Assembly (NCBI GenBank): GCA_022450665.1
Contig: JAKUPQ010000016.1
Location: forward strand, 1 to 37,654
Direction of reading: 5' to 3'
Length of the DNA stretch: 37,654 nucleotides
From: Alphaproteobacteria bacterium
GTDB taxonomy: Bacteria > Pseudomonadota > Alphaproteobacteria > Rickettsiales > VGDC01
A program made the translations under genes and the position numbers. Positions 1 to 37,654 of this stretch are shown here, one piece after another. The notes below the pieces were generated by a model. It was not told the origin of the DNA. It did not search any database and saw nothing but the letters and a program-made list of their open reading frames with translations. The stretch's first letter is position 1, and each line of letters opens with the position of its first letter.

Positions 1-212
1 ATTAAAAACGACCATTCAAAAGGCATACCGCGCTTTTTGCACATGGCAGTTATTTGCTCGAATTTCCCATCGGGCAATGATCCTGTATCATGGAACAACC
101 GCCCAACAAGGGTAGATTTGCCATGATCAACATGCCCAACAATGACAATTTTCATTTGTTCGGCACGGGTGCTTGCCGGCACTTCTTGAGGTTTGGCTAA
201 AGTTTGGGTCAT
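1..212 (-). CDS. cysN: Sulfate adenylyltransferase subunit 1 (GTPase), 5' part only
   Basis: The first 70 codons of a translation-factor-like GTPase are visible; the rest lies beyond the left edge. The P-loop GHVDHGKST is at residues 26-34, followed by [16 protein letters not shown], which fits CysN, the GTP-driven regulatory subunit of ATP sulfurylase that works with CysD to make adenosine 5'-phosphosulfate from sulfate and ATP. CysD is encoded upstream in the same operon, which supports the call over other GTPases. The start taken here is the ATG at 210-212, six bases after the stop of the small secreted protein; an internal Met20 just before the G-domain is an alternative. Whether an APS kinase (CysC) domain is fused at the C-terminus cannot be seen. 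Confidence 0.85.
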
Positions 213-218
213 AACAAT

Positions 219-572
219 CTATTTCGTATATTTTGCAATATTTTCATTGAGGGCATTTTGAATATCATCGCGCTGCTTTTGCGTACAATCTTTACTTACC
301 ATATTATATGCCTCTACCTGTGCGCCGCCATGATAACCCGCCAGAAAAATCATATCGAGTTCGGTGGTTTTCTGTTTGCGCTTCGCGGCAAGATAGGCAT
401 CGTAATGCGGTTGCCAATCCAAGCCGCATGCTTGCGCAACGCCTGATAATTCCCCCACCTTCACCGCCTCATCAATAACCGGCTGGGCGATGCCTTCATC
501 AACCGGTGTACCCGAGGGCGTGGTTTCTGGTGCTGTTGCCAAGGCAATCAGGCTTGCTGCTATCAAAATCAT
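219..572 (-). CDS. Small secreted or periplasmic protein of unknown function in the cys operon
   Basis: 117 residues. The first ~15 residues (MILIAASLIALATAPE) look like a short signal peptide. The mature part is polar, with two cysteines (in QACGLDW and SKDCTQ) that could form a disulfide in the periplasm. I do not recognise the family. Its ATG overlaps the TGA of the upstream GNAT gene (ATGA), and cysN starts six bases after its stop, so it is very probably translated as part of the cysD-cysN transcript. Why an exported protein sits between the two sulfurylase subunits is unclear; a role in sulfur supply would be a guess from position only. Confidence 0.7.
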   Translation of the reverse strand: MILIAASLIALATAPETTPSGTPVDEGIAQPVIDEAVKVGELSGVAQACGLDWQPHYDAYLAAKRKQKTTELDMIFLAGYHGGAQVEAYNMVSKDCTQKQRDDIQNALNENIAKYTK

Positions 573-1078
573 ACGGTTAAATCCTTGAACATTATATAGG
601 CATCGTCGTATCGGGTTTGCTTATAATGATAGCCACCCGGAATTGTGCCTATGGTTACAAACCCCAAGCTACGCCATAATTTTACCGCCACCGTATTGGT
701 CGCCACTACAAAGTTAAATTGAATGCCGCGAAAACCCCGCTCCCGCGCGCGCTCGATAGATTTTACTCCCAATTTGCGACCTATACCGCGATTTTTTGCT
801 TCAGATGCCACAACATATCCGCCATTCGCAACATGACTGCCAAGACCAAATTGGTTGCAACGTTGATAAAACGCACCCAAAATCTGGTCAGCTTCTTCAA
901 GCACCCAAAACTCATTGTCCAACCCACCGAACCAATAGGCTTTGACTTCATCATCACTGGCGTCACCACGCAGGGTAAACCATGCTTCATCGGCAATATT
1001 CTCTCGCAGCATAGAAGCTACGTTCTCATACTGATCTACAGATAGTTTGCGCCATGTTTGGGCGTTTTCAATACTCAC
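569..1078 (-). CDS. GNAT-family N-acetyltransferase
   Basis: 169 residues. The acetyl-CoA binding motif is visible as KNRGIGRKLG (the Q/R-x-x-G-x-G signature), followed by the GNAT C-terminal signature NTVAVKLWRSLGF and a final beta-strand region. Family knowledge: these enzymes transfer acetyl groups from acetyl-CoA to amines of small molecules or proteins; the substrate cannot be predicted here. The start ATG overlaps the cysD stop by four bases and its own stop overlaps the next start, so it is translationally coupled within the sulfate-activation operon. An acetyltransferase between cysD and cysN is unusual and may hint at a serine/cysteine-related or detoxification role, but that is inference from context. 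Confidence 0.85.
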   Translation of the reverse strand: MSIENAQTWRKLSVDQYENVASMLRENIADEAWFTLRGDASDDEVKAYWFGGLDNEFWVLEEADQILGAFYQRCNQFGLGSHVANGGYVVASEAKNRGIGRKLGVKSIERARERGFRGIQFNFVVATNTVAVKLWRSLGFVTIGTIPGGYHYKQTRYDDAYIMFKDLTV

Positions 1079-1944
1079 ATATACCCCGCTTCACGCAGAC
1101 GCTCAAAGCTGCTTTCGTCTTCATCAGCGCCCATAGGGCGGCCACTGCGCTCTGAAACTTTAGTCGTACGCAGTTCGGTAATAATTTTTTCCAGCGTGTC
1201 CGCTTCGCTTTCCAGCGGCCATGTTATTCCTTTTTCGCCTAAGCTGCGAAAACGCATCATTTTGCCGCCAAAGTCGCGCCCTTCAAGGCTGTGATATGGC
1301 TTTGCGTAATATAATGGCACAATGGGAATGGATTCACGTTGAATATACAGCCAGATATCCAGTTCTGTCCAATGCAGTAGTGGATGAATGCGTAAACTTG
1401 TGCCGGGCGCAAAATCTGTTTTGAACTGATCCCAAAACTCGGGTGGCTGGTCTTTTACATCCCATGTACCTTCTTGCCCACGCGGGCTGAACACCCGTTC
1501 TTTAGCGCGTGTTCCTTCTTCGTCGCGGCGAATACCCGCAAAAATACCTGTAAAGCTATGCTGTGCCAGTACATCACGCAGCCCCAGCGTTTTGCGTGAG
1601 GCAACCCGCGCAGAATGCGGCAACGAAGCGTCTGTTTCTTCGATAGGCGGGCAAATGGGCGAAATAAGGTTAATGCCCCATTCTTTTACATAGCGATCGC
1701 GAAACGCATAAACTTCATCCATTTCTAGCTCGGTATCGCAATGAATCAGCGGAAACGGCACTTGCCCAAAAAATGCTTTACGTGCCAGCCATATCATTAC
1801 ATTACTGTCTTTGCCAAAAGACCACAGCATCGCCAGCTTATCAATTTTATTAAAGGCCTCGCGGAAAATATAAATGCTCTGCGCCTCGAGCTTGTCGAGA
1901 TGGCTTAATGTGTCGGCAGGGCTTGCAGAAGAATGTAATGTCAT
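1075..1944 (-). CDS. cysD: Sulfate adenylyltransferase subunit 2
   Basis: 289 residues, close to the usual ~300. The PP-loop ATP-pyrophosphatase motif SFGKDSNVM is near residue 43, and the protein ends in the typical CysD tail (KVSERSGRPMGADEDESSFERLREAGYM region). It is the catalytic ATP-sulfurylase subunit that adenylylates sulfate to APS, driven by GTP hydrolysis in CysN. It is the first gene of a four-gene minus-strand operon. No clear Shine-Dalgarno precedes the ATG at 1942-1944. Two palindromes at 2035-2063 upstream are candidate control sites for the operon. Confidence 0.95.
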   Translation of the reverse strand: MTLHSSASPADTLSHLDKLEAQSIYIFREAFNKIDKLAMLWSFGKDSNVMIWLARKAFFGQVPFPLIHCDTELEMDEVYAFRDRYVKEWGINLISPICPPIEETDASLPHSARVASRKTLGLRDVLAQHSFTGIFAGIRRDEEGTRAKERVFSPRGQEGTWDVKDQPPEFWDQFKTDFAPGTSLRIHPLLHWTELDIWLYIQRESIPIVPLYYAKPYHSLEGRDFGGKMMRFRSLGEKGITWPLESEADTLEKIITELRTTKVSERSGRPMGADEDESSFERLREAGYM

Positions 1945-2034
1945 ACAGTGCGGCTTTCATGCAGCATATAAGGGCTAAACCATGTTTTTAACTGCTTTGC
2001 AGATCAACATCAAGTAAATTATGCATAGCTGATA

Positions 2035-2063
2035 TGTATATACAAATTACAAATGTATATACA
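2035..2063. promoter_or_regulatory. Tandem TGTATATACA palindromes, candidate operator of the cys operon
   Basis: Two copies of the perfect 10-bp palindrome TGTATATACA lie at 2035-2044 and 2054-2063, with centres 19 bp apart (about two helical turns); the second extends to a 12-bp palindrome ATGTATATACAT. They sit 91-119 bp upstream of cysD. On the minus strand, TTGTAT, partly inside the first copy, and CATAAT 16 bases further could be -35 and -10 elements, which would make the site repressive. No regulator is known; the assignment is inferred from symmetry and position. Confidence 0.45.
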
Positions 2064-2079
2064 TTTTCAGGCAATGAAA

Positions 2080-2108
2080 AACCGCCCCACATTTCTGTGC
2101 GGGCGGTT
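2080..2108 (-). terminator. Rho-independent terminator of the 39-aa mini-gene
   Basis: Read on the minus strand, AACCGCCC pairs with GGGCGGTT, and after one bulged G, CACA pairs with TGTG around a GAAA tetraloop. The 3' arm runs directly into a T tract (GGTTTTTC). A T tract exists only in the minus direction, so it ends a transcript coming from the small gene at 2136-2255 and insulates it from the cys operon. Confidence 0.8.
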
Positions 2109-2135
2109 CTTACCTACCACTTACATCACACGCTA

Positions 2136-2255
2136 TTAATATATTGTAAACAGGTACATCGCTATTGCTGCAGATGAGAAAAATCCGGAAACAGCGATGT
2201 ATTTTATCACATCAGGAAATTTAGAAACTTTTGTCTGGGCGGTCATGGGTTGCAT
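2136..2255 (-). CDS. 39-residue single-span membrane mini-protein
   Basis: The frame runs from ATG at 2253-2255 to TAA at 2136-2138. The peptide starts MQPMTAQTKVSKFPDVIKY and continues into a hydrophobic stretch of about 19 residues (IAVSGFFSSAAIAMYLFTI) that can span a membrane once, with a basic, presumably cytoplasmic N-terminus. A good ribosome site, GAGAGG, lies six bases before the ATG. A strong terminator follows 27 bases after the stop. Site, frame and terminator together argue for a real gene. I do not recognise a family. It could be a small inner-membrane regulator or stress protein. The start could instead be Met4. Confidence 0.6.
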   Translation of the reverse strand: MQPMTAQTKVSKFPDVIKYIAVSGFFSSAAIAMYLFTIY

Positions 2256-2391
2256 GTTCAACCTCTCATCCTTCGCAAATTTAATTGTGCATTGCTTATT
2301 TTTTCATACTAACACTTATATATTACCAGAAAGTTAAGCGAATGGAAATTTTTTATCTAAAATTTATATGTTGCATAACAAAATTTACTTG

Positions 2392-2760
2392 TTACTTGGC
2401 TTCCAGATAACTACGTAGCGATGCTACTGCACCGGCAAATTCTTCGCAAATAGTACGATGTAACGCTACTGCTTTTGTACTGCAAGTGTTGGATTGCACA
2501 TCTTCGGCACAAGCAACCTCCAGCTCCTTTGACATATCATGAATCCCCTGTAGCCCCACCTGTCCCGATGAAGATTTAAGTGAATGTGCGTGTTTTTGCG
2601 CTTGTGCAGGTTGATTATTTGCCAAAAACTCCTTTAATTCGGTTAAATAAATAACGGATTGCTCAACCTGCTCATCAACAATCTCAAAGTACCCCTCCCC
2701 TAAAATTCCAAAGAGGTCATCGATTATTTCGACATTGAGATCATGTGCGGTTACAGTCAT
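2392..2760 (-). CDS. Stand-alone HPt (histidine phosphotransfer) domain protein
   Basis: 122 residues, about one HPt four-helix bundle. The phosphorylated histidine is most likely His59 in AHSLKSSSGQVG, which matches the HPt signature H-x-L-K-(G/S)-S-S. Such proteins relay phosphate between a hybrid histidine kinase and a response regulator. No kinase or regulator gene is in the window, so its partners are encoded elsewhere. It is a single gene divergent from the antiporter gene. Confidence 0.85.
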   Translation of the reverse strand: MTVTAHDLNVEIIDDLFGILGEGYFEIVDEQVEQSVIYLTELKEFLANNQPAQAQKHAHSLKSSSGQVGLQGIHDMSKELEVACAEDVQSNTCSTKAVALHRTICEEFAGAVASLRSYLEAK

Positions 2761-2917
2761 TGCTCACTCAACCCAGTGATTATTTTTTGTACTTCTTGCG
2801 CTACTCTTGGTATAAGCTGCTTTATTTTCATTGGTATTGCAATAAAATGCAACTTCAAATTTTTACATTCACTTCGAATTCAACTCATAAAAACCTAAAC
2901 TAAATTGTAGCTACATT

Positions 2918-4147
2918 ATGGATACCACAGCAATTGCCAGCATTCTAATAAGTTTATGTGCCGTCTTTGGCTATATTAATTTACGCTTTATCAAGCTTCC
3001 TACTGCGATTGGCATTATGATGCTGGCGCTTGTTTTATCGCTGGTTATCTTGCTATTGCCATTTATTGGCATTGATATCACCGAACAGGTGGAATCCTTT
3101 ATGCGTAGCATTGATTTTCCACAAACGCTGCTGGAAGGAATGTTGAGCTTCCTGCTTTTTGCTGGTGCGCTACATGTTAAACTGGATAACCTGCGCGAAC
3201 AAAAATGGGTAGTGGCGCTGCTTGCAGGATTTGGCACGGTATTTTGCGCAAGCTGTGTTGCTGGGCTGGTGTATTTTCTTTTTCCTTTCTTTGGCATGGA
3301 TATTCCATTTATATACGCCATGCTATTCGGCGCGCTCATTGCTCCAACTGATCCGGTGGCGGTGATGGCAATTTTGAAAAAGGCCGGAGTAGAAAAATCA
3401 CTCGAAACCAAAGTTGTGGGTGAATCACTATTCAATGATGGCATTGCCGTGGTGATATTTATTGTATTGCTACATATTCTCGATGGAGAAGACCCTAGTT
3501 TTGGTGGGGTTAGCCTGCTTTTTTTAGAAGAAGCTGGCGGCGGCGCGTTGCTGGGTTTGGTGCTTGGCTATATCACCTATCGTTTACTAGCCACCATAGA
3601 CAATTATCAGGTTGAAATTTTGCTCACACTCGCTCTTGTAATGGGGGGGTATGAGCTTGCTTCGCTCATACATGTATCTGGCCCTATTATGGTGGTAGTT
3701 GCCGGCTTGCTAATAGGCAACCAAGGGCGCTCTTTGGCCATGAGCGATCACACACGTGAAAACCTCGATAACTTTTGGGAGTTATGTGATGAGTTTTTGA
3801 ACGCGGTGCTTTTCTTGCTGATTGGCTTAGAAATATTTATTCTGGGTAACGATTTAGAGGCCTACGAGGCAGGCATATTAATGATTCCGCTGCTGTTAAT
3901 AATAAGGCTGGTATCGATCTGGCTGCCCATATCTGCACTCAAGCTTAGACGCAGTTTTAGCAAAGGTACTATTCGCATTCTCACATGGGGTGGATTGCGC
4001 GGTGGCATTTCCGTGGCACTGGCATTATCACTGCCCGAATCGCCTGAGCGCGACTTTATTTTAGTGGTAACGTATTGTATTGTGGTGTTCTCGATAATTG
4101 TGCAAGGTCTAACGATTGGTAAAGTGGTCGAGCGTTATGGCAAATAA
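2918..4147 (+). CDS. CPA1-family Na+/H+ antiporter (NhaP type)
   Basis: 409 residues with about 12 hydrophobic segments. The conserved core motifs of the cation:proton antiporter-1 family are present: APTDPVAVMAIL near residue 145, GESLFNDGIAVVIF near residue 170 and the late GGLRGGISVALALSLP segment. These place it with sodium(potassium)/proton antiporters of the inner membrane that act in pH and salt homeostasis. There is no C-terminal cytoplasmic regulatory domain: the protein stops after the last membrane helix. The start is ATG 2918, without an obvious Shine-Dalgarno. Ion specificity cannot be read from the sequence. Confidence 0.9.
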   Translation: MDTTAIASILISLCAVFGYINLRFIKLPTAIGIMMLALVLSLVILLLPFIGIDITEQVESFMRSIDFPQTLLEGMLSFLLFAGALHVKLDNLREQKWVVALLAGFGTVFCASCVAGLVYFLFPFFGMDIPFIYAMLFGALIAPTDPVAVMAILKKAGVEKSLETKVVGESLFNDGIAVVIFIVLLHILDGEDPSFGGVSLLFLEEAGGGALLGLVLGYITYRLLATIDNYQVEILLTLALVMGGYELASLIHVSGPIMVVVAGLLIGNQGRSLAMSDHTRENLDNFWELCDEFLNAVLFLLIGLEIFILGNDLEAYEAGILMIPLLLIIRLVSIWLPISALKLRRSFSKGTIRILTWGGLRGGISVALALSLPESPERDFILVVTYCIVVFSIIVQGLTIGKVVERYGK

Positions 4148-4159
4148 TACGCAATGCGC

Positions 4160-4606
4160 TTAGCACGGCACCCAGATAGATGTAACCATTTCCAACACCT
4201 TTTCATCGCGCTGGTTAAATGTTTCCATCCGATACCGCACAATCCCATGGGTGGGTTTCGATTGCGAATGCCGCTTGTCCATAATGGTGATGACTGCGCG
4301 TAGCGTGTCACCCGGAACTACGGGCTTTGGCCATTTGACCGAATCCAGCCCCAATCCCACTAGCCCTCCGGCAACACGATTAAGTTCCGAGCCGGCTTTT
4401 AGCCGCATGGTGATTGCCGCCGTTTGCCAGCCACTGGTTACCAGTTCACCAAAGGGGCTATTTTGTGCGGCCTTTTCATCTATATGAAAATATTGTGGGT
4501 CGTATTCTTTTGCAAAATTAATCGAGCTTTCTTTTGTTACCGTATAATTTTCGGTAGTAAATTCCTGCCCAACCTCTAAGTCGCCAAAATATAACTCTGC
4601 TGCCAT
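4160..4606 (-). CDS. MaoC-like hot-dog dehydratase
   Basis: 148 residues, the usual size of single hot-dog-fold MaoC / (R)-specific enoyl-CoA hydratases. The hydratase motif is visible: an Asp then His in EYDPQYFHIDEKAA, followed by SPFGELVTSGW as in this family. Expected role: hydration of trans-2-enoyl-CoA or a related thioester in fatty-acid or polyester metabolism. It is a single gene, convergent with the antiporter (12 bases between the stops). The physiological substrate is unknown. Confidence 0.85.
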   Translation of the reverse strand: MAAELYFGDLEVGQEFTTENYTVTKESSINFAKEYDPQYFHIDEKAAQNSPFGELVTSGWQTAAITMRLKAGSELNRVAGGLVGLGLDSVKWPKPVVPGDTLRAVITIMDKRHSQSKPTHGIVRYRMETFNQRDEKVLEMVTSIWVPC

Positions 4607-4734
4607 AACATATATGCTCCGCTAAGATTAGTAGAAGCATACAAAATAAAGCCGCCATCATGCAAGACTATAACAAAAAACTCCGTGAGTGAGTTTTTAT
4701 AGTCAAGCACAGTCAGTTGCATTATAACTACATT

Positions 4735-5487
4735 ATGGATGCGCCACAGAAAAAAAATATCGAAGCTGCCCTACCATTCGCTCCGCTGGATATCTCGCAG
4801 AATGTTGTCATTCTCACAGGGGCGGGCATATCTGCCGAATCGGGACTGAAAACCTTTCGTGACAGCGGCGGCTTATGGGAAAATCATCGCGTTGAGGATG
4901 TTGCCACGCCGCAAGGATTTGAGCGCAATCCAAAACTTGTGCAACGATTTTATAACTTACGCCGCCAACAGCTGAACGAAGTAGAGCCAAATTTGGCACA
5001 CGCCGCGCTTGCAGAGATGGAAAAACGCTGGAAAGGCAATTTTCTACTCGTAACGCAAAATGTTGATAATTTGCACGAAGTCGCTGGAAACCGCCATATT
5101 TTGCATATGCATGGCGAGTTGCAAAAAGTGAGTTGCCAGCGCAGTTTAGAAATTTTTACGTGGAAAGAAGATGTCACCGCAGAAACGTTATGCCCCTGTT
5201 GCAAACTGCCGCATACACTGCGTCCTTACATCGTATGGTTTGGTGAAATTCCGTTATATATGGACATTATTGGCCAAGCATTAATGGAGTGTGATGTGTT
5301 TATCGCTATCGGCACCTCTGGGCAGGTCTACCCCGCCGCAGGATTTGTGCAAGAAGCCAAATATCACGGAGCAACTACCATCGAATGCAATATGGAGCCT
5401 TCGCATAACCCTGCATTCGATCATGGGGTATATGGCCGAGCAACCGAGCGTGTTATGGCGCTGTCAAAACACCACAGCAAAAAATAA
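4735..5487 (+). CDS. cobB: Class III sirtuin, NAD-dependent protein deacylase
   Basis: About 250 residues. NAD-binding motif [15 protein letters not shown], the sirtuin motif TQNVDNLH, and the catalytic His in HMHGE are present. The YxxR pair (YNLR), which in class III sirtuins such as SIRT5 binds succinyl- or malonyl-lysine, is visible, so deacylation of acidic acyl groups is likely. The zinc site is atypical: one Cys in VSCQRS and three crowded in LCPCC rather than two CxxC pairs. The frame is open from a TTG at 4717, but the ATG at 4735 is preferred because the context CTACATTATGGAT is the same as that of the antiporter start at 2918. Confidence 0.88.
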
Positions 5488-5499
5488 CCTACCGCTTCT

Positions 5500-5970
5500 T
5501 CATGTCCGCGCACAGTTAACTATAATTTTCTCCGAGGCTTCTATGATTAAATTCAGCACTGTTTCAAACTGCTCTGCCCCTGCATAATATGGATCAGGAA
5601 CATCTTGCGTATGAGTGATACCAGCATATTCCAGATACATCGCAATAAAGGCTTTACTATTAGCAGGCGCATTATGGTGCAGCCACGCCAAATGGGTAGC
5701 ATCCATCGCCAGAATCACATCGAATATTTCATAATCTTCGGGTGACACCTTTCGCGCCACCAGCTTTGTCATATCCACGCCGCGCTTACGGGCAGCGGTA
5801 ATGGTGCGCGCATCAGGGGACTCGCCAATGTGATAGCCATGTGTACCCGCCGAATCACAATAAATATGTGATTGTGACGTGGCATCCAATTTAGCTAGTT
5901 GCGCAAGAAACATCGCTTCGGCAGTAGGAGAGCGGCAGATATTTCCGGTGCAGACAAACAAAATTTTCAC
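5500..5970 (-). CDS. Low-molecular-weight protein-tyrosine phosphatase
   Basis: 156 residues. The P-loop VCTGNICRSP is at residues 6-15 with nucleophile Cys7 and Arg13, and the general-acid loop DPYYAG is near the C-terminus, so all catalytic parts are present. These enzymes dephosphorylate tyrosines, often on BY-kinases or polysaccharide regulators; arsenate reductases share the fold, but the DPYY loop argues for a phosphatase. The start is GTG (5968-5970), preceded by AAGGA at a good distance; an ATG-CTG-TGA mini-frame lies between the ribosome site and this GTG. Confidence 0.9.
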   Translation of the reverse strand: MKILFVCTGNICRSPTAEAMFLAQLAKLDATSQSHIYCDSAGTHGYHIGESPDARTITAARKRGVDMTKLVARKVSPEDYEIFDVILAMDATHLAWLHHNAPANSKAFIAMYLEYAGITHTQDVPDPYYAGAEQFETVLNLIIEASEKIIVNCART

Positions 5971-6018
5971 AGCATTTTCCTTATTGATTCACTACTTCTA
6001 TTGGTACAAAATACCGTA

Positions 6019-6555
6019 ATGAACGCAAGACTTTTTCTTGGCATTACTCTGCCGCCATCCTTATGCAAACAGCTTGCAAATTTGCCCGAACTACCGGCAC
6101 ATTGCAAACCCACTGCCCCGCATAACTATCACCTGACGCTGGCTTTTATTGGTGAAGTAGATCGCGATCTTATTGATATAATTCACCCTGCAATGGCCGA
6201 CATAAACGCTTTTGACTTCCCGCTGGCTGTACGGGGATTGGGGCGATTTGACCACCGCATATTATGGGCAGGCCTCACCAGCCATAGCCACTTGCACGAT
6301 TTACACCAACGTATTCTATCTGCGCTGGATGCTGCGCATATTCCTTTCGATTTCAAGCCCTATAAGCCGCACATAACATTGGCGCGTTTGCGAAATTCGG
6401 TAGATAAGGAAGCTGTAGAGGCTTATATAACCGCAAATGCTGATTTACAGAGTTCAAGCTTTATGGTTGAGCAATTTCACTTATATGAATCCGTTTCTAC
6501 CGCGCATGGGGTGCAATATACCCCCATCGCCAGCTATGAACTCAAACATATCTAG
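6019..6555 (+). CDS. thpR: RNA 2',3'-cyclic phosphodiesterase (2'-5' RNA ligase family)
   Basis: 178 residues from the ATG at 6019; the open frame extends further upstream but would overlap the divergent phosphatase gene. Two HxTL motifs, HLTLAF and HITLAR, place it in the 2H phosphoesterase superfamily. Family activity: opening 2',3'-cyclic phosphates on RNA ends, with ligase activity in vitro. The stop TAG lies in a CTAG palindrome shared with the stop of the convergent peptidase gene. Confidence 0.9.
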   Translation: MNARLFLGITLPPSLCKQLANLPELPAHCKPTAPHNYHLTLAFIGEVDRDLIDIIHPAMADINAFDFPLAVRGLGRFDHRILWAGLTSHSHLHDLHQRILSALDAAHIPFDFKPYKPHITLARLRNSVDKEAVEAYITANADLQSSSFMVEQFHLYESVSTAHGVQYTPIASYELKHI

Positions 6556-7583
6556 CAGGTTGGCAGCGGTTGCGGCAAGGAGCGCTGCAACATAAAGTAA
6601 CCTAAGCAATCCGTAATAACTGCTTGCTTGTCTTTAGTGAACATGGAAGGCACAACGTCGCGTTTCATACGAATTTCCTGCCCTTTGTAATAGATATATT
6701 CCTCTGCCACTTCTACACCATTGTTATCAACAACCGACAGGCAGACATTCGGATTAAAACGCCAGCCCAATAAAGCATCTTTTGGTTGTTGCACAAAGTT
6801 CAAATGCTCAAAATTATCTGGAAAACGAAAATCCACTTGCGCATTATCATTTCCGAAGTCAAAAATTGCATTTTTAGGTAGTTTCACCCGCACTTTAGAT
6901 TCATATATATCTACATTTTCAGGATGCAACGGCTCGGTTATAAGGTCTTTTGCCAAAAGTGCAGATTCCAGCAATTCAAAAGCATGTTCCACCCCATGCC
7001 ATTCCCCAGAAAGCCCACATTCCACCGTAATTGCAGGGCAAAACCGGCCAAAGGCGTTTGCTAATACTTCGTGAGGCTCGGTAAAATATACCAATGTTCG
7101 GCTGAACATACGCGCCAAATTAAGCGTTTGCTTGTCTAGAAAATTCACGCAACCATAATGCGGATTTGCTCCGGTGTTATTATGAATGTCTATTGCCGCA
7201 AATAGCGATTGTGATTGCGCATATTTCAGCACGTAGCGCGCCAGTGCATGTTCTTCACTGTCGCCTTGTCCGTCCCAAATGCGGTTATAGTCTTTTTGCC
7301 CGGGCATAAGGCGGCAATTGTAATGTGCTGCCCTGACATTACCTATAAACAACAGCAATGCGCGTGGCAGAGGTGCATTGGTTTTTTGATATTTTTTGAG
7401 CAAGGCCTGTATGGCAAACAACCCACTATGCTCGTTGCCATGAAGCAGGATATAAACGAATCGCGGGGCTTTTTTTTCCCCGTCTATATGAATTAACGCT
7501 GGGCCGCCCAATAACTGTTCCATATGCCGTGGCAGGGCATCCAAAAACCCTTCCGGTAATTGATTAAGCACGTGTGGCTGCAT
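6552..7583 (-). CDS. M14-family aspartoacylase / succinylglutamate desuccinylase-like metallopeptidase
   Basis: 343 residues. The zinc motif HGNEHSG (H-x-x-E) is near residue 49, the second zinc histidine is in DIHNNTG, and a glutamate in VECGLSGEWHG is a plausible catalytic residue. The family removes N-acyl or terminal amino-acid groups from small substrates. A strong ribosome site (GAGG, five bases) precedes the ATG. It is 23 bases downstream of a GCS2-type ligase gene and certainly co-transcribed with it; such pairs of amide-bond ligase and M14 hydrolase occur in predicted small-peptide or peptide-tag pathways. The exact substrate is unknown; this is unlikely to be the arginine-catabolic AstE because no ast genes are present. 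Confidence 0.82.
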   Translation of the reverse strand: MQPHVLNQLPEGFLDALPRHMEQLLGGPALIHIDGEKKAPRFVYILLHGNEHSGLFAIQALLKKYQKTNAPLPRALLLFIGNVRAAHYNCRLMPGQKDYNRIWDGQGDSEEHALARYVLKYAQSQSLFAAIDIHNNTGANPHYGCVNFLDKQTLNLARMFSRTLVYFTEPHEVLANAFGRFCPAITVECGLSGEWHGVEHAFELLESALLAKDLITEPLHPENVDIYESKVRVKLPKNAIFDFGNDNAQVDFRFPDNFEHLNFVQQPKDALLGWRFNPNVCLSVVDNNGVEVAEEYIYYKGQEIRMKRDVVPSMFTKDKQAVITDCLGYFMLQRSLPQPLPTC

Positions 7584-7606
7584 AACATCCTCTTAATAAT
7601 ACTGAA

Positions 7607-9058
7607 TTAAATCTGCCATAAATGCACAGGAATATTTGTGGCTTGCTGCTTAATGTAAGTGCCTGTCATTGCTGCAAAATCAGTGCCATGTTCGGCAATA
7701 TAGGCTTTTTGCCATGCTGCGCCCGTCTTGCCGTTTTTTATGCGTGGGGCTAAAATATTATCTATATATTCAACAATACTTGCCTCATCTATGTGCAAGG
7801 CTTCCAGCCCTTGGCGCGCTAAGGGTATCAATACCTCAGCGCATAGCTGCTGCAAATTATGGGTTGCCCCATCCAGCCATTGCACATTAGCAGCTAAGCC
7901 ATATTTTGCGGCATCATAAAAATTATCTTTCGCTTGTGCAAATGCCAACATGGTCTCAGGTGGAGTGTTTTGTGTTGCCAGCGCATGGGTTAGCCCAAGA
8001 TAAAACGCGATATTTGCCATTGTATCGCTTATGGTAGGCCCTGCCGACATAGTGCGATGCTCAATCCGCAGGCTTGCTTTGCCAGTTTTGCTATCAAACC
8101 CCACCAATGGCCGGTTCCAGCGCCATATTGTGCCATTATGCAAACGTAGATGCGGTAAGGTTTTTTTGTCTTCCTCCAGCGTCACTGGCAAAATAGGCGG
8201 GTAGCCGGAAAGATTTTCGGCAAAAGCCTCAAACAATGAATCTTGCGCATAACCACTACCAAATCCCACCCTACCTATTACTTTACCCTCTTTATCGCGC
8301 AAATTACCGCTGGGAACAGCACGCTCAAATACAGCAATACGCGTTTCTTCCCATAGTGCGCGCCCATATAAATACGGCGCATTAGCTGAAATCGCCACAC
8401 AGGCTGCCGAGGCTATAATCGAAGCGTTATAGGTGCGCACTGCCGCCCTTTGCCCCACCTGAAAATGCACTTGAAGCGATGTGGCTGCCGCCTCCAGCAT
8501 AATATCTGCCTGCTCAACATGCAGCGATTCTCCTTCATCTATATGAAACGATAGCGGGGTGTTGCCACGCATCGAAAAAAGCTGCTGGTTCAGGGCATGG
8601 TATCGGTTAGAAATCGCCATAACATTTTTGGTGAGCATCTGATCGCGCAAGGTTGGGATAATGCCAATCGCCACCGCATGTAGCCCAAGATTTTCGGCGT
8701 TTCTAACACAGTCGTCCCATGTAGCGCTTAATTCTTTTGCTATATGCAACAGCGCCTTACCATCGCTATTTAATGTTTGTGGTGTATTGTTCAGCTCAAA
8801 ATTATATTGCGATAATTCTGGCCCCACCAACGGATCACTTAGCTTTGCGATAAAGTTTTCATATTCGGCTACGGGTGCAAAATTTTTGTCTACCAGCCAC
8901 GCTTCAAGTTCCATTCCCACCATGGGCTGCGCTTGGGCAAATAGCTGAGTGTCAAACATGCCCTGCAACAGTGCTGTTTCAGCGTCTAATTTTTGTTGAA
9001 ATTCAGCAAAATCATGTTCACTGAATGCAGCGCTGTCTATTTCCTGCCCCATATGCAT
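7607..9058 (-). CDS. GCS2-family glutamate-cysteine ligase-like amide ligase
   Basis: 483 residues. MVGMELEAWLVD near residue 45, a Q-x-N-x-E-type motif (QYNFELNNTP) and RIEHRTMSAGPT near residue 340 are features of the carboxylate-amine ligase family related to glutamate-cysteine ligase. Such enzymes use ATP to form a gamma- or alpha-amide bond between an amino acid and an amine. It is first in a two-gene operon with the M14 hydrolase. Two starts are possible: ATG 9058, which touches the AGG, and ATG 9052, six bases after it and better spaced. It may make glutathione precursors or another dipeptide; no gshB is in view. Confidence 0.8.
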   Translation of the reverse strand: MHMGQEIDSAAFSEHDFAEFQQKLDAETALLQGMFDTQLFAQAQPMVGMELEAWLVDKNFAPVAEYENFIAKLSDPLVGPELSQYNFELNNTPQTLNSDGKALLHIAKELSATWDDCVRNAENLGLHAVAIGIIPTLRDQMLTKNVMAISNRYHALNQQLFSMRGNTPLSFHIDEGESLHVEQADIMLEAAATSLQVHFQVGQRAAVRTYNASIIASAACVAISANAPYLYGRALWEETRIAVFERAVPSGNLRDKEGKVIGRVGFGSGYAQDSLFEAFAENLSGYPPILPVTLEEDKKTLPHLRLHNGTIWRWNRPLVGFDSKTGKASLRIEHRTMSAGPTISDTMANIAFYLGLTHALATQNTPPETMLAFAQAKDNFYDAAKYGLAANVQWLDGATHNLQQLCAEVLIPLARQGLEALHIDEASIVEYIDNILAPRIKNGKTGAAWQKAYIAEHGTDFAAMTGTYIKQQATNIPVHLWQI

Positions 9059-9172
9059 CCTATTAGTCTGGGTTGTAGTATGTGTTTACAATGCGCATAT
9101 CCCTGACAAAGTCAAATCCTGTTCATCACTTCCATATAGACACAGCGCCGCTTTGCACAGTACCATGCAGCT

Positions 9173-10465
9173 ATGAGCTTCATGATATTTGACCATTCGC
9201 AACATCCGGCAGCGCAACTTCGGTGGATATATATCGACTTCAATAGTTACTTTGCCAGTGTTGAACAACAGCTTAACCCGCAATTGCGCGGCAAGCCTGT
9301 TGTGGTGACGCCAGTAGACAGCGATTTTACATCGGCTATTGCCGCAAGCTATGAAGCAAAAGCCTTTGGCATAAAAACCGGCACGCCCATTCATGAGGCC
9401 AAGCGGTTATGTAAGGATGTGATATGTGTGCTGGCCAACCACGAAAACTATGTGTCATTTCACAACCGCATTCGCAGCGAAGTAGAAAAACACATCCCCA
9501 TCACCAAAGTATGCTCTATAGATGAAGTGGCGTGTCGGTTAATGGATAACGAAACCGCCCCCGAACGCGCCATTGAAATCTCCATGGCTATCAAGCGCGG
9601 CCTTGCTGAAAATATTGGCGAAGCTGTCACATGCTCTATCGGCATAGCGCCCAATATGTTTTTAGCCAAAGTTGCCGGAGAAATGCAGAAACCTGACGGG
9701 TTAGTTGTGTTGCCGCTGGCCGATTTGCCCGGCCCTTTGCTAAGGCTTAAGCTCAATGATATTCCAGGTATTGGCCGTAATATGAACGAGCGGTTACATC
9801 GCAAAGGCATCAGCAATATGCAGGGCTTATGGAAACTCAGCCCCCTCGAATTGCGCAAAGCCTGGGGCAGCGTTTGGGGCGAGCGTATGTGGTATTATCT
9901 GCGCGGTGCCGAATTGCAAGAACAACCCACCACACGTCGCAGTATAGGCCACAGCCATGTACTATCCCCTGAAGTGCGGCCGCCAGATAAAGCACGTTTG
10001 GTGGCACGTCGGCTAACCTTAAAAGCAGCAAGTCGATTGCGGCGTATGAACTTTTATGCCGCATATTTTAGTGTATCTGTGAGGTTAGAAAATGGCAGAC
10101 GCCATTTTGCCGAAAGCCATTGTTATCGTGCGCAAGACAGCCTTACTTTTTTACACCTGCTTGATAAACATTGGCAGGAAATTGCTGCGCAAATAGGTAC
10201 AGAACGGATAAAAAAAGTTTCAATAAACATGCAACATCTTGTGGATGCTAACGACTTGCAGCCGGAACTTCTGCCGGAATTGCCTGAGCAAGATCTGAAA
10301 TCTCGCAAAAAATGGGAAAGCATGTCGCAAGCTTTGGACAAAATCAACCAACGCTATGGCCGTGACACCATTTCTATTGGCGGCGAAACCGACCAGAAAA
10401 AAGGATTTACGGGAACAAAAATTGCGTTTACGCGTATTCCGGATGAAGAAGAATTCAGAGAATAA
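9173..10465 (+). CDS. Y-family DNA polymerase (DinB-like)
   Basis: 430 residues, longer than typical Pol IV (about 350). Catalytic Asp22 in YIDFNSYFASVEQ and Asp117-Glu118 in CSIDEV are present, as is the IGIAPNMFLAKVAGEMQKP fingers/palm segment and the helix-hairpin-helix near DIPGIGRNM. Position 26-27 (Tyr-Phe) includes the expected steric-gate aromatic residue. It performs translesion synthesis. The C-terminus after about residue 380 is an acidic/basic tail without an obvious clamp-binding peptide that I can pick. A NUDIX hydrolase starts eight bases downstream. Confidence 0.88.
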   Translation: MSFMIFDHSQHPAAQLRWIYIDFNSYFASVEQQLNPQLRGKPVVVTPVDSDFTSAIAASYEAKAFGIKTGTPIHEAKRLCKDVICVLANHENYVSFHNRIRSEVEKHIPITKVCSIDEVACRLMDNETAPERAIEISMAIKRGLAENIGEAVTCSIGIAPNMFLAKVAGEMQKPDGLVVLPLADLPGPLLRLKLNDIPGIGRNMNERLHRKGISNMQGLWKLSPLELRKAWGSVWGERMWYYLRGAELQEQPTTRRSIGHSHVLSPEVRPPDKARLVARRLTLKAASRLRRMNFYAAYFSVSVRLENGRRHFAESHCYRAQDSLTFLHLLDKHWQEIAAQIGTERIKKVSINMQHLVDANDLQPELLPELPEQDLKSRKKWESMSQALDKINQRYGRDTISIGGETDQKKGFTGTKIAFTRIPDEEEFRE

Positions 10466-10473
10466 AACACCTA

Positions 10474-10995
10474 ATGACAGCAAATATTTTACATGAAACC
10501 GAGCGTTTAAAGCTTATCGAAGAAGATGGCTGGCAATATGTACAGCGCAAAAATGCCAGCGGCATCGTTATCATGGTCGCCGTTACTTCTGAAAACGCAC
10601 TTGTTTTGGTAGAGCAATATCGTACGCCAGTACATGCGCGAGTGCTGGAGCTTCCTGCCGGAATAGCAGGTGATATTAACGCCAGCGAAACATTGGCAGT
10701 GGCGGCCAACCGCGAACTGGAAGAAGAAACGGGTTATTATGCCCATGATGCAACATTGTTGTTCGAAGGCAGTGTATCGCCCGGACTTGCTAGCGAAACT
10801 CTGACGTTTTTCTATATGAACAAATTAGAAAAACGCGGCAGCGGTGGCGGGGTGGATGACGAAAACATTACGGTACATCATGTGCCATTGGCCGAAGCCG
10901 AAGCTTTTTTTACGCAGTTTCGTAACAACGGCGGAATGGTAGATTGCAAAGTTTATACGGGATTGCACTGGGCGCAGCAACAGTGCAAGGCTTAG
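10474..10995 (+). CDS. NUDIX hydrolase, ADP-ribose pyrophosphatase-like
   Basis: 173 residues. The Nudix box is complete, running from Gly in AGDINASE to RELEEETGY (G-x5-E-x7-REUxEExGU). The upstream EQYRTPVHARVLELPAG segment is typical of the ADP-ribose / NDP-sugar pyrophosphatase branch (NudF-like). It starts eight bases after the polymerase stop, so both are probably one operon, possibly linking damage tolerance with nucleotide clean-up. Its TAG stop is interleaved with the TAA of the convergent 1258-residue gene in a TTAG. Confidence 0.9.
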   Translation: MTANILHETERLKLIEEDGWQYVQRKNASGIVIMVAVTSENALVLVEQYRTPVHARVLELPAGIAGDINASETLAVAANRELEEETGYYAHDATLLFEGSVSPGLASETLTFFYMNKLEKRGSGGGVDDENITVHHVPLAEAEAFFTQFRNNGGMVDCKVYTGLHWAQQQCKA

Positions 10996-13900
10996 CGGGT
11001 ATAGCTGGCTTGCTGATCTTGGCCAGACAACAAGCGCGATTGGTGGCTATCAGCTGGCGGCTGCGAAAAACCGCCCCGCGCCACTTCATTGGCAATAATT
11101 TCACCAAAGCGGCCATCCACCTCATGCTGTGGCATTTCATCGTGCTGCGGTTTTAGGTTACGGAAAATTTGTTCTTTCGCTGCCTTCTGATACTTTTGCA
11201 CCAGATTCTCGCTATCTTCTTTCACACGATCTTCGGCCAGCTCGCAAAACTTTTCGTTCACCACATTAGCGTAGCGTATCACCGCTTCGGCAGAGGCGCG
11301 CTGGTATTGCTTTTCTTCATCATTCCACTGCAGCATTTCACCTTCACGCAAGGAATCATCGTTACCAAGCACCGTAAATTGATTGCCGTTTTTGCCTTCA
11401 ACCGGCACACCATGAATTGCAAAACCTGCATTTGCCGCCTGATCGTTCATAAATTCAGACATGGCGCGTAGTTGCTTGCGATCAAGCACTTTATCTTCCG
11501 GTGCAACATAGGTAAGCACATCCAGATTATTAGCGTTGTCTTGCAGCATACTATGCACAAAACCCAAGCTAATCACCGCATCGCTCAATGTGCTAACAGG
11601 CTTATGTAATGCGCGCTCCATCACATCTTCTACCGCTTCACCATTTTTCCCTGCATTGAGTGCGTTAAAAATACGGGTGGAATTATCCACCATCTTCGCG
11701 CCAATCTCATCGCAGAATTGTTTCATCAATTCGTGGTCGGCATCTTCGCGCAATTCTCTTGGTTTAGCCGCAATGCGTGGAATATCTTTAAATTCATCTT
11801 TCTTTTCGAGGGCAAGCATATCGGCATGAATCTGGTTGGATTCCACCATTTTATTGCGCATATCCCCATCCAGCTCACCGGCGCTGGTAATCGCACCTTC
11901 AATCAAACTTGATGCAAGGTTAGTTTCGTTGATGATATGGCGGCGGCGTAATACGGTTTCGTTAATAGCCTCTTTTGCCGTTACCAGACCTTTACTATAC
12001 AACACCGGATATACAGCCGTCTTAAATGCGGCAGAATATAAACCCGACCGTGAGAACAGATCTTCTTGGTGCTGTAATTTATTGTATACCAGCCCGGGTA
12101 AAAGACAAGATACGGCCTCTCCTTTAGAGCGACCAAACAATTTGCGCACTTCGTGCTTAACTTCTGGATGCTCAAGGTTTTGTTTAATATTCTCACGCAA
12201 ACTGCTTGGCTTGCGCTTCACTTTATCCTGCCATTTGCCAGTTAGATCTTCTGAAACTTCTGCTTTATCTTTTAGCTGCGACTCTAGCGTGGATTTTTCA
12301 TTGCCTATATCATAATGCAATGTACCAAACAGTGAGTCTTCAATCTTACCGAGATATTCCTCACTATGTTTGCCTTTTACGGCAAAAAGCAGATTATCAA
12401 TATCGACATATTTTTTTAGCTCTTCGCTCGCAACATTGGCATAGCGAATGAGGGTTTCTTCGCTGGCGGCTTCTAATTTTCCGGTCTTTTTGTTGCGCTC
12501 CACTAACTCACCGGCCTCAACGCCGTCTACTTCGCCTTCTTCAGCAACCGATAAACCCGCAGATTTTGCCTGCTTATCTACAAAGTTACCAAGTTTTCTT
12601 AAATCGCCATGTTTAATTAAAAGCTGACTAGGATCGACATATTCCATCGAGGCGGTTTTATCAGCATTAACCTCAACAAAGCTCTGCACATAGGCCAGAG
12701 AAATCATTGCATCTGCCATATTCTCAGCTGGACGACGCAGCACGCGTGTGACCACCTCGTCCATGCTCGACACTCTGTCGGGTTTTACATCCACTCCATA
12801 AGGCGACAGCGCTTCTTCTGCCATAGAAAGACAAACTTCGCTCAGCTCTTTGTAATATGCACCCAGCACTTCGTAATCTTCTTCGCTTCGGTCTTGAGGT
12901 TTTTTGGCCGAAATTTCCGGCAAACGCTCTTTATACACGTCTTTTTTCATCAAATCCTGAATAGCAGGATGTGGCCCATCCATCGCCTCCATACGCTCCG
13001 CTACTTCCGGTGCGTGACGATGTCCGGCTTTAATGGCGGCAGTTAATACCGTATCTGCCCGCTCTGCTGCATCCAGTGCAAATCCTTTTGGCACATGGTA
13101 TAACTCTTGCGATGCCACCGTACCTATAGAGGCCGCTATAGGCGCGGTAAACAAACGAAATGTGCTTGATTTCAAGTTACTTACAAAGTCTTCTTTATCC
13201 AAAAGTGGATTGAGTTTTTCTGTAATGATGGGATCGCCATCATCATCAAGCACTTTGCGCCCCTTATCGTCCAGCGCATACATAGCTGAAGGGCCGAAGG
13301 TAGAACTCAGCTTTTTTCCATCGCTTCCAGCGGCTTCCATCAGGTTATCCAGCCCCTTACCTTCACGCAGGAAGCTTTTAAGCGCCTCGTCCAGAACTTT
13401 TACGGGATAGCTCACCAATTGCCCTGCCACGGCACGTCCAAAGAGCTTTTGATTTTCGAACATGGCTTGTGGGCGCGTTATGTGTTTTGCAGCAACGGTA
13501 GCAACGCTACCCACGCCCTTCATCATGTCTATGGGCGATGTATGGCGTCCTTTATCCCACACATCTTTCAGCTTGTCTTGAAACTGCGAAACGCTGGATC
13601 CCTTAGGATGATGCTTATCCCACACAGGAATCGGCGCGGGCGCAGGATCTTCTTGCGAGCGTGAAATAGATTCTTCGATCTCATCAAAGTGTTTATCGAC
13701 ATAGCGCAGCATATTCTCGATTTTGCCGCCCAGTTCGGTATTGATATAACCATGAATAGCATTCGCAAACGACATGGTTTCAGCCTGCGTCAATTTTTCG
13801 TGGCCGGTGATCTCGCCAGTTTTTGGATTATGCGTTTGCTTAACCATCATGCCTTCTGGCACATCATCAAACGGGCGTGGGTTGTTGTTTAATGATACAT

Positions 13901-14768
13901 TAGGTATAAACCCACGGCTATCCATTTGCTTTTCAACAAAATCTGAAAGCTTTACCGCATCTTCCGGCGGCATGAAGATATCGCTTTGCGGTATATACAT
14001 TTCGGTGCCAAGCGGGGTTGCAGCATCTACCATTACCGCTGCTACAAAACCCGAAAGGATTTGCGCCTGACGTGGAGTGGTAATGCTGTCTAAGCGTATC
14101 ACATCGCGAATATAACCTGAGGCTTCATTGCCATCGCCCCGCGCTTCGGCCTTGGCACGCGCTTCGGGATCGCGGATTTTATCATAGGCCTCACGCATAT
14201 CGGCTTTTTCTTCGCACAACGCCGACATCGCAGACAGATGGTTTTGTAATTTCGCTACATTTGTAGGGCTCATATCCAAACGCCCATGCACAAACTCATC
14301 AAGCAAACCACTGGCCTCGGCGGAATGGTTCACCAAATCATAAACCGCATGTGAGCGGCCATCTTTAATTTCTTCGCTGAGTTTTTTTGGAGCGTTGTCA
14401 AACGATTCTGCTGCCATGCCAAAGCCTTCTAAGGCACGGGAGGCATTATGCACATCACGGAAATCTTTGTTGTTGCTATAGGCAAAAGCGAAAGAGCGCA
14501 CAAACTGCCCGCCACCCGCACCGATGAGTGCATCATCAATAAAGCGCCATGCCGCAGCATCAAACTCGACTTTTTTAACTTTTTTCTGGCTAACAGGATC
14601 GCGCTGGATCAGATCCGGACGCAGCAAATCGTTTTGAATTTGGGTCAGGGGGTAATTTACGATGGCATTAAAGAGCCTGCGTTTAGTTACAAGCTCAGTC
14701 TGAAACCGCTGCTCATGGTTATATGCAGCGAACTCCCACCTATCCTGCCACTGATCTAATACGCTCAT
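10992..14768 (-). CDS. 1258-residue protein of unknown function with a repeated module
   Basis: No known domain, signal peptide or clear membrane helix is recognised. The protein is internally repetitive. Residues ~520-800 and ~895-1190 align over their length: both have a charged block (MKKDVYKERLPEISAKKP against LEKKDEFKDIPRIAAKP), then MADAMISLAYVQSF against LSDAVISLGFVHSM, then a YVxPxxxL...FxxxQAxxAGF segment, and LIRYANVASEE against VIRYANVVNEK. A third, more diverged copy of the last ~130 residues is at ~217-347 (ILSGFVAAVMVDA, then YIPQSD, DFVEKQMDSRGF). The ends are polar; the C-terminus is Gln/Ser-rich. A TATAAT -10 element is at 14813-14818. It could be a large cytoplasmic scaffold or a secreted effector; neither is shown. 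Confidence 0.75.
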   Translation of the reverse strand: MSVLDQWQDRWEFAAYNHEQRFQTELVTKRRLFNAIVNYPLTQIQNDLLRPDLIQRDPVSQKKVKKVEFDAAAWRFIDDALIGAGGGQFVRSFAFAYSNNKDFRDVHNASRALEGFGMAAESFDNAPKKLSEEIKDGRSHAVYDLVNHSAEASGLLDEFVHGRLDMSPTNVAKLQNHLSAMSALCEEKADMREAYDKIRDPEARAKAEARGDGNEASGYIRDVIRLDSITTPRQAQILSGFVAAVMVDAATPLGTEMYIPQSDIFMPPEDAVKLSDFVEKQMDSRGFIPNVSLNNNPRPFDDVPEGMMVKQTHNPKTGEITGHEKLTQAETMSFANAIHGYINTELGGKIENMLRYVDKHFDEIEESISRSQEDPAPAPIPVWDKHHPKGSSVSQFQDKLKDVWDKGRHTSPIDMMKGVGSVATVAAKHITRPQAMFENQKLFGRAVAGQLVSYPVKVLDEALKSFLREGKGLDNLMEAAGSDGKKLSSTFGPSAMYALDDKGRKVLDDDGDPIITEKLNPLLDKEDFVSNLKSSTFRLFTAPIAASIGTVASQELYHVPKGFALDAAERADTVLTAAIKAGHRHAPEVAERMEAMDGPHPAIQDLMKKDVYKERLPEISAKKPQDRSEEDYEVLGAYYKELSEVCLSMAEEALSPYGVDVKPDRVSSMDEVVTRVLRRPAENMADAMISLAYVQSFVEVNADKTASMEYVDPSQLLIKHGDLRKLGNFVDKQAKSAGLSVAEEGEVDGVEAGELVERNKKTGKLEAASEETLIRYANVASEELKKYVDIDNLLFAVKGKHSEEYLGKIEDSLFGTLHYDIGNEKSTLESQLKDKAEVSEDLTGKWQDKVKRKPSSLRENIKQNLEHPEVKHEVRKLFGRSKGEAVSCLLPGLVYNKLQHQEDLFSRSGLYSAAFKTAVYPVLYSKGLVTAKEAINETVLRRRHIINETNLASSLIEGAITSAGELDGDMRNKMVESNQIHADMLALEKKDEFKDIPRIAAKPRELREDADHELMKQFCDEIGAKMVDNSTRIFNALNAGKNGEAVEDVMERALHKPVSTLSDAVISLGFVHSMLQDNANNLDVLTYVAPEDKVLDRKQLRAMSEFMNDQAANAGFAIHGVPVEGKNGNQFTVLGNDDSLREGEMLQWNDEEKQYQRASAEAVIRYANVVNEKFCELAEDRVKEDSENLVQKYQKAAKEQIFRNLKPQHDEMPQHEVDGRFGEIIANEVARGGFSQPPADSHQSRLLSGQDQQASYTR

Positions 14769-15074
14769 TCATGCTCCACATGGGGGCTGTTTCTGATACA
14801 ATATCATATTCTATTATATCCGAAATGCGTCTTGAAAGACACGGGATAATTAAGCCTGAACAAGACTCAAACAGCAGTTTTCTGCCTTTTTCAGGTAACT
14901 CCTACCTGAGCAATATAGCAGAAAACTACATATACTACTTGTAAAAAATCATGATAGTTTTGTTACAATCCACAGGCGGAAATAGGCACCTACCCTATAA
15001 AAACGGCATCAGGAAATTGATTTTTCGGCACAATGTCTATTGCAGCGCAATATTCCATTGTTTAAAATAACAAC
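14769..15074. other. Divergent intergenic region with a nested inverted repeat
   Basis: This 306-base gap separates the 1258-residue gene from msrA. It contains an outer 10-bp perfect stem, AGTTTTCTGC at 14876-14885 with GCAGAAAACT at 14918-14927. Inside it is a 7-bp stem TCAGGTA/TACCTGA (14891-14897 and 14903-14909) with a five-base loop. No T-run follows, so it is not a simple terminator. A weak msrA promoter may be TTGTAA (14939) with TACAAT (14964-14969), spacing 19. A 57-codon frame from 14771 overlaps the repeat but has no ribosome site, and I do not call it. Confidence 0.45.
14813..14818 (-). promoter_or_regulatory. Candidate -10 box for the 1258-residue gene
   Basis: The minus strand reads GGATATAATAG, a consensus TATAAT 44 bases upstream of the start at 14768. 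The matching -35 region (TGTCTT at 17 bp) is poor, so an activator may be needed. Confidence 0.4.
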
Positions 15075-15545
15075 ATGACAATTGAAAAAGCTACATTTGG
15101 TGCCGGATGTTTTTGGGGTGTGGAAGAAGCTTTCCGCAATGTGAACGGCGTTGCCGGAACGCAAGTAGGCTATACTGGTGGAGTCATAGACGACCCTGAA
15201 TATAAGCAGGTTTGCAGTGGAAAAACTGGCCATGCCGAAGTGGTGGAAGTCACGTTTGATACAGAAATTATTGCCTATGCGCAACTGCTTGACATTTTCT
15301 GGAATCTGCATGACCCCACAACATTAAACCGGCAAGGCCCTGATGTGGGTTCGCAATATCGCTCCATGATATTCACCCATTCGTTGGAGCAAAAAGAAGC
15401 GGCTAAACTATCCAAGGCATCTGCACAAAAACAATTTAAAAAGCCAATAGTGACGCAAATTCTTCCTGCGCCCGCCTTTTGGCCAGCAGAAGAATATCAC
15501 CAAAAATATTTGTTAAAACGCGGATACGGCGTGTGTCGCAGCTAA
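15075..15545 (+). CDS. msrA: Peptide methionine (S)-sulfoxide reductase
   Basis: 156 residues. GAGCFWGVEEAF at residues 9-20 holds the catalytic Cys12, and the internal GYTGG and GHAEVVEV segments are characteristic of MsrA. A C-terminal cysteine (GYGVCRS) can act as the recycling Cys. It repairs oxidised methionine in proteins using thioredoxin. The stop TAA is interleaved with the TAG of the convergent deaminase gene. No Shine-Dalgarno is evident before the ATG. Confidence 0.95.
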   Translation: MTIEKATFGAGCFWGVEEAFRNVNGVAGTQVGYTGGVIDDPEYKQVCSGKTGHAEVVEVTFDTEIIAYAQLLDIFWNLHDPTTLNRQGPDVGSQYRSMIFTHSLEQKEAAKLSKASAQKQFKKPIVTQILPAPAFWPAEEYHQKYLLKRGYGVCRS

Positions 15546-16576
15546 CTACTAGCTGAACAATCATTCAATATCGCAAAAAGCTTTTGTTTAGTATGAGCAT
15601 CTGCAAACGACACCTCAATCGCTTTACGGGTGATTCCTGTTAGCTCTGCATCCGTAAAACCAAAATCGTTTTTTGCTGTCATATATTCCTGTGCCAGATT
15701 CGTCCAGAAAAATGGAGGATCGTCCGAATTCAAGCTGCCCACCACCCCTGCATCATAAAGCTTACGCAATGGATGCGCCGCGAAATCCGGATATACCGAT
15801 AAAGCGATATTACTATTTGGGCATATTTCAAGGCTGATATTTCTTGCTGCCAGCGTTTTAACCAAATCAGCATCTTCAATGCTACGCACACCATGGCCAA
15901 TCCGCGTTACAGGCAATGCTTCGATGGTATCTCTAACGCTTTGTGCGCCAGCTACCTCGCCCGCATGCGCGGTGCAGCCCAAGCCCAGTTTTTCATCTGC
16001 AATGGCAAATGCTGGCGCAAAATCTGCCGGATGGTGCATCAGTTCATTTCCTGCCAAGCCAACACCCACCACATAAGGATGGGGATTTTTTTCGACGGTG
16101 CGCATTAATTCCAATGCGGTTTGCGGCCCTAAATGGCGTATCATACAAATAATAAGCCTCGCCTCTATGCCGCTGTCTTTTCTCGCCTTATCCACCCCTT
16201 CGGCTACAGCATTTACATAGGTCATATACTCCATGCCAAACATAGCGGGAATATCGGGCCCCAATGTTAATTCTGCATAGATTGCGCCTTCTTTTGCAAT
16301 CGACATCAGATATTCATAGGTGACATCCACATAATCCTCAGTGGTACGGATTACGCTGGAAGCGGCATCATAACTGTTTAAAAATTCCGGAAATGTAGAC
16401 CAGTTATAATCGCCCTTAGCATTAAATATACCCTCAGGCAAAGGCATGGTATTGCGTGCCGCAAGCTGTTTGGCTAATTGCGGACTTACCGTACCCTCCA
16501 AATGCACATGCAGCTCCGCTTTTGGCAGTTTTGCTGTGCTATGCTGGTTGTCGGCGGACTTGTTTGGCACCGTCAT
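15542..16576 (-). CDS. add: Adenosine deaminase
   Basis: 344 residues from the ATG at 16576. Zinc ligands are in ELHVHLEG (HxH), the HAGE motif is present, and the catalytic SLNSDDPPFF segment is near the C-terminus, all as in adenosine/adenine deaminases. It converts adenosine to inosine (or adenine to hypoxanthine; this related subfamily cannot be excluded). Longer starts at 16591 and 16609 exist; both 16576 and 16591 have a GGAG about nine bases upstream. With any of them the gene begins inside the end of deoB, so it is translationally linked to the salvage operon. Confidence 0.9.
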   Translation of the reverse strand: MTVPNKSADNQHSTAKLPKAELHVHLEGTVSPQLAKQLAARNTMPLPEGIFNAKGDYNWSTFPEFLNSYDAASSVIRTTEDYVDVTYEYLMSIAKEGAIYAELTLGPDIPAMFGMEYMTYVNAVAEGVDKARKDSGIEARLIICMIRHLGPQTALELMRTVEKNPHPYVVGVGLAGNELMHHPADFAPAFAIADEKLGLGCTAHAGEVAGAQSVRDTIEALPVTRIGHGVRSIEDADLVKTLAARNISLEICPNSNIALSVYPDFAAHPLRKLYDAGVVGSLNSDDPPFFWTNLAQEYMTAKNDFGFTDAELTGITRKAIEVSFADAHTKQKLFAILNDCSASS

Positions 16577-17816
16577 TAATACATTCTCCATATAAATCCA
16601 CTCCGGCATTCAACGGGTCAATCCCTAAATGCGACGCGATAGTTTGCCCAATATCTGCAAAAGTTTCACGCAGCCCTACATTGATGGGCGGCAGACTGGG
16701 ACCAAATGCCAAAACCGGCACATATTCACGTGTATGGTCGGTTCCCGACCATGTTGGGTCGCAGCCATGATCTGCGGTTAGAAACACAATATCGCCCGGC
16801 TTTAATGCCGCCATCATCGCCGGAATATACCTGTCAAAATGCTCAAGCGCCGCAGCATATCCTGCTACGTTGCGGCGGTGGCCATATTCCATATCAAAAT
16901 CCACAAAATTCGATACCACCAGACTTCCGCCAACGGCTTGCTTTATCGCATCAAGGGTTTTTTCCATTATTTCGGCATTGCCCGTGGCTTTAATGATTTT
17001 TCCGGTGCCTTGATGGGCAAAAATATCGCCAATTTTGCCAATAGAAATTACATTTCCGCCGGCCTGCTCTACTCGCAGCAATAATGTTGGTTCTGAAGGC
17101 GGCACAGCAAGGTCTTTGCGGTTTCCGGTGCGCTTGAAGTCACCGGCGCACTCGCCAGTAAATGGCCGCGCTATCACCCGCCCAACATTATACTCATCCA
17201 CCAATTTGCGTGCTAGGTACGACAGCTCATATAGCCTGTCCAGTCCAAAATGTTTTTCATGCGCTGCAATCTGAAACACACTATCCGCCGATGTATATAT
17301 AATAGGCTTACCCGTGCGGATATGCTCTTCACCCAACGCGTCCAGAATTACCGTACCAGAAGAATGGACATTACCCAAAACTCCGGGCAATCCCCCTTGA
17401 TCTATTAACGCATTTACGAGTTCCTCAGGAAAACATGGTGACGTATCAGGAAAAAATCCCCACTCCCATTCCACGGGTAATCCTGCCATTTCCCAATGGC
17501 CAGAAGGAGTATCTTTACCATAGCTTTTTTCAGCCGCAGCTCCATAAAACCCACCTTTAAGCTCTACCGCCTCAACTCCGGCGGCATAGCTTCCGGTAGC
17601 AGATTTGTGTGCCTCTCCCAGACCAAGCGACAGCAAATGCGGAATGCGCAACGCACCGTCGCGCAACCCGTCACCATTGGCCTTTCCCTCGGCACATGCC
17701 TTAGCGATATGACCGAATGTATCGGATCCTTCATCGCCAAATTTTGCAGCATCGGGGGCAGCGCCAACGCCAAAACTATCCAGCACAAATATAAATGCCC
17801 GCCTGTCTTTTCGCAT
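16539..17816 (-). CDS. deoB: Phosphopentomutase
   Basis: 425 residues. The alkaline-phosphatase-superfamily start FIFVLDSFGVGAAPDA holds the metal Asp, KDTPSGHWEM is the phosphorylated-threonine segment, and FLTADHGCDPTW and DHTREYVP hold further metal ligands. It interconverts ribose/deoxyribose 1- and 5-phosphates, taking the product of DeoA and PNP into central metabolism. It starts 11 bases after deoA, and its tail of about 20 extra residues overlaps the add start. Confidence 0.96.
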   Translation of the reverse strand: MRKDRRAFIFVLDSFGVGAAPDAAKFGDEGSDTFGHIAKACAEGKANGDGLRDGALRIPHLLSLGLGEAHKSATGSYAAGVEAVELKGGFYGAAAEKSYGKDTPSGHWEMAGLPVEWEWGFFPDTSPCFPEELVNALIDQGGLPGVLGNVHSSGTVILDALGEEHIRTGKPIIYTSADSVFQIAAHEKHFGLDRLYELSYLARKLVDEYNVGRVIARPFTGECAGDFKRTGNRKDLAVPPSEPTLLLRVEQAGGNVISIGKIGDIFAHQGTGKIIKATGNAEIMEKTLDAIKQAVGGSLVVSNFVDFDMEYGHRRNVAGYAAALEHFDRYIPAMMAALKPGDIVFLTADHGCDPTWSGTDHTREYVPVLAFGPSLPPINVGLRETFADIGQTIASHLGIDPLNAGVDLYGECINDGAKQVRRQPA

Positions 17817-17827
17817 AACTGCTCCTG

Positions 17828-19183
17828 TTAGCTGGCCAAACGGTTTGTTTGCGCATTTTCACCACTGATACGCTGATGCACAATGGCAGGTTTTGTAACT
17901 TTTGCCGCATGAGCAGAAATTTTATACGCTGTGCGAATATCTTGCGCAGCGCGTTCTGCCTTATTTTGTGAAGAAGCGTGTACCAACGCTAAAGGCGTTG
18001 CACTATCTATAGCATCGCCAATACCTTTGAGCGCCGTTAAGCCAACACTATGGTCGATGCTGTCGCTTGGAATTCCGCGTCCTCCGCCCATGCGCAACAC
18101 AGCCATGCCCACGGCTTTGGTATCAACATTATTAATAATACCTTCTTCTTCACTAAATACTTCCAGCGTTACTTGCGCTTTTGGCAAATAGGTTTCGTAG
18201 TTTTCTACAAAATCGTTCGCGCCTCCTAAGGCTGCAACCATACGGCCAAATTTCTCTGCTGCTGCACCAGAATCAAGCGCTTCGTTCAGTTTTACGCGTG
18301 CTGCGTTTACATCACTATGCAATCCACCTAACACCAGCATTTCTGAACCCAGCGTCAAAACCACCTCTAGCAAGCGCGAATCACGTTCGGAGGTAGTTAA
18401 GAAACGTACGGTTTCTGCTATTTCCACAGCATTTCCTGCTGCACCGCCTAAAGGCTGCCCCATTTCTGTTACAAACGCAGTGGTGCGCAATCCTGCACCA
18501 TTTGCAACATCCACAATGCTTTGTGCCAACATTTGCGAATCTTCCATACGCTGCATAAATGCTCCGCTACCGGTTTTCACATCCATCACCAGCCCTTGCA
18601 GGCCAGAGGCAAGTTTTTTACATAAAATCGAGGCGGTAATCAGTGGAATAGACTCTACCGTAGCGGTTACATCACGTACGCCATATAAACGTTTATCCGC
18701 AGGGGCTAAATCGCCGGTTTGCCCAACGATGGCACAGCCGACCTCAGCGACGATATTTTTAAATTGCGCCATATCCTGTCCCACAGTATAACCCGCGATA
18801 CTTTCGAGCTTATCGAGTGTGCCGCCAGTATGGCCGAGTCCGCGTCCTGATATCATAGGCACATAGCCACCACAAGCCGCCACCATAGGCGCAAGCATCA
18901 AGCTGACTTTATCGCCAATTCCGCCGGTAGAATGTTTATCTACTACGGGGCCGTTAAGGTTTTTGTCGCGCCAGTCAATCACCATGCCGCTATGCGTCAT
19001 TGCGCGGGTGAGTGTCACGCTTTCGCTTGGCTCCATACCGTTTAAAAACACGGCCATAGCAAATGCGGCAACCTGTCCTTCGCTTGCAGAGCCATTGGCA
19101 ATGCCAGCTACCATTGTTTCTATCGCTTCATCCGACAGCACATGTCCGTCACGTTTTTGCGCAATTATTTCTTGAAATAGCAT
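17828..19183 (-). CDS. deoA: Thymidine phosphorylase
   Basis: 451 residues. The family signature SGRGLGHTGGTLDKLE is near residue 117, the phosphate-binding KHSTGGIGDKVSL near residue 83, and ALITASILCKK-like text (PLITASILCKKLASG) near residue 180. It phosphorolyses thymidine and deoxyuridine to base and deoxyribose 1-phosphate. It is second in the operon, 37 bases after the PNP gene, and followed by deoB. Confidence 0.95.
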   Translation of the reverse strand: MLFQEIIAQKRDGHVLSDEAIETMVAGIANGSASEGQVAAFAMAVFLNGMEPSESVTLTRAMTHSGMVIDWRDKNLNGPVVDKHSTGGIGDKVSLMLAPMVAACGGYVPMISGRGLGHTGGTLDKLESIAGYTVGQDMAQFKNIVAEVGCAIVGQTGDLAPADKRLYGVRDVTATVESIPLITASILCKKLASGLQGLVMDVKTGSGAFMQRMEDSQMLAQSIVDVANGAGLRTTAFVTEMGQPLGGAAGNAVEIAETVRFLTTSERDSRLLEVVLTLGSEMLVLGGLHSDVNAARVKLNEALDSGAAAEKFGRMVAALGGANDFVENYETYLPKAQVTLEVFSEEEGIINNVDTKAVGMAVLRMGGGRGIPSDSIDHSVGLTALKGIGDAIDSATPLALVHASSQNKAERAAQDIRTAYKISAHAAKVTKPAIVHQRISGENAQTNRLAS

Positions 19184-19220
19184 CGCTTCATCCTTTTATT
19201 TTTATATATTATTTTTATTG

Positions 19221-20072
19221 TTATGCTGCGACTTTCTGGGTCGCGAAGTGCTGTGCAAAAGCTGTTATCAGCTTTTTAATGTCTTCGGTTGCGCGTGCGG
19301 CAACAGTCACGGTTTGCTCGTGGCTTAATCCGGTAGCATCCATGCCGGCGCCCAAATTGGTAATTACAGACATTCCCGCTACTTTCATTCCGCAATGGCG
19401 CGCAATGATTGCCTCTGGTGCGGTAGACATACCCGCAGCATCAGCGCCCAATACACGGGCGGCACGAATTTCAGCTGGAGTTTCAAAATTAGGGCCAGGA
19501 AACCACATATACACCCCTTCATGCAGGGTAACGCCCGAATTTGCAGCAGCCTTGCGTAGCTCTACCGAATGGGCAGCGTCATATGCTTGTGACATGTCCA
19601 CAAACCGGTTGTCGCCTTGCTCGCCTGTGAGGGGGTTATTTACCGAAAAGAAAATATGATCCACAATCATCATCACCGATCCGGGGCCAACTTCTTCGCG
19701 CAAACTACCCGCTGCATTGGTAAGCATAATGGTTTCTACGCCAGCGGCTTTGAGCGAACGCAATGGCACTTTCATGGCTTGTACATTCCCACGCTCATAA
19801 TGATGTTCACGGCCTTTAAGAAGCAATACCGGAGTTTTTTCCAGATAGCCAAAAATCAGCTCTCCTGCATGGCCGCTTACGGTAGGGCGTGGGAAGTCGG
19901 CCAACTCATCATAGGACAGGTGTTTTGCGTCGGTGAGCGCTTCGGCCAAAGGCCCGACCCCCGATCCGAGTGTTATAGCAAGCTTAACATCTGCCCCGCC
20001 TATAAAATCACGAATACGTTTAGCGTTGTCTTGGATTACCGGATTATCTAATGGATCAATAATATGTGACAT
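19221..20072 (-). CDS. Purine nucleoside phosphorylase, trimeric type
   Basis: 283 residues, matching the trimeric PNP (PunA/XapA) class. TLGSGVGPLAEAL is the phosphate loop, GREHHYERG follows, and the purine site is represented by FPGPNFETPAEIRA and the Asn in VITNLGAGM. It cleaves inosine/guanosine with phosphate. It leads the salvage operon PNP-deoA-deoB-add. A strong ribosome site (GGGGGA) lies about five bases before the ATG. Confidence 0.94.
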   Translation of the reverse strand: MSHIIDPLDNPVIQDNAKRIRDFIGGADVKLAITLGSGVGPLAEALTDAKHLSYDELADFPRPTVSGHAGELIFGYLEKTPVLLLKGREHHYERGNVQAMKVPLRSLKAAGVETIMLTNAAGSLREEVGPGSVMMIVDHIFFSVNNPLTGEQGDNRFVDMSQAYDAAHSVELRKAAANSGVTLHEGVYMWFPGPNFETPAEIRAARVLGADAAGMSTAPEAIIARHCGMKVAGMSVITNLGAGMDATGLSHEQTVTVAARATEDIKKLITAFAQHFATQKVAA

Positions 20073-20265
20073 GCTGTTCCCCCATTTTATTATATTTAGT
20101 AGTATTATTTAGGGCGACACTATGCACGTTTAGCGGCTTTGTGTAAAGGAAATCACAGCACCCAAAACATGCAAATTTATGCTGCAATGCCACATAAACA
20201 CATAAAAAATATGTTTATTTGCTTTTTGCCATGAAACTGCAACAATGGGGTGCTAAATTAAACGA

Positions 20266-20919
20266 ATGAACAAAGTTTTTATGCAGACACATCTTCATGC
20301 TACGCAGCAATTTTATGAAGGCATGGCACAGGCTACACTGGATGCTAAATCTAAAGCGTTGCCATTACTGGTGAAGCAATTTGACATCAGAGGTCAAAAA
20401 TTAAAGGCCGAACAAGCGTTCAACAAGAATATATTATTCGATAAGCGCCTGCATCAAATACATAATGGCTTGCCTGGTGCACCTATATCCCATGCACTCT
20501 CACGCTTTTCATTAGAGTATTTTTGTAGCATGTCGGCCATTAACCTGTATCGCTTGACTCCCTTAATAGAGCAATTCAAAGCAGAGCTTATCACCGAGGC
20601 ATATTATGAATATTGCGAAACACAGGAAATAGAGTGGCTAGGGGTATATAACGCAGATATTCCCAATTTCAAGCGCGATACCGGCCATGCGCTTGGGCAG
20701 TTACGTTGCGATATTATTAAGCTTTATCTAACCGAGCTCAATGCAAAAAGTAGCCGTGATTCAGATATTTTCATCATTACTCGCCGTTTTTTAGAACGTC
20801 AGCAACTGGCAAAAAGCAGCGGTGTAGACGTGACGCCTGCTATGCATGAGGAATGTGCAAAAACTTTAGAAGTTAATGCGGGATGGTTGAAACGTTACTT
20901 GTCATTTCATCCGCTGTAG
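20266..20919 (+). CDS. Unknown 217-residue alpha-helical protein
   Basis: I do not recognise this family. The sequence is soluble, rich in Leu, Ala, Glu and Lys, with predicted helices and no signal or membrane segment. It has conserved-looking aromatic clusters (ITEAYYEYCETQEIEWLG). The start is ATG 20266; Met6 at 20281 is an alternative. It stands alone, divergent from the salvage operon across 193 bases and convergent with the gene at 20935. Confidence 0.6.
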   Translation: MNKVFMQTHLHATQQFYEGMAQATLDAKSKALPLLVKQFDIRGQKLKAEQAFNKNILFDKRLHQIHNGLPGAPISHALSRFSLEYFCSMSAINLYRLTPLIEQFKAELITEAYYEYCETQEIEWLGVYNADIPNFKRDTGHALGQLRCDIIKLYLTELNAKSSRDSDIFIITRRFLERQQLAKSSGVDVTPAMHEECAKTLEVNAGWLKRYLSFHPL

Positions 20920-20934
20920 CTAAAGAATCCAGCC

Positions 20935-21723
20935 TCAGGAATCGGCATCAGCCTCTGCATTACTATCTGCTTTATCACTAGACCCTTCAGGGGAAGCAGG
21001 TTTTTTGCGACTGCGTTTTAACGCCACCATTGAAGTAAAATACCCTCCTCCCGCAGCTTTTGGATCAGGCTTTTCCGCCTCATCTGCATTCTGTGTATTA
21101 GGAATGTCTTTCGGGCCTTTATAGTCGTTGCTATACGCGTCTAAATAAAAACCACCTTCTTCATTCACCTTAATTTCAAGCACATATTTTTGCGCCGGTG
21201 GTTCCTGCTGACGGCTGTAGATAATAAGGTATAGTTTGGTACTTAGTGGAATAGTAACTTCAGGAAATTCCTCGTGCAGCAGTTGCAATTCTTTTTGTGC
21301 CGCTTCCACGTTTTCATATATGCGCTTTTTCTTCACGCTGCGCAAAATAGGATGCCCCCAGTTGGGATGCTTGTGCTTGGGGCGCTGACGCTGGGGATGA
21401 TATTTAATGTCCGATTCGAGCTTTACCGCCTCAAGTGCAAACTTGCCATTGCGACGCTTTTTAATACCCACAACCGCATAATTGCCTGTATAACAATTCT
21501 TTTTTTCATCATCGGTAATGGCATAGCCTTTAATCCACAAAATGATGCTGTTGTCGTTCGACTCCTCGTTTTGGTGACGCGACAGCACAAAATGATTGCG
21601 AAACACCTGCAACTGTTGCTTGGCCTGCTCTTCGCTGGCAAAGCGATAAGTGCCAGCAAGCACCGCCCCAATGGTGGGGTGCATAACAGTGGCATAGCGG
21701 CGCGATTTATTGTTTGCAGTCAT
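20935..21723 (-). CDS. Unknown basic protein with acidic tail, downstream of cobT-like gene
   Basis: About 262 residues from the ATG at 21723, which has AGAG upstream; the longer frame to 21747 lacks a site. The body is basic (KYHPQRQRPKHKHP, RSVKKKRIYENV) and the last ~60 residues are low-complexity and acidic (EGSSDKADSNAEADADS). I do not recognise it. It lies 71 bases after the CobT-like gene on the same strand and may belong to the J/CobS/CobT transcript. The basic-acidic layout could mean nucleic-acid or multi-protein binding, which is inference. Confidence 0.6.
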   Translation of the reverse strand: MTANNKSRRYATVMHPTIGAVLAGTYRFASEEQAKQQLQVFRNHFVLSRHQNEESNDNSIILWIKGYAITDDEKKNCYTGNYAVVGIKKRRNGKFALEAVKLESDIKYHPQRQRPKHKHPNWGHPILRSVKKKRIYENVEAAQKELQLLHEEFPEVTIPLSTKLYLIIYSRQQEPPAQKYVLEIKVNEEGGFYLDAYSNDYKGPKDIPNTQNADEAEKPDPKAAGGGYFTSMVALKRSRKKPASPEGSSDKADSNAEADADS

Positions 21724-21794
21724 AAAAACTCTTAAAACCAATTTCACTTAACACAGTAGTGCAAAACGGTTAACAAGGGGTTAACAAACGAGAA

Positions 21795-23654
21795 TTATTG
21801 ATATTTTTTAACTTTCAGGCTGGGTATTTTATTTGAAGTATCATTAAACAATTCTGTTAATTCACGCACCATAGTGTCGCTTAATTCGTTTACATCTGTC
21901 AAGGTAACTGCACGATTATAGTACCGAGTTACATCATGTCCAATACCAATTGCAAGTAATTCCACAGGTGAACGGCTTTCAACATACTCAATCGCCTCGC
22001 GTAAGTGCCTATCGAGGTAAGAGCCATTATTCACTGAAAGCGTACTGTCATCCACAGGTGCGCCGTCAGAGATAACCATTAGAATTTTTCGATCTTCGCT
22101 GCGTGCCAGCAACCTGTCATGCGCCCAAAGCAGCGCTTCACCATCAATATTTTCTTTTAAAATACCGTCTTTCAGCATTAACCCCAAATTTTTGCGTCCA
22201 CGCATCCAACGCTGGTCGGCAGATTTATAGATGATATGGCGCAAATCATTCAACCGACCCGGGTTAGCGGGGCTGCCGTCCGTCACCCATTGTTTGCGCA
22301 CACTTCCTCCTTTCCAATCGCGGGTAGTAAAACCTAAAATTTCCACCTTGACCCCGCAGCGTTCTAAAGTGCGTGCTAGAATATCTGCACTTAACGCCGC
22401 CACAGTGATGGGTCTGCCGCGCATGGAACCGGAATTATCCAATAACAGCGTTACCACCGTATCGCGGAATTCTGCCTCATTTTCCTTTTTATAATAATAC
22501 GGAAAATCTGGCGAAATAACCACTTGTGGTAAACGTGAGGCGTCTATCATGCCCTCTTCCTGCTCGAATTCCCAATGGCGCAAACGGCGTGCCATTAACA
22601 ACCGCTGCAGGCGCGCTGCCAAACGACTGGTTACGCCATGAAACTGCATGAGTTTGGTGTCGAGTTGCTGCCTTAGCCGCGACAATTCCTCGGGGCTAGC
22701 AAGTTCATGCGCCATCACAATTTCATCATATTTTCGGGTATATATCTGATAAAAATCACTCTGTAGTGTGGCATCGCTGGATTTCTCCCAATTAGGCGTT
22801 GCTTCGGCATCTTCTTCCTCATTTTCACTCAGCTGCATGTCGTCCAGCATTGCCGGTGCGGGTATTTTTTGTGCGTCCTCATCAGGCATACGGTCTGTAG
22901 GCGAAGGACTGGCCGAGGCTTGCGTAGGCATTTCTTCCGTGTTTGTTAACTCGTCGCTATCGGTTTCTCCTTCTTCGTTTTGCTGGGTATTGGCGGCATT
23001 CGGATCACCTCGCGAAGCCATTCCATCGCCACTATCTATGTCTAAATTCTTCAGCAAATCGAACACAGCAGATGAAAACGCCTGTTGCGTGTCGATCCCT
23101 TTCGCTAGTGCAGCCAAGCTTTCACCAGCTTTTTGCTCTACTATTTTACGCCAATTATTTACCAATGTTTGCATTGCCGCAGGTGGTGCAATATTTAACG
23201 CTTTTTCACGTAACAAACATGCAAGAATGTCGCCTAGAGGAGGTTCGGCCTGATCAGAAACCCGTGAATAACCTTGAATTTCATACCAATTTGTATTGCG
23301 TGCGGTAATATTGTGCCGCACTCCATCCATCACTGCTGCACCCTTGCATTCAATTCGCGCAAGCTCTAGTTTGTCATAAATATCTGCGGCTTGCAGCGCA
23401 TGAGGGCGTGATTTTCGATGATGTTTTGCATTATGATGCTGTAGCACCAATGCCGATAAATCTGCCTCGCCGCGCACCTTATCCAACGATTCGTCAGAGG
23501 CAGGAAATGCAGCTAAAGCAATGGTCTTTCCGGTATATAGCGGATCATCGCCGGCAGCATTACTGCCCCAGGTTAGCTCCACCTCCTCTTGCGCTGATAA
23601 AGCCCGAGTGGCGGCAGCTATCGCCTGCATTTTGCTGGCAGTATCTCGATTCAT
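21795..23654 (-). CDS. cobT: CobT-like cobaltochelatase subunit with VWA domain
   Basis: 619 residues, the usual CobT length. An N-terminal helical region is followed by a long acidic stretch (~210-300, [17 protein letters not shown]) and a C-terminal von Willebrand A domain whose MIDAS motif is [10 protein letters not shown]; the metal threonine follows in the GFTTRDW region. With CobS it forms the ATPase partner of CobN in aerobic cobalt insertion into corrin. No cobN or other cobalamin gene is in view. It starts seven bases after cobS. Confidence 0.92.
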
Positions 23655-23661
23655 AAATTGC

Positions 23662-24654
23662 CTATGCCGGTATGCTTGAGCGTTGCACCGGATTAAGCTC
23701 TACATCAAAACAGCGCTGATAATATTCAGCCAAAACCGGACGCTCCATTTCATCGCATTTATTGTAAAATGTCACTTTAAATGCTTTATGCGGATCGTTA
23801 AAAATTTCGGTATTTTCTACCCATGTAATAACCGTGCGCGGCGACATGACCGTAGAAATATCTCCCTGCATTAACCCATGGCGGGTTAAATTTGCCATTG
23901 CCACCATTTTCGCCACCAGTTTTTTCTTTTCGCCCTTTGCGTAGACAGGAAACTTTTTGGTTACAATTTCCATTTCCTGATCTTCTGGCAGGTAGTTCAG
24001 TGTCGTCACCATATTCCAACGATCCATCTGCCCTTGATTAATTGGGTTTGTACCATGGTATAAACCCGTAGGATCGCCAAGGCCGATGGTGTTAGAGGTA
24101 GCAAATAATCGAAAATAGGGATGGGGATGCAACACACGATTCTGATCCAGCAAAGTCAGCTTCCCTTGCGCCTCTAATACCCGCTGTATCACAAACATTA
24201 CATCAGGACGACCTGCATCATATTCATCAAACACCAGCGCTACCGGACGCTGAAAACTCCACGGCAAAATTCCCTCGCGAAATTCGGTTACCTGCTTGCC
24301 ATCTTTAATCACAATGGCATCGCGGCCAATCAGATCAATACGGCTAATGTGACTATCGAGGTTAATGCGTATACATGGCCAGTTCAACCGTGCGGCAATC
24401 TGCTCGATATGCGTGGATTTGCCTGTGCCATGAAAGCCCTGCACCATCACTTTACGGTCATGGGCGAATCCCGCCAATAGCGCGTGGGTGGTTTCGAGTT
24501 CAAAATGATAGGATGGATCAATTTCCGGCACATGTTCACTATGCTGCGAAAATGCCGGAACATCCATGTCCAGATCCACGCCAAACACTTTGCGTGCCGA
24601 TACTGTTGTGTCGGGTGTTGCAGGTAAATCATCTATTGCTACTACCAAAACCAT
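23662..24654 (-). CDS. cobS: CobS-like AAA+ ATPase
   Basis: 330 residues. Walker [11 protein letters not shown] near residue 75, Walker [12 protein letters not shown] and sensor ATSNTIG are intact, as in CobS, the AAA+ subunit that forms a ring with CobT. AGGAGA lies almost against the ATG at 24654, so the TTG at codon 3, with six bases of spacing, may be the true start. The J-domain gene lies 82 bases upstream on the same strand. A MoxR-type chaperone role on a non-cobalamin target is possible given the missing cobN. Confidence 0.92.
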
Positions 24655-24736
24655 TCTCCTATACGCATCTGAAACTCACATTGTTTCTCTATTCTCTATC
24701 ACAGACACGCACAATTTTTCTACTAACATCTTGGCA

Positions 24737-25330
24737 TCAGGACGACTCGGCACGTTTTTGCAAAAGCTTCATTAAGTCCTGATAGGCTTCAGTAACACGT
24801 TTAAAGCGGTCTTCGGCTCGCTTGTCACCACGATTCATATCTGGGTGATGCTTTTTCACTAACATCTTATATTGTTTTTTGATGTCCTGAAGCGTCACTT
24901 CACCCTCAAGGTTCAGTACTGCGAGTGCTTTATGTTCTTCATCAGTCATCATCATGGCTCTGGCACGTTGTTTCTGGTGCCGCTCAAAACTATGGCGCTG
25001 CCCTGTCAACATTTCGTGCAAGGCTTGCTCCAATTTCTGCTCATTAGTGTTTTGATAGTTGATTTTCCATGTTGGCCGATGCCCCAACATGGCGTCTTTC
25101 ATAAAATCTTCAATCTGACTGGCATGCATTCCCGTAAAATAATCCCAGCTGGCATTATAATCGCGCACATGATCGAGGCAAAACCAACGGTATTTATTTA
25201 GCTCTTGCGGGGAAAATGGTGCCTTATATTCACCGCCCAGTTCACAACCTGGCATATCGCAATCGGGCAAGTTGGGATCACGCACCACATTGGGCGGGGG
25301 TTTCGACGATGTTTTGCGAGGACGTGCCAT
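24737..25330 (-). CDS. J-domain protein (DnaJ family) linked to cobST
   Basis: 197 residues. The J domain is at the C-terminus (about 130-195), with the HPD motif in KKHHPDMNRG. The N-terminus has a paired-cysteine segment (DCDMPGCELGGEYKAP) and WFCLDHV, a likely small metal-binding knuckle, and lacks the Gly/Phe and zinc-finger domains of DnaJ. The same J-protein then CobS then CobT order occurs in many alphaproteobacteria. It would recruit Hsp70 to a specific client. Confidence 0.88.
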   Translation of the reverse strand: MARPRKTSSKPPPNVVRDPNLPDCDMPGCELGGEYKAPFSPQELNKYRWFCLDHVRDYNASWDYFTGMHASQIEDFMKDAMLGHRPTWKINYQNTNEQKLEQALHEMLTGQRHSFERHQKQRARAMMMTDEEHKALAVLNLEGEVTLQDIKKQYKMLVKKHHPDMNRGDKRAEDRFKRVTEAYQDLMKLLQKRAESS

Positions 25331-25392
25331 AGCTACATTATGCCCGTGCGCGCATTAACTGCGCAAGTAATTGTTGCACGTAACATTACACA

Positions 25393-26061
25393 TCACGCAG
25401 GGACAGCCGTGTTTTGCGTTTCTTCGTCTGTTTGCACTAAACCCAGCACTTCATTTGCCAGCGCTTTCACTTCTAGCGAGGCCTGATGACTCGGATTCGT
25501 TTCGGTAGCGGTACGGCCTTCGATAAGCGCACTGGCGAATAGCACACGATTACCTAATGTATGCTCCATCACATCTTCGCTGCCCAGTGTATCTAGCGCC
25601 ATTTGCGCAAGTTTAGAATGTGGAGAAACACGATTTAAAATCACTTTTACCAATTTACGCTCGTCTTTGGCCAATTTTAGCGTAGCCTGCGTCGCCCATA
25701 AATCGGTAGGGCTGGGTTGCACAGGCAGCAAAACCAAATCGGCTTCACGTATGGCGGTTTTTGCATCGGCTTCTGTATGGGGCGGGCTGTCGATAATAAT
25801 AAAATCATGATCGCGTTTTAAGCGGTTGATTTCACTGCTCACACGCCAGCCAGAAATGGTTGCAAAGCTCATTCCCGTATAGCCTTCGCCAAAACGCTCT
25901 TCGCGCAGCTTATGCCAATGAGCCAGACTGCCCTGTGGATCAATATCAATAACAGCAACGCGCTTGCCGCGCTGGCTTAGTGCCACAGCTAAATGCGCGG
26001 CTACAGTAGTTTTTCCGGCGCCGCCTTTTTGCTGTGCTATGGTGATGACGGTATGCGTCAT
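25393..26061 (-). CDS. ParA/MinD-type P-loop ATPase
   Basis: 222 residues. The deviant Walker A KGGAGKT is near residue 12, the switch region VIDIDPQGS near residue 38, and IIIDSPPHT near residue 90 is the Walker B-like strand. These are dimerising ATPases that position DNA or protein complexes. It has no adjacent ParB gene, so an orphan ParA function (plasmid-type or cargo-positioning) is possible. A good ribosome site GAGGA precedes the ATG. Confidence 0.9.
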   Translation of the reverse strand: MTHTVITIAQQKGGAGKTTVAAHLAVALSQRGKRVAVIDIDPQGSLAHWHKLREERFGEGYTGMSFATISGWRVSSEINRLKRDHDFIIIDSPPHTEADAKTAIREADLVLLPVQPSPTDLWATQATLKLAKDERKLVKVILNRVSPHSKLAQMALDTLGSEDVMEHTLGNRVLFASALIEGRTATETNPSHQASLEVKALANEVLGLVQTDEETQNTAVPA

Positions 26062-26140
26062 AATGTCCTCGCTATGGTATTATGTTGTAATTGCCGCGCA
26101 AAAACGTTAGTAAATAACGCTTTATTACTATCATAGTCCA

Positions 26141-27100
26141 ATGCCCATGTCTTGCACAATCCATGCCCCCAGCGAGAGTTTATTTGCCCAGTGCAGCGCA
26201 CGTCTAAATAACGGCCAACTGGTTGCATTCCCTACAGAAACCGTATATGGCTTAGGGGCAAATGCATGTGACGACCATGCAGTAGCGCGCATATATGAAG
26301 CAAAGCGCCGCCCCAGTTTTAACCCGTTGATAGTGCATTTAGCCAATGCCGCCCATGCCACTCGTTACATTTATGCCACTGATTTGTTTAACGCATTAAG
26401 CCGCGCTTTCTGGCCGGGTCCATGCACATTGATTGCTCAACGCCGCAAAGATTGTCCGTTATCGCTATTAGTCAGCGCAGGATTAGACAGTGTGGCTTTG
26501 CGAGTCCCTGCCCATTCCGTAGCCCAGCAGTTGCTTGTTGCAAGTGGCCTTCCCCTCGCCGCTCCAAGCGCCAACCGCTCTGGACGCATTAGCCCCACCT
26601 TAGCGCAGCATGTTGCGAGTGAATTTGCCGATAGCAATATTCCTGTAATTGATGGTGGTGCTTGCGCAATGGGCGTGGAATCTACCGTGATTGATGCCCG
26701 TGGCGAAATCCCAGTTATTTTACGCCCCGGCAATATTACCCATGAAGATATTGCGCAGGTTTGGAACACCCCTGCAAGCTTTGCAACTGATGCCCCTGCC
26801 GAACATCGCTCGCCGGGTATGCTACTTAGTCACTATGCGCCCGACCGCCCAGTGAGGCTGGACGCCACCCACGCCGAAAAAGGCGAGGCATTTTTAACAT
26901 TTGGCGCAGATTACAAAGGGGATATCAACCTTAGTGAAAACGGCAATCTTACCGAGGCCGCCGCCAATTTGTTCGCTGCATTACGCTTGCTTGACAATTC
27001 ACGCTATGCCAGCATTGCCGTAGCCCCTATTCCACACACAGGCTTAGGCATTGCAATTAACGACAGACTAAAACGCGCCGCCGCACCCCGCGCAGAATGA
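26141..27100 (+). CDS. Threonylcarbamoyl-AMP synthase (Sua5-type, two domains)
   Basis: 319 residues. The YrdC domain shows FPTETVYGLGANA, the KRRPSFNPLIVH segment and SANRSGRISPT. A ~100-residue C-terminal Sua5 domain follows after a linker including SPGMLLSHYAPDRPV. It makes threonylcarbamoyl-adenylate for t6A37 of tRNA. The start is the ATG at 26141; a second ATG two codons on is possible. It is divergent from the ParA gene. Confidence 0.95.
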   Translation: MPMSCTIHAPSESLFAQCSARLNNGQLVAFPTETVYGLGANACDDHAVARIYEAKRRPSFNPLIVHLANAAHATRYIYATDLFNALSRAFWPGPCTLIAQRRKDCPLSLLVSAGLDSVALRVPAHSVAQQLLVASGLPLAAPSANRSGRISPTLAQHVASEFADSNIPVIDGGACAMGVESTVIDARGEIPVILRPGNITHEDIAQVWNTPASFATDAPAEHRSPGMLLSHYAPDRPVRLDATHAEKGEAFLTFGADYKGDINLSENGNLTEAAANLFAALRLLDNSRYASIAVAPIPHTGLGIAINDRLKRAAAPRAE

Positions 27101-27414
27101 AAGCGCTATTTTTAGGTAATTTGGGTGATGTTTAGCCATTGGCTGGATCGCGCAGAGCTTTCTAAGCCGTGCCTTTCAACGCTTCTTCAATAGTGATGGG
27201 TGTATTAGGCGTACCCACTTTAACAAACAGCACTGTGCTACATATTAGGAAAAATCAACGATCTTTAGGCCACTAGGTCGAATTGTGTACGACTACATAC
27301 GATTATCTAATACGCTTCAAGCCGTTATTTTATAGCCTATCCCGCACCACCTACGATCCATTACGCCACACTTGTAATTTGGCTGGCACCTATTTGGTGC
27401 GTAATATGGAAGTT
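27101..27414. other. Gene-poor gap holding an immunity-gene remnant
   Basis: Apart from the remnant at 27162-27240 I see no reading frame with sense. The sequence near 27389-27402 (read on the minus strand TACGCACCAAATA) repeats a 13-base stretch from the junction at about 29670. This suggests recombination joints rather than coding sequence. Confidence 0.4.
27162..27240 (-). pseudogene. C-terminal remnant of an immunity-family gene
   Basis: Translation of 26 codons gives STVLFVKVGTPNTPITIEEA followed by LKGTA and a stop. This is the tail of the intact paralogues at 27415 and 29198 (STVRFVKVGTPDAPITIEEA, LKATA). Homology stops abruptly at 27240 and nothing upstream continues the frame. It marks an additional, deleted immunity gene at the distal end of the array. 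Confidence 0.85.
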
Positions 27415-27852
27415 CTAAGCAGTGGCTTTCAGAGCTTCTTCAATAGTGATTGGAGCATCCGGTGTCCCCACTTTCACAAATCGTACAGTACTTTCAGAGC
27501 CGTCGCTTGCTTCGATAAGTGTTAAAATACGTGCCGCTTTTTCACGGACTATTTGCATTTTAGGGTCATTGATAATTTCTTCTTCTGGGCGTTTTGCGTC
27601 AATAGCATCCATAACGTCAGACATGCTCTGCAAGGTCTCGGTAATGGGCTTGCTGATAATGACTTCGTTCTCTTTCATTAAATCACCGATACCGCAGTCA
27701 TCAAAAAGCATACATGCTGCTTCAATAAACGAAATGGTCATATCTCCTGATACGGCACCTCCTTCGGCCCATGCACGTAACTGATAGTTTTTGTTTTCTA
27801 TCTCTCTTAGGACCCCAATTATGTTCTCTAGATAGATGGTAATTATATACAT
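27415..27852 (-). CDS. Immunity-family paralogue 1
   Basis: 145 residues, acidic. It shares the motif block NDPKMQIVREKAARILTLIE, then ASDGSESTVRFVKVGTP and PITIEEALKATA with four other genes in this island. The N-terminal half is variable but keeps W, a SFIEAACMLFDD segment and EVIISKP. It is closest to paralogue 3 (29198). It starts 12 bases after a small toxin fragment. I take the family as immunity proteins from their position after toxin domains and from the array layout; no database family is claimed. Confidence 0.7.
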   Translation of the reverse strand: MYIITIYLENIIGVLREIENKNYQLRAWAEGGAVSGDMTISFIEAACMLFDDCGIGDLMKENEVIISKPITETLQSMSDVMDAIDAKRPEEEIINDPKMQIVREKAARILTLIEASDGSESTVRFVKVGTPDAPITIEEALKATA

Positions 27853-27864
27853 CTCAACCGCGCT

Positions 27865-28104
27865 TCAAAAATAGTTGAAATCATCAAAGGGAATATGTGT
27901 CTTATTGGGATCAATAGATGGCTGGCCATGTATGTCTAGCCATTGCCCATCTTTAACCCAACGCACATACTCACTTTTGGCAAATGTGTATTTGGATTTT
28001 GAGTTGCCTTTTTGTGCACGCACATACTGACATCCCGTAGGCGCTGGCTGAGGTTCATCTGCTATATTTTTTCTTCGAAAGAGCTTTATAAATTTAGCTT
28101 GCAA
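27865..28104 (-). pseudogene. Small toxin fragment without delivery module
   Basis: 79 codons from a TTG, following directly after the stop of paralogue 2 in the same frame. The last half (YVRWVKDGQWLDIHGQP and HIPFDDFNYF) resembles the C-terminal toxin domain in this array (NVRWQKDGKSLDKNGN and HIPIEDFKF). No MuF linker is upstream. It could be an orphan toxin cassette that has lost its 5' part, or a small standalone gene with TTG start. It lies 12 bases upstream of immunity paralogue 1. Confidence 0.55.
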
Positions 28105-28110
28105 CCGTTA

Positions 28111-28563
28111 TTAAGCAATAAGTTTAGCCCAATATGGCTCAATCATCAAAGCATCTTTAAGGCTGATAAACGTATCTGTGGTTCCGGCTTCCACATAATC
28201 TACCGTGCTTTCAGAGCCATCGGTGGATTCAACTAGTTCGAGCACTTTGGCGGCTTTTTGACGCACGATTTTCATTTCTGGTGTGTCGATGATTTTATGT
28301 TCGGGTTTATTATAGCCAACCTTATCAACAACTTTATTCAATTCACGTAATGCTTGATCCGCTTCTTTACTAAAAATAATCTCGTCTTTCGTATATAAAA
28401 TCTTCTCTAAGTCATAATCGTCAAAAAGGTCGCTTATATTTTCACCATAGGAATAGCATAATCCTTTATCGTTTTTAAACCACGCCACTTTTTGGAAATC
28501 TCTGCTGGCTAAAGTGCGCAAATGATCAATGACGTTTTCTGGACATATTGAGTACTGGCTCAT
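28111..28563 (-). CDS. Immunity-family paralogue 2, cognate of the orphan cassette
   Basis: 150 residues. Its N-terminus (ENVIDHLRTLASRDF and ISDLFDDYD) pairs it with paralogue 5 as a subgroup, and it keeps the shared C-terminal block (MKIVRQKAAKVLELVE, TDGSESTVDYVEAGT). Its ATG overlaps the stop of the orphan toxin cassette by four bases, the usual toxin-immunity coupling. The role is inferred from that and from family resemblance only. Confidence 0.72.
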   Translation of the reverse strand: MSQYSICPENVIDHLRTLASRDFQKVAWFKNDKGLCYSYGENISDLFDDYDLEKILYTKDEIIFSKEADQALRELNKVVDKVGYNKPEHKIIDTPEMKIVRQKAAKVLELVESTDGSESTVDYVEAGTTDTFISLKDALMIEPYWAKLIA

Positions 28564-29197
28564 TTATATTTCTCCAAATCAAATCGCTTAAAGTCTTTCA
28601 AAGGTATATGGGATTCTTCTGATTTTAGCTTTACCCTGTTCCCGTTCACATCATAGCTTTTGCTTTTAATCTGCACACGCGCATTATCAACTCGTTGTCC
28701 GGGGTTCGAGCTATTTGGATCGCCTTTGGACACTTTTATATAGGTATGCCCTTTGGACTTAGGATCTTTGTATATATACCCTTTTTCATCTTTGCTGCGC
28801 TCTTTCTTCCATGATTTCGGTGTTCCTTTTACCCGTTTAGCAATGCGGGTTTGGAATATTCTGACCAGTGCAGTGTCCATACTTGCCGTTGCTTCTGCAA
28901 GGAATGCTCTCGCAGCAAAGGCAGAAATCACATAGAATTCTGGATATACTGGCTCAATCGCATCTTCACGTAACAGCGCTTCAATTTCTTCTTGCGAACG
29001 TGCACGAATCGGGCGGGCGACGCAGCGGCAGTTATAATCCTCGCCGGGGTGTCCGGTTTCTGGTGGGGAATCCCACGCAAATATTTTTCCGTCATTTACA
29101 GCATGGGCAGAGCGTACTTTTTCATCATCCGCCGTTGTCCATACATAATGGGATATATCCGAATCCGCCTGCCGTATGGTGCACAGTATGAGAGTTT
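28560..29197 (-). pseudogene. Orphan MuF-toxin cassette without a start codon
   Basis: The open frame continues upstream of the GTG at 28931 to about 29197, and translates to the MuF region: IRQADSDISHYVWTTADDE, FAWDSPPETGHP, GEDYNCRC, then VISAFAARAFLAEAT, SWKKERSKDEKGYIYK, KDPKSKGHTYIKVSKGDP and a C-terminal SHIPLKDFKRF. It corresponds to residues ~308-431 of the main MuF protein plus an uninterrupted ~80-residue toxin domain. There is no ATG at its upstream end, so it is silent unless recombined. 44 bases (29134-29177) are identical to 31177-31220 of the main gene and end sharply. A GTG start at 28931 for a shorter protein cannot be excluded. Confidence 0.75.
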
Positions 29198-29629
29198 CTA
29201 AGCAGTAGCTTTTAATGCTTCTTCAATAGTGATGGGAGTATCAGGCGTTCCTGTTTTGACAAATCGCACTGTGCTTTCGGAGCCATCACTTGCTTCAATA
29301 AGCGTTAGGATGCGCGATGCTTTTTCACGCACTATCTGCATTTTGGGGTCATTGATAATTTCTTCTTCAGGACGGCGCCCGTCAATCTCATCAATTACGT
29401 CAGACATGCTCCGCAATATTTCGGTGACGGAGCGGCTGATTATAACTTCATTTTCTTTCAATAAATGACCTATGCCGCTGTCGTCTAAAAGAACGCACAC
29501 AGCTTCAGAAAAAGAGCCAACAAAGTTGTGTGGATTATCGACATTTAACCAAACATTAGTTTGATATTGCTTATCAGAAAGCTCTTTTAAGATTTCTATA
29601 ACATTTTCTATATATATTTGCTCGTTCAT
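29198..29629 (-). CDS. Immunity-family paralogue 3
   Basis: 143 residues and nearly the twin of paralogue 1 in the C-terminal 75 residues (NDPKMQIVREKASRILTLIE and PITIEEALKATA), with a more diverged N-terminus. The ATG (29627-29629) overlaps by ATGA the stop of a toxin tail remnant that reads APNIPLKDFKFNPDIFR. The DNA directly after its stop carries the start-less orphan MuF cassette. Expected to be a cytoplasmic antidote; not proven. Confidence 0.7.
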   Translation of the reverse strand: MNEQIYIENVIEILKELSDKQYQTNVWLNVDNPHNFVGSFSEAVCVLLDDSGIGHLLKENEVIISRSVTEILRSMSDVIDEIDGRRPEEEIINDPKMQIVREKASRILTLIEASDGSESTVRFVKTGTPDTPITIEEALKATA

Positions 29630-29682
29630 CTGAATATATCCGGATTAAATTTAAAATCTTTTAGTGGGATATTTGGTGCGTA
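29626..29682 (-). pseudogene. Toxin C-terminal tail remnant
   Basis: The frame WKYAPNIPLKDFKFNPDIFR ends in TGA, which overlaps the ATG of paralogue 3. It matches the ends of the toxin domains in this array (SHIPIEDFKFDPRKFK, SHIPLKDFKRFDLEKYK). Only the last ~18 codons survive; they are joined in frame, after a TAA, to the shortened end of paralogue 4. A deletion removed everything between. Confidence 0.65.
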
Positions 29683-29688
29683 TTTCCA

Positions 29689-30102
29689 TTATGGTTGCAA
29701 CACTTGTAAGGTTCCTTCTTCAAGAAAAGTGACCGTATTTTCAGATTTATCGCTGGATTCTATCAACTTTAACACTTCTGATGCCTTTTGCCGGACAATT
29801 TCCATTTTAGGGTCATTGATGACTTCCATCGGTCTACGGCCATATTCTTCCAGAGGTTCAATGGCGTTCCATAACTCTTGTAACGCGACAGTTACACGCT
29901 GATCGTAAATGATTGCATCTCTACCTAATGCATCACTTAAGAGTGAATCATCCCAAAATTGTATAGCCGCTTCAGTAAAAGAGGTGACCCAACCCTCAGG
30001 ATTATCCTTGTTAGCCCAAATGCGTTCTTGAAAATCACGGTCGGATAACTCGGCTAATGCTTCGAAAAGATGATTTTTGAATATTTCAGCGCATTCTATC
30101 AT
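29689..30102 (-). CDS. Immunity-family paralogue 4, C-terminally truncated
   Basis: 137 residues. It keeps the core NDPKMEIVRQKASEVLKLIE and SSDKSENTVTFLEEGT, but instead of the usual TPDxPITIEEAL end it stops after LQVLQP, at the joint with a toxin tail remnant. Just upstream of its ATG the other frame reads LEFNKDLF followed by TAA, which shares the A with the ATG, possibly another toxin end. The loss of ~15 C-terminal residues may or may not abolish function. Confidence 0.65.
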   Translation of the reverse strand: MIECAEIFKNHLFEALAELSDRDFQERIWANKDNPEGWVTSFTEAAIQFWDDSLLSDALGRDAIIYDQRVTVALQELWNAIEPLEEYGRRPMEVINDPKMEIVRQKASEVLKLIESSDKSENTVTFLEEGTLQVLQP

Positions 30103-30123
30103 TAGAATAAATCCTTATTGAAT

Positions 30124-30609
30124 TCAAGTGCTGTATAACAAATACTTGTCTTTAACTAGAGGTTTGGCAACTAAGCTTTTTTTCACCTCTTCGAGTGCAT
30201 CTTCAATAGAAATAAGAACGTCTGGTGTTCCTGTTTTAAGAAATTCAATTGTGCTTTCAGAGCCATCACTGGCTTTAACCAATTTGAAAGCCTTAGTTGC
30301 TTTTTGGCGCACAGATTCCATTTCGGGTAAATCAATATTCCCACGTTCAACTTTAGCAACGTCAACGTTATCTATTGCATCACTTAACTCACGCAAAGCC
30401 TTGTCTGCTTCATGGCTGATCACGACGACTCCTTCTTCGTACAACGCTTTTTTGACATCACCATCATCAAAAAGATCGCTGATTTCACTACTAAAAGAAG
30501 ATGCGATACCCTGATCGTTTTCAAACCATCCAACGAGCTGAAACTCTTTACTAGCTAATGCAAGTAAATCTATTAAGAAGTTTTCTGGATATATAGCATA
30601 GCCGCTCAT
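30124..30609 (-). CDS. Immunity-family paralogue 5, cognate of the main MuF toxin
   Basis: 161 residues. Its N-terminus (ENFLIDLLALASKEF, EISDLFDDGD) matches paralogue 2 and its C-terminal block (ESVRQKATKAFKLVKASDGSE, FLKTGTPDVLISIEDAL) the whole family; a ~20-residue basic tail is unique. Its ATG overlaps the toxin-domain stop TGA as ATGA, so translation would be coupled to the toxin if the in-frame TAA were read through or reverted. Immunity role inferred. Confidence 0.75.
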   Translation of the reverse strand: MSGYAIYPENFLIDLLALASKEFQLVGWFENDQGIASSFSSEISDLFDDGDVKKALYEEGVVVISHEADKALRELSDAIDNVDVAKVERGNIDLPEMESVRQKATKAFKLVKASDGSESTIEFLKTGTPDVLISIEDALEEVKKSLVAKPLVKDKYLLYST

Positions 30610-32138
30610 TTGAATTTCCTCGGGTCAAATTTAAAATCTTCAATTGGTATGTGAGACTCTTGTGATTCTTTTGGCACAATATTGCCGTTCTTATCTAGCG
30701 ATTTTCCGTCTTTCTGCCACCTTACATTATCGTATCTTTGTCCCGGCCGAGAACTTTTTGGATCACCTCTGCTGGTTTTAACGTAAGTGTGTCCTTTTGA
30801 TTTAGGATCTTTGTTAATATAGCCTTTATTATTGTCTGTCCGTTACTTTTTCCAGTTTTTGGGAATGCCATTAAAGCGTTTAGCAATACGGTCTTGGAAT
30901 ATTCTTGCCAGTGCATTGTCCATATCGGCGGTGGCACGAGCGAGAATTCTACGTGCTGCAACTCCTGAAATCACATAAAACTCAGGATAAACGGGTTCAA
31001 TCGCATCTTCTCGCAATAATACCTCAATTTCTTCCTGTGAGCGTGTGAGAATTGGGCGGGCGATGCAGCGGCAATTATAGTCTTCGCCGGGATGTCCGGT
31101 TTCGGGCGGAGAATCCCATGCGAAGATTTTCTCGTCATTCTCTGCATGGGCAGAACGTACTTTTTCATCGTCTGCTGTTGTCCATACATAATGGGATATA
31201 TCCGAATCCGCCTGCCGTATCTCGCTGAGCTTGCCATTGAAATGCGTTGCCAGCATATCAATTCTGTAGGGAATGGTGGTGTCTTGGTAGAAGGCTCTCG
31301 CCAATTCCATATGTTCCATGATTTGCGTAGCGTTTTTGCCTTGCGTGCCCAATTTCGCAAGCTCCGCTTCGAGCATAGTAGTTGCCCCGTCCTCTATCGT
31401 ACGAGCATAGACAGAAGAAAATGCCTCAGTTGCTTCTGGTATAGTGTGCGATTGGGAGATATCTGATTTCTGGCCAAGCAGTGCGGTGTGCATATCTGCA
31501 TTGATCCACTGAATCTCATCAGCAATAGTTTTGGCGATCACTTTCAGCGGAAACGCTATTTCGGGCAGCAATTGCTCTAATGGCATACGCTGAAAATGCT
31601 CGCGTATGGGCTGGATGATGTAATCAGGTGTAGGAATCTCATTTAACAGAATGCCGAAGGTATTGAGCATTTCTGCCTGAGCACGACGCCTGCGAACGGC
31701 TTTGTCATGTTCCAATACATTATCGGTTTCTGGTAGAGAATTATGCAGAACTTCCCACAGTGCATAGATTAAATGCTGCTTGGTGTTTTCTTTTTTAGCC
31801 AGCTTCGCTTCAACATATGCATGGATTTGGGAGTAAAACGCAGTCGAAACATCGACCAATCTGGGATTTTCATAATAGAGGTGTTCTATTGCCAGCTGTT
31901 CGTTAGGCAGTAAATCTGTCCAAACTTCACCGTATAATACCGTTTCCAAATAGCCTTGATTATTGCCCAGTGCCACATGGTAAAGCTGTGCTTCAGCATT
32001 TTTGGTCGTGTCCGTTCGGTGGGGAAAATAATGCGAAATTGCAGTATCGCGCATCGCATCATATGCGTGTGCAGTGAAAGGCTTAAGGCGATTTGCGTTT
32101 GATCGCAATTGCCGTATATCGGAAAAAGTGTAGCTCAT
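30606..32138 (-). pseudogene. MuF-type polymorphic toxin gene interrupted by an in-frame TAA
   Basis: Residues 1-431 (stop TAA at 30843-30845) form a phage Mu F-like / SPP1 gp7-type head-morphogenesis protein: the signature is at 306-358 (SDISHYVWTTADDEKVR, H331, then PG and NCRC with C356 and C358). After the stop, the same frame continues for 78 codons: RTDNNKGYINKDPKSKGHTY, VKTSRGDPKSSRPGQRYDNV, RWQKDGKSLDKNG and a final SHIPIEDFKF. The orphan copy reads WKKERSKDEKGYI where this one reads WKK-stop-RTDNNKGYI, so one GAA-to-TAA change explains the break. No ATG lies inside the toxin domain, so it cannot be made separately. The first ~300 residues are helical and not recognised in detail. No portal, terminase or capsid genes are beside it. 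Confidence 0.8.
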
Positions 32139-32263
32139 AGGCTTGAGCTTACGGGCTAGAAGAAATATCCGGAAGTGGTGAACTGCATCAACTACGATTG
32201 GTTACGCCAGAGCATGGCATTCAAGTCGTGCATATGGGGTTGAATGCGGCTGAAATAACAAAA

Positions 32264-32340
32264 TGGTGTCCCCGAGAGGATTCGAACCTCCGACCTACAG
32301 ATTAGGAATCTGTCGCTCTATCCTGCTGAGCTACGGGGAC
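32264..32340 (-). tRNA. tRNA-Arg (anticodon CCT), CCA encoded
   Basis: On the minus strand GTCCCCG starts the molecule, pairs with CGGGGAC at the 3' end, and is followed by A then CCA. The anticodon loop TTCCTAA between ACAGA and TCTGT stems gives anticodon CCT, reading AGG. The T arm GGAGGTTCGAATCCTC is standard. It lies 126 bases upstream of the MuF gene, whose DNA begins beyond its 3' end, a frequent landing place for integrating elements. Confidence 0.95.
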
Positions 32341-32402
32341 AATGTCAATTACTTCAATGATTTATACTTGCCTTGCGCAAGGATTCAGACCTCTACTCAA
32401 CG

Positions 32403-33152
32403 TTAAGATACTTTGGCTGGCAATCGTGCAAAGAACCAATCGGTTAAGGCGGTTGACAGGCACGCCATAAACCATAGCGGTACATATAGCTGCCATGGGA
32501 ATACAATGCGTGAGCGGTTGCGACTTAAGCCAGAACGGATAATCTTAGCCGCTTTTTCCGGCGACATAATAAACGGCATAGGAAATGTATTGGTTTCGGT
32601 GAGCGGGGTTTTTACATAGCCCGGGCAAATCACGTTGACCTTCACACCACTATGGCCAAGTTGGCCGCGCAAGCCCTCACCTAAGCTACGCACTGCCGCT
32701 TTACTGGCTGCATATGCCGGGGCGCTGGGCAAGCCACGTATGCCAGCCAAGGAGCTGACAATCGCAATTTGCCCCGCTTTTCGTGCTGCCATACGTGGTG
32801 AAACAGGCAATATTGTATGCAGCACGCCCTGAACATTCGTATCGAAAATGCGGTAGGTGCTTTCCGCTTCGTTGCCGCCACTACCACCAGATATGCCTGC
32901 ATTAGCAATAAGCAGGTCAATGGGGTTTTGCTCATCAAAATGACACAGCCAGTCTTCCATAGATGCTTTGTCACATATATCGATACTCGCGGTTTTCAAC
33001 TTTGCACCTTTTGCCTCACATGCCGCTTCCACTTCAGCCAGTCGCTCGCTATTACGCCCCAGCAATCCCAAATATACATTTTGTTCGGCATATTCTTTTG
33101 CCAATGCCGCGCCTATTCCGCTACTTGCACCGGTTATCACAATGGTTTTCAA
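32403..33152 (-). CDS. Short-chain dehydrogenase/reductase
   Basis: 249 residues. The Rossmann motif TGASSGIG is at residues 7-14, the structural NAGISGG follows near residue 86, and the catalytic pair is Tyr/Lys in YAASKAAV with a preceding Ser in IVSSLAG. The C-terminus (~215-240) is hydrophobic (LYVPLWFMACLSTALTDWFF) and could anchor the enzyme to a membrane. The start is TTG (33150-33152), supported by AGAGG eight bases upstream; an ATG-CTT-TGA mini-frame sits in between. Substrate unknown. Confidence 0.88.
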   Translation of the reverse strand: MKTIVITGASSGIGAALAKEYAEQNVYLGLLGRNSERLAEVEAACEAKGAKLKTASIDICDKASMEDWLCHFDEQNPIDLLIANAGISGGSGGNEAESTYRIFDTNVQGVLHTILPVSPRMAARKAGQIAIVSSLAGIRGLPSAPAYAASKAAVRSLGEGLRGQLGHSGVKVNVICPGYVKTPLTETNTFPMPFIMSPEKAAKIIRSGLSRNRSRIVFPWQLYVPLWFMACLSTALTDWFFARLPAKVS

Positions 33153-33300
33153 AGCATTTTCCTCTTTATGTTTAGGAATTTATTAACTTATACATGCTAA
33201 ACCAATAATTGCTTATTACTTTTTTACTGGCAAATCACGTAGCTTACGTTATCTTGCGGAATTATTTAGATAAGAACACACAACAACGCTGGCAGGCACC

Positions 33301-36300
33301 ATGGTTAACGATACTAAGAAATCAAAATCTAAAAACACCCCCCTGGATCAAGAAATTCCATTCGGGGGATGGTCTAGCGATAATGTAGGGTCAACATCTA
33401 ACGATGACAATGCACAAACAGACTCTGTTGAAGAAACTGCTCCCGCGCCTGTCAAAAAAGAAGAAACGGGCATCCGCAGCTTTTCAGATGCGTTTGGAAA
33501 AAATGCAGGAGATAAGCCGATAGAGCTTCCACCTGCAGAAGAAGTGCTCGATCCGGATGAGCTATCTAATACTGGTGGTGCAAAACGCCCTTCAATTGCT
33601 GTGCCCAAAGCAACAACTCAAGAATCCGACGAACTTGAATCCACTGATGAAGAATGGAGCACACAAAAAGAAGAGGAGGAAGAGGAAGAGAAAGAAGTAG
33701 ACCCTTTTGCATGGTCGCAAGAAGACATTCCTGCTGACAACACTCCCCGCACCCGCAGGAGAGAAATGGGCGAAGATGCAGGATGGATGGCTCCCACTAC
33801 TGATTTATCGCAATTTGAAGAATCTAGTTATGATTACAGCAAGGAAGAAAAAGAAGAAGAAATTATTCCGACTGTAAACCCCTTCACTTTCAATAAAAAA
33901 GAAGAATGGCAAGCACCGCCAATGTCGGTAGAAGACCTGATGGATAACGATACGGACGTGGGAGCTGAATTGCAAAATGACAGCAATTCAAACCAAAAAA
34001 ACAATGCCGAAACATTATCGCCTTTCAATTTTGTAACTCTTGGAAAAACACAGGCCAATACAGAACAGCCTCAGCAACAAGCTACAATTGCGCAACCGCC
34101 TATCACTGATCCGATCGTGCCGCAGGAAAATGCCTCCCAGCCCGACATTATCCCAGATGCAGATATTGCACCTCCACAGCCGGAATCTTTGCCAGAGCCC
34201 GCTCAGCAGGCCGAGAATTATAGTGACGATTTTGGTGAGGAATCGCTTCAGGCAGGGGAAAGCCAATCAGAACTCCAACCTGAAACACCATCATCAGCAC
34301 ATGATATTTTTTCCCAAGGCAATCCCCCTGAAGCCGATACAAACACAATTGCCACGCCCGAAGAAACTGCTTTTGCGCAGCCCCAAACATCTTCGCCTGC
34401 TGCAATTGAAGAAACACCTGCACAAACTCCTGAAAGCACTTCAGGTTTTGGCAAATCCACCAAAACCAGCACCCCGCCAATTGAGGAAAAAACGCCCTCC
34501 AGCAGTGATATTTTCTCAGACAACATCCCCCCTGCCCCCATGCCTGAAGATACGCATATGGAAGGCACGGCCAGTGTAGAAGCACCTGTCGCTACCAACC
34601 CCATTGTAGAAAAAGCACCCGATGCGGCACCTGCAACCAATTACACGCCATATACTGCCTCTCAGGCGCTCTCTGATGAACCCGAGGACAATGCTCCAAA
34701 AGCGGTCGTAACCTCAGTTGACGGCTCACAGCGCACAGCAATGGCCGAAGAACTGAACATGCCTAAATACGATCCAGATGCTGCATCTTCGTCGCCACAG
34801 CCAGATAGAACTCCCGCTATTGCGTCAGAGCCGGAACCTCAACCCAAGGCAGTTGAAACTCAAGATTCATCAGCCGCATCGCCTCTCACAGCATCGCAGG
34901 ACAATATAAATACCGGAGGTCAGGAAGCTGCATTGGCTGAAGAAAACGCTCCCGCTGCATTCAACAATCCATTTGTGGCAAGCACACCAGCCGAACCTGC
35001 TTTTGTACCCAGTATTGAAGCAGATGATGCCATAGATACTACACAAGGCGCAATGTCGGCTCATCAACCTGCCAAGCAACCCGAGGTTGCAGATATTTTT
35101 GGCCAAACTACCGAAACACCCTCAGCTACCGAAACACCTGCAGCAGCTACAGCTCCCGCTGGTCAAGATGATTGGATGGCTAACGAATCCAGCCGTCACC
35201 CCTCTACACCGCCTATAGAATCCCCAGTAGAAGCAGTTGACGATCCTTTTCAGGAAGCTACACATGAACAACCTGCGCCAGATTCTCAAAGCTACGATCA
35301 AGGGCAGAGCGATCAAGCAGCATCAGACATATTCAGCACAGATCAAGCCAGCCCGGAAGAACCGGCACAGGAAGAGCTTGCTACCCCTGCCCCGCCGCCT
35401 ATGGCCGTACCCATAACCAATAACGATGCAGGACAACCACCTGCTGGTGGCATGGATATCAATCATATTCTGCAAGAGCACATCAATTGGCTGCACAGCA
35501 ATGGCAGAGATGGCCGCCGTGCAAATTTCCGCAATGCTGATTTGCAAGGCTACAATCTCACTAATTTACAATTAACCGAAGCAAGCTTTCGCGGCGCAAA
35601 CCTGTCCAATGCCAGTTTAAGCGGCAGTGATTTACGTGGCGCAGATTTATCTGAAGCAATTTTTGAGAATACCGATTTACGCAATGCAAATTTGGCCTCT
35701 GCCGTAATGAATAGCGCAGATTTGCGTAGTTCTCATCTTGCTGGCGCCGACTTGCAAAGCGCCGATCTTAGCAGCGCTGTAATGGCAGGTATGATTTTAT
35801 CAGGCATTAATTTCGCTGCGGCTATCCTGCAAGATACTAATTTAGAAAGCGCTAATCTCACACAAGCGAATATGCAAGGCGCAAATTTGCGTGGCGCTCA
35901 GCTTTCTGCTGCAAACCTTACTGCCGCCAATCTGGCTCAGGCCAATTGCCGCGATGTGCGCTTCGATCAGGCAATAATGGATAATGTAGCCCTGACTGGC
36001 ACCAACATGAAAAATGCAAGTATGGCTGGCGCAAGCCTTGCAGGCGTTGATATTGCAGCCGCTGAAGAAACCTCTCAGGAACTTCGCCAAGAAAGTCTTC
36101 ATGCTGAAAAAAATCTTATTCAACAGGAGTGGGCGCGGGTTAAAACCTATGAAGATCAGGTTAAACAGCTCCAATCACAAATTCAGCAACGCGAAATGAC
36201 CCTGCAAACAGATCGCGCTAATATTGAACGAGCAAAAAGAGATATTGCCGATCAATATCAAGGTGTTGAAGCGCTTATGCAGAAAACTCACGAAGTAATG

Positions 36301-36579
36301 CAACGGCACCGTGTGCATGATAAGCTGTTTAAATATTTTGGTATTATGTGGTTTGTCTTCACCATCCTGGCCTTTGTATCTATCATGATGTTTGTACAGG
36401 CCATTGATATTGCCGATTTAAACTGGCTGGCTTTATCGATTGTTGTTGGCGGCTGCGGACTTATTATGGGCTTATTTATTGCCACCAGTATCCGCAGCAT
36501 CAAGTTGTCTAATAATCTTAAAAAATTATTAGATGTATATGAACAGCAACTTCCCAATAGCGATAACACCGGACATTAA
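33301..36579 (+). CDS. Membrane-anchored pentapeptide-repeat protein with long disordered N-terminus
   Basis: 1092 residues. Residues 1-715 are low-complexity, acidic, Pro/Glu/Ser/Thr-rich and probably disordered. Short motifs recur in them: DPF at 134 and 648, NPF at 193 and 556, SPF at 240, and DIF at 335, 403, 598 and 676. About residues 741-915 are pentapeptide repeats of the A(D/N)Lxx type, forming a right-handed beta-helix. Residues ~920-1003 form a coiled coil with Gln/Glu/Arg, followed by two membrane helices at ~1009-1033 and ~1043-1063 and a short C-terminal tail. The N-terminus is therefore probably cytoplasmic, because both ends should lie on the same side. I recognise the architecture, not a function; a scaffold at the inner membrane is the best guess. 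Confidence 0.85.
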   Translation: MVNDTKKSKSKNTPLDQEIPFGGWSSDNVGSTSNDDNAQTDSVEETAPAPVKKEETGIRSFSDAFGKNAGDKPIELPPAEEVLDPDELSNTGGAKRPSIAVPKATTQESDELESTDEEWSTQKEEEEEEEKEVDPFAWSQEDIPADNTPRTRRREMGEDAGWMAPTTDLSQFEESSYDYSKEEKEEEIIPTVNPFTFNKKEEWQAPPMSVEDLMDNDTDVGAELQNDSNSNQKNNAETLSPFNFVTLGKTQANTEQPQQQATIAQPPITDPIVPQENASQPDIIPDADIAPPQPESLPEPAQQAENYSDDFGEESLQAGESQSELQPETPSSAHDIFSQGNPPEADTNTIATPEETAFAQPQTSSPAAIEETPAQTPESTSGFGKSTKTSTPPIEEKTPSSSDIFSDNIPPAPMPEDTHMEGTASVEAPVATNPIVEKAPDAAPATNYTPYTASQALSDEPEDNAPKAVVTSVDGSQRTAMAEELNMPKYDPDAASSSPQPDRTPAIASEPEPQPKAVETQDSSAASPLTASQDNINTGGQEAALAEENAPAAFNNPFVASTPAEPAFVPSIEADDAIDTTQGAMSAHQPAKQPEVADIFGQTTETPSATETPAAATAPAGQDDWMANESSRHPSTPPIESPVEAVDDPFQEATHEQPAPDSQSYDQGQSDQAASDIFSTDQASPEEPAQEELATPAPPPMAVPITNNDAGQPPAGGMDINHILQEHINWLHSNGRDGRRANFRNADLQGYNLTNLQLTEASFRGANLSNASLSGSDLRGADLSEAIFENTDLRNANLASAVMNSADLRSSHLAGADLQSADLSSAVMAGMILSGINFAAAILQDTNLESANLTQANMQGANLRGAQLSAANLTAANLAQANCRDVRFDQAIMDNVALTGTNMKNASMAGASLAGVDIAAAEETSQELRQESLHAEKNLIQQEWARVKTYEDQVKQLQSQIQQREMTLQTDRANIERAKRDIADQYQGVEALMQKTHEVMQRHRVHDKLFKYFGIMWFVFTILAFVSIMMFVQAIDIADLNWLALSIVVGGCGLIMGLFIATSIRSIKLSNNLKKLLDVYEQQLPNSDNTGH

Positions 36580-36583
36580 TTCT

Positions 36584-37180
36584 ATGGCTCATAGCTCATC
36601 CACGCGCCCCGATAAGCGCTCTTTATGCGTGTTTTGCGGTGCGCAAAATGCCGTTGACGCCCAGCATCTTGACATGGGTACTAAAGTGGGCAACTCCATT
36701 GCACAGTCCGATTTGCGTTTGGTATTCGGTGGCGGTGATTGTGGAATGATGGGCGCAGTCGCCAATGCTGCCATGGATGGCGGCGGCGAAGTAATTGGCG
36801 TTTTCCCCCATCATTTACGCGCACATGAAGCTGAACACACCGGAATTACCGAAACTATTATTGTCGGCAGCATGCACGAGCGCAAAAAACTCATGTTTGA
36901 TTTATCCGATATGTTTGCCATTTTGCCCGGCGGATTTGGCACTATGGATGAAATGTTTGAAATTCTTACATGGCGGCAAATTGGCCTGCATGAAAAACCT
37001 GTATTTATATTTAACCATCTTGGCTATTGGGATCCATTGATTACAATGATGGAGCACATCATAGACAAGCGCTTCGCCAAACCTGTAAACCGAGATTTCT
37101 ATCAGGTATTTGAGACACTTGAATCAATGATGGAAGCTGTAAATTCCACACCACTAAAAAAAATCCTGCTAAACCCATAA
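36584..37180 (+). CDS. LOG-family nucleotide 5'-monophosphate phosphoribohydrolase
   Basis: 198 residues from ATG 36584; the longer frame from 36533 overlaps the end of the pentapeptide gene and has no support. The catalytic motif PGGFGTMDE and the nucleotide-binding VFGGGDCGMMGAVA are present, as are the usual CVFCGAQ start and MHERKK segment. Family activity: releasing adenine-type bases from nucleotide monophosphates (cytokinin activation in plants; purine turnover in bacteria). It starts four bases after the previous gene and is probably co-transcribed. Confidence 0.92.
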   Translation: MAHSSSTRPDKRSLCVFCGAQNAVDAQHLDMGTKVGNSIAQSDLRLVFGGGDCGMMGAVANAAMDGGGEVIGVFPHHLRAHEAEHTGITETIIVGSMHERKKLMFDLSDMFAILPGGFGTMDEMFEILTWRQIGLHEKPVFIFNHLGYWDPLITMMEHIIDKRFAKPVNRDFYQVFETLESMMEAVNSTPLKKILLNP

Positions 37181-37187
37181 AAAGTTA

Positions 37188-37216
37188 TTGACGACTCTTG
37201 GCTGAGCGCCTATAAG
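37188..37216 (+). promoter_or_regulatory. rrn operon promoter
   Basis: TTGACG (37188-37193) and TATAAG (37211-37216) are separated by exactly 17 bases, close to the sigma70 consensus, eight bases after the LOG gene stop. Transcription would start about 37223. The 280 bases between here and the 16S gene are the leader. Confidence 0.8.
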
Positions 37217-37498
37217 TGCCACCTCGCCAGCGACAAACTGCTGACGAAACGGCCAGAGAGCATAAGTTACTTATAATGCTGGCCTGCAAATAGAAAGCGT
37301 TAGAGAATTGGTTTTTGGGCTCTGATGGGTGTTAGTATATATTGGAACTAGCACTGTGAGAGTCTGAGACGTGATAACACACGTTAAAAGATGTAATTGC
37401 AGATGCGATTGATGGATTTATTCATTTTTTGCAGTGCAAGTTCCGTAATGAATTTGAGTCTATTTTTGATATTATCAGGAATAGAACTTGCAAGGATT
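37217..37498 (+). other. rRNA leader with a 9-bp inverted repeat
   Basis: No gene is seen. TGCAAGTTC (37435-37443) and GAACTTGCA (37484-37492) form a perfect 9-bp inverted repeat that ends seven bases before the 16S start. It could be an RNA fold in 16S processing. No boxA antitermination sequence was obvious. Confidence 0.5.
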
Positions 37499-37654
37499 AA
37501 ACTTGAGAGTTTGATCCTGGCTCAGAACGAACGCTGGCGGCAGGCCTAACACATGCAAGTCGAACGAAGTCTTCGGACTTAGTGGCGCACGGGTGAGTAA
37601 CGCGTAGGAATCTACCTTATAGTCTGTGACAACAGTTGGAAACGACTGCTAATA
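37499..37654 (+). rRNA. rrs: 16S ribosomal RNA, 5' part
   Basis: AACTTGAGAGTTTGATCCTG followed by GCTCAGAACGAACGCTGGCG and GGGTGAGTAACGCGTA is the conserved 5' end of 16S rRNA. The first 156 bases are visible; the gene runs off the right edge. Signature text in helices near 37580-37600 is alphaproteobacterial. The exact 5' end is estimated. Confidence 0.97.

Follow-up and report, generated by a model that had tools for sequence, protein, structure and literature searches.

A membrane-anchored pentapeptide-repeat protein with a Phe-motif-bearing acidic tail beside a LOG-family gene in Rickettsiales

The window analysed here is positions 1 to 37,654 of contig JAKUPQ010000016.1 (assembly GCA_022450665.1), from an alphaproteobacterial genome assigned to Rickettsiales. 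Near its end, an ATG-start ORF on the forward strand (33301..36579) encodes a protein of 1092 residues, in which short Phe motifs, some of them known from eukaryotic endocytic proteins, are spread over a long acidic tail in front of a membrane-anchored pentapeptide-repeat body. What could such a protein be doing in a bacterium, and do the motifs matter to it?

Domain architecture and orthologues

From the N- to the C-terminus, the protein comprises an acidic tail of ~715 residues, a pentapeptide beta-helix with its cap, one long helix and a hairpin of two membrane helices (Pfam and AlphaFold; all coordinates for this gene are on the forward strand). The match to PF00805 (E=3.9e-36; 122.6 bits, cut-off 20.2) places it in the pentapeptide-repeat superfamily, whose tandem A(D/N)LXX repeats form a right-handed beta-helix. 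In the AlphaFold model of residues 712-1092 (mean pLDDT 87.6, pTM 0.59), strands recur every five residues in the pentapeptide region, and Foldseek searches with this model match the folds of HetL, MfpA and Qnr (E down to 2.6e-13). Invariant columns, model strands and Foldseek together place the N-cap helix (H..WL.S.GRDGRRANF) and the right-handed beta-helix at residues ~720-914 (35458..36042). A single long helix of ~109 residues (residues ~926-1034; 36076..36402) leads in the model from the beta-helix into membrane helix 1, and Kyte-Doolittle peaks mark membrane helix 1 at residues ~1013-1031 (36337..36393) and membrane helix 2 at residues ~1043-1061 (36427..36483). Both termini would be cytoplasmic according to the positive-inside rule, since the hairpin carries Lys and Arg on each of its outer flanks and its two helices are joined by a short acidic loop. 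No hydrophobic N-terminal segment was seen in the hydropathy profile of the 1092-residue protein. A preliminary description of this DNA had read a pentapeptide helix, a coiled coil and two membrane helices from the sequence; Pfam bears this out for the repeats, and AlphaFold and hydropathy confirm a long helix and the two membrane helices. It had also called the combination unusual, which it is, but it is not a one-off, as the family recurs within the order.

Using a profile of the core, we were able to identify the full architecture in 18 of 344 genomes of the order, the window's own included (E from 1e-152 to 6e-66); beyond those 18, the matches listed were bare pentapeptide matches alone. 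The 17 orthologues come from the same order, apparently Rickettsiales, where they are spread over five family-level groups; their cores are 19-30% identical to that of the window protein, and all of them keep the pentapeptide region, long helix and hairpin. Eight columns are invariant across the 18 aligned sequences, including the H, WL, G and R of the N-cap. We define the family by the cap (H..WL.S.G..GRR), the pentapeptide helix, the long helix and the two C-terminal membrane helices, all of which the window protein has. A four-sequence core alignment led to named relatives in Rickettsiales bacterium PL25a_bin.132, Alphaproteobacteria bacterium UBA6178 and Alphaproteobacteria bacterium D1_Bin_43. 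Outside the order, the profile search of 385 genomes of the class returned nothing full-length at E<=1e-50, and the search of plasmid DNA returned no relative; neither did a scan of the genome collection with the full-length protein, probably because its automatic patterns lay mostly in the variable tail. The other genome of the source's family that was examined (G001, 89% complete) shows neither the pentapeptide gene nor the LOG orthologue. Phage matches were rejected as whole-protein homologues, their coverage being mainly the repeat and their identity low.

The LOG neighbour and gene order

The downstream gene (36584..37180, forward strand; likely start 5 bp past the upstream stop) encodes a LOG-family phosphoribohydrolase. 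It scores 177.3 bits against the TIGR00730 cut-off of 96.35, keeps the motifs PGGFGTMDE (pattern PGGxGTxxE) and RK, and resembles solved LOG enzymes (5zbj, E=4e-47). LOG lies directly downstream of the pentapeptide gene in 16 of the 18 genomes, window included (15 by clustering, plus G045 with LOG at C19:48731), and elsewhere in the genome in the other two (G020 and G040). All 18 genomes with the pentapeptide gene have LOG, versus 45 of the 326 others of the order (Fisher p ~6e-15, relatedness ignored). This gene order suggests a functional link between the pentapeptide protein and LOG; no description of pentapeptide-LOG pairs was found in the literature searched.

The upstream neighbour is a divergent short-chain dehydrogenase gene (SDR; 32403..33152, reverse strand) in the window. 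Across the genomes, either SDR or RadC takes this upstream place while LOG is retained, giving the order SDR/RadC, pentapeptide, LOG. Among genomes without the pentapeptide gene, SDR is directly beside LOG in another family (G023, G055, G110), and RadC is directly beside LOG in a genus within the family-level group f29 (G078, G112, G143). Judged by gene order, the pentapeptide gene is an accessory in front of LOG that can be cleanly absent, because SDR or RadC adjoins LOG in genomes without it; the basal part of the core tree is weak. By the same comparison the pairing is not obligatory, since 45 genomes have LOG without a detected pentapeptide gene, and in two of the 18 the gene lies apart from LOG. 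We note that LOG has SDR or RadC as its divergent partner in genomes without the pentapeptide gene, the same slot being cleanly filled or empty.

Elsewhere in the window, the reverse strand at 27415-32138 carries a gene for a MuF-domain protein (30843-32138) followed by five tandem paralogues of ~140-160 residues, one of them with a match to DUF7945. An orphan fragment (28560-28931) also follows; it opens with a repeat of the MuF protein's end and then runs on into a new tail. This arrangement is reminiscent of a polymorphic-toxin locus that holds an orphan C-terminal cassette together with immunity-like genes. A protein of 1258 residues encoded at 10992-14768 (reverse strand) has no Pfam, NCBIfam or PHROGs match.

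Phenylalanine motifs in the tail

The N-terminal tail (residues 1-715; 33301..35445) is acidic and of low complexity, rich in P, A, S, T, E, D, Q and N (P 12%, A 12%, D+E 20%, K+R 5%), and its composition suggests disorder. It is the longest stretch of such composition among the 1447 ORFs of the genome sample (1.58 Mb, 64% of the genome). An ORF of 860 residues in this sample that had seemed disordered turned out to be a masked run of N. The ~700-residue acidic tail reported earlier is present, at the N-terminus and disordered as far as composition tells, and so is every one of its nine [DNS]-[PI]-F motifs: DPF at residues 134 (33700..33708) and 648 (35242..35250), NPF at residues 193 (33877..33885) and 556 (34966..34974), SPF at residue 240 (34018..34026), and DIF at residues 335 (34303..34311), 403 (34507..34515), 598 (35092..35100) and 676 (35326..35334). 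The tail also has one FxDxF (residues 61-65) and one DDFG.

The preliminary description would have given up its proposal had the motifs proved random in composition-matched shuffles, and they did not: none of 20,000 shuffles of residues 1-730 reaches nine (mean 0.74, maximum 6). DIF carries the signal (four observed, 0.06-0.07 expected; p ~0.001 after correction over all tripeptides), because DPF (two, 0.2 expected) and NPF (two, 0.11 expected) are each weak individually. Across the 1447 ORFs, the runners-up, a folded MlaA lipoprotein and a T4SS coupling protein, carry three [DN][PI]F each, and the other low-complexity proteins of the sample carry zero or one. Some Trp residues of the tail also stand in repeated contexts (EEWQAPP, DDWMANE, AGWMAPT), possibly a second motif type; three Trp are found in acidic or W[MQ]A contexts against 0.28 and 0.07 expected, for patterns picked after looking.

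The strongest rival to a function for these motifs is that the tail evolves fast and without constraint as an entropic spacer or bristle, that the body does the work, and that the F motifs arose by drift and local duplication; we give this a substantial chance, somewhat short of that of the docking arm favoured below. It is favoured by the orthologues, in which the tail is essentially absent from 10 of 17 and differs wholly in composition among the rest: four tails are poly-proline (G028, G005, G095, G077), two are Ala/Pro/Glu-rich (G020 and G040, the latter truncated by its contig end) and one is mixed (G026). None of these seven tails has a [DNS][PI]F, an outcome that the preliminary description had itself named as refuting its proposal; a conserved motif code is not borne out, in relatives that are themselves distant (19-30% core identity). 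An apparent tail of G104 was disregarded as a product of where its sequence had been cut, since that protein is tailless. On these alignments the body is conserved and the tail is a lineage-specific addition. The spacer is further favoured by two DIF sites (residues 335 and 403, with similar flanks) lying in stretches of DNA (34302 and 34506) that share 72% of their letters over 29 nt, which may make the two sites non-independent, so that local duplication could inflate the motif count. What speaks against it is the count itself, which the shuffles never reach, the standing of DIF after correction over all tripeptides, and the at most one such motif in the other tail-like proteins of the genome. 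Tandem duplication as the origin of the tail was considered and rejected, only weak repeats being found. In another family, orthologue tails hold long poly-proline runs (e.g. PPPPPPPP) in place of F motifs.

Docking by the tail motifs onto a putative partner is plausible because the motifs are too many for chance, and it is their enrichment that argues for it, because neither motifs nor tail are conserved in the orthologues. The earlier suggestion of a multivalent docking tail thus stands in so far as it fits non-random motifs and a probable cytoplasmic location; the docking step itself is one that we infer.

A proposed scaffold at the membrane and its alternatives

If the tail docks, its partner might be sought outside the bacterium. 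The tail could mimic eukaryotic endocytic ligands, with NPF motifs for EH domains and DPF and FxDxF motifs for the AP-2 ear. The rvh type IV system would then move the protein, which would recruit the adaptors of a protist, be it host or predator; we consider this highly improbable. We find it just as hard to credit that, in this deep branch of the Rickettsiales, the tail is a mimic of a eukaryotic endocytic array (NPF, DPF, FxDxF) that reaches a protist by delivery or by exposure and recruits its adaptors. The motif content (two NPF, two DPF, one FxDxF and one DDFG) is what such mimicry would use, yet the commonest motif is DIF, which to our knowledge is not a canonical endocytic ligand. Eps15/epsin-type endocytic tails share the tripeptides and the acidic low-complexity setting, whereas the tail here is without a clathrin-box motif and its DPFs are not consecutive. 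The Eps15 reader (a mu-homology domain) needs two consecutive DPFs (PMC4731787), and the only two here (residues 134 and 648) are 514 residues apart. The motifs occur in no orthologue found, and the protein carries a membrane hairpin of its own and is encoded beside a metabolic gene.

The source genome (2.48 Mb; GC of 46% in the window) has two VirB4 genes, and the putative effectors of Rickettsiales are taken to include pentapeptide proteins (PMC10847448), both of which would suit delivery. Its features are fitting for basal Rickettsiales as described, lineages that retain the rvh T4SS and are proposed to be free-living or facultatively host-associated (PMC9352585, PMC10847448), and this likeness to proposed free-living or facultative lineages (PMC9352585) counts against mimicry. 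So, weakly, does the ATP/ADP translocase search, which gave no match in the genome and none for its control either. In the bacterium's own genome, weak negatives were also obtained for the EH domain (no match; the control matched nowhere) and the adaptin-ear domain (no match; the control matched weakly). No bacterial NPF/DPF mimics were found described in the literature searched. With motif-free orthologues and non-consecutive DPFs, the endocytic-adaptor parallel drawn in the preliminary description is not supported.

Could the body be a known pentapeptide protein? One close likeness is HetL (All3740, PDB 3du1), which has the same right-handed beta-helix and is among the top PDB matches. The NCBIfam HetL model matches residues 734-930 (E=7.5e-35), at 120.4 bits against the equivalog cut-off of 260, and solved HetL is small and without the tail, long helix or membrane hairpin found here. 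The repeats of the Salmonella effectors PipB (E=1.2e-19) and PipB2 (E=9.4e-19) also match, below cut-off (70.6 versus 274 and 67.5 versus 354 bits), and these are effectors, while the LOG neighbour points to a housekeeping context. The topoisomerase-binding proteins Qnr and MfpA share the fold, whereas the protein here is membrane-anchored; it falls below the equivalog cut-offs of Qnr (50.7 versus 240 bits), MfpA (48 versus 360) and the secretion-machine part DotG/IcmE (28.8 versus 750). That it is a relative of DotG/IcmE or of Qnr/MfpA is very doubtful: DotG/IcmE does match in sequence (NCBIfam E=3.2e-07, PDB profile 3.1e-26) and MfpA and QnrB1 in fold, but these matches are essentially confined to the repeat and far under curated cut-offs, the protein is anchored in the membrane at its C-terminal end, and its gene has no secretion genes as neighbours.

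We favour, tentatively and at slightly less than even confidence, a reading in which this protein of basal Rickettsiales serves as a scaffold at the inner membrane, works with LOG and uses its tail as a possibly multivalent docking arm. Counted in its favour are the body kept in 18 genomes, the linkage to LOG and a motif count unique in the sampled genome. The two C-terminal membrane helices would anchor the protein in the inner membrane, the long helix would hold the pentapeptide beta-helix on the cytoplasmic side, where it would offer a conserved surface for interactions, and the N-terminal tail would reach further into the cytoplasm. In the source lineage the tail would have gained its repeated Phe (and some Trp) short motifs, which are probably weak multivalent docking sites for the bacterium's own cytoplasmic protein or proteins. 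The conserved body may be a membrane-held scaffold or regulator of LOG, a role suggested because both body and LOG partner gene are conserved. A bacterial scaffold that works in a similar way is the C-terminal scaffolding region of RNase E, which is disordered and in which short linear motifs assemble a complex (PMC11964227); its motifs differ and we claim no homology.

These results define a family of pentapeptide-repeat proteins with a membrane hairpin, seen here in one order only and linked to a LOG phosphoribohydrolase. A functional pairing would point to a nucleotide-cleaving enzyme under membrane-tethered control in early-branching Rickettsiales, and if the F motifs bind a partner, the tail would be another bacterial multivalent short-motif tail beside the few known.
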